Positions 1 to 64,000 of a DNA stretch of 64,000 bases are shown here, piece after piece. The position numbers and the translations under genes are program-made. Within the stretch, counting starts at the first letter, position 1. The number at the start of each line of letters is the position of its first letter. A model generated the notes under the pieces. The model saw nothing but the letters and a program-made list of their open reading frames with translations, was not told the origin of the DNA and made no database searches. Source of the stretch: Porpolomopsis calyptriformis (Eukaryota; Basidiomycota; Agaricomycetes; Agaricales; Hygrophoraceae); contig OX621166.1 of NCBI GenBank assembly GCA_951640195.1, positions 922,501-986,500 on the forward strand, in the 5' to 3' direction.

Positions 1-51
1 GTATTCCCCTAGAGTCAAAAACAAAGCTGATGGACTCTCCCGCCGACCCGA
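1..51 (+). pseudogene. RNase H C-terminal end (family A), interrupted
   Basis: The frame reads the RNase H end signature VKNKADGLSRRPD and then stops abruptly at the inserted H LTR. The same sequence is uninterrupted at 46199-46251 in the full-length family A element. Coding resumes after the insertion at about 664. Confidence 0.75.
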
Positions 52-659
52 TAATACGTCTGCTTCGTGTATGAGAACTGAACACAGAACAAGGTGCGAG
101 GACAACTATAAAGAGTCTCGACACAGCCTATGATCGATAATCATGGAAAGAGAGTCTTTGATCATTCGCGAATGTGATCGATCAGGGAATCGGAGGAATT
201 GGAAGCTCGAAAGAGGAAGTCTTAGAAGATCTAGAGAGGATCTAGACTCGAGAGCAAGAGAGAAGCAAATATCTAACTTGTTGGATCACTTGCTACAATA
301 TACAGTATATATATCTTCTAGTACAAGGATCCCTTTGAATGTATATGATAAAAGGGGAGCCTCTCTAATGATCTAAGGCGAAAGTAGTGAATGGGAATGA
401 AGGAATCGAATGAAAAGGGAGAAATAGAAGAGAACTGGTGCCTTTGAATAGTGTCTTCCCTTTGATATACAAACTTTCATTCGCATTCGGAAACCTTCGA
501 TCGCGTTCGGAGTGTTCAATGATTCTCGAAGTCGTTCGGGACGTTCAGGAGCTATCAGGAGCATTCGGAGGGTTCGTGTTCGTGTTCGAAGGATTTGATA
601 GGTGTCTAGTATTTGTATAGTTGAATATACGGTGCTTAGGGGATGGAGGGGTCGTATCA
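52..659 (-). repeat. Solo LTR of family H
   Basis: This 608-bp sequence starts TAATACG and ends CGTATCA. It is a near copy of the LTR at 56459-57067, whose ends are the inverted pair TGATACG/CGTATCA. Flanks are CCGA (48-51) and CCAA (660-663), a 4-bp target duplication with one G-to-A transition, and removing the insertion rejoins the family A coding sequence. Strand is given as the sense of the H element at 56459. ORFs inside it are not genes. Confidence 0.88.
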
Positions 660-663
660 CCAA

Positions 664-2544
664 TCACCATCGAACAGAAAAAGAAGAATTAGAAGGTCAA
701 GCCCTCCTTCCTCCCAAACATTTCATCAATGCCATCATTTCCATGTCTGAACCCTCTTTCATGTCAAGACTTCATTTCCCCGACTTCAACCAAATCCCAG
801 AGGACATTCGCATCAAATTATCTAATCCCTCTTCTGGCTACTCCTTCACTGATGGAATTGTGAGAGATGCAGGAGATCGTATTGTCGTGCCAGCAGACGT
901 ATCACTACGCACAGAGGTAATTTGATTGACCCACTCCCTACCCCATGGAGGCCATCCCGGAATTGAGAAAACACGTGAGCTTGTGTTGCGGAACTACACC
1001 TAGAGTAGTGCTGCCCCTGATATCCGTGTATTCGTATTATCCTATCTGACCTCCCAACAAGTCAAGCTTTACCCTTCAAAGCCTGCAGGTCTTCTAGAAC
1101 CCACTCCCCCTTCATCTTGACCTTGGGAAGAAATCACCACCAATCTAATCATGGAACTCCCCCAATCATCTAGCTACAATGCTGTCCTAGTCATTGTCGA
1201 TCGCTTTACCAAACGCGCTCACTTTATCCCAACAACTTCAAACATCTCAGCAGAAGGAGTCACAAAGCTCTTCAGGGACAATGTATGGAAACACTACAGT
1301 TGGCCAAAGAAGATCATAACCAATCGAGGAACTTAATTCACTTCCAAATTCACGAAAGCTCTCAACACTCACTTGGGAATCATTTCCGGTCTATCCACCG
1401 CTTATCACCCCCAAACTGATGGTCAAACGGAACGCACCAATCAAGAACTTGAACAATACCTTTGTTTGTATACAAACTTTATGCAAGATGATTGGTCCAA
1501 CTGGCTATCTCTAGCTGAATTTGCGTATAACAACTGACTGTCACGGACACTTTTTTCTTTTTCCCTTTAGTCATACTTGATTAGTCTCCTTTCCGTTCAT
1601 CCTTCCGCTTTACCGTTTTATATATAGAGACTGATCACATGTACCTTCCTTCCGACTCTTCACGAGTCACGTTCCGTTTCCGTTATTCTTTTTGTGACTC
1701 TTCACTAGTCACATTCCGAATTCCGCTTTGTAATCGTACATACGACTGACTCATGGTGACTCAGGTAGTTAGTATATAAAGCCTGACCTCTAGTCAGTAG
1801 GTTAAGTTCGATTCCTAGTTAGCTCCCCCACTCTTTAGTTGAATTCCATTTCCCTCATCAGCCCCTCCAACGCGAGAAGTAAAACCCTTCGACTACCGAA
1901 TCATAACACTGACAACACTCCTTGACGAAATACACTCCTTTCTATCTCGATACTGGTCAACATCCTTTCATCCCATCCATTCCCACAACTTCTACCTCCA
2001 ATCCCGCAGCAGATGCCTTCCATGATCATCTCACAGAAGCCTGTGAAGAAGCCTCAAAAGCTCTAGAAGCAATGGCCGAAACCATGAAACGCTTCGCAGA
2101 TCGCAAACAGAAAGATACCCAACTCCAAATAGGTCAATTTGTTTATCTTGATACACGTAACCTAAAAACAGGTCATCCAACCCTCAAACTCAATGTCCGA
2201 TGCACTGGACCTTTCAAAATTCTAGAAAGAATTGGAAAAGTCTCTTATCACTTGGCCCTTCCCTTATCATAGAAAATTCATAACGTCTTTCACGTATTAC
2301 TCCTGAGACCCACTAATATCAATTCTGATCTCCATCCAGAAGAAGTGGATGATAATCTCTGTCCACCCCCAGATGTTATTCAAGAAAAAGAAGAATATGA
2401 GGTCGAACAAATTCTCCAACATCACAGGTCTACCCGATGTCACGCATATTTAGTCAAATGGGTCGGCTATCCCATCGAGGAAGCGACTTGGGAACCAAAG
2501 AAGAACCTACTCCATGCGAAAGAACGAATTCTAGAATACAAATG
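664..2544 (+). pseudogene. Integrase with C-terminal chromodomain (family A), degraded
   Basis: This encoded the RH-IN spacer, an HHCC zinc finger, the D,D,E catalytic core (RNase H fold strand transferase) and a chromodomain (about 2345-2544, YLVKWVGYPIEEATWE). Stops occur near 923, 1001, 1118 and 1334. The zinc-finger pair CLTC is YLTS here, and both catalytic aspartates read Asn (TTNLI for ADLI; ITNRG for ITDRG). The glutamate in [10 protein letters not shown] is kept. A solo A LTR with a perfect 5-bp duplication splits the core at 1539. It is clearly non-functional. Confidence 0.9.
1539..1908 (+). repeat. Solo LTR of family A
   Basis: 370 bp, TGTCACGG to TCATAACA, flanked by the perfect target duplication CTGAC (1534-1538 and 1909-1913). 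It contains TGACTCA motifs and a TATATAA box. Removing it with one CTGAC copy rejoins the integrase motif EFAYNN to QHSST. Confidence 0.97.
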
Positions 2545-2689
2545 ATCAATTCAAACAGCGACCTAACCACTCTTTCATGGTATCAACTCCCCTCATTTAT
2601 ATTTTTCACCTCCATCACCTTTTCCAAACTCCAACTGGTCCTTAAAATCTCTTTCGTCTCTGTCTTTCCCCCTCAAAATGAACATTACT

Positions 2690-3268
2690 ATGCCCACTGA
2701 ACGCTCTCACCAAACTGCCCGCAAATCTACTGGTGGTCGTCCACCCTGTGCTCCTCGCATGTCCACTGGAGGACAACCCCCTCGTCGCGCTCCCCCTCTG
2801 CTTGCTTCCACCTCCTCCACTTATAGTGAAGTTGAGCTCGCTGGACGGCTCTGGCAGCAAGATCACCATGAACAAAATTGGGCCCTCACCATGTGGCCGA
2901 ACAAAATCATCGCACTACCCATCCCACCTGAGCAGATCATCGAATTGTTGAAGAAGGACGTCGATCACTACAAAACCGAGATCGCGAGACTAAACAAGGA
3001 GTTGTACAATCAAGGATTGAGTTTGGATGGGAAGAGAAGAGCAAGTGAATATTGGCAGGAACAGGCCAAATATTGGGAGGCAAAACATGAGGAAGTCGCA
3101 AAGGTACTTCCCCATCTCGATTCCCCTGCTCCCCCTGTTTTCCCAGGTCCGCTCATCATCCCCCCTGGTTCGTCGTCGAACCCCATCGCCATCCCTGATA
3201 ATGACAACATCTCCCTGGCCAACATTATTTCCCTGTCAACCACCATCACTGACAAGGACTTATCTTAG
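2690..3268 (+). CDS. Third ORF of family A with histone H3-tail-like N-terminus
   Basis: A stop-free ORF lies between the chromodomain and the 3' LTR. I chose the ATG at 2690 because it is conserved in the second copy (47902); an in-frame ATG at 2678 exists only here. Residues 8-16 read QTARKSTGG, identical to histone H3 residues 5-13, followed by RPP and a partial repeat RMSTGGQPPRR. After a Ser/Pro/Ala linker comes a predicted coiled coil (about residues 88-140, QIIELLKKDVDHYKTEIARL and onwards), then a proline patch and an acidic Ser/Thr tail. There is no signal peptide or membrane segment, so it is not an envelope. Function is unknown; the H3 mimicry is a direct sequence match and its role is inference. 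Confidence 0.75.
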   Translation: MPTERSHQTARKSTGGRPPCAPRMSTGGQPPRRAPPLLASTSSTYSEVELAGRLWQQDHHEQNWALTMWPNKIIALPIPPEQIIELLKKDVDHYKTEIARLNKELYNQGLSLDGKRRASEYWQEQAKYWEAKHEEVAKVLPHLDSPAPPVFPGPLIIPPGSSSNPIAIPDNDNISLANIISLSTTITDKDLS

Positions 3269-3344
3269 TCCTTCCCCTCCACACCCATCAACATTCTCAA
3301 AGGCTACCTCGAATTTCAGGACGAAATTCCTTTTAGTGGGTATA

Positions 3345-3921
3345 TGTCATGGATACCTTTTTCCTTTTTCTTTCAGTCATACTTGATTAGTCTTTGTTCC
3401 ATTTATCCTTCTGCTTTACCACTTTATATATAGAGACTAGTCACATGCACCTTCTTTCCAACTGTTAAGAATTGCACTGGGAACGTACGCTTCTTGGCAA
3501 CGACTCAGACCACTGAGCCAAAATGTCGCAGAACTGGACTTACCCAGTTCGGTTGTTCCCAGTATATATATCAAGTTACACGTGACTGGCTGGAATCTGC
3601 TCGACGTGCATGAGAGACGGCTACAGGCGCGCTCGATCTCGTGTCTCGAATTTCAGATCCGTGACACCAACTCTTCACAAGTCACATTCCGTTTCCGTTA
3701 TTCTTTTCGTAACTCTTCACTAGTCACATTCCGTATTCCGCTTTGTAATCGTCCATACGACTGACTCATGCTGACTCAGGTAATTAGTATATAAGGCCTG
3801 ATCTCTAGTCAGTAGGTTAAGTTCGATTCCTAGTTAGCTCCCCCATTCTTTAGTCAAATTCATATTCCTCATCAGCCCCTCCAATGCGAGAAGTAAAACC
3901 TTCAACTACCGAAACATAACA
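3345..3921 (+). repeat. 3' LTR of the left family A element
   Basis: It begins TGTCATGG directly after a purine-rich stretch (about 3331-3344) and ends GAAACATAACA. Without the nested 204-bp insertion and its duplication it is 368 bp, matching other family A LTRs. It contains the TATA box and the AAGTTCGATTC segment complementary to the family's primer site. Confidence 0.92.
3463..3666. repeat. Short solo LTR-like insertion (family K)
   Basis: 204 bp starting TGTTAAGAATTG and ending CCGTGACA, flanked by perfect CCAAC duplications (3458-3462 and 3667-3671). TG...CA ends with TGTTA/TGACA near-inverted termini fit an LTR. There is no second copy in the window, so orientation and parent family are unknown. 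It could also be a small TRIM-like remnant. Confidence 0.8.
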
Positions 3922-4018
3922 GGTGGATAATGGCTTCTTGTCAGCAGCAACCTGCTGATGACTCTGTGCAGCCTTTGCATCCATGCAACTCTTCCCTCCA
4001 GGCTGCTCTGTGTCTTCC
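3922..4018. other. Short segment of older DNA between elements
   Basis: This 97-bp remnant joins to 11209 once the E element is removed. It carries one copy of the E target duplication CTTCC (4014-4018). I see no gene in it. Confidence 0.6.
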
Positions 4019-4273
4019 TGTTAGGTCTGAAGTTTCAGAGTTGAATTCGGAGATCAGAGTTGGATAAACAATGGGACTTAGTCGATATTCTGTCTACAGA
4101 TACAGGAAAAAATGTAGTACTTATATACCTGCTAGATAATTATATCTGAGACATAGTGACGATAGAGGATATTATAAGTAGGAAACATGTGAAAAGTACA
4201 GAGTATTCAGAGTTATTAGAGTAATCAGAGTTCATTAGAATTCATTGGAGTTCATCGGAACTAGGATGTAACA
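4019..4273 (-). repeat. 3' LTR of family E
   Basis: 255 bp. On the minus strand the adjoining inner sequence (4274-4290) is purine-rich (AAGAAGGAGATAC), as expected for a polypurine tract. The right LTR lacks about 20 bp of this sequence. Confidence 0.9.
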
Positions 4274-4402
4274 GTATCTCCTTCTTAAGGGTGAGCCCTC
4301 AAGACTGCATATTGGACTTGACCATATTTGGTAATAACCAAGAAATCAGAGTTTTGGAATGTGGCAGATTTCGGAGAATCATTGGAGTTTGAAATCAGAA
4401 CA

Positions 4403-4409
4403 TATATAA
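4403..4409 (+). promoter_or_regulatory. TATA box of the antisense gene in element E
   Basis: TATATAA lies 34 nt before the ATG at 4443, on the strand opposite to gag-pol. It is inside the element, 130 bp from the 3' LTR, so the antisense gene appears to have its own promoter. Confidence 0.5.
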
Positions 4410-4442
4410 TAAGGTCTGATAGACCACTCTTCTTTATTAACA

Positions 4443-5226
4443 ATGCCTACTCGCGACAAACTTCAAGCCCAACTTGTGCAGCTGCAAGCTCAGCTCAAAA
4501 ATGAAGAATGATGAGAGTGCGAGGAAGTGGAGAAATGAGCAGAGGAGGCCCAGAGGGTGGAGGAAGAGCATCAGTTAGCAGAGGAGCGATAGGTGGCCAA
4601 AAAGGCTACTAAAGCTGCAAAAAAGGAGGCAGAAAGGAGGGCAAAGAAGGTGGCTCGAACAGCGGAGCAGGTGGAGATGATGGCAGAGGAGAGATCAGGG
4701 CAAGAGGCCTTGATCAGAAGGCTATAAGTATTTTCTCTTTTATCCACTTTATTCTGGAGTTGACTAGAGTTCATTTAGGAGGGCTCTATGCAAGCCTTGC
4801 ATCAGAAAAGGGAGCGCAGAGGAGTGCGTGTGGCCAACCAGACAGGGGAAGGCCTGGAGTTGCACTGCCTGTTAACATGTGAAGGGGAAGTGTTGGGTTG
4901 GGGAAGAACCCGTAAAGAGAAAATGCACCCAGAGTGCCACAGAGGAACTGGAGCATGGAGAAAAAAGGCGACAAGGAAATGTGGAGTTGGCAGAGATGGC
5001 AAATTTGAGGGAGGAGTTGCAAGGAGTTTGGGGGGAGATGAGGAAGATGAGGATAGAGATGAAGAGAATGAGGGAGTCTATAGAGAGGACTGAGGAGTTG
5101 CTGGATGGGGATTACAAAGATAGTGGAGAAAGTGGAGAAAGTTCAGAGGTATTAGAGGAGTCAGAGATGTCGGAGGAGGGGGAAATACCCATAAGGGATA
5201 TAGAATTAGTCCTTTCAATGGAATAG
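4443..5226 (+). pseudogene. Antisense gene of element E: coiled coil, Zn2Cys6-like cluster, coiled coil
   Basis: It runs opposite to gag-pol, starting 170 nt inside the 3' LTR. The first exon (from MPTRDKLQAQL) is a Lys/Glu/Ala coiled coil with four or five premature TGA/TAG codons. An intron of about 50 nt probably ends at the TTTAG near 4778. The second exon has cysteines at 4789, 4798, 4825, 4861, 4870 and 4891 (C-x2-C-x8-C-x11-C-x2-C-x6-C, with a TAA at 4873), then an open 115-codon coiled coil and acidic tail ending at 5226. The plan matches the intact antisense gene of element H at 57235. Function is unknown; nucleic-acid or protein binding is a guess. Confidence 0.65.
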
Positions 5227-5273
5227 ATAATGATTTTTTGAATTGAAGAAAAAATAAATAAGAGTGAAAGGAT

Positions 5274-7187
5274 TCAATAATCAGGTCTGGGTTTCTCTGG
5301 ATAAGTGGAGTGGAACTCTGAGACAAGTTCCAAAGCATGTCCTAGCTCAGTAGCGAGGATCCATGAGGTTTCTTCATCGGTACCTTTATAGCCTTCCCAA
5401 TGAACTAAATACAATAATTTGCATAAGCGATGCCTGTTATCAATTTTCAAGTCTAGGATTTTGGAGATCTCAAACTCCAGTTCTCCGTCTATGATTACTG
5501 GAGGAGGCTGAGGTTGTACTCGGTTTGGAATTGTATTCAGTGAGGCTGGTTCCAACTGTGATACATGAAAGACAGGATGGATAGCTTTCATGGAATTAGG
5601 CAAATGGAGAGTATAGGAATGGGTTCCAACTCAGGCAATAACTTTGAAAGGACCTAAGTTCTTCTCTGAGAGTTTCTTGGAGGGTCTGGTAGTTTGGAAA
5701 AACTTGGCCTTTACAAAGGCTTGAGTTCCTATTTTGAAATCAGGGGCTGGAATGCGCTTTAAGTCAGTGTAGTGCTGATAATGCTTTTGAGCTTTGGAGA
5801 TGGTATTTTGGAGTTTGGAGTGGAGTTCATCCAAATCAACAGCTAGTTCTCTGGCTCGAATGGAAGTAAGATCACGCTCAGGGTGTACTGAAATATTTGG
5901 ATGATAACCCTTGTTGGCAAAAAAAGGGGATATCCCAGTAGTAGCATTTAGAGCATTGTTATACGCAAATTCCGCAATAGCCAGGAGATGGGACCAGTTG
6001 TCCTGTTGATAGTTACAATACATCCATAGGTATTGCTCCAAGGTTTGATTGACTCATTCAGTTTGTCCGTCACCTTCTGGATGATACCCAGAGGTAAAAT
6101 GGAGACACATGTTAAGGACTTTACCCAATGACCAGAAAAAGTGGGAAACGAATTCCAAGCCTCAGTCACAGGTGACATGTGAAGGAACTCCATGTTTGGA
6201 GAATAGATGGACAAGGAAAAGTTGAGCGAGTTGAGGAGCAGTAATGGTGTCGAAGGTTGGTATGAAAATAGCTTGTTTGGAGAATCAATCAACAATGACA
6301 AGAATGGTGGAGAATCCATTGGAGTTAGGGAGTTGCTTGATGAAATCCATGGAGATGGAATTCCAAGGCTTCTCCGGAATTAGGAGTTGCTTGAGCAAAC
6401 CTGTTAGGTGCGAAGCAGGACTCAGGTCTTCACTCTGGGAGGTCCAATGTGGGTCTTAGCCAATGCAAACAAGAAGTTGGCAAGTCCAAGTTGTGGTTCA
6501 ACCTAGAGAAGTACAAGCAATTCCGAGCTGCCTATATTTACCCTAGCTGAGTCCGAAAATGTGATTATGTAATCAATCCATGGAATGATTGTGTAAGCAA
6601 TGATTAAGTGTAAAAGATAAGATAAGAAAGATAAGAAGGAGTGACAAATGTCACACTTGTGACCATGACTCGACCGGTCGGGTAACGGTCACGTTGTGAC
6701 AGCGTGACAATTGCAGTATCGAAAATGATAGTAAAGAGAACTGGCACACAGAAAGGAAATAATAACCAAAAAAGAGACTCATCGTAACAAAACCATTAGG
6801 TCAATGGCAAGGGATTTTGGACCTAGCACACATAGTACAGGAGTTACAGTAATCCTTTACAAAGGTCTGGAGTTCCAGCCAAGTGTATTCTCATCAGATC
6901 AATTCAAGCATTTTGTTTTAACCAAAATGACTAGCAATTGGATGATTATGTTTCATATGCAAAATTTGAAGTCATAAGTCATCTACATTGGGCACATAGA
7001 TATAACCATTGTGACAAAGGAAACTGGAAGTGTTGATAGCCCATTGGAGATTGGAGTTGGTATCAGAGTTGAACTCTGCAACCTTCAGATGCTCCATAGC
7101 CACTGGATCATCACAAAGTGAATTCCAAATTCTCGAGTGGAGGGAGTCTACATCCATAATGAATGCAACCTTTAACACTGGATCCAA
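5274..7187 (-). pseudogene. Integrase with C-terminal chromodomain (family E), degraded
   Basis: On the minus strand: an HHCC zinc finger (HNHPIASHFG ... CNSCTMC), parts of the catalytic core (DGQTE, EFAYNN), the GPF/Y-type module (KNLGPFKVI) and a chromodomain (about 5283-5470, LLYLVHWEGYKGTDEETSW). The second catalytic Asp region reads THVTCD followed by a stop. Frameshifts and stops occur throughout, and the solo F LTR splits it at 6402. Confidence 0.85.
6402..6789 (+). repeat. Solo LTR of family F (copy 1)
   Basis: 388 bp, TGTTAGGTGCGAAG to CATCGTAACA, with perfect AAACC duplications (6397-6401 and 6790-6794). It contains a long imperfect palindrome (GTGAC ... ACCGGT ... GTCAC). No internal region of family F occurs in the window, so the strand is arbitrary: same sense as the copy at 11734, opposite to the copy at 40262. 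Confidence 0.93.
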
Positions 7188-7199
7188 TAAGGATAAAGC

Positions 7200-8684
7200 T
7201 CATAGGGATGAAGCCAGTTGCTCTGAGGTAAAAACTGGTTGGAGATTCTGAGGATTGATACTGGCATAGTCACTATCTCCCTCTTTAGGATTGATGTCAT
7301 ATTGATGTGTTAAGAAGTCCGGTTTTGCTCCAAGTTTTCCAGGGCAAAAACGAATGATGAGATTAAAGCCCGATAAAAATTCAGACCAATGAGCTTGACG
7401 TCGTGATAGGAGTTTGGTCGTAGAAAAGTATACCAAATTCTTGTGATCAGTAACAATATCAACTGGGTCAGAAGAGCCTTTAAGGTAATGACGCCAGTTG
7501 TGAAAACTATCATGAATGGCTAATAGCTCCTTGTCATGGATATCATAGTTCAACTCTGGCAGAGTTAAAGTCTGAGAGTAGAATGCAATGGGATGTAATG
7601 ATTCATCATCTGTGTAAGTTGATAGAATGCCTGCTATAGCGTAATTGGAGGCATCTGTTTCTACTACCAGACATGATCCTGGAGTGAAATTGACAAGAAC
7701 TGGAGTGGAAGTGAAGGCCTGCTTCAGAGATTCAAACCCAAATTTGCATTGAGTATTGAAATTCCACAGAACATTTTTCCAGGTTAGTCACATAAGCGGA
7801 GATACTAATCCCCAGTAGTTGTTGATAAAATGCCTATAGAAATTTCCAAAACCTAAGAACAACTGGATATCCTTGATTTTCCAGGGTTCCGGCCAATCCA
7901 GGATAATTTGAACTTTGGCAGGGTCCATGGTAATTCCACCAGGGGAAAGGATAAATCCAAGGTATTCAATCGTATCTTGATGGAAGAAACATTTCTCCAA
8001 TTTTCCAAAAAGACTGTTAAGTCGGAGTCTTTGGAGCACCTCGCGGAGATGTCTCCAGTGATCCTCAATATTATCCAAGTAGACAAGGATATCATCAAGA
8101 TACACTACAACGGAGACATCAGAGGTTGGAGAAGATTTCATTCATAAAACATTGAAATGTTGATGGGGCATTGCATAGACCTAAGGGCATAACCAAGAAC
8201 TCAAAAGCACCATACCTGGGATGGAAAGTGGTTTTCCATTCATCCCCTTCCGCAATCCATACATTGAAGTATCCAATTCACAGATCAATTTTGGTGTAGA
8301 TACGACCTTTGCTGGCATAGTCTAGGAGATTGGAGATGAGCGGAAGTGGGTAACAATCCTTCTTGGTGATTTTATTGATGCCTCGATATAGTCCACGCAT
8401 AAACATAAGGAACCATCTTTCTTGCAGATGAAAATGATCAGAGTACTGCCCAGAGATCCAGAGGAATGTATCCAACCTTTACTTAGGTGCTCATCCAAGA
8501 ATATACAAAGGGCTTCTTGTTCCGCAACAGAAAGAGAATAGATGCATCCCACTGGAGGTGTCATACCTTCCTCTAGATCAATATGGTGATTGCTATAATG
8601 ATAAGGAGGAAGACATTTAGATTTTCCTTCACTGAAAACATCAGCATAATCATGATATTCCAGAGGACCTTTCACATAAAACAT
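7200..8684 (-). pseudogene. Reverse transcriptase-RNase H (family E), degraded
   Basis: On the minus strand the RT reads the primer-grip and palm region and the catalytic motif YLDDILVYLDN (about 8090), then SPGGITMDPAKV and the connection domain. RNase H ends near 7200-7553 with NYDIHDKELLAI and a degraded tail. Several frameshifts and stops occur (for example near 8276 and 8145). The YxDD box itself is intact. Confidence 0.88.
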
Positions 8685-8768
8685 AGGGTCTGGAGGAACA
8701 TCAGAGATCTTGATGGAGCGCGCTTTTGAAATATCAGCAGCTTGAAGAACAAATGACTGAGATCCTTC

Positions 8769-9323
8769 CTACTTGCTAGCATGTACAAATGCGGCTGCCG
8801 AAATAATGGACACATGAGGAAGTGAAGTCAGAGTCGGAGTCAGAGCTGGAGGGTCAAGCGGAGTTGTGTCAGAGAGCATAGTTGTCAACAATGAAGATGA
8901 ATACATCAGTTTTGGTGTCCTGAATGAAATACTGCTTGTAACCCAGTCAATCAACAGATTGTAGCGGGTATGCCAGTTGAATCCAAGAACAGCAGAACAA
9001 GATGCATCCAACAGAGTGACCAAAAACTCAATATCTAGAGTTTCTCCAGACAGAAATAGGATAGGGAGAATAACTCCCGCATCAATAGTTCTCCCTTGAG
9101 ATTCATCAAATAATCAGAGTTGCTTTGGAGGAAGTGGAGATGTTTTGAGCTTGTTTTGATAGACAAAGTCAGAGTCCAAGAAAAAATGTGTGGATCCTGA
9201 ATTGATAAGAGTCAGAATAGATAATGAATCAATAAATAAAGTAATCAAAAAGGAATTAGAGCAAGGAATAGAAGCATTGAGCTTTACAATAGAAGATGCA
9301 GGAACAGTTTCAATGCAGTCCAC
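8769..9323 (-). pseudogene. Retropepsin-like protease region (family E), degraded
   Basis: The minus-strand frame at 9114-9323 reads LINSGSTHFFLDS; the catalytic DSG motif is NSG, a G-to-A transition of the catalytic Asp. The segment 8769-9023 (DASCSAVLGFNWH) is the rest of the protease and linker to RT. It is not functional. Confidence 0.75.
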
Positions 9324-9333
9324 ATTCCATGTC

Positions 9334-10550
9334 TCATGCAGACTGCCTCCTATTTTTCTGGAGCAGCTGAAGAGGCGCTTGGAATAGGAGCAGGAGATTC
9401 CTGAGTGGGTGGTTCAGCAACAGTAGTGGCACATCCAGAAGCCTTCTTTGAAGCAGAGGAACCAGACCTTGGACATTCCTTTGCCATATGACCTGGGGAT
9501 CCACAAAACACAAGTTGTTATCCAAATGGCATTTTTGTTTGGCCAGAGTAAGCTTTCCATCTTTTCCAAGCTTATTAGAAAGGTTAGGACGTTTCAGAGT
9601 TGAGGTAGTCGGGGTGGATTTCATAGGAGTCTTTTTGAAAGTAGAAGGTGTCGTTGGAGTTGAAGGTGGTTTAGGAGCATGACTGGAGTCCTGCTTAAGC
9701 TCTCCTTTACATTCCAAATACCTAGCATCAATTGTTTGAGCTAACTCCTTCATAGCTACCAATGTGGCTGGTTTTCTAACTTGAGACATTTGATCCTTGA
9801 TTCGATCTGGAAGACCATGGTAAAAGATATACCATAGTGCTCCAATGTCCCATTGGACTTGAACTGCTAGCCTATTGAAGTGCACAATATATTTGGCGAT
9901 CCGTTGATTATTGAACATCTTCAAAGATTCCAATTCTGCTTTGGCAGTTCCTACTAGATCCAAAGGTCCAAATTAGTCCTGTAACTTGGAGCAGAACTCC
10001 GAGAAGTCTAAGAGGAACAATGGAGGGTTAGGAATAGTCTCCAAAAGGTAAGGTTCAAAAAAAGATAATGCCATTCCCTTCAGAAACAACATAGCATAAT
10101 TGACCTTAGCTTCATTGGAAGTAAACGCAGAAGGCCTATCCTTGAAATTCAATTGAAGTTGAACCAGGAAAGGTCGGAGTTTCATCAGATCAGAGCCATC
10201 AAAAGGATTAGGCTCTCAGACTTTGGATTTTATAGGTTTAGCTCCAGAAGAAGCTTGAGCGATGGTGGCAATATTTTGAAAAGCCATAATCAATCTCTCT
10301 TCAGCTGTCTCCTGTTCCGGAGCTTCTTGAGCTGGCTGGACTTGAGGTGTTTCTTCAACCGAAGTTGATACTTGACCTTGAGTAGTCCACAGAGTTACAG
10401 GTTGTAATGGATTTTCTCAATCATGAAAAGTAGTAGGGAGCCTTTCAGATATATGCATAGTCAGAGACACAGGACTTGTTTCAGAGTTGGTTGGAGATAA
10501 TCGACCTCTAGTTGAAAATCCTGTGAAACATTCAAGAGTACGTTGTGTCA
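9334..10550 (-). pseudogene. Gag (family E), degraded
   Basis: A minus-strand ATG at 10548-10550 opens MTQRTLECFTGFSTRG. The capsid region follows (PNPFDGSDLMKLRPFLVQLQ, then 9334-9963), a Thr/Pro/Lys-rich linker, and near 9480 a partial zinc knuckle (FCGSPGHMAKEC) whose first Cys is missing from that frame. Stops occur near 10425 and 9973, and there is a frameshift before the knuckle. Confidence 0.8.
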
Positions 10551-10573
10551 TTGTGAATAAAAACCCAAGCTAG

Positions 10574-11077
10574 AGACAGAATATACTATTAGTGTTACAG
10601 ATTCTTTTTTCTTTTTTCTTTTAGTCATACTTGATTAGTCTCTACTCCATTTACCCTTCTGCTTTACCATTTTATATATAGAGACTGATCACATGTATCC
10701 CTTTACTGACTCTTCATGAGTCACATTCTGTTTCCTTCATTCTTTTCGTAACTCTTTACTAGTCACATTCTGGATTCTGCTTTGTAATCATCCATACGAC
10801 TGACTCATGGCGACTCAGGTAGTTAGTATATAAAGCCTGACCTCTAGTCAGTAGATTAAGTTCAATTCCTAGTTAGCTCCCCCACTCTTTAGTTGAATTC
10901 ATATTCTTTATCAGCCCCTCCAACCCCTCCAATGCAAGAAGTAAAACCTTCAACTACTGAATCATAATAGTTAGGTCTGAAGTTTCAGAGTTGAATTCGG
11001 AGATCGGAGATGGATAAACAATGGGACTTAGTTGATATTCTATCTACAGATATAGGAAAAAATGCAGTACTTATATA
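10574..11077 (-). promoter_or_regulatory. Core promoter and self-priming site of element E
   Basis: Minus strand: TATATAA (11071-11077), then about 30 nt downstream AGATAGAATAT (11035-11045; AGACAGAATAT in the other LTR, 4085-4095). Two bases after the LTR end lies ATATTCTGTCT (10574-10584), the exact complement of the 3' LTR version. This is the layout expected if the 5' end of the RNA folds back as primer, as in Tf1. Confidence 0.65.
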
Positions 11078-11203
11078 CCTACTAGATAATTATATCTGAG
11101 ACATAGTGACGACAGAGGATGTTATAAGTAGGAAACATGTGAAAAGTACAGAGTATTTGGAGTTGTTGGAGTAATTGGAGTTTATCGGAACTGGGATGTA
11201 ACA
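10587..11203 (-). repeat. 5' LTR of family E, split by a solo A LTR
   Basis: The first six bases (TATTAG, for TGTTAG) lie at 10587-10592 and the remainder at 10975-11203. The nested A LTR sits at GTTAG. Compared with 4019-4273 it has a 20-bp deletion and several transitions. Confidence 0.88.
10593..10969 (+). repeat. Solo LTR of family A, diverged
   Basis: 377 bp starting TGTTACAGATTC and ending ATCATAATA, with duplications ATTAG (10588-10592) and GTTAG (10970-10974) differing by one transition. It has a small internal repeat (two copies of the CCCCTCCAA unit) and is more diverged than the other family A LTRs, so it is probably an older insertion. Confidence 0.9.
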
Positions 11204-11208
11204 CTTCC

Positions 11209-11733
11209 TCACTTGATGAATCACTTGATAAAGTGACAAGACAGGCCTTCTTAACCTAACATCCCATTCTAGGCTTGCTTTGTCACTTTCAATTCCTCAG
11301 TATGTCCTCTGATGAATCAGTATCCTTCTCTGAGATGCTTACTGCTTCTTGAGCATCCTCATTGCCATTGCTGGCAATAAACTCAGCTTTCTTCTTCTGG
11401 CCCACCTGAACTCCTACCCTCCCTCATATCTGGCATGTTCATTTTGTTGAAGGATCAGGAGAGGGAGGAGCGCGTTTACTGATAGAGTCTGGTTTATGGG
11501 GATTGCTAATGGGGGGAGCCTCAGTGGACCCATTCGGTCGCTGTGACCATCAGTGAATTTTCATCTCCCATGTGTGTGCTTGGAGTTTGGCAGTGGGGCT
11601 ACACCAATAATTGTTGGTTTGATGTTTTTAATAAAGTCTAATAATAAAAGTGAGGATAGTTGGACAATCCTAGAAACAAATTGTACCCTGCAGCTAATCT
11701 GGCCTGCATTTAAAATGGAGAAGGATGCTCTCA
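11209..11733 (-). pseudogene. Probable C-terminal remnant of the unrecognised protein at 12141-14274
   Basis: On the minus strand around 11290-11410 one frame reads GQKKKAEFIASNGNEDAQE followed by an acidic Ser/Glu/Asp tail and a stop, resembling a basic then acidic C-terminus. The rest (11410-11733) has no convincing frame. Assignment to the protein upstream rests on strand and order only. Confidence 0.3.
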
Positions 11734-12122
11734 TGTTAGGTGTGAAGCAGGACTCAGGTCTTCACTCTGGGAGGTCCAATGTGGGTCTTAGCCGATGCAA
11801 ACAAGGAAGTTGGCAAGTCCAAGTTGTGGTTCAACCTAGAGAAGTACAAGCAATTCCGAGCTGCCTATATTTACCCTAGCTGAGTCCGAAAATGTGATTA
11901 TGTAATCAATCCATGGAATGATTGTGTAAGCAATGATTAAGTGTAAAAGATAAGATAAGAAAGATAAGAAGGAGTGACAAATGTCACACTTGTGACCGTG
12001 ACTCGACCGGTCGGGTAACGGTCACGTTGTGACAGCGTGACAATCGCAGCATCGAAAATGATAGTGAAGAGAACTGGCACACAGAAAGGAAATAATAACC
12101 AAAAAAGAGACTCATTGTAACA
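11734..12122 (+). repeat. Solo LTR of family F (copy 2)
   Basis: 389 bp, nearly identical to 6402-6789, with perfect TCTCA duplications (11729-11733 and 12123-12127). It carries the same palindrome. The ORF crossing its left edge is not a gene. Confidence 0.93.
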
Positions 12123-12140
12123 TCTCATCCCTCAGTGCCT

Positions 12141-14274
12141 CTACCAGTCAGATGCATTCAACCATTGTGAGGTCCAAAATACCTTTACTCCTCCCACTAG
12201 AGGGATCACCCCCAGGCAGTTGCACATCTTTGGGGTAGTTGACAAGTACAATAGATTGTTTTGCAAGTACCTCTGGCATAGTTTTCCAGGGGAAAAGGGT
12301 TCCAGACCACTTTCCACCAGTGTCCACTTGAGGCATGTCAGCATTGCAGACAGTCTAGTGAGGCTCACGAAAGGGTCTCACTGAGCAGTTTGGTGAGTAT
12401 CTTTTTGATAAGCTCGACACTTTGGGCTTCACCATCATTAATCTCAATAGGTCTGTTGGATGAACCATCTTTTTCAGGCAGGCCAGCAGGCTCAGCCTTT
12501 ATAAGGGTTGGGGATAAGTTATCACACTTTGCTCAATACTAGGATATGCACAGAACCAATGTATTGGGGCAATCTGGTATAAGTGGGAGTGGGATGTAAA
12601 CTTATTGTTTACCTAAGCATAACTGGTACTTAAGGTATCCAGTACAAATACATACAAACACAGTGCGGTGGCTCTATGTAACATATCTGTTACAGCCTTG
12701 TCTTTGATGGCTCCTCTGTACCACATTTCTGTATTATCTTGGTTAAAATTGTCGTCTTCTAGCTGCTCCAGCTGCTGGCAAGAAATGTGATCACTAGGAA
12801 TGTCTCAATTATTGTCAATCAGTTGCTGTTTTAGTGGACTCACTAGATCTGAGCCTTGAAATGGCCAATAACTGCGTTGTTATCCAGTTTTAAATGCACT
12901 AAAAAGAACTGAGGGAATTGTGAGTGATGTTGTGAGGCACAAAGAGTAATACTTGCGTTACTGGCACCTGGAGTTGTGTAGACCTCACTGAGGGCATGGT
13001 CTTGATTAATCACATTGCTGGCTATGACAAGTGCTATCTCGAAGCCATACCATGTTGCATTTATATGGGCCTGAGGGGATTTGGCCTGTGGGAAGCACCA
13101 CAAATTTTTGCAGTTTGCTCACCATTTGTTGGATAGTCTTCAATGCCTTATTGAACATCTAACTCCTTGCTGAGACAGTCATTCCACCGCCAACATGCTG
13201 CTGCACCTCATGGTGCTTCTGCAAAATAGCTTTCCACTAGTCTGGGTATGTTTGCTTGAATGATTCATAGCATTTGTGTCAGATAGAAACATCATTGTTT
13301 TCTGCTAATACAATATGAGCAAGCAGTGGATGGATGAAAGAGTTAAGATGCCTACTATCTGGTTGCTGACTTCTAAAGGTGTGCTGAACCTCTTCTTGCT
13401 TGTTGTTCTTGAAGTAGGTTGTGTATGCATTCTATGAATAGAAGCCTGAGCCTACATGTTTCATCCTCTTTTCCCATAGTGCTAGTATCTGCTTCTCTGG
13501 CAAGCCAGTCTGTTCAGAGAGATCGACTACAATATGATCAAGTTTTTTGTATCCATCATTGAGTGTTGAAAGGGTTTCATCAGAAACTCGACCACTGGAA
13601 GAGAGGTCCTCAAGAGCCTTGCTGTAAACCTTGCTCAGTGTGTCTTGAATTTGATCATCACTGTCAATTGCAGGTATGAAATTGGGTTCCAGTTGGGCAG
13701 TGTGATTGAGTGAGGGCCCAGCTCTGGAGTGATCAATAAATGCTGGCAGTGCAGAGGCAGCAGGTACTGCAAGATGGTTAGGTGAGGGGACAGGGATAGC
13801 TGCCATTTGTGCTGTGTTTGGAGTTAGGGGGATTATCTTTGTTATGGGAGGTGCAATTAACTGCTGACCCTCAGGTAGAGGGCGTATGCCTAAGAAAGCA
13901 GCAGGAGAATGAGTAGGGTTATTACGAATGGCTGCACAATCTCTATCTTTGCTGATTGTTCTGTGTCCATCTTCAGCACTTGATAGGGAAGGGCTGTAAG
14001 CCTTGGGAGATGGGGACTGAGAGGCTCGAGAGTGAATGGGAGAGTGAGAGGGGTTCTGGGGCACAACTGGAGAGGATGGATATACCTGGGGATCATTTTG
14101 CTGGCTCAACAAGACAGGATCTATCACAGAGGTGTTGAATAGATCCTCTGGTCCACCGAATAGAGCTGCAGCCTGCTGAGACCAGCGAATTGAGGCCTTT
14201 TGGATGAGTCCATGGTGATGTGATGTGGAGCCATCTGAGCTCTGGGATCTGCCCCGAGAGATGATGGGAGGCAT
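12141..14274 (-). pseudogene. Unrecognised Ser/Pro-rich protein of the old transposon region, degraded
   Basis: The first 843 nt (14274 down to 13432) are an open frame of 280 codons. It starts MPPIISRGRSQSS, continues with a long low-complexity Ser/Pro/Ala region, then an ordered end (SKVYSKALEDLSSSGRVS ... LSEQTGLPEKQILALWEKRM). Further minus-strand pieces continue the protein after stops and frameshifts: 12843-13103 (DHALSEVYTTPGASNAS) and 12141-12370 (LFPWKTMPEVLAKQSIVLVN, PGGDP). It is on the same strand as the KDZ and Ulp1-like remnants, so it may be an accessory gene of that element. I cannot name a family. Poor match to host-gene codon quality and several stops argue for decay. Confidence 0.45.
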
Positions 14275-14987
14275 AATAGAAAGGAGCTATCAAAGAAATC
14301 GTGAAAATAGAAGAAATAGAAGAAATCAGAAAGTCGGAGCACTCTCTAGAGTGCTAGAGGCAATCGAAGAGGCTCAAACATGAAGGACTAGACGTGGGAT
14401 GATGGAATCTATCTTCCTTCTCTATGATACAAACATATCTACAAGTAAATATATCTGTGAAAACAAAGATCCCTTTATATGCTATATAGTAAAGGGATGA
14501 GACTTCTGAACGAAGCCACCAGTAAAAGGGATGATGGAAACGATGGAAATCTACACAATGGATGTCTGGCTATCAGATGCATCCTTTGATATGAGCTGTG
14601 ATCGTGAATCGAAGGATCGAAGAATTCAAAGAAATTTGCAGAAATCTGAAGAATTTGGAGATAAATCGCTGGACAGGAAGCTAAATCGCATAGTTGGGGA
14701 CATCGTAGCAGTGTAGCGGGTGTCTTGGGGATCACATTGATATACAAAACATGTCCTCTGGAGCTCAAGGGACCAATGGGTTATATCAACAGATGGACAG
14801 TATTGCGAAAGTATGTTGAGATATGGGAAGAGGCTACAAGGAAGCTGTAAGACTGTGAAACAGGCTGATGAGCCTCTGGTGAGCATTGGTGAGAGGGCTC
14901 GGCACTTGAACATTGAACCTCCAGTGCATATGCCCAATTAGGCATTTGACAAGTGGTAATAAAAACAATATCAATAGATTGCTGCCA
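14275..14987. other. No convincing gene
   Basis: Low-quality frames only. An inverted repeat (ATCCCTTTA at 14470-14478 and TAAAGGGAT at 14491-14499) resembles the GGATCCCTTT ... AAAAGGGG region of the family H LTR (near 56735), so an old H-like LTR fragment is possible but not demonstrated. Confidence 0.35.
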
Positions 14988-15600
14988 TTATTTCCAAAAG
15001 TGACCCAAGTAACTAGTATGTATGAGTGTAAACAAAAGATTGGGCAGTGGAAGAGTTTGTGTGGTGAATATGAGCTTTAGCATAGCAGTAGTAACAAACA
15101 GTATATGGGGGTGCATATGGAAACCAGGCCCAAAAGCCTTCCCATGAACCAGATTGTATTCCTCAGTATCAGTTGTTATAAATGTTGGAATTAGGGTAGG
15201 TGGGTGACCATACTCTTGATCATTGGAGATAAAAGATATATCACTTTCATCATTGCTGTTGGCAGAAAACTGTATTGACATGCAAGTAGGTGATGCAACT
15301 GGAGGGAGGCTGATAGGATGAGCTGTGACTGTATTAGCAGCAATGGGGGCTGGATTCAAAGTGGAGGATGGACCTATCATTGGTGAAGATGCCACAATGG
15401 CTGGGGTAGGAGGATCAGGACTGTTGATAGTAGGAGTGTTAGTTTGGAGAGCAGTCGTGATAGCCTCAAAAGATGCTCACATTCTCTCTAGACCTTCATC
15501 ACTCTACAGCTGCCCTGCCATCCCTTTCAATGCTGCTATAGACAACAACTCCATTTCTTGAGCCCTTGAGGTCCCAGATGAATGGGTAATCTCATCCCAT
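14988..15600 (-). pseudogene. Unrecognised degraded ORF
   Basis: A minus-strand frame starts around 15560 (MELLSIAALKGMAGQL), is interrupted by a TAG and a TGA, then runs open from 15395 to 14988 as a Pro/Ser/Thr-rich segment followed by an ordered hydrophobic end. The continuity across two transition-type stops suggests an ancestral gene. There is no recognisable domain. Confidence 0.35.
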
Positions 15601-16459
15601 CATAGCACCTGATGCAGTGGAAATGAGTTTGGGTTGTTAATTAGTCACAGCCTGTTATGAACCAAAACATTCCCACTGGAGCCCTCACACTCAAGAAATC
15701 AAAGGCAATCTTCTGGTATGTTGAGGTCTTCAACTGAGAACTCACTATCTGAGTTGGCATCATCACCATAGTTATTGGACAACCCAGTAATGTACCACCC
15801 ATAATACATCAAGAGGATGGGCAAATGCTCCTCATTGTTATATAATTTATCTGAAATTTCCAACCACTCATTTCGACTGTACTTGATACTTTCCAGTAAG
15901 TATTCTTGTTATTCGATCTCTGATTGGCTAGGAGTTTGCAGGTGACAGAGCCTCACTGGAGCCTCATTCACCATTAGCATCTATCCATCTGCTATTCCTT
16001 AGAAGAAACTTTATCCTGCATCCCTACACCTCTATGCACATCGATATTCTAGACTAACCTTCCCTTGCATATACATGTAAGTCGCAATATCTTGAATGCT
16101 TCCTCATTTTTCATGATCTCACTGTCTTTCCTTCTATTGTACTAGTGGTGACTTGGCCAAGCAATTTGGTGGGAGTAATAATCGGAGTCACTACTAAATC
16201 AATACTCACTACCACATCCTTCATAGGTTGCAAAGCAAGATACTTTACAAGTGAGGCCAGAAATGTGGCTAGAGATGCTCGGAGGACTCTTCATACTCAG
16301 ACTGACATGTGCATAAATCTGTTTGTTATATGCACACATAATTGAAGTGATTCTAGGGGTAAAGCTGCTCATTCCCATCAAAACTATCATGCATACAAAT
16401 GAAAGCATTCCTGGAAAGGCTCTGCTACCCTCCCTGCTATCCCAGCCATCTTTGCCAAT
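15601..16459. other. No gene recognised
   Basis: Only short frames rich in stops on both strands. It lies between minus-strand remnants of the old DNA transposon and is probably more of the same, too decayed to read. Confidence 0.4.
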
Positions 16460-16860
16460 ATGGCACAAGAGCCGTTACCCCACACCATCAACTTTTATGA
16501 TGCACTGTTCAATCACCCATTGTTGGGTGGGGTAGACTTGGATAAGTGGGCAAGGGATCTGCCATATGTCGCGACAAGTCCTGATGATGATCTTGATGAA
16601 GTTCCTACAGAGCAGTTGGTAGAACTTGTACATGGATGGTAGCTGCAACAGTCTCAAGAGCAGGAGGATGAGAGAATGATCCAATTCAACAGTGGGGATA
16701 TCGATAGCCTATGGAAACATATTCATTTTGAATTGTCTTCAACTTTGAGGAAGGCAAAGGTGTTGTTGAAGTTCCTGTGGACTGTGGAGGGGGAATCAAG
16801 ACAGCTTACCATGTTACTCCATTTTTTACAATGGCAAGCAAGGTTGGCGAGCAATCTTTG
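16460..16860 (+). pseudogene. Unrecognised degraded ORF on the plus strand
   Basis: ATG at 16460 opens MAQEPLPHTINFYDALFNHP and reads to a TAG at 16640. The same frame then continues (QQSQEQEDERM ... LWKHIHFEL) to 16860. Composition looks protein-like and the two halves join through one transition-type stop. No family is recognised. Confidence 0.35.
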
Positions 16861-16971
16861 AGAGGAGCTCAAGGCTCTCACCAGGCCTGGCTGTTTAGCA
16901 GCCTACTTACCACTTGTTCAGAGATGTAGAACTTTGTACTTAGGATGAAATTATGAACATTGCATCATTTG

Positions 16972-17480
16972 TCAAGGTTGTGTGAGAACAAGGCTATATA
17001 AGAAGCATCTGAACCACTGCATATCACCCTGAGCTAATCCAGTGACATGATACCCTCTTAGAACAGCAGCAATGGATGCCAGAACCCAAACACCACAGTC
17101 GTAGTTGTTCGTTTGCAAGGAACGTAACTAAAAGAAGAGTGCAAGGTGATGGAGGTTTTATAACACAAGCCAGTCTACCACTCACAGATAATAGATGTAC
17201 TGTCCAGTTTGTTGTCATTGAGGGGAGAGCCTCACCATACTGGTTTATGAGTTTGACCATCTTGGTGATCAGCTGCATGATATCCTGAAGAGGGTCAATG
17301 AACAATGGTGCTAAGATACAGGTGACAGTACTTACCTTCACATCTTCTTTCCAACCTTTCTGGTCAGTAAAACTGTCAAACAAATGGATTTGTTGAGGAT
17401 GAAGATAGAGCACTGCAAGGACCTAGTGCTCTGCAGGAGCCAGTCAATGTATTGGGAGAATCTATATATCCTTCATCCAA
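16972..17480 (-). pseudogene. Ulp1-like (C48 family) cysteine peptidase remnant
   Basis: Reading the minus strand with two GT-AG introns removed (17285-17335 and 17128-17185) gives a fold typical of Ulp1-type peptidases. A His-Trp motif occurs as EH followed by a TAG in place of Trp (17423-17431), then LFDSF with the catalytic Asp, and YDCGVWVL with the catalytic Cys (codon at 17095-17097). It ends near 16972. Ulp1-like domains are known companions of KDZ/Zisupton transposases, and this one follows the KDZ remnant on the same strand. The TAG and another TGA mark it as dead. Confidence 0.7.
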
Positions 17481-17759
17481 TAGGCAGTTCTTTTGAGGTT
17501 GCACTAAAGGTTGCCATCATCCATGTTGTAATAGATACGGACCAGTTCATGCATGGACAGGATGGCACAGCAACAAGAATCTTCTAAAGGATAGAATTCT
17601 TGGAGTAAAGTTGCACTGCCATTGAGGCAAGTACTATTGAGACATGTAGTGGGTGATTTAAGGATCTAGAGATCATCTGGATCAAAGAAATAACCCACAG
17701 TATCATTGGTTGCTGGCCTGGAGCATTTGATATGAGGACATTGAGGCTTAGTGGCTGGT

Positions 17760-18258
17760 TAAATATTTGGATGATCATTGAATGTATCCACTTGAAGATT
17801 ATCCTTGGTTGGGATCTGAGTATGGGAAATAAAAAATGGAACATCTATGCACACAAGTAGTGTCCAGATAATCTGACCATGAAACACTGTCATTTTCGTC
17901 AAGCCCAGATCATCCTTATCTTGCTTGCTTTCGAAAAAGTCTGTGATGACAATCCCATCAGTGTCCAATTCCTCACCCACAGAGGCATCTTCGATGATAA
18001 GGTCATCACTACCATGAATAATATCAGCTAGAGGAAGATCCATCTTGTAGCTTAGCTGAGTGATGTCAGTACTCTTGATTGCCTGGATGTTGAAGGCAAG
18101 TAGGGAAGTGAAAGGGTTCACCCAGTGGGTGTGGAGGTGCAGGATTTGGTCTCAACAGCATTCGAGATGAGATTTGAGGTATTCATCTGCACTATTACTG
18201 TAAGTCCTAGTCACAATGTCTTATTAAACTTACTCTCAGGCATATAAAGTGCATATTC
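17760..18258 (-). pseudogene. KDZ-type transposase, C-terminal remnant
   Basis: This is the minus-strand continuation, across the Tc1/mariner insertion, of the transposase at 31483-33421. ELAAV before the insertion continues as EYALYMPESKF here, then an acidic segment (DLPLADIIHGSDDLIIEDAS). Stops and frameshifts are frequent. Confidence 0.6.
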
Positions 18259-18260
18259 TA

Positions 18261-18287
18261 CAGTCAGGTGACATAAGTATTTGCGCG
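18261..18287 (+). repeat. Left terminal inverted repeat of the Tc1/mariner copy
   Basis: Pairs with 31454-31480 with three mismatches; adjacent TA at 18259-18260. Confidence 0.9.
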
Positions 18288-18432
18288 TTGTATACTGTTT
18301 AATAGCTAATTTTTGTATAAATAAATTCATATCCCCTCCATCACTGCACAAATCATGCCGAAACAACTTGGATCTTGTGAGACAGGTCCTGACCTTCGAG
18401 AGGCTATATGTAACTTGGCATCTGCTAGTCAT

Positions 18433-18805
18433 TGTCAGGATTACCATTTCCATCCATTTCCACTCTTTTCCCTTATTAGGACTTATCCGTCTTACTACGT
18501 CTCAGACCTATCTGTCTCGTAATGACTTACTATGTCTTAGACTTATGATAGCTTACCATGTCTTATACATGTCTCAGGACTGATCACCCTAGACATTCTG
18601 ACACAGTCACATACATGTGACTACCCCTAATTATCCATTACTATATAAGACTAGTAGCTACCCCTGTATCCGTAGTTTTCGACTTACTCGTCTGCATACC
18701 TGAACTTGGTATTGCAACAGCTTTCGTACTCATCCATTCGTTATCCCTGTCAATGAGTTCGTCCTTAGTCAGGCCTCGAGACCCGAACAAGCTCAGGTCC
18801 TGACA
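18433..18805 (+). repeat. 5' LTR of family J
   Basis: 373 bp, TGTCAGGATTACC to GGTCCTGACA. TATATAA is at 18642-18648. Confidence 0.95.
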
Positions 18806-18821
18806 GAAAGTCAAAAACTAC
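18642..18821 (+). promoter_or_regulatory. Core promoter and self-priming site of element J
   Basis: TATATAA (18642-18648), then GTAGTTTTCGACTT (18672-18685) about 24 nt downstream. Just after the LTR lies AAGTCAAAAACTAC (18808-18821), complementary over 14 nt with one mismatch that is a CpG-type transition. Confidence 0.6.
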
Positions 18822-18882
18822 GCTAACCTCGACCCCTGACACTTTGGATGAACAACCCCCCACTGCCCCTGGCTTTGCAGCT

Positions 18883-21800
18883 ATGCATGCGCATGAGCGA
18901 CCATGTGTGTATGTGCATCCTCTCACTGCTTTTGCAGCTACCTCCTCTATGCATGCGCATGAGCAACCATGCATGTATGCGCATCCCCCTACTGCTTTTG
19001 CGGCTGCCTCCCCCATGCATGCGCATGTCACAGACGTAAATTTTCATTTCTTCTTTATGTTAGTCATTACTGCTTAGTCGGACAGGTCTTATCTCTACTT
19101 GGGATTCCCCAGGGATTCCCCATAATTCCGTATCTTTTCATATATCCGAGATAGGACATACTTCATTTCCAACAATCATGTTTCATCTCTTCACATGCTC
19201 CGAGTCCTCCTTATCATGCTTATCTTTACTCGTCGCATGTACTCCTTGTGTTTATACTGACTCATCCGCAGTAGTGTAGTTAGTATATAAACTCCTAGTT
19301 AGTCGTACTCAGACTTTAAGTCTGATTCCTCGTTAGCAACCCAATAACTAGGACTTGAGACATTATCATCGTCTTGGGACAGAGCTCTCCGAAGTAAAAC
19401 CATCTCATCGACAACCAGTTTATAACAAGAATCAGACTTCCTTCTTGCTCTCTCCCCTCTATTTGATCCACCCTTGCTTTAACACTGGACAACGACGACG
19501 AGGACTTTTACGACCCCTCTGAGCAGAACAACCCCCTTTCTCAATCGCTCTACTCACAAACCCGAATCTTCCCAGATCCAAACGAAGAAGCTAGTCAAGC
19601 TTCTCCTTTACCAAGTATCACACAAGCTCTAGGAAGAACTCGAAGCGAAACAACTCGCTTAGTCGCCGCCGCCCATTCACAACGTCCCATCACTCCCCCT
19701 ACTGTTAGATATCAACCCTTCCCATACCAACAACCGACTCGACCATCTTCACCTTTAACAACACCTTCACCTTCACCATCACCAGATCCAATGGGTTCTC
19801 GCGCTAACCCCCCTGTTCCCAATCTCAATGAAATCCTCGCAGTCATGAACGATCTATGGAGGGAAATGGCTAACCTTCAGACCTCGAATGCGAACCAGGC
19901 AGCAGAGATCCAAGATCTCCACCAACAACTCGCTGCCCAAGCTCAAGTTCAGCCCCCACCGGGACCTCAGCCTCAACCTCCTGCCGCTCCCACCATCGAG
20001 ATAAAGATGGCCAAACCGGATGAATTCACGGGTCGGCAACAAGACGTCGACAAATTTATTAACAGCTGCGAATTATACTTCATGGGAAAACCATACCGCG
20101 ATGAACACAAGATTCCCTTTGCCCTTTCCTTCATGAAGGGCATGATGGCTCAAACTTGGTCTGAAAAGGAGACTAACGACATGAGGACTGTCAACTGGAC
20201 TGGCCCAACCGCTACCTGGCCCGCCTTCGTAACTCGATTCCGATCAACGTTCGAAGGAATCGACAGACAATCCCGTGCTCGTAACGACATCAAGAATCTC
20301 TGCCAAGGAAGGAAGAAAATTGAAGATTATAACCTGCGCTTTGGCGCTTTACAGGTCGATACCGGTTTCAACGATGCCGCCCTCATCGATCTCTACCAAG
20401 CTGGACTTGATTCTGAGTTCATTGAATATATCTACCGACTCCCTACCATCCCTACCACCCTTCAAGAGTGGAAGGACGCCACGACACGTTACCAACACCA
20501 AAAGGACATTCTCGCCTCACAGAAACAGTCTTCTACGTCCCGACCCCAATACTCTAACCCCTTTCCTGCACGAGGATCGTATGTGGCTGCAACGACGACC
20601 CGCCAAATGACAGCAGCCCCCACCATCAAGAGAGAAGAACCTTCCTCTTCTACCAATACGATCCCATATGGGAATTGTTACTCCTGTGGCCAACCTGGCC
20701 ACTTCGCGAACGCCTGCCCAAATCGAATTGCCGGTGATGCGAAGAATTTACCCGATACCTCTTCCTCACGTTGAGGAGGATACTTTCGAGGTAGAGGAGG
20801 TTACAGAGGACGAGGATGAGGACGAGGCAGAGACATACGTGTCATTGCCGCTGAGCCCCACGTGGAGAATGTCAGCTCGCCCGCTACACTGGCAGTGAGC
20901 GAGACTCCGTCGGACATGGCAAAATCTAGTATACGCAATTGGTCGGATGATCGGAAGAAGAGGTTGGCAGTGGACTTGAAGGCCCAGGGTTTTTGAAAGG
21001 TTTGAACGATGCGCTCAACGTTGTGGACCATACCACTTGATGTACCATTGCTCCTTGCAATTTATTTCGAACTCTCGGTACTATCGAAAAGGGCGATTCA
21101 GGACTTACGATAGATGTGTGGATCAAAGCTTCAGACAGTGGCCGACGTGTCCCCGCCATGTGTCTTGTTGATAGTGGAGCTTCTGGGAACTTTATGGATG
21201 AGAATTTCGCAACTCGTCACAAATTTACTCTTCAGGATTTGGAAACCGCAATCCCCGTACAGAATGCCGATGGGTCAGAGAACCGAGGAGGCCCGATCGT
21301 TTTTGACACTGATGTCTGGATAGAAGCTCCAGGTGGACACACTGAAAGGATCCGTTTGGAAGTGACCGACCTCGGATCCAAGTTTGATATTATCCTCGGC
21401 TACCCATGGCTCAGAGCTCAAAACCCTAGTATCAATTGGGAGAAGTCAACACTGGCTCTCGGAGGCAAAGAGACTTCTCGTCGGTATTGTAGCGGCGAAG
21501 CAGAGCCCTCTGTGGTAGAATCGGTCTCGCTGGCGATAACAAGTATTTCAAAATCGGACGAGTCTAGAGCCAGCACAGTGGAGGAAGATATGCGAAAGTT
21601 TGTACCGGAGGTCTATTGGAAAGACTATGCTAGTGTCTTTGCCAAGGAGTCCTTCGATTGCCTTCCACCTCATTCTGAATTTGATCATGTCATTGATCTC
21701 AAAGATAACTTCATACCACAGAATGACAAGACTTATCTGATGTCCCCTCGAGAGATAGACTTCCTAGAGAAGTTTTTGGAAGAAAATGTGGCCACTGGAC

Positions 21801-24800
21801 GAATATTCAAAGGAACCTCACCTCAAGCCGCTCCCTTCTTCCTAAGCAAGAAAGCTGAAGAAATCAATGCGAAAGGACAAGACGCTGGATACAGACCAAT
21901 CGAAGACTACCGTTATCTGAATCACTTTACCGTTCCTGACCGATACCCTTTACCACTTCTCCATCAAATCGTTCAGCAACCCAAATTACGATCTGCTGTG
22001 TTATTCACAGTCGTGGATATCCGATGGGGATTTAACAACATTCGGATCAAAGAAGGCGACGAATGGAAAGCTGCTTTCAACACGGTCAAGGGACTCTATG
22101 TTCCAAGAGTGATGTTCTTTGGTCTACGGAATTCTCCAGCTACGTTCCAACAGATGATCGACACGCGATTTGCAGAAGTGTTAAAATCAGGTTGTGTCTT
22201 TATCTATATCGATGACGTTCTCATCTGCGGAGATGATCTAGAAGAATTACATTACTGGACGTTCAAGACCCTTGATGTCATGAAGAAGAACAAGCTCTCC
22301 TGCAAACCCGTCAAGTGCCAATTCGAGAAAGAAGAGGTGATCTATCTAGGGATGACCTTAACGAAAGGTCATATCGGAACCAATCCCAAGAAGGTCAAAG
22401 CCATTGCCGAATGGCCTGAGCCTCGAACCGTCAAACAACTCCAATCCTTTCTCGGAAGCGCAAATTTCTGGAGAAAATATATCAAGGACTTCTCGAAGAT
22501 CGCCCAACCACTCAACCAGTTACTCCGCAAAGATACTATATGGGAATGGACCTCCAAATGACAACACGCCTTTGATCAGTTGAAACACTCCCTCACGAAT
22601 GCCCCTGTCCTTGAAATACTGGATCAAGACCTACCATACTGCCTAGAGACTGACGCCTCTGGTTTTGCCTTAGGAGGAATACTGTCTCAGCTACACGAAG
22701 GCGAATGGAAACCCGTAGGCTTTCATTCAAGATCTTTAACCCCTGCTGAAAAGAAATATCTGACTCACGACGCTGAGCTTCTGGCAATAATAGACTGTCT
22801 TAAAGCATGGCGACATCTTTTGGAAGGTTCGCGACACGACCTTCTGATTCATACCGACAGTCTCGCCCTCAAATATTTCAGTACTGCTCGTGTATTGTTT
22901 GGACGACGTGCTCGTTGGTCAGAAATCTTATCAAGATACGAGTATAAAATCGGGTACGTCCCAGGGAGAAAGAACAAGGCCGATGGGTTATCCAGGCGCC
23001 CGGATTATTTCGACGAGGGTAAAGGCGAGGTGGAAGACGAAATTTTGATCGCAGATGAACATTGGATCAATTCGATCGTCAAACTTTCAGAACCGGACTT
23101 TCTCGCAAAATTACGCTTCAAGCTACCAATACTGAACAAGATCTCACAGAGAATTGAGGATGCCTCACTGTTTTGGGACCAAGCCGATGGGTTGGTTCGC
23201 GATGTTGAAGGTCGAATTGTGGTGCCGGAGGAAGTATCTCTGCGCACAGACATAATACGACTGTCCCACACCTGCCCCCACGCTGGACACCCTGGCATTG
23301 AGAAGACGAAGGAGCTAGTGCTCCGAAACTTTGTTTGGGATGGCGTCTCTCAAGACGTTATCAACTACGTACGATCCTGTCCTGCTTGTCAACAAAACAA
23401 GAACTATCCTTCGAAGCCGACAGGACTCCTACAACCTATACCCCCCGCTACCGAACCATGGACTGAGATAACCGTCAATCTCATTGTTCAACTACCTGAC
23501 TCGCTTGGATACGACGCCGTGATGGTAGTCGTCGATCGTTTCACAAAACGAGCCCACTTTATTCCGACGACTTCTAATCTCTCATCAGAAGGCGCTGCCC
23601 GACTTTTCCGTGATCATATCTGGAAACACCATGGATGGCCGAAGAAGATTATTTCTGATTGTGGAGTTCAGTTCGCATCAAAATTCACTGAAGCCCTCAA
23701 TAAACTCCTAGGAACCATTTCTGGACTGTCTACCGCTTATCATCCCGAGACCGATGGTCAGACTGAACGAACGAACCAAGAACTCGAAGTCTACCTATGG
23801 TTCTATACCAATTTCATGCAAGACGACTGGTCCGAATGGCTGGCTTCTGCCAAATTCGCTTACAATAATCGACAACACTCCTCCACATCACAATCACCCT
23901 TCTATTTGGAATATGGCCGTCACCCTCATTTACCGATCACAATCAAATCCCCGAGTAATGTCCCCGCAGCAAACACCTTTCACGAACGTCTCACGCGTGC
24001 TCAGAAGAGTGCCGGCGAATCACTTTCACATGCCGCAGAATCAATGAAGAAATATGCCGATCGAAAACGGAAACTCTCTCCCTCCTTCAAAGTCGGAGAT
24101 TTGGTTTGGTTGGACACCAAGAACATCAAGACGACTTGACCTGCCAAGAAACTAGATAACCGAAGAACTGGACCATTCAAGATCCTGAAACAAGTATCAG
24201 ATCTTGCGTATCTCATCAACATCCCCGGAACTTGGAAACTCCACCCAGTTTTTCACGTATCACTCCTAAGACCAAATGTCGAAGATAAGTTGCTCCACCC
24301 TGATATTACTGATACATCTCGACCTCCACCAGATCTGATTGAGAACGAAGAAGAATACGAAGTTGAATCTATTCTTCAACACTCCGGAGTTCAACGCCGA
24401 CGAAAATACTTGGTCAAATGGAAAGGTTATCCGATCGAAGAAGCTACTTGGGAAGAACGATCGAATGTCTTACGACACGCTAAAGAAATTGTGAAGACTT
24501 ACGAAGACTCAATTCAAACGGCGACTTGACTTGTTTGTCATCATTCCAGCTGTCCATTTTTGAATTCTATTTTTAGGTCGAGTAGGCGTTTATAAACTCA
24601 GAATCGTCGATACGATTCCATCCAGTCTTTCCCCACTTTTGATGAACCAACCCAATACTGTTGTTCCAACGCCAACATCACTGAATCATCGTTCATAATG
24701 CCCGCCACTCGATCTCCCTCTCCTCAAGTTGCCATCAGACATGCTGGACGAATCCCCTCGTCTGCTGCCATCCGTTCCCCTACCCCCGGTCCCTCCACCT

Positions 24801-26592
24801 CTTCTTCCTCCACTCGACAATTACGCTGACAAGCTCGCGCACGTGCAGAGGACTTCTTCAAAGAGTACCCTATGGAAACCCCTCCTCCTGAAGATCCTGC
24901 TGTCACTATTTCGCGTCTCACGGTCCACAGCAATAGTGTTAGCAACTGGAACCGAGAACTTCGACAAGAACGCGACATCTTGAAAGCCGAGCTCAAAGCA
25001 TCGGAGAGGAGTGCCCTATATTGGAAGAACCGCTGGGACGAAAGTGAGCTCAAAGTTTGGGAGCTCCAACGATAGAAGAAGCGTACATGGGTCGATTGCT
25101 ACGACGTCACCACCCGCGCCATCATCGTCAAGCTCGTAGAGGAGAGTCGTCGAGCTGAACGGCTCTCTCGAGAGGATTTCCTCCAAGCTCAACAAGACCT
25201 TGCGACGACAGAAACTATAATTGACTACGGTGCGTCAGTCGAGTACCCCATCAACCTCAACTTAGAATACCCGGACGACGACGACGACGTCAAGACAGTC
25301 CGAGCCCCTTCCCCCATCGAAGTGGCTTCGGAAGCTATTCCCATTGCTTCCCTCTCAGTGGTCATCGAGGCCCCCACTGGTGAGGAAATCCAGACTCAGG
25401 GCCCAGAGGACGAAACGACCGACACCACCCAGGTTTGAAATTCGGGTCGAATTTCCCGAAAAACGAGGTGTATGTCACGGATGTAAATTTTCATTTCTTC
25501 TTTATGTTAGTCATTACTGCTTAGTCGGACAGGTCTTATCTCTACTTGGGATTCCCCAGGGATTCCCCATAATTCCGTATCTTTTCATATATCCGAGATA
25601 GGACATACTTCATTTCCGACAATCATGTTTCATCTCTTCACATGCTCCGAGTCCTCCTTATCATGCTTATCTTTACTCGTCGCATGTACTCCTCGTGTTT
25701 ATACTGACTCATCCGCAGTAGTGTAGTTAGTATATAAACTCCTAGTTAGTCGTACTCAGACTTTAAGTCTGATTCCTCGTTAGCAACCCAATAACTAGGA
25801 CTTGAGACATTATCATCGTCTTGGGACAGAGCTCTCCGAAGTAAAACTATCTCATCGACAACCAGTTTATAACAGCGCATGAGCAACTGTGCATGTATGC
25901 GCATCTCCCTACTGCTTTTTTAGCTACCTCCCCCATACATGTGCATAAACAACCGCATGTGCATGCGCATCCTCCTACCACTCCTGCCTTCCCCTCCAAT
26001 GTATCTCAGCCTGCGCACATCGAACCTGGCCAATCTTCTGCTTTGCGTGTGCTAATGCTTTTACTCCTGGGAGCCCTGCGGATGCGCATGAGCGACCGTA
26101 CTTCCTCTGCTGCATGTGCTAATGCTTTTACTCCTGGGAGCCCTGCGGATGCGCATGAGCGACCGTGCATGTATGTGCACCCTCCTACCACTCATGCCTT
26201 CCCCTCCAGTGTATCCCAGCCTGCGCACATCGAACCTGGCCAATCTTCCGCTACTTCCTCTGCTGCATGTGCTAATGCTTTTACTCCTGGGAGCCCCACG
26301 GATGCGCATGAGCGACCGTGCGTGTATGCGCGCCCTCCTACCACTCCTGCCTTCCCCTCCAGTGTATCTCAACCTGCGTGCATCAAATCCAGTCAACTTG
26401 CAGCTACCTCCCCTGCTGCCTGTGCTAACGCTTTCACTCCTGGAGGTCCTGTGCATGCGCATGAGCAACCGAGTGTGTATGCGCATCCTCCTACTCCTCC
26501 TGGCTTCCCCCTTAATGCATCTCAGCCTGTGTTCATCAGATCCAAGCAACTCATGCTTCCATCCTCTACCACCCCTCCCTTTACACATACCG
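18883..26592 (+). CDS. N-terminal tandem-repeat domain of element J (interrupted by element B)
   Basis: From the first in-frame ATG, about seven repeat units occur, typified by MHAHEQPCMYAHPPTAFAA; later units carry an added FPSSVSQPAHIEPGQSSA and ACANAFTPG segment. The B element splits it after 19025, and the frame is restored at 25880. The repeats replace the Gag and protease expected here and run without stops into RT. One unit contains a 65-bp tandem duplication that is briefly out of frame with the repeat. Function is unknown; His/Cys/Met content would allow metal binding, but that is speculation. Confidence 0.6.
19026..19427 (+). repeat. 5' LTR of family B
   Basis: TGTCACAGACG to TTTATAACA. 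It contains two adjacent GGGATTCCCC motifs (19101-19110, 19112-19121), TGACTCA (19258-19264) and TATATAA (19284-19290). Confidence 0.95.
19258..19439 (+). promoter_or_regulatory. Core promoter and self-priming site of element B
   Basis: TGACTCA, TATATAA (19284), AAGTCTGATTC (19318-19328) and, two bases after the LTR, GAATCAGACTT (19429-19439), its exact complement. Confidence 0.65.
19500..20996 (+). pseudogene. Gag (family B), one premature TGA
   Basis: Structural capsid protein. The first ATG is at 19791 (MGSRANPPVPNLNEI), but the same frame is open upstream to about 19470 through an acidic then Pro-rich stretch, so the true start is uncertain. The capsid domain covers roughly 20010-20500 (EFTGRQQDVDKFINSCELYF). 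A CCHC knuckle (CYSCGQPGHFANAC) is near 20677. A TGA at 20772 precedes an RGG-rich tract (FRGRGGYRGRGRG). The frame ends at QGF-TGA (20994-20996), the frameshift site. The internal TGA most likely derives from CGA. Confidence 0.85.
20987..20996 (+). promoter_or_regulatory. Putative -1 ribosomal frameshift site (G GGU UUU)
   Basis: In the gag frame the sequence is CAG GGT TTT TGA. Slipping back one base on G-GGT-TTT enters the pol frame, which is open towards protease apart from a TGA at 21038. The same heptamer closes gag in elements D and G. Confidence 0.65.
20993..24529 (+). pseudogene. Pol polyprotein (protease, RT, RNase H, integrase, chromodomain) of element B
   Basis: A single frame without indels, broken only by TGA codons at 21038, 22559 and 24137. 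Protease LVDSGASGNF (about 21160). RT palm VVDIRWGFNN and YIDDVLICGDD (about 22205). RNase H LETDASGFALGG to KNKADGLSRRPD (22620-23010). Integrase HHCC finger (about 23270-23395) and core; the first Asp is Asn (TVNLIVQLP), while IISDCG and [10 protein letters not shown] are intact. Chromodomain at 24340-24480 (YLVKWKGYPIEEATWE). The TGA at 22559 is also present in the minus-strand B copy. Confidence 0.93.
24698..25438 (+). pseudogene. Third ORF of family B
   Basis: ATG at 24698 (MPATRSPSPQVAIR) to TGA at 25436, after the chromodomain and just before the 3' LTR. A Ser/Pro-rich N-terminus is followed by a coiled coil (NWNRELRQERDILKAELKAS), a segment ALYWKNRWDESELKVWEL resembling the YW...E.KYEEV region of the family A third ORF, and an acidic tail. 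Premature TGA (near 24827) and TAG (25073) stops are at CGA and CAG positions of the minus-strand copy. No membrane segment. Function unknown. Confidence 0.65.
25473..25874 (+). repeat. 3' LTR of family B
   Basis: 402 bp, preceded by the purine-rich AACGAGGTGTA. Four of the five differences from the 5' LTR are at CpG. Confidence 0.95.
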
Positions 26593-28698
26593 GGATGGAA
26601 TGTCACACAGCAGTGGCTACAAGGGATGATGCCTGGAATGCTTCATCCAGTGTGGAACAAGATATTGTCAAGTTCATCCCAGAGAAGTACCATGGCTTTG
26701 CAGATGTATTCCGCAAGTCATCTTTTGATCAGCTCCCTAAACAATCTGAGTTTGACCATGCTATCCACCTTGACAATTCATTCACCCCCCAACGAGGGAA
26801 GCTGTATCCATTATCCCCCCTGGAACAAGAGAAACTGGATGAGTTCATTGAAGAGAACCTCTCCACTGGGCGAATCCATCCCTCAAAATCTCCACAGGCT
26901 GCTCCCTTCTTCTTTGTGAACAAGTGTCACAGACACTTTTTTCTTTTTCCTTTTAGTCATACTTGATTAGTCTCCATTCCGTTCATCCTTCCGCTTTGCC
27001 ATTTTATATATAGAGACTGATCACATATACCTTCCTTCCGACTCTTCACGAGTCACATTCCATTTCTGCTATTCTTTTTGTAACTCTTCACTAGTCACAT
27101 TCCGGATTCCACTTTGTAATTGTACATATGACTGACTCATGGTGACTCAGGTAGTTAGTATATAAAGCCTGACCTCTAGTCAGTAGGTTAAGTTCGATTC
27201 CTAGTTAGTTCCCTCACTCTTTAGTCGAATTCCATTTCCCTCATCAGCCCCTCCAACGCGAGAAGTAAAACCCTTCGACTACCGAATCATAACAACAAGA
27301 CTGATGGAGGCCTAAGGCCTACTCAAGACTACTGTTATCTAAACTCACACACCATTCGTGACCATTACCCCCTTCCTCTCATCTCAGAGATTTTCGACAG
27401 TGTAAAACAATCCAAATACTTCTCCAAGCTTGATATTCGCTGGGGCTTCAACAATGTTAGGATCAAGGAAGGCGACGAATGGAAGGCAGCTTTCACCACC
27501 AACAGGGGGCTCTTTGAGCCCACTGTAATGTTCTTTGGGCTAACCAACTCTCCTGCCTCATTCCAACGGATGATAGATGTCTGCTTTCATGCAGCACTAG
27601 TGACTGGCCATGTTAAGGTCTACATCGATGATGTGCTCATCTACACCAACACCCTTGAGGAGCATGAGAGGGTTGTACGAGAAGTCCTCCAAACATTCCG
27701 CGATTGTAACTTGTCATGCAAGCCTACTAAGTGTGCCTTTGAACAGACCTGGATTGAATACCTAGGCTCAATCATTGAGCAGGGCAGGGTTGAAATGCAC
27801 CCTAACAAGATCTCTGCTATTGTCAACTGGTCTCCCCCCATGAAGGTCAAGGCTGTCCAAGCCTTCCTAGGAATGCTTAATGAATACCATCGCTTTATCA
27901 AAGACTTCTCCACAATTGCATGACCCCTTCATGACCTTACTTGAAAGGATACTCCCTGGAGATGGACAGACTGAGAACAAGGATCCTTTGATGGACTCAA
28001 AGCTGCCATCACAAGTGCACCTGTGCTATGAATTCCAGACCCCAAGCTACCCTATAAACTTGAAACCAATGCCTCTGACTTTGCACTTGGTGCAATTCTC
28101 TCCCAACTCCATGACAATAATCTCTGGCACCCTACTGCCTACTACTCACGAACCATGACCCCACCTGAATAAAACTATCCCATTCACGATAAAGAACTAC
28201 TAGCGATTATAGCTGCCCTTGAAGAATGGCAACACTACTTAGAGGGTGCACAGCACACCATTGCTATCCGATCTGACAATATTGCACTCAAGTACTTCAT
28301 GATGAATCATAATCTCTCAAGGCGACAAGCCCGATGGGCTACCTACCTATCCCGTTTCGACTTCATCATTGAACACAACCCTGGGAAAACTAACAAGGCT
28401 GATGGTCTATCACGGCAACCAGATCACCTTCCTCCCTCTCCTGACAACACTAACCAAGTGTTACTCCCAAGCACCCTTTTCCAAAGTGTGGCTATGATTG
28501 AAGGTGCGCATGAACAACTGCGCATGTATGTGCAGCTCCCTACTACTCCTTCACCTGCTGGAGTTACACTTGCTAGTGAGAGTGAGAGACTTGATGGTAG
28601 GCTACGACTAGGGACCCTTCCTGGCCATATTAGAAGCAAACTTGAGGATGAATCCACAGGATGGACACAAGACCAGGGAATCACCTTTGACGAATGGT
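26593..28698 (+). pseudogene. Reverse transcriptase-RNase H of element J
   Basis: Continues the repeat-domain frame. RT starts near FIPEKYHGFADVF. It is split at 26924 by the solo A LTR and resumes at 27300 (TDGGLRPTQDY). Palm motifs KLDIRWGFNN and YIDDVLIY (27625) are intact. RNase H KLETNASDFALG has Asp-to-Asn at the first position. Four TGA and one TAA codons occur between 27921 and 28170, and a TGA at 28698; there are no indels. The RH-IN linker contains an extra repeat-like unit (GAHEQLRMYVQLPTTP, about 28505-28555). Confidence 0.9.
26925..27294 (+). repeat. Solo LTR of family A
   Basis: 370 bp with perfect ACAAG duplications (26920-26924, 27295-27299). Insertion plus duplication is 375 bp, so the interrupted RT frame is kept. 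Confidence 0.97.
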
Positions 28699-30016
28699 GA
28701 CGCTGCTATGTCCCAAATATGGATAACCTTCACACTGATGTTATCTATCAGTTCTATGACCCACCTCATGTTGGGCATCCAGGTATTCATAAAACCACCC
28801 AGCTTATCCTCCGTGACTACTTCTGGGATGGTATCCATAAGGACGTTGCAGCCTATATCCATTCATGCCCTACTTGCCAACAGACTAAATCCTTTCCAGC
28901 CAAACCTGCTGGACTCTTGCAACCCATTCCTCCTAGCTCTACCCCTTGGGACGAAATCATGGCTGACCTGATTACCCAACTCCCTGACTCCCATGGCTAC
29001 TATGCAATCTTCATTATTGTTGACCGATTTACAAAGAGGGCTCACTTTATCCCTACCACAAACAACCTTTCTGCTGAAGGTGCAGCCCAGCTCTACCGTG
29101 ATCATATCTGGCAACACTATGGTTGGCCAAGGAAAATTATCACTGACCGAGGTAGCCAGTTTGCAGCACGCTTCATGAAGGCACTGAATAGGCTACTTGG
29201 GACCGAGACTGCCCTATCCACAGCTTTCCACCCACAAACTGATGGCCAAACCAAACGAGTCAACCAAGAGCTAGAACAGTATCTACGCCTGTATACAAGC
29301 TTCATGCAAGATGACTGGTCTGAATGGCTCGCCCAAGCTGAGTTTGCATACAACAACCATGAACAAGTTTCGACCGGTTTTTCACCCTTCTTCCTTGAAT
29401 ATGGTCGTCATCCTCGAACCCCTTTGACTCCCTCTACACTGACATCTAACCCCTCTGCTAATGACTTTGTGGCCCATATTGGGCAAGCTCGAAATGCAGC
29501 CTTGCAGGCCTTATCAAGTGCTGCCATATTGATGAAGAAATATGCGGATCAACACTGCCAAGAATCACACCACTATAATGTTGGTGATAAAGTTTGGTTA
29601 TCAACTTCCCACCTCAAGACAGGAAGACCATCACACAAGCTAGATGTCTAAAGGACTGGACCCTTTGTGATTCAGGAAAAGGTTAGCAATTCCGCCTACC
29701 GCCTCACCTTACCTCCTGGCTGGCACGTACACCCCATATTCCATGTCTCTCTCTTACGACCTGCTATAATTAATGAAAAACTCCACCCAAACAACAAAAA
29801 AGCTTACCGACCACCACCGAATGTAATTGATGGTCATGAAGAATATGAAGTTGAAGGATTATTAGACCAACGAGTTATCCAACGACAGGTTCAATACCTT
29901 GTCAAATGGGCAGGGTACCCAACATCAGAAGCAACATGGGAATCCCACTCGGAACTTATCAAACATGCTCATGACATTGTCCTAGAATATGAAAGCCAAC
30001 ACCACTCTCAATAAAG
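28699..30016 (+). pseudogene. Integrase with chromodomain of element J
   Basis: HHCC finger (HVGHPGIHKT ... CPTCQQ), first Asp MADLITQLP, second Asp IITDRGSQF. The catalytic Glu is Lys (DGQTKRVNQ for DGQTERVNQ). One TAA at 29649 (near KLDV) separates the GPF module and the chromodomain (about 29850-29990, YLVKWAGYPTSEATWE). No third ORF follows; the LTR starts 45 bp after the stop. Confidence 0.9.
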
Positions 30017-30060
30017 TTGTGCAAGCTTCAAGGACGAAGCTTTGTTTTGGCCGGGGATAA

Positions 30061-30433
30061 TGTTAGGATTACCATTTCCATCCATTTCCACTCTTTTCCC
30101 TTATTAGGACTTATCTGTCTTACTACGTCTCAGACCTATCTGTCTCGTAATGACTTACTATGTCTTAGACTTATGATAGCTTACCATGTCTTATACATGT
30201 CTCAGGACTGATCACCCTAGACATTCTGACACAGTCACATACATGTGACTACCCCTAATTATCCATTACTATATAAGACTAGTAGCTACCCCTGTATCCG
30301 TAGTTTTCGACTTACTCGTCTGCATACCTGAACTTGGTATTGCAACAGCTTTCGTACTCATCCATTCGTTATCCCTGTCAATGAGTTCATCCTTAGTCAG
30401 GCCTCGAGACCCGAACAAGCTCAGGTCCTGACA
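30061..30433 (+). repeat. 3' LTR of family J
   Basis: 373 bp, TGTTAGGATTACC to GGTCCTGACA, followed by the GTCAT duplication and the resumed Tc1 transposase. Confidence 0.95.
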
Positions 30434-31453
30434 GTCATCCACTATCACAAATTGCTGCCGACATAAACCGCCCACTATGCACCATACAAGCAATAGTCAA
30501 GAGGGGACGGGAACAAGGCAATCACAAAAATGTGCCCAGGCCTGGTAGACCCCCCTTAATCAATGACAGAACACTCCAGCACCTCAATCATAATATCCAT
30601 CGTAACCGACACCAAACTCTTCAGGACATCACCCACTCGATCAACCTTGCCCTACCATCTCCTGTTGCACCACGGACCATCAGGAGGGCACTGAAGACTC
30701 ACCTCAACATGTCCTCACATGTGGCAGCCAAGAAGCTATTCCTAAATGCAAAACACCGCAAAGTACGGAGGTTGTGGGCAAAGGAGCATATTGGGTGGGG
30801 GATGACGGACTGGGAGAGGGTTGTATGGACAGATGAGGCATCAGTAGAGATTGGGAAGCAGTCAAGCGCCATCTTAGTATGGCGTAGACCAGGTGAGAGG
30901 TATAATGAGGATTGTTTGGCCCCGACATTCAAGTCTGGCCGACAGACCCTCATGATATGGGCTTGCATTGCATATGGACGACATGGCCCACTTGTGCTGA
31001 TTCCTTCAGATAAGTGCAAGGGTGTGGATTATGTCAATCAGGTCCTTGCAGGTCCACTGTGGGATTTTTATGCTAGGCTCTATGATGAGATGGGTGCCAC
31101 ATTGGTCATAGAGGATGGAGCATCAGTCCACAGGTGCAAATTGGCCAAACAGTTCTGTGTTCAGAATGGAATGGAGAGCCTTCCCCACCCTCCTCAGTCA
31201 CCTGACCTCAACCCTATCGAGCATGTGTGGACACACCTCAAAATTGCGATCAATCAATGTTAGAATCATCCTCAGACTGCAAATGACCTCTGGTTAGCAA
31301 TTCGGGAGGAGTGGGACAAAATTGGCATTGACTTCATCAATACACTCATAGAATCCATCCCCAAACGTGTTGCGGCAGTCCACAAAGTGAGAGGAGGGGC
31401 CACGAAGTACTAGTGTATTGTTTTGCGAAGTCACTGTGTTACGGGAAATCGCT

Positions 31454-31480
31454 CACGCAAATACTTATGTCATCCGACTG
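31454..31480 (-). repeat. Right terminal inverted repeat of the Tc1/mariner copy
   Basis: Inverse of 18261-18287; adjacent TA at 31481-31482. Confidence 0.9.
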
Positions 31481-31482
31481 TA

Positions 31483-33421
31483 CAGCTGCCAATTCCTCCC
31501 CAAACCATTGGCAGAGGTTCCCTACCTCAAGAGTGAGCCGTTGAGATTCTTCATTGTATCTATCCAACTTGAGCATTATGTGAATACCCCTCCGTATATG
31601 AGGGTTCTGAAGCCATCTCAGCACCTCATCCACAGATGTCATTATCCAGACATTGGCCAAAAGGACTTCGCTATCATGAAGGGCTGAAAGCTCAACTAGG
31701 AGAGGCTCTGGGAGAGGAATTATCCAGTTGGGATGGTGAAGTATTGCAAGTTGAGAGCAATAGCTGTTGAACCTCTTGATAGCAGAGAGGAAGGTGGGTG
31801 TTCGCTTGCTGATAGCCTTCTGGGTGGTCTGATGTAGCTTAGTACCTAAAGGATGGTATAGTTAAGGATAACACAAGAGAGTAGTCACACTCACCAAGTG
31901 CTATGCCACAGCCTCCAATGGCTTGGTCCAGCCTGTCCCATTCAAAAAAGCTCCCTATGGCATGCTTTCAAATGCTGATCTTGAGGTTGTGGGCCATCAA
32001 CAGAGTCCAGACGAACTCCAGATCAATACCTTCAAGCTCGCTAAAGGACTCTTGTAAATTCATAGAGGTAAACAGGGCTTTCACCTTGACATTAAGGCAT
32101 TCATGGGTATGTTTGAGGCTCTTAAGTGCCTCCAGGCTAAGTGATGGCTGATCCATGTTAGCTATCATTGCCCTGGCATTGCGGATGGCCCACTCAACTT
32201 CATCCAAGTTATCCTAGAGCATTAAAACAGTGTCAATCTCCTTTTTCAGGTGCATAAGAGCATCTGGAATTACATACATCATTATTAGTATCCAAAAAAA
32301 AAGAAAAGATACTCACGGGCCCGAACTGACAGTTGGGATGTCTTCTGAAGCTCCTATTGAGTGTGAAGCTCATCAAGGGAGAGGCCACAGTCATTGAGGA
32401 TCTCCCTGGCTTGATCTGACTTAGTTTGAACACCGCGAGTTAGTCGATGGCATATCCATTCTCCAAGGCTGTCATGTAAATTGAGTCTAATAGCTGATGC
32501 CTGGTAATCAATCAGCCAAATACATCATGTTCTCTGCAAATTTCTTTTTGTAAACTCTTGAGCATGAAGTGATCGATGGACATACACTAGAACATCAGGT
32601 GATACTAATCAACTTTCAAAGCTGAGACCAAAGTCTTTCCACCCCTTCGCCATCACTGAGACTGAGACCTACTGTTATAAACCAGTTGTTCAGAATACTT
32701 TTTACTTTGGGTGTTCTGTCCCAAGAGATGAAGGTATAGTTCTAAGTCCTTGTTATGAGTAGCTAACGAGGAATCAGACTTAAGGTCTGATACATACAAG
32801 TAGTACTCTTTATATACTGACTACTTATCTGTGTGAGTCAGTGCGACATAACATGTGTTAGAGATAGGGATGAGTCATTGTGACTGATGACGAATCATAA
32901 GGGGTTGAAACATAACAGAAATGAAGAGTGTCTATATATGGTTAAAGTAATGGGGAATCCCAGAGAAAGGCAATAGGGAATCCCAATGAAAGAATGTGGG
33001 GAATCCCAAGATAAGATGAAGGTTTACATGTGATAAGATAAGAGAAAGGAGAAAAATTGCGACTGTAACACCTACTTGCAATCAGGGGTTGTATACAAGT
33101 TGACATGACCACTGGTGGGTATACGCATGCATCGCACTTGTTGCAAATATCAGGCAGCTACTGACTGAGGGTGAAAATATATTGTACCAAGACACTTGAG
33201 TCTAGTGTGGGATGTGCATGAAGTGATGATGCTAACACTTACCAGACACCTGCTGCAGTCCAGCTTGCATCCCACATTGTACAGATGTACCACTGTTGCA
33301 TTGTCCAGGAGGTGCGAGAATAACTCCTCCAGTAAGGAGATGGCATATTTTTGTTGTTCACTGGGAGTACCAATATTTGCGAAGAAAAGAGGGATATCAT
33401 GGCAACACACGAGTGCCATGA
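31483..33421 (-). pseudogene. KDZ-type (Kyakuja/Dileera/Zisupton) transposase remnant
   Basis: Minus-strand reading with GT-AG introns at 33202-33242, 32264-32316 and 31846-31894. The segments match the order I know for KDZ transposases of agaricomycetes: HDIPLFFANIGTPSEQQKYA, YNVGCKLDCS (usually YDVGC, so a likely catalytic Asp is lost), FATSAMHAYTHQWSCQLVYN, then SDGEGVERLW with the conserved Glu, and the long C-terminal part (WDRLDQAIGGCGIAL, ANVWIMTSVDEVLRWLQ). A solo D LTR splits it at 32673, Tc1 at 31481 and element G at 33422. Many stops and frameshifts mark it as the oldest element here. Confidence 0.8.
32673..33070 (-). repeat. Solo LTR of family D, reverse orientation
   Basis: 398 bp, TGTTATAAACC to GACTGTAACA, with perfect CCTAC duplications (32668-32672, 33071-33075). 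Removing it joins KDZ transposase motifs QLVYNP and SDGEGVERLW. Confidence 0.95.
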
Positions 33422-33780
33422 TGTCAGAGATATATTTTTTCTTTTTCCTTTACTCGTCTATTCCTATTTACATCAGACAGTTTACATCAATAACCGCTTA
33501 GCCACCCAATCTCCGCTTAGTAATAGAAGGTGACCAAGCCATATCTATATTTAGTCTACCATCACTCTCCTTACCTACATGACTCATCTATAGTTGTTAC
33601 GACTCACACATAGTCAGTATGACTCATACTTGGCTAGTATATAAAGCTAGCAGTAGATAGACTTAGGATAAGTCTGTTTCTTTCGTTAACACCCCAATCA
33701 GTAGTCTGTTAGCCCTTTAAAACCCTACACCCAGAGCCTGAAGTAAAACCTTGCGATCAACCCTAGACTGCTATCTAACA
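33422..33780 (+). repeat. 5' LTR of element G (family C)
   Basis: 359 bp, TGTCAGAGATATA to GCTATCTAACA. It contains TGACTCA at 33580-33586 and 33620-33626 and TATATAA at 33638-33644. Left flank is CATGA; the partner duplication is outside the window. Confidence 0.88.
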
Positions 33781-33792
33781 AGAAACAGACTT
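33620..33792 (+). promoter_or_regulatory. Core promoter and self-priming site of element G
   Basis: TGACTCA, TATATAA, then AAGTCTGTTTC (33670-33680). Two bases into the internal region lies GAAACAGACTT (33782-33792), the exact complement; it differs from families B and D at one base in both partners. Confidence 0.65.
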
Positions 33793-33960
33793 CCTTCTTG
33801 CTCACTCCACGCTATACAACCTCTACTCTGTCTGGTCAGTGCTGAAGGTCTTCACCCACCAGATCAATTTCACCACCCAGACATCAACATCGATTAGGCT
33901 TGCTCTCTCCCCTTGTATTCCTGTCAAGCCCCCCAATATCTAATTGCCACCGTTCCACCA

Positions 33961-35391
33961 ATGGTTTTGACTCATTCATTATCTACTATCCCTCACCCTG
34001 CTATCCCTCTCTCCCAGGAAGGCTCTCTCCCTCCTGTCCCAGCTCCCTTCCATGATGAGACAGTTGACCCCACCCAAGGAGAAGAAGAAGAAGAAGAACA
34101 AGCGGGTCCCTCTCACTCAAAAGGGAAAGGTCGAGTTGAGGACAATGATGAGGATGAAGAAGAAGATCCACATGTAGCCTTCGAAACCATGAAGCAGGAT
34201 TATCAACAATTGTTGCAGGTCCAACAAGACCAAGCGCAAGCGAGTCACAGAATCGAATAACAACTTCAAGTATTGATGGCCAACCTCATAGGCCCCCAAC
34301 CCCCTGCCCCTCTTGGGCCATTTCCCCAACCCCTCCAAGCACCCCCAGTATTCCCCCAACCTGTCCCTGCCCCTGCCCCTGTCCCTGCCCCTGCCCCTGT
34401 CCCTGCCCCTGCCCCTGCCCCCGCCAAGATCAAGATGAACCCTCCTGATGAATTCTCTGGTGATCCCACCAAGCTTCACAACTTCCTGTGTCAAGTGAAG
34501 CTGAACCATTTGGGATGACAAGGAATCCCAGAGGCCAACAAGATTATCTATGCCTTGTTGTTTATGATCGGAGGAAATGCAGAACCATGGGCTGAGCATC
34601 AAGTAGACGCTTACACAACATTGAACTGGGTTGGTGCCGATTGGGCTATCTTTGAACAAGCCCTCACCTGAGACTTTGGAGACTTGGACCCCAAGTCAAC
34701 TGCTCAACTGAAGATTAAGGACATCAAGCAGTTCAACAAGAGCGCAGAGGAGTACAACATCAATTTCAATCAATGGGCCTATGATACTGGATATGGACAA
34801 GAAGCTTTGATAACTTTATATAAAGATGGACTCAACCCCTCCCTTTTGCGACAGATCTACCTTTCAGATCATCAACCAACCACCCTCTTTGAATGGCAGT
34901 CTCATGCTGCAGAACTTGACAGGAGACATCGAGAATTTCTGGCTAGAACATCTTCTAAGCCCCAGACTTGCAACACTCGCATCACCAATACCCCCTACCG
35001 ACAAGGACCACCTGCTGGTTCCTCCACCTATTCCAACCCTGCTACCCCCAGGATCAAACAAGAAGAGAAGCCTGCTTTACTAGGAGGAATTCCCAAAGGA
35101 GCATGTTTCAACTGTGGACGATTTGGCCACTTTGCCAGTTCTTGTCCCAATGCTCCTAGGATGAGTACTTCTGGTTCTGGAAGCCACTCCTTCACCCCAG
35201 CAGCTAGAGGTCATGGAGGAAAGAAACCTAGTCAAGGGAGAAATGTTCGAGTTCTGGAGACCTCAGCCTCGATTGAGGAGGTTAACTCCAATAAAGATTC
35301 TCATCAAGACTTCGAGAAGTGTGGTATCGTCAACTGGGAGCCTAAGAGGAAAGAAGAGCTGAAGAGAGCTTTGGAGAAACAGGGTTTTTGA
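33961..35391 (+). pseudogene. Gag of element G
   Basis: ATG at 33961 (MVLTHSLSTIPHP). An acidic Glu/Asp region, a TAA at about 34258, then a proline-alanine repeat (PAPVPAPAPVPAPAPAPA, 34364-34425), the capsid domain (PDEFSGDPTKLHNFL), TGA codons near 34516 and 34669, a CCHC knuckle (CFNCGRFGHFASSC, about 35105) and the conserved end NWEPKRKEELKRALEKQGF. All stops fit single C-to-T changes. Confidence 0.87.
35382..35391 (+). promoter_or_regulatory. Putative -1 ribosomal frameshift site of element G
   Basis: CAG GGT TTT TGA; the -1 frame stays open for about 50 codons toward protease before a small indel near 35540. Confidence 0.6.
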
Positions 35392-36149
35392 ACAGTCCAG
35401 ACAATAGCTCGTGCATTGCAGACTCCTTTTCTATGTGTACCACTACCCCTATGCAATCTATTTCTCAAATTCTTGGTGCACTTGATTCGAGCGAAGAAGC
35501 TTTGACCATACCCCTTTGGTTGGAAACCAGACACTGGTAGATGAATTGCCGCCAGTGCATTGATAGACTCTGGCGCCTCTGGATGCTTTATAAACTGGAA
35601 CTTCATGCAGGAGCGCGATATCCCTTTTTATCGATTGGAAGGACCAATCCCCATGCGGAACGCAGATGGGACAGACAACCGAGGAGGTCCCATCAAATAT
35701 GCTGTAGACCTGTGGATGGAGACGCCGGATTTTCCTAGGGAACGAACCCATTTGGAAGTGACAAATTTAGGAGATATGATACAGGTTATCCTTGGCTACC
35801 CGTGGCTCAAACGTAATGATCCCCTGGTTGACTGGAAGGCTAGAACACTGACTTCACATCAGACTGTGGCCCCAACCAAGACTTCTCAGGCTGGAGTGAT
35901 AGTGTCACGAGTAGGCTCTACATTGAATGGCGACTCCTATGCCAAGATTATCAGATTGGTCTCACTGGGAGACCATGCAAGACCCACTACTGTGGAGGAA
36001 GATATGAAGAAGTATGTGCCGAAGAAATATTGGAGGCACTGGAAGGTGTTTATGAAGACTACCTTCGATGAATTTCCCCCATGACAACCAGAATTTGACC
36101 ATGCGATCGATCTCGAACCTACCTTTAGACCCAAGATCGGAAAGGTGTA
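35389..36149 (+). pseudogene. Protease and RT start of element G
   Basis: Protease IDSGASGCFINWNFM (from 35560). TGA at 36082 in the linker, then EFDHAIDLEPTFRPKIGKVY where D is inserted. A small indel near 35540 separates this frame from the frameshift exit. Confidence 0.82.
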
Positions 36150-36548
36150 TGTCACGGTCGTAATTTTCTTTTCTTTCCTTTATCTTATCATATGCAAACT
36201 TGTATCTTATCTTGGGAATCCCCACATTCTTTCGTTGGGATTCCCCATTGCCTTTCTCCGGGATTCCCCATTACTCTATCCATATGCAGATACCTTCATT
36301 TCCATTACGTTTCAACCCCTTATGATTCATCATCGATCATGATGACTCATTCTTATCTCTACCTCATGTTATATTGCACTGACTCATACAGATAAGTAGT
36401 CAGTATATAAAGAGTACCTCTTGTACGTATCAGACCTTAAGTCTGATTCCTTGTTAGCTACTCATAACAAGGACTTGGAACCATACCCTATATCTCTTGG
36501 GACAGAACACCCAAAGTAAAACGCATTCTGAACTACCGGTTTATAACA
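36150..36548 (+). repeat. 5' LTR of family D
   Basis: TGTCACGGTCG to CCGGTTTATAACA. Three GGGAATCCCC/GGGATTCCCC motifs (36214-36223, 36237-36246, 36260-36269), TGACTCA at 36343-36349 and 36380-36386, and TATATAA at 36404-36410. Confidence 0.95.
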
Positions 36549-36560
36549 AGAATCAGACTT
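36380..36560 (+). promoter_or_regulatory. Core promoter and self-priming site of element D
   Basis: TGACTCA, TATATAA, AAGTCTGATTC (36439-36449) and its exact complement GAATCAGACTT (36550-36560) just inside the LTR end. Confidence 0.65.
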
Positions 36561-38065
36561 CCTTCTGGTTCTCTCCCACTTGCTTATCCAAACACTCTTC
36601 GTCACTGTGATCATCGACATCACCCTTTTGACTTCTACCCATTTCCATCCTGGCTTCTACTGACAACTCTGATGCTGAACAATACGAAGACCCTCTCTCA
36701 AGATCAACCTTCTCAGCTACCATCCGAGATCAAGAACCCTCCTTTTCCTCTGATCTTGAAGAAACTCTAGCTGTTCCAACCCCAACTCCCACTCCTGCCC
36801 CCCCTAGGACCGCAAACTCGATCAAGAACAAGAGGACTCTTCTCTTCATCTTCAGCCCCAGCAACAAGACCAGTTCACCAATGAACTGCTACACCACCAG
36901 GATGATACGGTTCCCTTTACTCCCAACTTTCTTCTGTGACATCAACACCAACACCAACAGCTCCAGCAACTCCACAACAACCGGCATCTACCAACATGTC
37001 AGGAACATCCACCAACGCCCCCGCCAACCTCACCATGGATCTTACTACCTTGATGGCCACTGTTCGCCAACTTGAACAAACCATCACTCAACAACAACAG
37101 CTGATCGCCCAGCTCCAGCAACAACCTCAACAACCCACTCAGCTGCCCATACAACCTCCCTTACCTCAACAACCCACTCCTCCCCCCATCAAGATAGCTA
37201 AACCCGATGAATACGACGGGTCTGCAGCCAAGTGTCTCAATTTTATCCAAGCTTGTCGTCTAGTCCTTGATGACAGCCAGTGGTCCGACAGACAAAAGAT
37301 TACTTATGTCTTGTCATTCATGAAAATTGGTGTCACCCAGTCATGGGCTCGACAGCAGACCCGAGAGTTCAATCATGTCCAATGGGTTGGAGCCAACTAT
37401 GAGGACTTTATGGAAGAAATCAAGGAATGCTTCAGAGATGTTGACGCTAAGGTGACAGCACAGGTCAAAATACAAAAGGTAACGCAAGGATCTTCCACTG
37501 TGGACAATTATAATGTACGATTTGGAGCTCTCGCGGAAGAAACTGGATTCAACGACGACGCACTCAAAACTTTTTACTGGAATGGCCTTGATCCCCGGAT
37601 CCTTGAAAGGATCTACGCTCTTGATCCCATCCCAGCCACCCTCAATGCTTGGAAGTGAAAAGCTTCCATCTTCAATCGACAACATCTCAAACTCACACTT
37701 GAGCGTCGTGCTGCTCCCTGGAGTAACTACTACACTCCCAGGGAAACCATGGCTCGAATGACGACCCAAACTCCCTCCTCTGCTGCTGTCAAACAGGAGA
37801 CAACTTCCTCTTCATCAATATCGCGTGTTCCAAGAGGCAACTGCTATCGCTGCGGAGAACCAGGTCATTGGGTGAACAAGTGTCCAAATACCTCTTTCGC
37901 CCCTTCTTCGTCAGCGTGCCCACCGAGTAGTGCCCCTGCCGGACGACGAGGAGGAAGACCAAACACAGGGTGAGGTCGAGGACGGAGCATACAAGGTGTC
38001 AAGACGGAATGAGACGACGAGATAGTTTCCCCAACTACTACGGAGGAAACTATTCAAGTGGTGGA

Positions 38066-38435
38066 TGTCACAGACACTTTTTTCTTTTTCCTTTTAGTCA
38101 TACTTGATTAGTCTCCATTCCGTTCATCCTTCCGCTTTACCGTTTTATATATAGAGACTGATCACATATACCTTCCTTCCGACTCTTCACGAGTCACATT
38201 CCGTTTCCGCTATTCTTTTTGTGACTCTTCACTAGTCACATTCCGGATTCCGCTTTGTAATCATACATATGACTGACTCATGGCGACTCAGGTAGTTAGT
38301 ATATAAAGCCTGACCTCTAGTCAGTAGGTTAAGTTCGATTCCTAGTTAGTTCCCCCACTCTTTAGTCGAATTCCATTTCCCTCATCAGCCCCTCCAACGC
38401 GAGAAGTAAAACCCTTCGACTACCGAATCATAACA
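38066..38435 (+). repeat. Solo LTR of family A
   Basis: 370 bp with perfect GTGGA duplications (38061-38065, 38436-38440), inside gag of element D. Confidence 0.97.
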
Positions 38436-38506
38436 GTGGACAACTGTGGGATCGATCGCTGGCCGAAAGAGAGAAAAGCTCAGCTCATCAAGGAACTGAA
38501 AGAACA

Positions 38507-38516
38507 GGGTTTTTAA
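38507..38516 (+). promoter_or_regulatory. Putative -1 ribosomal frameshift site of element D
   Basis: CAG GGT TTT TAA. The -1 frame is open through protease without any stop, the cleanest example of the site in the window. Confidence 0.7.
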
Positions 38517-40261
38517 GGAGTCCGAACGTTTCGCCTGCCGTTACGGATGTATCTACTCAAGAATGTATCACCACTCCATGCAATCTATTTCGAATTCTTA
38601 GTACTCTTGAAGAAGGCAATCTCGGACTCATTTTGGATGTTTGGATTGAAGCTACCGACACTGGTCGACGTGTTCCGGCCACTGCTCTGGTTGATAGTGG
38701 AGCCTCTGGAAATTTCGTGGACGAATCCTTCGCAACTCGCCACAATTTTACTCTAACACGATTGGAAACTCCAATCCCCGTACAGAATGCCGATGGATCT
38801 GAAAACCAAGGTGGACCCATCGAGAACGATATTGATATTTGGTTAGAGGCTCCTGGAGGACATAATGAATGGATCCAATTAGAAGTGACTGATCTTGGAT
38901 CTAAGACAGATATTATCCTTGGCTTCCCGTGGCTCAAAAAGCACAACCCCAACATTGATTGGAAAGAGGCAACACTGGCTCTGGATAGCAAAGATTTCCC
39001 TCTTCCACGATGGATAGTCGATGATGCGGAGTCACCGGGAATGGAATTGGTCACGCTGGCCATGAATTGACGCGTATCAAAGTCGGATGAATCCCGAGCC
39101 AGCACGGTGGAAGAAGATATGTGAAAGTTTGTACCGGAGGTATACTGGAAAGACTACTCTAGCGTCTTTGCCAAAGAATCCTTTGACTGCCTCCCACTGC
39201 ATTTGGAATTTGACCACGCCATAGAACTGGATGAAACCTTCAGACCAGTCAAGGGCGCGAAATACGCAATGTCCCCTCTTGAGATGGATCACTTACACAA
39301 GTTCATTAATGAAAACTTATCCACTGGACGAATACGAACTTCCAAGTCAAAACAAGTCTCTCCATTCTTCTTTGGAAAGAAAGCTGAAGAAGTGAATGCT
39401 AAAGGTAAGAATGCTGGCTTATGCCCTATCGAAGATTACCACTACCTTAACGAACACACAGTCCCTGACCATTATCCCCTCCCTCTACTTCACCAAATCC
39501 TCCAATGACCAAAGCTTTTGACAGCATCTCTGTTTACAGTCATGGATATCCAATGGGGATTCAACAACGTCAGGATTAAGGAAGGTGACAAATGGAAAGC
39601 CGCTTTTATCACTGAAGCAGGCGCCTTCGAACCCACCATTATGTTCTTTGGTTTGCGTAACTCTCCAGCCACCTTTCAACAGATGATTGACACAAGATTC
39701 AAGGAAGTCCTGGACTCTGGAAACGTTTTCATTTATATTGACGACGTGCTTGTTTGTGGAGACGATTTACAAGAATTGCGATACTGGACCTTCAAAACCC
39801 TGAACATCATGAAGAAACACAGACTCTCATGTAAACCTGTCAAATGCCAGTTCAAAAAAGAAGAAGTCATTTATCTCGGAGTCATCCTATCCAAAGGATG
39901 AATCACCACCAATCTGAAGAAGGTCAATGCTATCATGTCTTGGCCTATTCCAGGAACGGTGAAACAACTCCAATCCTTCTTGGGCAGTGCAAACTTTTGG
40001 CAAAGATATATCAAGGGTTTCTCCAAGGTCGCTACCCCTCTCTATGAACTCTTGCACAATGAAACTGTGTGGGAATGGACTCCCCGAAGACAAGAAACCT
40101 TCGACAACATCAAATCCCTCTTAACGAATGCGCCTGTCCTTCATATTCCTGATCGCAATCTCCCTTATTGCCTAGAGACCGACACCTCCATTATTGGAAT
40201 CGCAGGAATACTCTCCCAGCTTCACGATGGACACTGGAAACCTGTTGGCTATCATTCAAGA

Positions 40262-40613
40262 TGTTATGATGAGTCTCTTTTTTGGTTATTATTTCCTTTC
40301 TGTGTGCCAGTTCTTTTTACTATCATTTTTGATGCTGCAATTGTCACACTGTCACAAGTGTGACATTTGTCACTCCTTCTTATCTTTCTTATCTTATCTT
40401 TTACACTTAATCATTGCTTACACAATCATTCCATGGATTGATTACATAATCACATTTTCGGACTCAGCTAGGGTAAATATAGGCAGCTCGGAATTGCTTG
40501 TACTTCTCTAGGTTGAACCACAACTTGGACTTGCCAACTTCCTTGTTTGCATCGGCTAAGACCCACATTGGACCTCCCAGAGTGAAGACCTGAGTCCTGC
40601 TTCGCACCTAACA
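40262..40613 (-). repeat. Solo LTR of family F, reverse orientation (copy 3)
   Basis: 352 bp with perfect CAAGA duplications (40257-40261, 40614-40618). It lacks a segment of about 37 bp containing the central palindrome present in copies at 6402 and 11734. Confidence 0.93.
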
Positions 40614-42255
40614 CAAGATCTACCTCTCCTGCTGAAAAGAACTACCCAACCCATGATCTAGAGCTCCTGGCGATCATTGACTCTTTCAAACAATGGCGCC
40701 ACCTCCTTGAAGGAGCAAGACACGACATTCTCATCAAGACAGACAGTTTGGCTTTACGATATTTCTCCAAGAATCTTTGCTTGTCAAATCGCCAGACTCA
40801 TTGGTCTGAGTATCTGTCCAGATTTGGGTTCAAAATTGAATACGTTCCAGGTAGGAAGAACAAAGCCAATGGCCTGTCCAGATGCCCAGATTACTTGCCC
40901 AACGTTGTAACCGACATGGAGAATGAGGTTCTGATAGTGCGCGACCGATAGATAAATTCAATTGTTAAGTTGTCAAATTCAAGTCTTCTTTCCAGATTAC
41001 GCTTCAAAATTCCACTCCCACAGAAGATCCAAGATAAACTCAAGGATGCCTCACTCGCTTGGACCTAAGCAGATGGGCTTGTACGCAATGTTGAAGGTTG
41101 AATAGTGGTGCCAGAGGAAGTATCTTTGCGCACAGACATTATACAACTGTCCCACACCTACCCCCACCTTGGCCACCCTGGCATTGAGAAGACGAAGGAA
41201 CTCGTACTTTGTAACTTTATTTGGGATGGTGCCCCACAAGACATCACCAACTACGTTCGATCCTGTCCAGCTTGTCAACAAAACAAGAACTTCCCTTCGA
41301 AGCCATCAGGACTACTCCAACCCATACCCCCTTCTACAGAACCATGGAAAGAAATCACTGTCGATCTCATCATCAAACTCCCCAAGTCACAAGGTTATGA
41401 TGCTGTGATGGTTGTTGTCGATCACTTCACTAAACGTGCTCACTTCATTCTGACAACTTCCAATCTTTCATCAGAAGGTGCTGTGAAACTCTTTCGGAAT
41501 CACATCTGGAAACATCATGGATGGCCCCAAAAGGTTATATCTGATTGTGGAGTGCAATTTGCATCCAAATTCACAGAAGCCCTCAATAACTCCTTAGGAA
41601 TCATCTCCGGTCTCTCCACTGCGTATCATCCCCAAACAGATGGTCAAACAGAACGTACCAATCAAGAACTCAAGGTTTACTTATGTTTCTATACCAACTT
41701 CATGCAAGACGATTGGTCAGAATGGCTTGCTTCTGCGGAATTTGCCTACAACAATCGACAACACTCTGCAACTTCACAATCACCATTCTATATGGAATAC
41801 GGACGTCATCCCCACCTTCCCACGACTATTCCAGATCAAAGCAACGTGCCTGCAGCCAATACCTTTCATGAATGCCTCACGCGTGCACAGCAAAATGCTG
41901 AACAATCTTTACTGAAAACAATGGAATCGATGAAGAAGTATGCTGATCGCAAATGGAAACCCTCACCCTCCTATGAAGAAGGAGATCTAGTCTGGTTGGA
42001 CACTAAAAACATCAAGACGACGTGACCCTCAAAGAAACTCGACAATCGACAGACTGGACCATTCAAGGTCTTGAAGAAGATATCGGACCTTGCCTATCTG
42101 ATCGACATCCCCGGAACATGGAGACTACACCCAGTCTTTCACATTTCACTCCTGAGACCCAATGTCAGAAATGAATTGCTCCACCCTGATGTCATCGACA
42201 CATCATGGCCTCCTCCTGATCTGATCGAAAACGAAGAAGAATATGAGGTCGAATC

Positions 42256-42624
42256 TGTCACAGACGCTTTTTTCCTTTTTCTTTTTAGTCATACTTGATT
42301 AGTCTCCATTCCGTTCATCCTTCCGCTTTACCGCTTTATATATAGAGACTGACCACATGTACCTTCCTTCCAACTCTTCACAAGTCACATTCCGTTTCCG
42401 CTATTCTTTCTGTGACTCTTCACAAGTCACATTCCGTATTCTGCTTTGTAATCGTCTATACGACTGACTCATGCCGACTCAGGTAGTTAGTATATAAAGC
42501 CTGATCTCCAGTCAGTAGGTTAAGTTCGATTCCTAGTTAGCTCCCCCACTCTTTAGTCGAATTCATATTCCTTATCAGCCCCTCCAATGCGAGAAGTAAA
42601 ACCTCCGACTACCGAATCATAACA
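42256..42624 (+). repeat. 5' LTR of family A
   Basis: TGTCACAGACG to ATCATAACA, with two GACTC-TTCAC-(G/A)AGTC-type palindromic repeats, TGACTCA (42465-42471) and TATATAA (42491). Confidence 0.95.
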
Positions 42625-42636
42625 AGAATCGAACTT
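42465..42636 (+). promoter_or_regulatory. Core promoter and self-priming site of element A
   Basis: TGACTCA, TATATAA (42491-42497), AAGTTCGATTC (42522-42532) and its exact complement GAATCGAACTT (42626-42636) one base inside the LTR end. Confidence 0.65.
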
Positions 42637-44217
42637 CCTTCTTGCGCACCAAACCACTTCCACTCTGGATCCTGCTGAAGACTTAACAAGGTCAATCTTT
42701 TCATCTGCGGATTCAGATACTCCCTTTCAACCCATAGTATTCCAAACCCCTGCACAATCCATCATCCCCCTTTCCCCCTCATCATCATCGCTAACATCAA
42801 TGTCTCAAACATCTCAACAAGAGTATGAAGCCGATCAAACCGTTCCCGCACTGGGACCCAGCAACATTCCCCCCACCATTCAAGAAGAAGAAGATGTCAT
42901 CCCATTTAACATGGAACAAGAGCTCAAAGATCTGAGAGCACAAATCGACCAGTTCCGTGGCTGGTATTATAATGAGGTCGACGCCAATGATGAACTTTGT
43001 AAAGAGCTAAAAGCCCTCAAAGAAGGTCGACAAGAAGAATTTGAACTAGCCACCCCTCCCCTACAACGACAATCTATGCTTCGGGGACCTGGGCTTTCCC
43101 CATCAAACCCTTTTGTTTACGCCCCAAGAAGAACTCAGTCTGTCCAACCATCCTTTCCCACTAACCCTCAACCAACTACCCAAATAACTGCTCCCCTATA
43201 CTTCCTGCCCCTACCAAAATCAAAATTGCCGATCCGACCAAATACGATGGAACCCCTGAGAAGCTAGAGGACTTCATTCACCAATGTCAACTCAACTTTG
43301 TGGTTAAAGACTACAACGACAAACAGAAAGTCATCTATACGCTCTCCTATCTTGGTGACGGCAACCCACGGGCTTGGGGATGACTGTTTACGGAAATGGT
43401 TGATGGAACGAGGAACTACGTATGGAACTACGCAACATTTTTGGATGAATTTCGAGAAGCATTTGGAAGGATCAACCCAGCAGCGAAAGCACGGATCGAG
43501 CTAGAAAAAGTAAAGATGACAGGAACGATAGAAGACTACAACCTTCGGTTCATGCAGCACGCGACAAGAACTGAGTACAACGAGGCCGCCCTTCTTCGGT
43601 TTTACAAAGCCGGACTCCCCCAGCCAATCTTTCCACGGATTTACTCGATGGATAATATACCGTCAACTTTGCTGGATTGGATGACGAAAGCGGCCCAATT
43701 CGAAGAACAGTACCAGGAACAACGAGCCGAACAAGCATTGTGGTCAAGTCGAGATCAAAAAGGAAAGAAGTCCGAAGCCAAATTGAATCCCCGAGGAAAC
43801 CCTTCCCACTCCACCACCACTACTTCATCCCCGATTAAACAAGAATTGAGAGAAGCCTCTCTCAAAACTGCAAAACGAGACAACTCCTCCATTACTTGCT
43901 ACAACTGTGGCAAAAAAGGACACTACGCCAACGAATGTTGAAGCCCACGCGCTGAAGACGTTCCAGCACATCAAGAGACCTCAACTTCTACTCGAGGAAA
44001 AGGAGGAAATCGCGGTCAAGGTAAAGGACAAAATGTCTGAACGATCAATCGGGTCAACACAGAAGAATCGGAAGCGCGGATCGAAGAAGTACCGGAGGAC
44101 GACGAGAAAGAGAAAAGGACGGCAAAGGATGACCTGAAGGATATGGGAATCACGAATTGGGACAAGGAGAGACGGGCTGCGCTAGCTCGAGCATTAAAAG
44201 AGCAAAAGGATTTTTAG
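42637..44217 (+). pseudogene. Gag of the complete family A element
   Basis: The frame is open from the primer site (SNFLLAHQTT ... LDPAEDL), with a first ATG at 42800 (MSQTSQQEYEADQ). A coiled coil (MEQELKDLRAQIDQF), a one-base frameshift near 43200, TGA at 43381, then the capsid C-terminus (43396-43941) with CCHC knuckle CYNCGKKGHYANEC, TGA at 43939, a Lys/Glu tail and the end NWDKERRAALARALKEQKDF, TAG at 44215. The TGA after AWG (43381) is shared with the second A copy (52622). Confidence 0.85.
44208..44217 (+). promoter_or_regulatory. Candidate frameshift site of family A (altered heptamer)
   Basis: AAG GAT TTT TAG in the gag frame, G-GAT-TTT where other families have G-GGT-TTT. Pol is still in the -1 frame, open directly from this site. 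A G-to-A change probably weakened the site. Confidence 0.45.
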
Positions 44218-47200
44218 TCTGGCCAAGTGCTAAAAGCCCGAGCACTTTGGCTGTGTCCCATGTATGTGTACCACCATCTATGAAAAGTTTTCATTTTCTT
44301 GGCACACTTGAACAGGGCAAAGGCGCTCTCAAATTCTATCTTTGGATCACAAGTGCCGACAATCTTCGACGAGTGGCTATCATAGCACTCATTGACTCTG
44401 GCGCCTCAGGGAATTTTATTGACGAAGTGTTCGTTCGTCAAATGGAGATATCGACCTATCCGTTAGATGAGGTTGTACCGGTACGAAACGCTGATGGTTC
44501 TGAGAACCGAGGAGGTCCCATCACACACGACACAGACCTGTTTATTGAGGCACCAGATCTATCTTTTCGAGAATGAATACGGTTGGAGGTCACCAACTTA
44601 GGAAGAAAACAACAGGTCATCCTCGGCTTCCCATGGCTCTTGCGACACAACCCCACCATCAATTGGACAAAAGGCACCTTAACCTTTGCGTCTGGTGACA
44701 CGCTGTTCAGTGGTATGCGAGTCGGAGTGTTGCCCCCACAGGAAGAACTCTACGTCTTTGATTCGAGTCTGAAACATGACTCCTTTATCCGCTTGGTTGG
44801 AGTTGACCACTCCCGACCAGTTTCCATCGAGGAGGACATCAAATCCTTTATTCCTAGTCGTTACCACAATTTCTGGCGTGTTTTCCATACCGCAGAATTC
44901 AACAAACTTCCTCCTCGACGTCCCTTTGATCATGCGATCAACCTCTACCCGAACACCAAATTTCAAGTCGGAAAACTCTATCCCCTTTCCCCCTATGAAC
45001 AGGTGGAACTTAATAAGTTTATTGATGAAAATCTCAGAACAGGTCGGATACGCCCATTGAAATCGCCACAAGCTGCTCCTTTCTTCTTTGCGAAAAAGGC
45101 TGAAGAGATCAATGCCAAAGGTCTCAGTGCTGGTCTACGTCCCATCCAGGACTATCGCTATATCAACTCAAAGACCATTCCTGATCGTTACCTCCTTCCC
45201 CTTTTGTCAGAAATCCTCCAAGTACCGAAGCTTGCCACTGCTTCACTCTTCACCGTTATCAATATTCGATGGGGATTTAACAACATACGACTCAAGAAAG
45301 GTGACGAATGGAAAGCGGCTTTTATCACCAATTGAGGACTCTTTGAACCGACCGTTATGTTCTTTGGACTACAAAATTCCCCAGCATCTTTTCAACGAAT
45401 GATAGACATTCTCTTCAAACCCATTTTGGACTCTGGCTGTGTCCACATTTACATTGACAACATTCTCATCATGGGCGACACCCCCGAAGAAATTCGCCAC
45501 TGGACCGATGAAACACTCAAACTCATGGAGAAAAACCAATTGTCCGCTAAACCCGTCAAATGTCAAATGGAGAGGACCTCTGTTACCTATCTTGGTACAA
45601 TCATCAGCAAGGGTCAACTCGCTATCAATCCAAAAAAGGTGGATGCCATTGTTAATTGGCCAACACCCCAAAAACTGCGAGATCTCCAATCCTTCCTTGG
45701 CACTACCAACTTTTGGCGCCATTATATCAAAAGCTTCTCCTCAGTCATTCATCCCCTCTGTGGCCTTTTACGAAAAGACCAACCTTGGGATTGGTCTCCT
45801 TTGTGTCAAAAAGCCTTTGGACAACTCAAACATCTCGTCACTACAGCCCCTGTCCTTCTTACCCCATGGCCAGACCTTCCTTACCTCTTGGAGACTGATG
45901 CCTCTGATTTCGGTATTAGCATGGTCTTATCTCAAAAACACGACAATGGTTGGCACCCTGTTGGCTTTTTCTCAAAGTCCTTACTCCCTGCCGAGTACAA
46001 CTATCCTACTCATGATCTGGAGATGCTTGCAATTGTCACCTCCCTCAAGTATTGGTGCTATCTTTTAGAGGGCGCAAGGGATACTGTATTGATAAAAACG
46101 GACAATTTAGCGCTCAAATATTTCATGCAGAACAGATCCCTCTCCAGACGACAAGCACGTTGGATGGAATTCTTAGGCAGATTCGACTTCAAAATCGAGT
46201 ATTCCCCTGGAGTCAAGAACAAAGCCGATGGACTCTCTCGCCGACCCGATCACCGTCATACAGAGAAAGAAGAATTAGAAGGCCAAGCCCTCCTCCCTCC
46301 CAAACGTTTTATCAATGCTATCATTTCCATGTCCGAACCCTCTTTCATGTCAAGACTTCGCTTCCCCAACTTCGATCAAATCCCAGAGGACATTCGCATC
46401 AAACTATCCAATCCCTCTTCTGGCTACTCCTTCACTGACGGGATTGTGAGAGATGCAGGAGATCGTATTGTCATGCCAGCAGACGTATCGCTACGCACAG
46501 AGATAATTCAATTGACCCACTCCCTACCCCATGGAGGCCATCCTGGAATTGAGAAGACACATGAGCTTGTGTTGTGGAACTACACCTGGAGTAGTGCTGC
46601 CCCTGACATCCGTGTATTTGTATCATCCTGTCTAACCTGCCAACAAGTCAAGCTTTATCCTTCAAAGCCTGCAGGTCTCCTGGAACCCATTGCCCCTTCG
46701 TCTCGACCTTGGGAAGAAATCACCGCCGATCTAATCGTGGAACTCCCCCAATCATCAGGCTACGATGCTGTCTTGGTCGTTGTCGATCGCTTTACTAAAC
46801 GTGCTCACTTCATCCTGACGACTTCGAATATTTCAGCAGAAGGAGTCGCAAAACTCTTTAGGGACAACATATGGAAACACCACGGCTAGCCAAAGAAGAT
46901 CATAACCGATCGAGGAACTCAATTTGCTTCCAAATTCGCAAAAGCTCTCAACACTCATTTGGGAATCATCTCCGGTCTATCCACCGCTTATCATCCCCAA
47001 ACCGATGGTCAAATGGAACGTACCAATCAAGAACTTGAACAATACCTTCGTTTATATACCAATTTTATGCAAGACGATTGGTCCAACTGGCTATCCCCAG
47101 CTGAATTCGCGTATAATAACCGACAACACTCCTCGACAAAACACACTCCCTTTTACCTTGATACTGGCCAACATCCCTTCGTCCCATCTATTCCTGTGAC

Positions 47201-47777
47201 CCCTACTCCCAACCCCACAGCAGATGCCTTTCACGATCATCTCACAGAAGCCCGTGAAGAAGCTACAAAAGCTCTAGAAACAACAGCCGAAACCATGAAA
47301 CGCTTCACAGATCGCAAATGGAAAGATACCCAACTCCAAATAGGTCAATTTGTTTATCTTGATACCTGTAACTTAAAAACAGGTCATCCAACCCTCAAAC
47401 TTGATGTCTGATGCACTGGGCCATTCAAAGTTCTAGAAAGAATTGGAAAAGTCTCTTATCGCCTAGCCCTTCCCTTATCATGGAAAATACATGACATCTT
47501 TCACATTTCACTCCTGAGACCCGCTAACATTAACTCCAATCTCCACCCAGAGGAAGTAGATGATAATCTCCGCCCACCTCTGGATGTCATTCAAGAGAAA
47601 GAAGAATATGAGGTCGAACAAATTCTCCAACACCATGGGTCTACCCGACGTCATACATATTTGATCAAATGGGTCGGCTATCCCATTGCAGAAGCAACTT
47701 GGGAGCCAAAGAAGAATCTCATCCATGTGAAAGAACGAATTCTAGAATACGAACAATCAATTCAAACGGTGACTTAA
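44214..47777 (+). pseudogene. Pol polyprotein of the complete family A element
   Basis: One frame without indels. Protease LIDSGASGNFIDE (44390). RT palm reads VINIRWGFNN and YIDNILIMGD: two catalytic aspartates are Asn, so RT is dead. RNase H LETDASDFGIS to KNKADGLSRRPD (45890-46245). Integrase HHCC intact, TADLIVELP, IITDRGTQF, and DGQMERTNQ with the Glu kept. Chromodomain 47600-47740. Stops: TGA 44574, TGA 45333, TAG 46887 (Trp codon), TGA 47409; natural end TAA 47775. Confidence 0.93.
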
Positions 47778-47901
47778 TCATTCTTTCACAGTATCAACTC
47801 CCCTCGTTTATATTTTTTACCTTTGTCACCTTTTCCAAACTCCGACTCATCCTTATAATCTCTTTCATCTCCATCTTTCACTCTCAAAAATCGACATCGC
47901 T

Positions 47902-48480
47902 ATGCCCGCAGAATGCTCTCACCAAACTGCCCACAAGTCTACTGGTGGTCGTCCACCCCGAGCTCCCCGTATGTCCACTGGAGGACAACCCCCTCGTCGC
48001 GCTCTCCCTCCGCTTGCTTCCACCTCCTCCGCCTACAGTGAAGCTGAGCTCACCGGACAACTCTGGCAACACAATCAACGCGCACGTAATCGGGACCTTC
48101 CCATATGGCCAGAGGAAATCGTCGCACCACCCATCCCACCTGAGCAGATCATCAAGTTGTTGAAGAAGGATGTCGAATACTACAAGAGCGAAATCGCGAG
48201 ATTGAACGAAGAGTTGTATAATCAAGGAATGAGCTTGGACGGAAAGAGAAGAGCGAGCGAATATTGGCGAGAACAGGCTAAGCATTGGGAGGCGAAATAC
48301 GAGGAAGTCGCAAAGGTACTTCCCCATCTCGATTCCCCTGCTCCCCCTGTTTTCCCAGGTCCACTCATTGTTCCCCCCAGTTCGTCGTTGAACCCCATCA
48401 CCATCCACGATGACGACATTCCTTCCCCGGCTGACATTATTTCCCTGTCGACTGCCGTCTCCGACAAGGACTTATTCTAG
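47902..48480 (+). CDS. Third ORF of family A with histone H3-tail-like N-terminus (second copy)
   Basis: 192 codons, intact, 124 bp after the chromodomain stop and 80 bp before the 3' LTR. Residues 8-16 read QTAHKSTGG (H3 5-13 with R8 changed to H by a CGC-to-CAC transition), then RPPRAPRMSTGGQPPRR. Coiled coil at about residues 84-140 (KKDVEYYKSEIARLNEEL, YWREQAKHWEAKYEEV), proline-rich linker, acidic end (IHDDDIPSPADI). It stays open in both copies while pol in the same elements has accumulated stops. No hydrophobic segment. Role unknown. Confidence 0.78.
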   Translation: MPAECSHQTAHKSTGGRPPRAPRMSTGGQPPRRALPPLASTSSAYSEAELTGQLWQHNQRARNRDLPIWPEEIVAPPIPPEQIIKLLKKDVEYYKSEIARLNEELYNQGMSLDGKRRASEYWREQAKHWEAKYEEVAKVLPHLDSPAPPVFPGPLIVPPSSSLNPITIHDDDIPSPADIISLSTAVSDKDLF

Positions 48481-48560
48481 TCCTTCCCCTCCTCCGCACC
48501 CATCAACACCCTCAAAACCGCCTTGAATTTCGGGACGAAATTCCTTTTGATGTGGGTGTA

Positions 48561-48929
48561 TGTCACAGACACTTTTTTCCTTTTTCTTTTTAGTCATACT
48601 TGATTAGTCTCCATTCTGTTCATCCTTCCGCTTTACCGCTTTATATATAGAGACTGACCACATGTACCTTCCTTCCAACTCTTCACGAGTCACATTCCGT
48701 TTCCACTATTCTTTCTGTGACTCTTTACAAGTCACATTCCGTATTCTGCTTTGTAATCGTCCATACGACTGACTCATGCCAACTCAGGTAGTTAGTATAT
48801 AAAGCCTGATCTCCAGTTAGTAGGTTAAGTTCGATTCCTAGTTAGCTCCCCCACTCTTTAGTTGAATTCATATTCCTTATCAGCCCCTCCAACGCGAGAA
48901 GTAAAACCTCCGACTACCGAATCATAACA
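48561..48929 (+). repeat. 3' LTR of the complete family A element
   Basis: 369 bp, preceded by the purine-rich GATGTGGGTGTA and followed by the GAATC duplication. Confidence 0.95.
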
Positions 48930-49258
48930 GAATCCATATTACAACATTCCGGAGCTAAACGACGCCGAAAATACTTGGTCAAATGGAAAGGCTATCTGAT
49001 TGAGGAAGCCACTTGGGAAGATCGATCGAACATTTTACGACATGCCAAGGAAATTGTGAAGACATATGAAGACTCAATTCAAACGGTGACCTGATTCTAT
49101 TCATTCGTTTGTCATCATCCCGTCTGCCAAGAATTGACCTCTATTTTTAGAACCACTCCTTATAAACTGAGAGACATCTCCACTTTCCTTCACGACTCAA
49201 TAACCTTGTTGCAACAACTTAAACCACTAAATCAAAATGTTACAACAACTTCATCCAT

Positions 49259-50000
49259 CATGCCCGCCACATGATCCACACGATCCCCCTCCCCTCAAGT
49301 CGCCATCCGGTGTTCTGGACGAATTCCTTTGTTCACCATCCACTCCCCTACTCCTGGTCCCTCCACTTCTGCCTCCTCCACTCGACAATTACATCGACAA
49401 GCTCGCGCATGCGCAGAAGATTTCTTCAGTCCTACTTGAACTCCTCCCCCCGAAGATCCCGCTGTCACCATCTCCCACCTCACAGTCCACAGCAACAGCG
49501 TTAGCAACTGGAACTGTGAACTTCGTCAAGAACGCGAAGTCCTACAAGCCAAACTCAAGGCGTCAGAAAAAAGTGCTTTATTTTGGAAGAATCGTTGGGA
49601 TCAGAGCGAGTTGAAAGTTTGGGAGCTCCAGTGACAGAAGAGACGAACGTGGGTTGACTGCTACGACATCACCACCTATGCCATCATTGCCAAGCTCGTA
49701 GAAGAGAGTTGTCAAAGCGAACGGCTCACCAGAGAAGACTTCCTTCAGGCACAATGGGACCTTGCGACAACGGAAATGTTGATCGAGTACAGAGCATCGG
49801 TCGAATACCCTATCAATCTCGACTTAGAGTATCCCAACGACAACAACGACGTCGCGACAGTCTGAGCCCCCTCCCCCGTCAAAGCAACTTCGGAAGTTGA
49901 ACTCATCGCTTCCCCCTCAGTGGCCATTGAGGCCCCTGCCACCAAGGAAATCCTGACTCAGGCCTCAGAAGACAAAACGACCGACACTGCCCAAGTTTGA
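49259..50000 (+). pseudogene. Third ORF of element D, degraded
   Basis: A start MPAT (49259) is followed by TGA and small indels. Recognisable pieces match the family B third ORF: SPTPGPSTSASSTRQL, NWN-ELRQEREVLQAKLKAS, FWKNRWDQSELKVWEL, and an acidic tail ending TTDTAQV-TGA near 49998. D and B, although their LTRs differ, share this ORF type. Confidence 0.7.
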
Positions 50001-50035
50001 AATTCAGGACAAATTTCCTTTGAAGCTGAGGTGTA

Positions 50036-50434
50036 TGTCACGGTTGTAATTTTCTTTTCTTTCCTTTATCTTATCATATGCAAACTTGTATCTTATCTTG
50101 GGAATCCCCACATTCTTTCGTTGGGATTCCCCATTGCCTTTCTCCGGGATTCCCCATTACTCTATCCATATGCAGATACCTTCATTTCCATTACATTTCA
50201 ACCCCTTATGATTCGTCATCAATCACGATGACTCATTCTTATCTCTACCTCATGTTATGTTGCACTGACTCATACAGATAAGTAGTCAGTATATAAAGAG
50301 TACCTCTTGTACATATTAGACCTTAAGTCTGATTCCTCATTAGCTACTCATAACAAGGACTTGGAACCATACCCTATATCTCTTGGGACAGAACACCCAA
50401 AGTAAAACGTGTTCTGAACTACCAGTTTATAACA
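50036..50434 (+). repeat. 3' LTR of family D
   Basis: 399 bp, preceded by AGCTGAGGTGTA and followed by the GTGTA duplication. Differences from the 5' LTR are transitions, mostly where a CpG stands in one copy. Confidence 0.95.
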
Positions 50435-50439
50435 GTGTA

Positions 50440-51470
50440 CAAACTCACTAAGTACGAACAGGGAAAGCTGAATGAATTCCTGGAGGAACAACTTGCAAGT
50501 GGATGAATACGACGATTGAACTCCAAACAAGCTGCCTCGTTCTTCTTTGCTCCCAAAGGTGAAGAAGTTAATGCCCAAGGACAAGATGCTGGACTACATC
50601 CAATCCAAGACTATCGCTATCTGAATGCTCACACAATCCCAGACGCCTATCCCTTACCTCTCATCTCTGAGATTATTCAACAGACCAAGTTATCAGAAGC
50701 AGAACTGTTCACAGTCATGGATATCCGATAGGGCTTTAACAATATTCGTATCAAAGAAGGAGATGAATGGAAAGGAGCCTTCAACACTCGACGAGGGCTG
50801 TTCGAGCCCACTATCATGTTCTTTGGAATGCGAAACTCGCCTGCCTCCTTTCAATGAATGATCGACGTTCTCTTCAAAGAGGTTATCGATTCCAAACAGG
50901 TCCACATCTATATTGAGGATATCTTGATCATGGGAAAGGACCTTACTGAACTCACCTATTGGATGGAATGAACTCTAGAGATCATGGAGAAGAACCAACT
51001 GTCCTGCAAACCTGTCAAGTGCCAGTTCGAGAAAAAGGAAGTGATTTATCTGGGGATGATGATCTCTAAAGGCTACATTGCTATTAACCCCAAGAAGGTT
51101 GAGGCGATCAGAACCTGGCCTATCCCCCAGAAGAAACGAGACCTTCAATCCTTCCTTGGCACTGCCAACTTTTGGCAAAGGTTTATCAAGGATTACTCCC
51201 TGATTGCTCGTCCTCTCAATGAGCTCCTACGAAAGGATCAAGAATGGATTTGGACCCCTAGGCAACAATGTGCTTTTGATACCCTCAAGAATGCACTTAC
51301 CTCTGCTCCTGTTTTGAGGACCCCAAAGCCAGATCTTCCTTACCTTCTGGAGACAGATGCCTCTAGTGTTGCTCTGGGTGCAGTGCTAACCCAGAAGGAG
51401 AATGACAAAGAAGATTGGCACCCCATTGGATTCTACTCCAAGACCCTCCTCCCAGCTGAATGAAATTACC
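50440..51470 (+). pseudogene. RT to RNase H of element G, resumed after element D
   Basis: KLTKYEQGKLNEFLEEQL follows the D insertion. RT palm VMDIR-stop-GFNN (Trp to TAG at 50728), YIEDILIMG (YIDD changed to YIED), connection domain, and RNase H LETDASSVALGA. Stops TGA near 50504, 50855, 50969 and 51461. It is cut at 51470 by the A LTR. Confidence 0.9.
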
Positions 51471-52747
51471 TGTCATGAATACTTTTTTCCTTTTTCTTTT
51501 AGTCATACTTGATTAGTCTTTGTTCCGTTTACCCTTCTGCTTTACCGCTTTACATATAGAGACTAGTTACATGTACCTTCTTTCCGACTCTTCACGAGTC
51601 ACATTCCATTTCCGTTATTCTTTTTGTGACTCTTCACTAGTCACATTCCGTTTTCCACTTTGTAATCATCCATACGACTGACTCATGCTGACTCAGGTAG
51701 TTAGTATATAAAGCCTGACCTCTAGTCAGTAGGTTAAGTTCAATTCCTAGTTAGCTCCCCACTCTTTAGTCGAATCCATATTCCTCATCAGCCCCTCCAA
51801 CACGAGAAGTAAAACCTTTGACTACCGAATCATAACAAGAATCGAACTTCCTTCTTGTGCAACAAATCACTCTCACTCTGGATCCCACTGAAGACTTAAC
51901 AAGGTCAATCTTTTCATCTGCGGATTCAGATACTCCCTTTCAACCTATAGTATTCCAAACCCCTGCACAATCCATCATCCCTCTTTCCCCCTCGTCATCA
52001 TCTTTAATATCAATGTCTCAAACATCTCAACAAGAGTATGAAGCCGATCAATCTGTCCCCGCTCCCGGACCCAGTAACATTCCCGCCACCATCCAAGAAG
52101 AAGAAGAAGAAGATGTCATCCCATTTAACATGGAACAAGAGCTCAGAGACCTAAGAGTACAAATTGACCAGTTCCGTGGTTGGTACTACAATGAAGTCGA
52201 TGTCAATGATGAGCTTCGAAAGGAGCTGAAAACCCTCAAAGAAAGTCGACAAGAAGAACAAGAAGAACCAGAACCAACCACCCCTCCCCCACGACGACGA
52301 TCTGTACTTTGGGGACCTGGGCTTTCCCCATCAAATCCTTTCATATATGCCCCAAGAAGAACTCAATCCATCCAACCCCCTTTTCAGCCAACCTTTCCCA
52401 CTCAACCCCAACCATCCACTCAGACGACCGCTCCCCCAACACTCCCAGCCCCTACCAAAATCAAAATTGCCAACCCAACTGAATATGACAGAACTCCCGA
52501 GAAACTTGAAGATTTCATTCACCAATGTCAACTCAATTTTGTGGTCAAGGACTATAACGACAAGCAGAAGATCATCTATATGCTTTCTTATCTTGGTGAC
52601 AGCAACCCACGGGCTTGGGGATGAATGTTCACGGAGATGGTTGATAGAACGAGGAACTACGTGTGGAATTATGCAACATTTTTGGACGATTTCCGAGAAG
52701 CTTTTGGAAGGATCAATCCAGCAGCGAAGGCGCAGATCAAGCTAGAG
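51471..52747 (+). mobile_element. Second family A element, 5' part only
   Basis: 5' LTR 51471-51837 (367 bp, left flank TTACC 51466-51470), primer site GAATCGAACTT next to it, then gag to 52747 where the minus-strand B element is inserted. The remainder is beyond the window. The LTR-internal complement AAGTTCAATTC has one mismatch to the primer site from a CpG transition. Confidence 0.9.
51839..52747 (+). pseudogene. Gag of the second family A element, truncated
   Basis: Open from the primer site to a TGA at 52622 (first ATG 52013, MSQTSQQEYEADQS). It has the coiled coil MEQELRDLRVQIDQF, the Arg/Pro region, and the capsid start KIANPTEYDRTPEKLEDF, then TGA after AWG at the same place as in the complete A copy. 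Capsid reading continues to 52742 and is cut by the B LTR. Confidence 0.85.
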
Positions 52748-53148
52748 TGTTATAAACTGGTTGTCAATGAGATGGTTTTACTTCGGAGAGCTCTGTCCCA
52801 AGACGATGATAATGTCTCAAGTCCTAGTTATTGGGTTGCTAACGAGGAATCAGACTTAAAGTCTGAGTACGACTAACTAGGAGTTTATATACTGACTACA
52901 CTACTGCGGATGAGTCAGTGTAAACATGCGGAGTACATGCGACGAGTAAAGATAAACATGATAAGAGACTCGGAGCATGTGAAGGGATGAAACATAATTG
53001 TCGGAAATGAAATATATCCTATCTCGGTTAAATGAAAAGATACGGAATTGTGGGGAATCCCTGGGGAATCCCAAGTAGAGATAAGACCTGTCTGACTAAG
53101 CAACAATGACTAACATAGAGAGGAAGTGAAAAATTTACGTCCGTGACA
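52748..53148 (-). repeat. 3' LTR of the minus-strand B element
   Basis: TGTTATAAACTGG to CGTCCGTGACA on the plus strand; reverse complement of the family B LTR. Confidence 0.95.
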
Positions 53149-53185
53149 TACACCTCGTTTTTCAGGAAATTCGACCCGAATTTCA

Positions 53186-53926
53186 AACCTGGGTGGTGTC
53201 GGTCATTTCATCCTCTGGGCCCTGAGTCTGGATTTCCTCGCCAGTGGGGGCCTCGATGACCACTGAGAGGGAAGCGATGGGGATAGCTTCTGGAGCCGCT
53301 TCGATGGGGGAAGGGGCTCGGATTGTTTTGATGTCGTCGTCGTCGTCCGGGTATTCCAAGTCGAGGTTGATGGGGTACTCGACTGACGCACCGTAGTTGA
53401 TTATGGTTTCCGTTGTCGCAAGATCCTGTTGAGTGCGAAGGAAATCTTCTCGGGAGAGTCGTTCAGCTTGACGACTCTCTTCTACGAGCTTGACGATGAT
53501 GGCGCGGGTGGTGACGTCGTAATAATCGACCCATGTACGCTTCTTCTGTCATTGGAGCTCCCAAACTTTGAGCTCACTTTCGTCCCAGCGGTTCTTCCAA
53601 TATAAGGCGCTCTTCTCCGATGCTTTGAGCTCGGCTTTCAAAACATCACGTTCTTGTCGAAGTTCTCGGTTCCAGTTGCTGACGCTATTGCTGTGAACCG
53701 TGAGACATGAAATGGTGATGGCAGGGTCTTCAGGAGGAGGGGTTTCCGTAGGGTACTCCTTGAAAAAGTCCTCTGCACGTGCGCGAGCTTGTCGGCATAG
53801 TTGTTGAGTGGAAGAAGAAGAGGTGGAGGGACCGGGGGTAGGGGAACGGATGGCGGCGGACGAGGGGATTCGTCCAGTGCGTCTGATGGCAACTTGAGGA
53901 GAGGGAGATCGAGTGGCGGGCATTAT
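53186..53926 (-). pseudogene. Third ORF of the minus-strand B element
   Basis: MPATRSPSPQVAIRRTG start near 53926, coiled coil NWNRELRQERDVLKAELKAS, ALYWKNRWDESELKVWEL, a single TGA (from CGA) at about 53549, then the same frame runs on to an acidic tail DEMTDTTQV. Otherwise undamaged. Confidence 0.68.
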
Positions 53927-54104
53927 GAATGATGATTCAGCGAAGTTGATGTTGGGAACAACAGTATTGGGTAGGTTCGTCAAAGTGGGGAAAGACTGGA
54001 TGGAATCGTATCGACGATTCTGAGTTTATAAATGCCTACTCAATCTAAAAATGGAATTCAAAAATGGACAGCTGGAATGATGACAAACGAGTCAAGTCAC
54101 CGTT

Positions 54105-56458
54105 TGAATTGAGTCTTCGTAAGTCTTCACAATTTCTTTAGCGTGTCGTAAGATGTTCGATCGTTCTTCCCACGTAGCTTCTTCAATCGGATAACCTTTC
54201 CATTTAACCAAATATCTTCGTCAGCGTCGAGCTCCGGAGTGTTGAAGAATAGATTCAACTTCATATTCTTCTTCATTCTCGATCAGATCTGGTGGAGGTC
54301 GAGATGTATCAGTAATATCAGGGTGGAGCAACTTATCTTCGACGTTTGGTCTCAGGAGTGATACGTGAAAAACTGGATGGAGTTTCCAAGTTCCGGGGAT
54401 ATCGATAAGATATGCAAGATCTGATATTTGTTTCAGGATCTTGAATGGTCCAGTTCTTCGGTTATCCAATTTCTTGGCAGGTCGAGTCGTCTTGATGTTC
54501 TTGGTATCTAACCAAACCAAGTCTCCGATTTTGAAGGAGGGAGAGAGTTTCCGTTTTCGATCGGCATATTTCTTCATTGATTCTGCGGCGTGTGAAAGTG
54601 ATTCGCTGGCACTCTTCTGAGCACGCGTGAGACGTTCGTGAAAGGTGTTTGCTGCGGGGACATTACTCGGGGATTCGATTGTGATCGGCAAATGAGGGTG
54701 ACGGCCATATTCTAAATAGAAGGGTGATTGTGATGTGGAGGAGTGTTGTCGGTTATTGTAAGCGAATTCGGCAGAAGCCAGCCATTCGGACCAGTCGTCT
54801 TGCATGAAATTGGTATAGAACCGTAGGTAGACTTCAAGTTCTTGGTTCGTTCGTTCGGTCTGACCATCGGTTTCGGGATGATAAGCAGTAGACAGTCCAG
54901 AAATGGTTCCTAGGAGTTTATTGAGGGCTTCAGTGAATTTCGACGCGAACTGAACTCCACGATCAGAAATAATCTTCTTTGGCCATCCATGGTGTTTCCA
55001 GATATGATCACGGAAGAGTCGGGCAGCGCCTTCTGATGAGAGATTGGAAGTCGTCGGAATAAAGTGGGCTCATTTTGTGAAACGATCGACGACTACCATC
55101 ACGGCGTCATATCCAAGTGAGTCAGGTAGTTGAACAATGAGATCGACAGTTATCTCAGTCCATGGTTCGGTAGCGGGGGGTATAGGTTGTAGGAGTCCTG
55201 TCGGCTTCGAAGGATAATTCTTGTTTTGTTGACAAGCAGGACAGGATCGTACGTAGTTAATAACATCTTGAGAGACGCCATCCCAAACAAAGTTTCGGAG
55301 CACCAGCTCCTTCGTCTTCTCAATGCCAGGGTGTCCAGCATGGGGGTAGGCGTGGGACAGTCGTATTATGTTTGTGCGCAAAGATACTTCCTCCGGCACC
55401 ACAATTCGACCTTCAACATCGCGAACCAACCCATCGGCTTGGTCCCAAAACAGTGAGGCATCCTCGATTTTCTGTGAGATCTTGTTCGGTATTGGTAGCT
55501 TGAAGCGTAATCTTGCGAAAAAGTCCGGTTCTGAAAGTTTGACGATCGAATTGATCCAATGTTCATCTGCGATTAAAATCTCGTCATCCACCTCACTTTT
55601 ACCCTCGTCGAAATAATCCGGGCGCCTGGATAACCCATCGGCCTTGTTCTTTCTCCCTGGGACGTACTCGATTTTATACTCGTATCCTGATAAGATCTCT
55701 GACCAACGAGCACGTCGTCCAAACAATACGCGAGCTGTACTGAAATACTTGAGGGCGAGACTGTCGGTACGAATCAGAAGGTCATGTCGTGAGCCTTCCA
55801 AAAGATGTCGCCATGCTTTAAGACAGTCTATTATTGCCAGAAGTTCAGCGTCGTGAGTTGGATATTTCTTTTCAGCAGGGGTTAAAGATCTTGAATGAAA
55901 GCCTACGGGTTTCCATTCATTTTCATGTAGCTGAGACAGTATTCCTCCTAAGGCAAAACCAGAGGCGTCAGTCTCTAGGCAGTATGGTAGGTCTTGATCC
56001 GGTACTTCGAGGACAGGGGCATTTGTGAGGGAGTGTTTCAACTGATCAAAGGCGTGTTGTCATTTAGAGGTCCATTCCCATATGGTATCTTTGCGGAGTA
56101 ATTGGTTGAGTGGTTGGGCGATCTTTGAGAAGTCCTTGATATATTTTCTCCAGAAATTTGCGCTTCTGAGAAAGGATTGGAGTTGCTTGACGGTTCGAGG
56201 TTCGGGCCATTCGGCAATGGCTTTGACCTTCTTGGGATTGGTTCCGATATGACCTTTCATTAAGGTCATCCCTAGATAGATTACCTCTTCTTTCTCGAAT
56301 TGGCATTTAATGGGTTTGCAGGAGAGCTTGTTCTTCTTCATGATATCAAGGGTTTTGAACGTCCAGTAATGCAATTCTTCTAGATCATCTCCGCAGATGA
56401 GAATGTCATCGATATAGATAAAAACACAACCTGATTTTAACACTTCAGCAAATTGCGT
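54105..56458 (-). pseudogene. Pol (RT part, RNase H, integrase, chromodomain) of the minus-strand B element
   Basis: Minus strand: RT YIDDILICGDD (about 56420), TGA after WEWTSK at 56057-56059 (same position as in the plus-strand copy), RNase H LETDASGFALGG, integrase TVDLIVQLP with the Asp intact, TGA at 55067-55069 (FTK then AHF), [22 protein letters not shown] module and chromodomain to about 54105. Damage is limited to TGA-type stops. Confidence 0.92.
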
Positions 56459-57067
56459 TGATACGTCTGCTTCGTGTATGAGAACCGAACACAGAACAAG
56501 GTGCGAGGACGACTATAAAGAGTCTCGACTCAGCCTATGATCGATAATCGTGGAAAGGGAGTCTTCGATCGTTCGCGAACGAGATCGATCGGGGAATCGG
56601 AAGGATCGGAAAGTCGAAAGAGGAAGTCTTAGAAGATCTAAAGAGGATCTAGACTCGAGAGCGAGAAAGAAGCGAATATCTAACTTGTTGGATCACTAGC
56701 TACAACATACAGTATATATATCTTCTAGTACAAGGATCCCTTTGAGTGTATATGATAAAAGGGGAGCCTCTCTAATGATCTAAGGGGAAAGTAGTGAATA
56801 GGAATGAAGGGATCGAATGAAAAAGGGAGAAATAGAAGAGAACTGATGCCTTTGAATAGTGTCTTCCCTTTGATATACAAACTTTCATTCGCATTCGGAA
56901 AGCTTCGATCGCGTTCGGAGCGTTCGATGATTCTCGAAGTTGTTCGGGACGTTTGGGAGCTATCGGGAGCGTTCGGAGGGTTCGTGTTCGTGTTCGAAGG
57001 ACTTGGTAGGCGTCTAGTATTCGTATAGTTGAATATACGGTGCTCAGGGGACGGAGGGGTCGTATCA
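56459..57067 (-). repeat. 3' LTR of family H
   Basis: 609 bp with inverted ends TGATACG/CGTATCA. A stretch at about 56884-57000 is dense in TTCG/GTTCGGA-like heptamers. ORFs within it are not genes. Confidence 0.93.
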
Positions 57068-57104
57068 TCTCCTCCTCACTGAAATGTTGACTGTCCTCAG
57101 TCAA
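57068..57104 (-). promoter_or_regulatory. 3' polypurine tract with adjoining hairpin, element H
   Basis: On the minus strand AACATTTCAGTGAGGAGGAG (57069-57088) ends one base from the LTR. It overlaps by two bases a perfect 7-bp hairpin TTGACTG-TCCT-CAGTCAA (57087-57104, plus-strand orientation). A second copy of the purine 20-mer lies at 60378-60397. Confidence 0.7.
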
Positions 57105-57136
57105 TCACGTGATTTGCCGGTAGTTGCTGAGGCGCA

Positions 57137-57143
57137 TTTATAA
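57137..57143 (+). promoter_or_regulatory. TATA-like box of the antisense gene in element H
   Basis: TTTATAA, 91 nt before the ATG at 57235, on the strand opposite to gag-pol and inside the element. Confidence 0.4.
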
Positions 57144-57234
57144 GTGTGACATCTGTGTCACATTCATCTTTAGACACGACCGTCTTCGAACCGCGTACCA
57201 CAACGCCAAGAAAACCGCGACAAGCCGTTTAAAA

Positions 57235-58827
57235 ATGACGCAGAATATTATCAATATCGCGAAACAGAAGATTTGCGACCAAATGAGGTTGCTTCCGGAT
57301 GGGGTTGCCGAACCCGAAGATTACAAAATCTGGGGGCAACAGTTTTGCAAGTTACTAGTGAGTTTTTGTTTTTCTAATCGTTTTCTTCCGCTAATCCATC
57401 TTTTAGATCGCATATAATCGGGTCGTAAAGGCCCTGAAGCAAACATCAATGGACGACGAGGTCGTCGCGTGGCAAAAAGAGGCCCGCGAGACCTTCGACG
57501 CTTTCGAAGAGCGAGAGTGGTTGGAATGGGCGGGGGAGCTGCTGATGCCAAGGTTGGCAGAGGTGGCACGTCGCGAGGCCGAGGAGAAAGCGGAGGCGGA
57601 GAGGGTCGAGCGAGAGCGAAGGGCGGAAGAGGAACGCGAGGCGAGGGAGAGGGCGGAGACGTCTGCGCGGGAGGAACGAGAGAGGGTCGAGCGCAAGGAG
57701 CGAGCGGAGCGTGAGGAACGAGAGGAACGAGAGGAGCGCGAGCGGGTCGAGAGGGCGGAGCGAGAGGTACGAGAGAAGCGGGAGCGAGAGGAGCGAGAAG
57801 AACGAGAACGGGAGGAACGGGACGCAGAGGATCGGAAGCGGATGGAGGAAGCCTACGAGAGGCTCCTCCAGTCGCTTATGGACGGGAAGATCGACGAGGA
57901 GGAATTCCGTCGAGAAACGGAAAAGGCGGTAGGCGAGAGTGGGACGAAGGCAGCGGAGGTGTCGGCAGACACGCCAGACACGACGGGGGGGACGACGGAA
58001 ATGACGGAGGATGGGCACCAGCCCTCAGTTGACGAAGATGAATCGGCGGCAGCAGCGCAATCGCTGACTGCAGAAGAACTGGTCGAGCGGTTGAAGGCGG
58101 CGCATCGGGAGAGGATGGCGGCGAAGGGATGGTCGCTCCCTGCGATCACGACGCGGGAGTACCGCAAGCGAAAGGCGGTAGAAGAGGCTTTGCGCCCGGT
58201 CGAGGGCAAAGTAAGTCTCTTTCTTTTTCTTATTTTATTTTTTTTATTTTTTTATTTTTTGTTTTTTACTAACGGACTTCTTTATTTCGCAGTGTGATTT
58301 TTGCGAGAAGGTGGGCGCGGAGTGTGAGATCGGCCCCGCGGATCCGTTATGCGCCAAGTGCGTAACGGATAAGCGTGGTTGCTATTGGAAGGGGGAAACC
58401 CGCTTGGGCAAGAAGTTCAAGCCGCGGCCCAAGGGGGAGTTGAAGGGTGCGAACAAGTCGGCAACGGCAGAGGAATCGAAGAAGGGGGTTCGGAAGTCGG
58501 CGAGGGCCATTTCTCGTAAGTTTTTCCTTTTTCTTTTTGTTTTCTTTATTCTAATCTTTTCTTTCTATAGGTCCAGTAGTCTATATCGACGAGACGCCGC
58601 CTTTCGAGGAGGAGACGGTGGGCGAAGGCTCGAAGGAAACGACGCAGCCAGTCGCGGGTCGGAAAGGGAAGGGGAAGGCGAAGGCAGTTAATGAAGAGAA
58701 ATCGCGAGAGGTTTTGGCGGCAATCGCGGAGGAGAAAGCGCGCGTAAAGGCGCGAATCGTCATTCTCGAAGAGGTTTTGAGGGGTTTAGAAGAGAGGGAA
58801 GAGGAGATGGTCTTAGAGAATCTGTAG
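57235..58827 (+). CDS. Antisense gene of element H: coiled coil and Zn2Cys6-like cluster, four exons
   Basis: Exons 57235-57357, 57407-58210, 58293-58515 and 58571-58827 with canonical introns (GTGAGT..TTTAG 49 nt, GTAAGT..CGCAG 82 nt with an ACTAAC branch site, GTAAGT..TATAG 55 nt) give 468 residues without a stop. Residues 1-95 form an ordered start (MTQNIINIAKQKICDQM, YKIWGQQFC). Residues about 95-195 are a Glu/Arg-rich coiled coil, followed by an acidic Gly/Thr linker and a basic REYRKRK. Cys 310, 313, 320, 329, 332 and 339 fit C-x2-C-x6-C-x8-C-x2-C-x6-C, the Zn2Cys6 spacing, but without the usual Lys/Arg between Cys 2 and 3. It ends with a basic then coiled-coil tail. At least 13 CGA codons are undamaged. 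It lies antisense to pol. Function unknown; a regulator or RNA/protein-binding role is inference. Confidence 0.8.
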
Positions 58828-59039
58828 ACTTGTCTTGAATAATTTGTAGCCTTTAGTCTTTTTCTTATAATTTTTGTATTTCTGTGTCTAAAAAAAATGA
58901 AAGAAAGACTTTGGAATGAAAAAAGTGCGTAGCGATGTGTTACGGCAGGTTACAAGTCCTCGATCACAACGCTATCGAGTGGTTCGCTAGCTAGCGAACG
59001 TTCGATCTCTCTAAGTCGTGAAGTCGATATGTCGAGGAA
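58828..59039. other. Spacer between the antisense gene and integrase
   Basis: AT-rich convergent intergenic stretch (TTTTTCTTATAATTTTTG), plausibly holding the 3' end of the antisense transcript. No gene. Confidence 0.5.
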
Positions 59040-60302
59040 TCATTCGGGAATTGCGATCGACCTTCGAGCGAAGTACGGGATGACTCTAAACGCGGCGATC
59101 GGGCGATGTAAGACAGATCCGTCGAGTTCCGCGACGATATAAGCTTTCCCTAGGTTTCGAGATACCACGACTAGGGGTCCTAGGTATCGAGGACGCATCT
59201 TCCGATTGAGAGACTTCTCGATTTTTGTGTTCCGAATGAGTACGAGATCGCCAGTCTTGAAATTGTAGTTGCGAATGGTCTTCTCGTGTTTCTTCTCGAA
59301 TCGAACGGCGGATCGTAGACGAGCGGCGAGAACCTTCGATCGGAGTTGGTCTAAATCAGCGTCTCGTTTCTGTAGGGCGATCGCGCGTTGCGATATTAGA
59401 TCAGTCGTCGAGAGAACCGAATCTGGAGTGGGAAGGAGATATGTTGCTTCAGAAATATCTAACGGAAGCAATGGCTGAGACCCTGTAACGGCGAAGTAGG
59501 GTGAGCATCCCAGTCGCTTTCGGGTAGTGACGCGCTCAGCCCAGAATACGGAGTAGGCTCCGATCAACCATTGCTTCTGATCGCCATCGACGGCTTTGAA
59601 TAGCAATTGTCGTACGTCGAAGTGAGATCGTTCGACTATTCCGTTCGCGCGAGAGTTGTATCCGCTAATGCGAATATGGTTGATTCGATAGCGCTTGGCG
59701 AGATGATCTACGGCTCCTAAGAAAGCTGTTCCGTTGTCCGTGACGATTTCTCGAAGAGAGCCCCATCGACAGATTATATCCTCGAAGATCCATTCGCCAA
59801 TCGATTTCGCTGTTTCCGAACGAAGCATTCGAAATTCGGGATAGTGGGTGAGGGAGCATCGCCCTTGAACGATATATCGAAATGGGCCGGATCGGGGCAT
59901 ATGCATAGTGTCGACGTAGATTTTGGCGAATAGGGGAGCTGGCGTGGCAACAGTCGGAGGGATGAGGGCTTGCGTGGTTTGGCGAACCTGACAGGTATGA
60001 CATGTCCGAACGAACCAGACTATGTCGGGGGCCATATGGGGCCACCAGAAGCGTTCGGAAATGATCGATCGGGTAGCGAAGATAGCCTTGTGGCCTGTTC
60101 GATCGTGAAGTTCCGTCATGATCGCTAATCGGCGATCCGGATCGATGACTAATTTATGAGCTCCTTGTCTATCCTTTCGCCATAGTCAGTGGTTGTCGAT
60201 AAAGAACTCTTCGCAGTATCGTATAAAACTCGCGTAGTCGCTGTCGGACATGTTGCTTGGTCGTTCGAGATCTGAAAGCCATTTTCGAACGAGGAGAAGT
60301 CG
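59040..60302 (-). pseudogene. Integrase of element H
   Basis: Minus strand. HHCC finger HDRTGHKA ... CHTC, catalytic residues IYVDTMHMP, IVTDNGTAF and NGIVERSHFD all intact, then a C-terminal domain (FKTGDLVLIRNT ... RYLGPLVVV). Two TGA codons (about 60188 and 60303) interrupt the RNase H-integrase frame at CGA-compatible positions. No chromodomain: the frame stops at 59040 after SIAIPE. With both stops read as Arg it would be intact. Confidence 0.88.
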
Positions 60303-62261
60303 TCAATCGTCTTGCTGAGCTGCTTCCGATCGCGGAACGATGTTGTAAGAATCGGTACGTTGGTGGATAGGGTCCTCCTCCTCCTCACTGAAATGTTTAC
60401 TCTGCGAGTAAACTGAGGTGGGCATTCGGAGGGTTTTCGTTCGGGGCGCGGGCGAATCGTTGATATGGTGCATTAGTCCGTGGATGCGATCGATCCAATC
60501 ATCAAAGTCTTTATCGATCGGTTCTTCGTCGTCTTGGTCATCGGGCTGTCGGGGGTGTCGAGAGAGACCGTCGGGACCGTGGTTCGAACCGGCGACGTGT
60601 ACCAAGGTAAAATGGAACGTTAGGATCGCTACGATCCATCTGTTAATACTAGCTTGCGGCGCGATGTCTGGGTTCGCTAGCATTCCCTTGATATAGCGGG
60701 CGTCGACTTCTATAATGAGGTTCCGCACGCCAATGAGGTAGAGTCGGAGCGATCGCAAGGCTCGATACAGACCGTAGATTTCGAGTTTCAGCTGAGAGAA
60801 CCGTCTTTCTCGATCGTTCAACATGATCGAACTGAATCGATTATAGTACCGTTTCTTCAGGTCGTCGGGATCGCATTGGCAGAGATGAAAGCCAACCACA
60901 ATATGTGATGTGTCGACGGCGAGTATGACGGGAGCGTCAGAAGTATAATCGAGAACTCGTAGAGCGGGCGATTCTAGAAGAGCTTGTTTCAAGTCCTCTT
61001 GAGCGGCGAGTTGGTCGGGACCGAATTCGAAGGGCATATCCTTCCTAGTGAGCTTGACTAGGTGGTTCGCTCGATGCGCGAAGTTGCGAATGAATATCCG
61101 AACGACGCCAATAGTGCCAAGGAAGGCTCGAACTTCGGAGAGGTCTTTACAGGGGCCCCAATTTCGGATCGCAGATACGCGTGATTCATCGGGTAGTCGT
61201 CCTAAGTGAGTACATCGATGTCCGAGAACAGTGGTTTCTTCTGCGCACAAGAACGATTTATAGCCTGACATCGTTCCACCGCAATATTTCATTCGCTGGA
61301 CTATCCGATTCAGATTCCCGAAGTGTTCCCATACGAATCGTCGAATTCTGTCGTTTTCGGGAATCGTTTCATAGGATCCATCGGGGAGTACATATCGAGT
61401 CGCGGGACCCTTCACAGGGATATCGTCGATATAGGGGATCGTAAACTCAGGAATCTCCGGTTGGAGGATATAGGTGACGTCGTCGTGAAAAACGGGCACA
61501 GAGTTGGTCCATCCCATGGGTAGGGTAACTAGTCGATGAGCCCCATAGGGTGTCTGGAACGTGGTTAAATCGCGAGATGAAGGCGCGATCACTCATTCGT
61601 CATATCCGACGTAAAGGTCAAACATAGCGCCGCAGGATCGACCGCCGAACTGTTCGGCCAAGTGTTCGGGGATTGGCGTTACTCCCGAATGTCGAATCGT
61701 GACTTGATTGAGTGGTTCGAGACTGTAAACGATTCTAAGTTCCTTCCCTCCTTTCTTTAGAACGGTGAACCATTGCGATCGGTAGGAGGAGTTCGAGGGT
61801 TCGTAGACACCAGCGTCGATTTTTCGCTGGATAACTTTACATACTTCGTGGTAGATCCCTGGGGGAATCGGAATATTCTTTTGTACCCAGGGCGTATGTG
61901 GTATGACTGGGAGATCGACGGGAGGGAAAAAGTCGGATCTGAAACGTCCTCGTTCGGAGTCGTTCCAGGCGAAGGCGAGATCTTGTCTTCTCATGAAATC
62001 GTGAAGGAGGGCCCTTTCTTGAGGCCAAAGGAAATCTCCGGGGTGAGCTTTATTGAAAAGCTCCATCCGTTTGATCGTATATCGTTCGGTCGGGGTAAAC
62101 GTGGGGGGGTTCGGGTCGAGTGTTGGCATATTCGTGAGTGGATCGCCAAGGATTTTCCGAATGATTCGGAATTTGTCAGGGAGTTCAGCTACTACGGAGC
62201 AAACTTTCTTCGAGACAGGTTTATATTTCTTTTTCGATGCGAGGAAGGTTGCAATTTCCAT
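60303..62261 (-). pseudogene. Reverse transcriptase-RNase H of element H
   Basis: Minus strand, start MEIATFLASKKKYKPVSKK (62261). RT: IPPGIYHEVCKVIQRKIDAG, FDLYVGYDE then TGA (61593), TTFQTPYGAHRLVTLPMGW, YIDDIPVKG with intact catalytic Asps. RNase H: ILAVDTSHIVVGFHL, QLKLEIYGLYRAL and VDARYIKGML. The C-terminal linker includes SKHFSEEEEDP, which encodes the internal polypurine copy. Different from the chromovirus RTs elsewhere in the window. Confidence 0.9.
60374..60413 (-). promoter_or_regulatory. Internal (central) polypurine tract with adjoining hairpin, element H
   Basis: Between RNase H and integrase, in frame with pol. It carries AACATTTCAGTGAGGAGGAG (minus strand, 60378-60397), identical to the 3' copy, and overlaps a perfect hairpin GTTTACTC-TGC-GAGTAAAC (60395-60413). 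The stem sequence differs from the 3' copy while pairing is kept. Confidence 0.65.
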
Positions 62262-62470
62262 CGATCGATCGAGACGGTCGGAAGCGGAATGTCGATTGCT
62301 AGTCGATCAAGATTTAGAGATAAGGTCGGGGAGGTCACAAGCGGATAAATAAGCGTGGGAAACTGTTGAAACTTTATTTGTTGCGCATAGAGGCGCACAG
62401 GAATTGACAGATAGCATAGACGTAGTGTGGTCATAATCTAGAATTATCGCGATCTCTCCTTGATCAGGAA

Positions 62471-63973
62471 TCAAATCCTCGATGAGCGAAAATCCGAACG
62501 GTGCTTCGGTAGTCCTCGTGGAACTGTCGGAATTGTGACGGTTCTTCCGCTATTCGGATCGCAAATGGTGATCGTCTGGTTTTCGTTGGCGAAGTTCTTA
62601 ACGAGGCTTTGAGCTAAAACGTCGAACGGTCTTCCGAGCAGGATATCGTAGGCGGGAGCGCGAATGACGTGGATCTGGAGGTAGAGGGTTATGTCGCTGA
62701 TCTGACATGGGACATTCCTTGCGAGACCTAACGATTGGTCTATTTCGCCGTTGGCCGATTGCATGTTGAGTTGGATAGTTGGGTCGTAGATCAGTCCTAG
62801 GTCGTGACAAACGGCTTCGGACATAGCGATTATCTGAGATCCGGGATCGACGATGCATTCGATCGTTTCTTTATGATCGATCAACATCACGATCGATCGG
62901 AGGGCGTGCGATTCCTTTGCGACAGTAACGGTGTGAGGGGTTTCATCGGACGAGAGAGTGTTTAGATACGATTCGTAGGGGTCGGGCACGGTAATGGAAC
63001 AATCGTCGTCATCGCAATAAGGCAGGGCGTCATTCGGAATCGCTTCCACTTCGACGGTTTTGACCGCGATCAGTCAACTAGGCGGCTGAGTTCGTTTAGG
63101 GGTTACTGCCTCTCGAACCTTCGATCGAACTTCGGGTGAGAGGGATAACAACTCTTCGGGGGAAAGCGTGACGCAAGGGGTTTTCATCGAACGATTATAG
63201 ACGTCGGAGGCAATCTTGGCATCTTGGATCGGCGCTTGAGTGTGGTACGAGGGGTCTCTGTCTCTTTTCGCCATCGGAGAGCCAAAGTTCCGGATGTGGG
63301 GCAGTATGTAGTTGGACTCTTTTGCTTTCGCGAACGGATGTTCCATTGTAGCGGGTTGAGTCGGGATGGTCGCGATCAGAGTACTCGATGGTTTGTCGGT
63401 TGCTTTCTCTTTGTCCTGTTCTTGTCGTCGAGGCCGAACTATCTCTACTCCATCGAACATCTTCTTGCTCCTTAACGCGAAAATCTCTTTTTCGAGAGCA
63501 GCGATCCGTTCGTCGGCCGATAGTTGGTAAGTCTCGGTCGCTGGATCGCGTTGGATACCTGCTGAAATTCCGTACATCATTCCAGCGGTTGGGGTCGGGT
63601 TTTGCTTGTACCATTCATCCATTCGTTCTTTCAAGGTTTTTCCCGGCATTTGCTGGGGGACGAACCTATCATTCGGGAGTACGATCCTTCCTTCGAAGTT
63701 CTTCTTGCATCGACCGTTCTGGATATATTCGCGGCAGGTCGGGCAGCTTCCGATGAAGTGATCGGGACTTCCACAGAAAACGCAGGTTTTCGGCTCGAAT
63801 GGGTCAGGAGCGTTGGGTCGTCGTTCCGAAGTTTGTGGTGTTCGAGGGGGCGGGTTTCATTTCAGGGGACCTCTATTGTCCAGGGTTTTGACCAACGTAG
63901 TCATTAGTTTTTCCATGAAGACGCTGAGGTCTTCTTGTTTCGTGGCAGGGGTAGTAGTCGTCGTCGAAGTCAT
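62471..63973 (-). pseudogene. Gag C-terminal part and protease of element H
   Basis: One minus-strand frame that continues beyond the right edge. A CCHC knuckle CVFCGSPDHFIGSC (about 63760-63800) follows a TGA near 63860. Then a Pro/Thr-rich segment, TGA at 63074, and the protease (about 62500-62890) with CIVDPGSQIIAM, where DPG stands in the DSG/DTG position, and ILLGRPFDVL. It ends at TGA 62471; RT is in a different frame 210 nt further on. The capsid part of Gag is outside the window. Confidence 0.8.
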
Positions 63974-64000
63974 CGTTTCGCGTGGTAGAAAGGTGTTCGG

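Follow-up and report, generated by a model that had tools for sequence, protein, structure and literature searches.

The stretch analysed here, hereafter the window, spans 64,000 nucleotides of the Porpolomopsis calyptriformis genome. At positions 2711-2737 of its forward strand lie nine codons (CAA ACT GCC CGC AAA TCT ACT GGT GGT) that encode QTARKSTGG, and codon reading bore out the original prediction that this peptide is identical to residues 5-13 of histone H3, a mimic of the tail around K9. The peptide forms residues 8-16, counted from the ATG at 2690, of an open reading frame on the same strand (ORF3, 2690-3268; alternative ATG at 2678, stop codon at 3266-3268) in which a predicted disordered N-terminal tail carrying the mimic is followed by a predicted coiled coil. 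In this ORF3 the nonapeptide continues directly into RPP, which places a Pro at the H3 P16 position as predicted; this Pro is kept in 92 of 92 copies of ORF3. The next residue is Cys in the copy at 2690-3268, and an Arg after the PP (compare KAPR in H3) occurs in 59/92 copies. Beyond residue 13, the likeness to H3 is limited to PR. The second, weaker unit that had been proposed was also found, as PRMSTGGQPPRR at 2753-2788 of the forward strand; it resembles a 12-residue repeat of the first unit in which K9, K14, and A7 are replaced by Met, Gln, and Pro, respectively.

ORF3 had been placed behind an integrase chromodomain, and this position held: a C-terminal chromodomain at 2396-2545 of the forward strand (PF00385, E 1e-13), with its cage residues Y, W, and Y present, ends at a TGA at 2543-2545 and is separated from ORF3 by a spacer of ~130-145 nt. 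The element copy holding 2711-2737 is itself broken: its integrase frame is interrupted, a solo LTR (about 1539-1908, forward strand) lies within the integrase region, and the 3' LTR (3345-3921, forward strand) contains an insert at about 3464-3666, both LTRs being delimited by self-BLAST. The ORF3 of this copy is open. Self-BLAST also delimited a second copy of the same family, referred to as family A, at 42269-48930 of the forward strand, which has both LTRs (5' at about 42269-42624, 3' at about 48521-48930) and broken frames. All of its coding pieces lie on the forward strand: a gag piece with a CCHC zinc knuckle (43384-43938; PF00098), reverse transcriptase, RNase H, and integrase zinc-binding pieces (45336-46886; PF00078, PF17919, PF17917, PF17921), an SH3_Tf2-1-like integrase C-terminus with a chromodomain (47412-47774; PF24626, PF00385 at E 6e-13, and HP1 matches), and ORF3 (47902-48477). 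The mimic in this ORF3 reads QTAHKSTGG; R8 has been lost at a CpG and K9 is kept. A Pfam scan detected no protease in this broken copy. With two LTRs, a CCHC gag, the order reverse transcriptase-RNase H-integrase, and a group I chromodomain, family A is a Ty3/gypsy chromovirus. Elsewhere in the window, 30397-31260 holds an open frame of 288 residues that, by eye, we take to be a Tc1/mariner-type transposase.

The family A integrase chromodomain aligns with that of HP1 (1KNA/1KNE) and contains the group I cage Y24/W45/Y48. Among 54 chromodomain-like matches, a few of which come from other families, the cage residues Y, W, and Y were kept in 45; the first residue lay outside the match in six of the others, and a stop stood at the W position in three.

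AlphaFold models of the two window ORF3 sequences had a mean pLDDT of 53.9. Residues 1-45 were modelled as unstructured at low confidence, followed by three helices (47-65, 80-107, and 112-143), of which the second and third had pLDDT of ~70-83. Membership in the histone H3 family was ruled out: a Pfam scan of ORF3 found no family, and the low-confidence model has coiled-coil-type helices and no histone fold. An accessory ORF of a different retroelement (locus L009, 5657-6184) resembles the coil at 32% identity across 88 columns and has no visible mimic. Within the second unit, the Met is kept in 91/94 aligned copies, A7 is Pro, and R8 is often His. The M24 codon has undergone 2 steps against an ORF mean of 2.2 and so is not specially conserved, and in the L009 subfamily the unit has decayed and lost its GG.

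To count the mimic across the genome, we searched 33.5 Mb with a degenerate DNA pattern for QTARKSTGG. This yielded 70 exact matches, against none for the reversed control, which rules out a chance origin of the peptide. The 70 comprise 67 family A ORF3 copies, dispersed over contigs C1-C14, and three H3 genes (L025, L048, and L049), in each of which, by eye, an intron apparently falls inside the G13 codon. A search independent of the peptide, using only the coiled-coil part of ORF3 as the query, returned 125 rows, of which 107 were family A at ~102 places and 18 represented another ORF at 30-34% identity; all 67 copies with the exact peptide were recovered. We aligned 94 family A copies. By the pattern search, the eight further places outside the alignment do not have the exact peptide, so that its exact share is 67 of ~102 places. 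Counts over 92 copies leave out the truncated second copy at L022 and the partial copy at L101, which have no usable N-terminus.

The original prediction had considered that most genomic copies might lack the peptide; this is not so, as 67 of the 92 copies with an N-terminus have the exact nonapeptide and 91 have K9. T6, S10, and T11, like P16, are each kept in all 92. Losses of the exact mimic were mainly R8 to His or Cys (at a CpG), G12 to Ser (partly at CpG), and G13 to Ser (not at CpG), with G12 and G13 each turned to Ser in seven copies. We compared CpG classes and Arg codons in 88 well-covered copies. From the least to the most CpG-decayed class, the exact peptide was present in 45/52, 20/26, and 2/10 copies, and K9 was kept in 88/88. 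R8 was lost in 16 of the 88, near the low end of the 15 to 36 losses seen at other CpG-containing Arg codons, indicating that decaying copies hardly protect R8. Copies also differ in the ratio of observed to expected CpG in ORF3, which spans 0.18 to 1.15 (for example, L094-L097 versus L044, L060, and L069), and this graded decay could serve to rank copies by age.

We then asked how the codons of the mimic have changed, counting amino-acid and synonymous steps by parsimony on a tree of the 92 copies; unless stated otherwise, CpG changes were masked among both kinds of step. H3 residues 5-11 (QTARKST) are the stretch contacted by writers and readers of K9. For this core we counted 4 amino-acid and 38 synonymous steps, compared with 423 and 556 over the remaining codons of ORF3 (p 4e-6; rank 4 of 186 windows along the ORF). 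Without masking, the counts were 21/52 against 1004/944 (p 0.0002; rank 18). Because the core was set apart after the codon table had been seen and steps are not fully independent, these and the following p values serve as guides. All nine codons together gave 14/38 against 413/556 for the rest (p 0.03; rank 43 of 184 windows), rank 58 without masking, and 14/53 (p 0.1) when synonymous CpG changes were left in. The contrast for the nonapeptide is weak because its Gly-Gly end varies, the Gly12 and Gly13 codons having 5 amino-acid steps each. Relative to neutral expectation, the amino-acid/synonymous ratio was 0.16 for the nonapeptide, 0.05 for H3 5-11, and 0.29 for the rest of ORF3 (unmasked, 0.27, 0.17, and 0.42, respectively), and so the peptide codons are not neutral, the other outcome that the original prediction had named as counting against it. 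Synonymous steps were frequent at individual codons of the core, with 11 at T6, 15 at K9, 12 at S10, and 7 at T11. The H3 5-11 core is thus under strong constraint, and the contrast for the full nonapeptide is weak. The codon record indicates that the likeness to H3K9 is selected as protein sequence, strongly for H3 5-11 and weakly for the Gly-Gly end.

The whole frame, too, bears marks of selection: ORF3 is a real third gene of the element and is selectively maintained. In a comparison of 90 copies, the number of indels (per 100 nt and pair of copies) was 0.12 in the first 420 nt of ORF3 and 3.11 in the preceding 130 nt, at an equal level of substitution (16.5 and 16.8, respectively), and 50 of the 67 mimic-bearing ORF3 copies are open to their normal stop.

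A relaxed ARKSTG pattern gave 125 genome matches, against 14 for the reversed control, and revealed a second chromovirus family, family B, for which a 20-base pattern had 49 exact matches (reversed control, 0). The ORF3 of family B has ARKSTGRRPPR at the same place as the family A mimic. In all three family B loci that we read (L103, L104, and L106; G000:C1:2362700-2364300 and C1:3155500-3156200), the layout is a chromodomain, a stop, a spacer, and an ORF that begins with MPRQVLYARKSTGRRPPR or MPREVRYARKSTGRRPPR; a further stop lies downstream in two of these three ORF3s. With the pattern anchored outside the peptide there were 65 matching places, against 14 for the reversed control, 64 of which were family B by eye, and the Lys codon was AAG in 64/64. 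As this codon shows not even a silent change, it says little about selection there; family B is little diverged at this site and so adds recurrence rather than a test of selection. An ORF3 body common to families A and B was considered and rejected (BLASTP E 0.25, hhalign probability 0.1%), with the open second piece of one family B copy used for the comparison.

The window also holds a third chromovirus, family C, at 24369-25190 and 53552-54253. Its ORF3, of which a piece lies behind the chromodomain at 53552-53923 of the reverse strand, starts MPATRSPSP and contains a coiled-coil-like stretch by eye; comparison revealed no visible H3 mimic in the window copies. The ORF3 bodies of families A and C may be related (BLASTP E 0.011, hhalign probability 22%). 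Since the family C ORF3 has no visible mimic, the mimic is a feature of some ORF3s and not of chromoviruses at large.

At L009 (1-6184), a family A piece running from the chromodomain to ORF3 seems, by eye, to be embedded in a different retroelement, which has a coiled-coil ORF of its own 1.6-1.8 kb beyond the piece. Six places have such spacing, and those besides L009 are C2:2687052/2688816, C4:419867/418226, C5:732678/731038, C9:1164957/1163317, and C11:520735/522522. This suggests that the family A piece has been amplified as a passenger of another retroelement.

To look for related proteins, we searched with a profile built from ten ORF3s, accepting E up to 10. This returned 11 proteins, only two of them below 1e-3, and we therefore do not claim homology to the whole of ORF3; two of the three protein searches gave no match. 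Eight proteins of 147-223 residues have two to four H3-like tails each. They include hypothetical proteins of Armillaria luteobubalina (P0007), A. solidipes (P0010), Hohenbuehelia grisea (P0011), and Daedalea quercina (P0012), along with P0002, P0003, P0005, and P0006, from jgi or lgn sources. From these we tabulated 26 units, picked by overall likeness with at least 6 of 13 positions matching; the table excludes a degenerate unit of P0011 that has Arg at K9, as well as the H3-like P0004 (three tails), P0008, and P0009. P0008 itself has four H3-like tails followed by QLATR-type residues, and one of its units has Met at K9. Across the table, A7, R8, K9, T11, and G12 were constant in 26/26 units, S10 was Ser in 22, Thr in three, and Gly in one, and 23 units had Arg or His at K14. 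Overall identity between the two Armillaria proteins is 66%, and all three of their QTARKSTGG units are identical. A Pfam scan of seven of the multi-copy proteins (all but P0005) found no domain. For P0006, no relative was found in viral_contigs, and its only matches in the host genome were at E 0.24 or worse, 18 of 19 of these apparently being family A copies.

We consider it probable that the N-terminal arm of ORF3 is a functional mimic of the H3K9 tail that is methylated by a SUV39-type enzyme, occupies readers of the mark, and acts as a decoy. The exact peptide, the conservation of the ORF, the constraint on H3 5-11, the chromodomain cage, the predicted disorder and helices, a Pre-SET match in the host, the recurrence of the mimic in family B, and the constancy of K9 in the 26 units of other proteins together favour this reading. 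In the proposed mechanism, the disordered arm would enter the active site of the host methyltransferase and be methylated as H3K9 is; the methylated arm would then occupy HP1-type chromodomains, and possibly also the element's own integrase chromodomain, and ORF3, as a soluble, probably dimeric protein without K14, a residue through whose modification K9 methylation is controlled on genuine H3, would draw writer and readers off the chromatin of the element. Expression of ORF3, its methylation, binding, and dimerisation, and an anti-silencing effect are what we infer in this scheme. The host genome gave one Pre-SET match in an intron-blind search, which may have missed others, and six DNA methylase matches; together with the graded CpG decay of the elements, the latter are consistent with methylation of element DNA. 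There is precedent for parts of the mechanism: TrAP has been described as an inhibitor of an H3K9 methyltransferase (PMC4606454) and H3K9M as trapping Clr4 (PMC5030085). Several considerations weigh against this reading. Ubiquitination of H3K14 stimulates Clr4 over 250-fold (PMC8443253), and with K14 missing, a Clr4-type enzyme dependent on this mark should methylate the arm less well; a decoy would also need high expression of ORF3. The weak contrast over the full nonapeptide, the slight protection of R8, the ordinary rate of change of the Met unit and its decay in the L009 subfamily, and the lack of a visible mimic in family C count on the same side.

Another possible target for a methylated arm is the element's own integrase chromodomain, in which case ORF3 would serve as an adaptor for integration or as a cap that comes off once target heterochromatin is reached. 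ORF3 follows the chromodomain ORF directly in families A and B, the Y/W/Y cage is kept, and the chromodomain of MAGGY binds H3K9me2/3 (PMC3350952), but in family C, which also has a chromodomain, no mimic was visible in ORF3, and the seven multi-copy mimic proteins that were scanned have no Pfam domain; we think this role fairly unlikely. The same two observations indicate that the peptide may serve the host K9 pathway too, so that its use may lie there and not only with the element's own integrase. The main alternative to a decoy is a tether, in which the methylated arm would recruit HP1 to particles or loci bound by ORF3 and so help the element reach heterochromatin or limit its copy number. 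HP1 chromodomains grip H3 5-10, a stretch that the peptide spans, and the predicted coiled coil could give multivalency. Yet the element copies are dispersed over contigs C1-C14, and sequence does not distinguish a tether from a decoy; we regard a tether as unlikely.

The remaining readings do not centre on recognition of K9. The peptide could be a site for another enzyme of the H3 tail, such as an S10 or T11 kinase, with K9 incidental. Kinases prefer R-K-S; in ORF3, S10, T11, and P16 vary no more than K9 does (92/92), and T11 is constant in the 26 units of other proteins. S10, however, is replaced by Thr or Gly in four of those units while K9 is present in all of them, and Q5, T6, and A7, which readers of K9 need, are largely kept as well, making a kinase site quite improbable. 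Least probable, and in our judgement very much so, is that the peptide is a relic without function, left by the capture of an H3 exon, or that the likeness is one of nucleotide motif and not of protein. Exact identity does end near the end of H3 exon 1, given the intron seen by eye in the G13 codon, over a stretch of 26 bases some copies of the element match an H3 gene at all but 1-2 positions, and constraint on the nine codons is not much above that on the rest of ORF3. Against this, synonymous sites vary while the amino acids of H3 5-11 hardly do, and the H3 likeness past residue 13 is limited to PR.

The decoy reading can be extended, tentatively, beyond one genome. It is conceivable, though on balance doubtful, that mushroom-type fungi and the retrotransposons they harbour have in common a class of soluble H3K9-tail mimics from which K14 has been dropped, comprising ORF3 proteins of two or more chromovirus families in this genome and the proteins with two to four tails elsewhere, as weapons in a decoy arms race over heterochromatin, with the Met unit of family A acting as a K9M-type trap. 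A fake tail without K14 would compete for the H3K9 methyltransferase and HP1 and escape K14-dependent control.

Transposons are among the main targets of silencing by H3K9 methylation in many eukaryotes, and, to our knowledge, few elements counter silencing at this step. A substrate copy encoded by an element, beside a chromodomain of the H3K9me-binding type, would allow a direct test of anti-silencing by substrate mimicry. The mimic would also be a natural probe of which parts of the H3 tail matter, with K9 kept and K14 dropped, and it recurs in two element families and in proteins of other fungi. In the open-access literature (titles and the starts of abstracts, with most subscription papers lying outside), we found no report of a retrotransposon or fungal protein with such a tail. 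H3K9 mimicry in cell proteins, the inhibition of an H3K9 methyltransferase by a viral protein, and trapping by H3K9M are known already; what appears to be new is a putative H3K9 tail mimic encoded by a retrotransposon.

Among known elements, family A most resembles the chromoviruses whose chromodomains belong to group I (MAGGY of Magnaporthe and the Tcn1 clade), with which it shares the Ty3/gypsy order of reverse transcriptase, RNase H, and integrase and a chromodomain with a Y/W/Y cage; it differs in having a third ORF with an H3K9 mimic, which the accessible text on those elements does not mention (PMC3350952). The geminivirus protein TrAP parallels our proposal for ORF3 as a mobile or viral protein aimed at a host H3K9 methyltransferase. 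TrAP inhibits KYP, and no copy of a histone tail is mentioned in the accessible part of that paper (PMC4606454), whereas the targeting by ORF3 is proposed from sequence. With H3K9M, a Clr4-trapping substitution (PMC5030085), the second unit of ORF3 shares the Met at the K9 position, but it differs in the Pro at A7, the frequent His at R8, and its decay in one subfamily. The multi-copy H3-tail proteins have the same QTARKSTGG(R/H)xP units, with K14 mostly Arg or His; they differ from ORF3 in having two to four units each and are known from protein sequences alone. Other histone mimics are known from viruses and cells. Influenza NS1 carries an H3-like tail. Non-histone targets of EHMT2/G9a provide examples of H3K9 mimicry in cell proteins (PMC10611923), and in these proteins, as in NS1 and ORF3, a short linear copy of the H3 tail sits in an otherwise unrelated protein. 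Compared with these mimics, ORF3 is borne by a retrotransposon, matches H3 over a longer stretch (QTARKSTGG plus PxR) than the ARKS motif, has a core under measured constraint, and carries its mimic in two element families.
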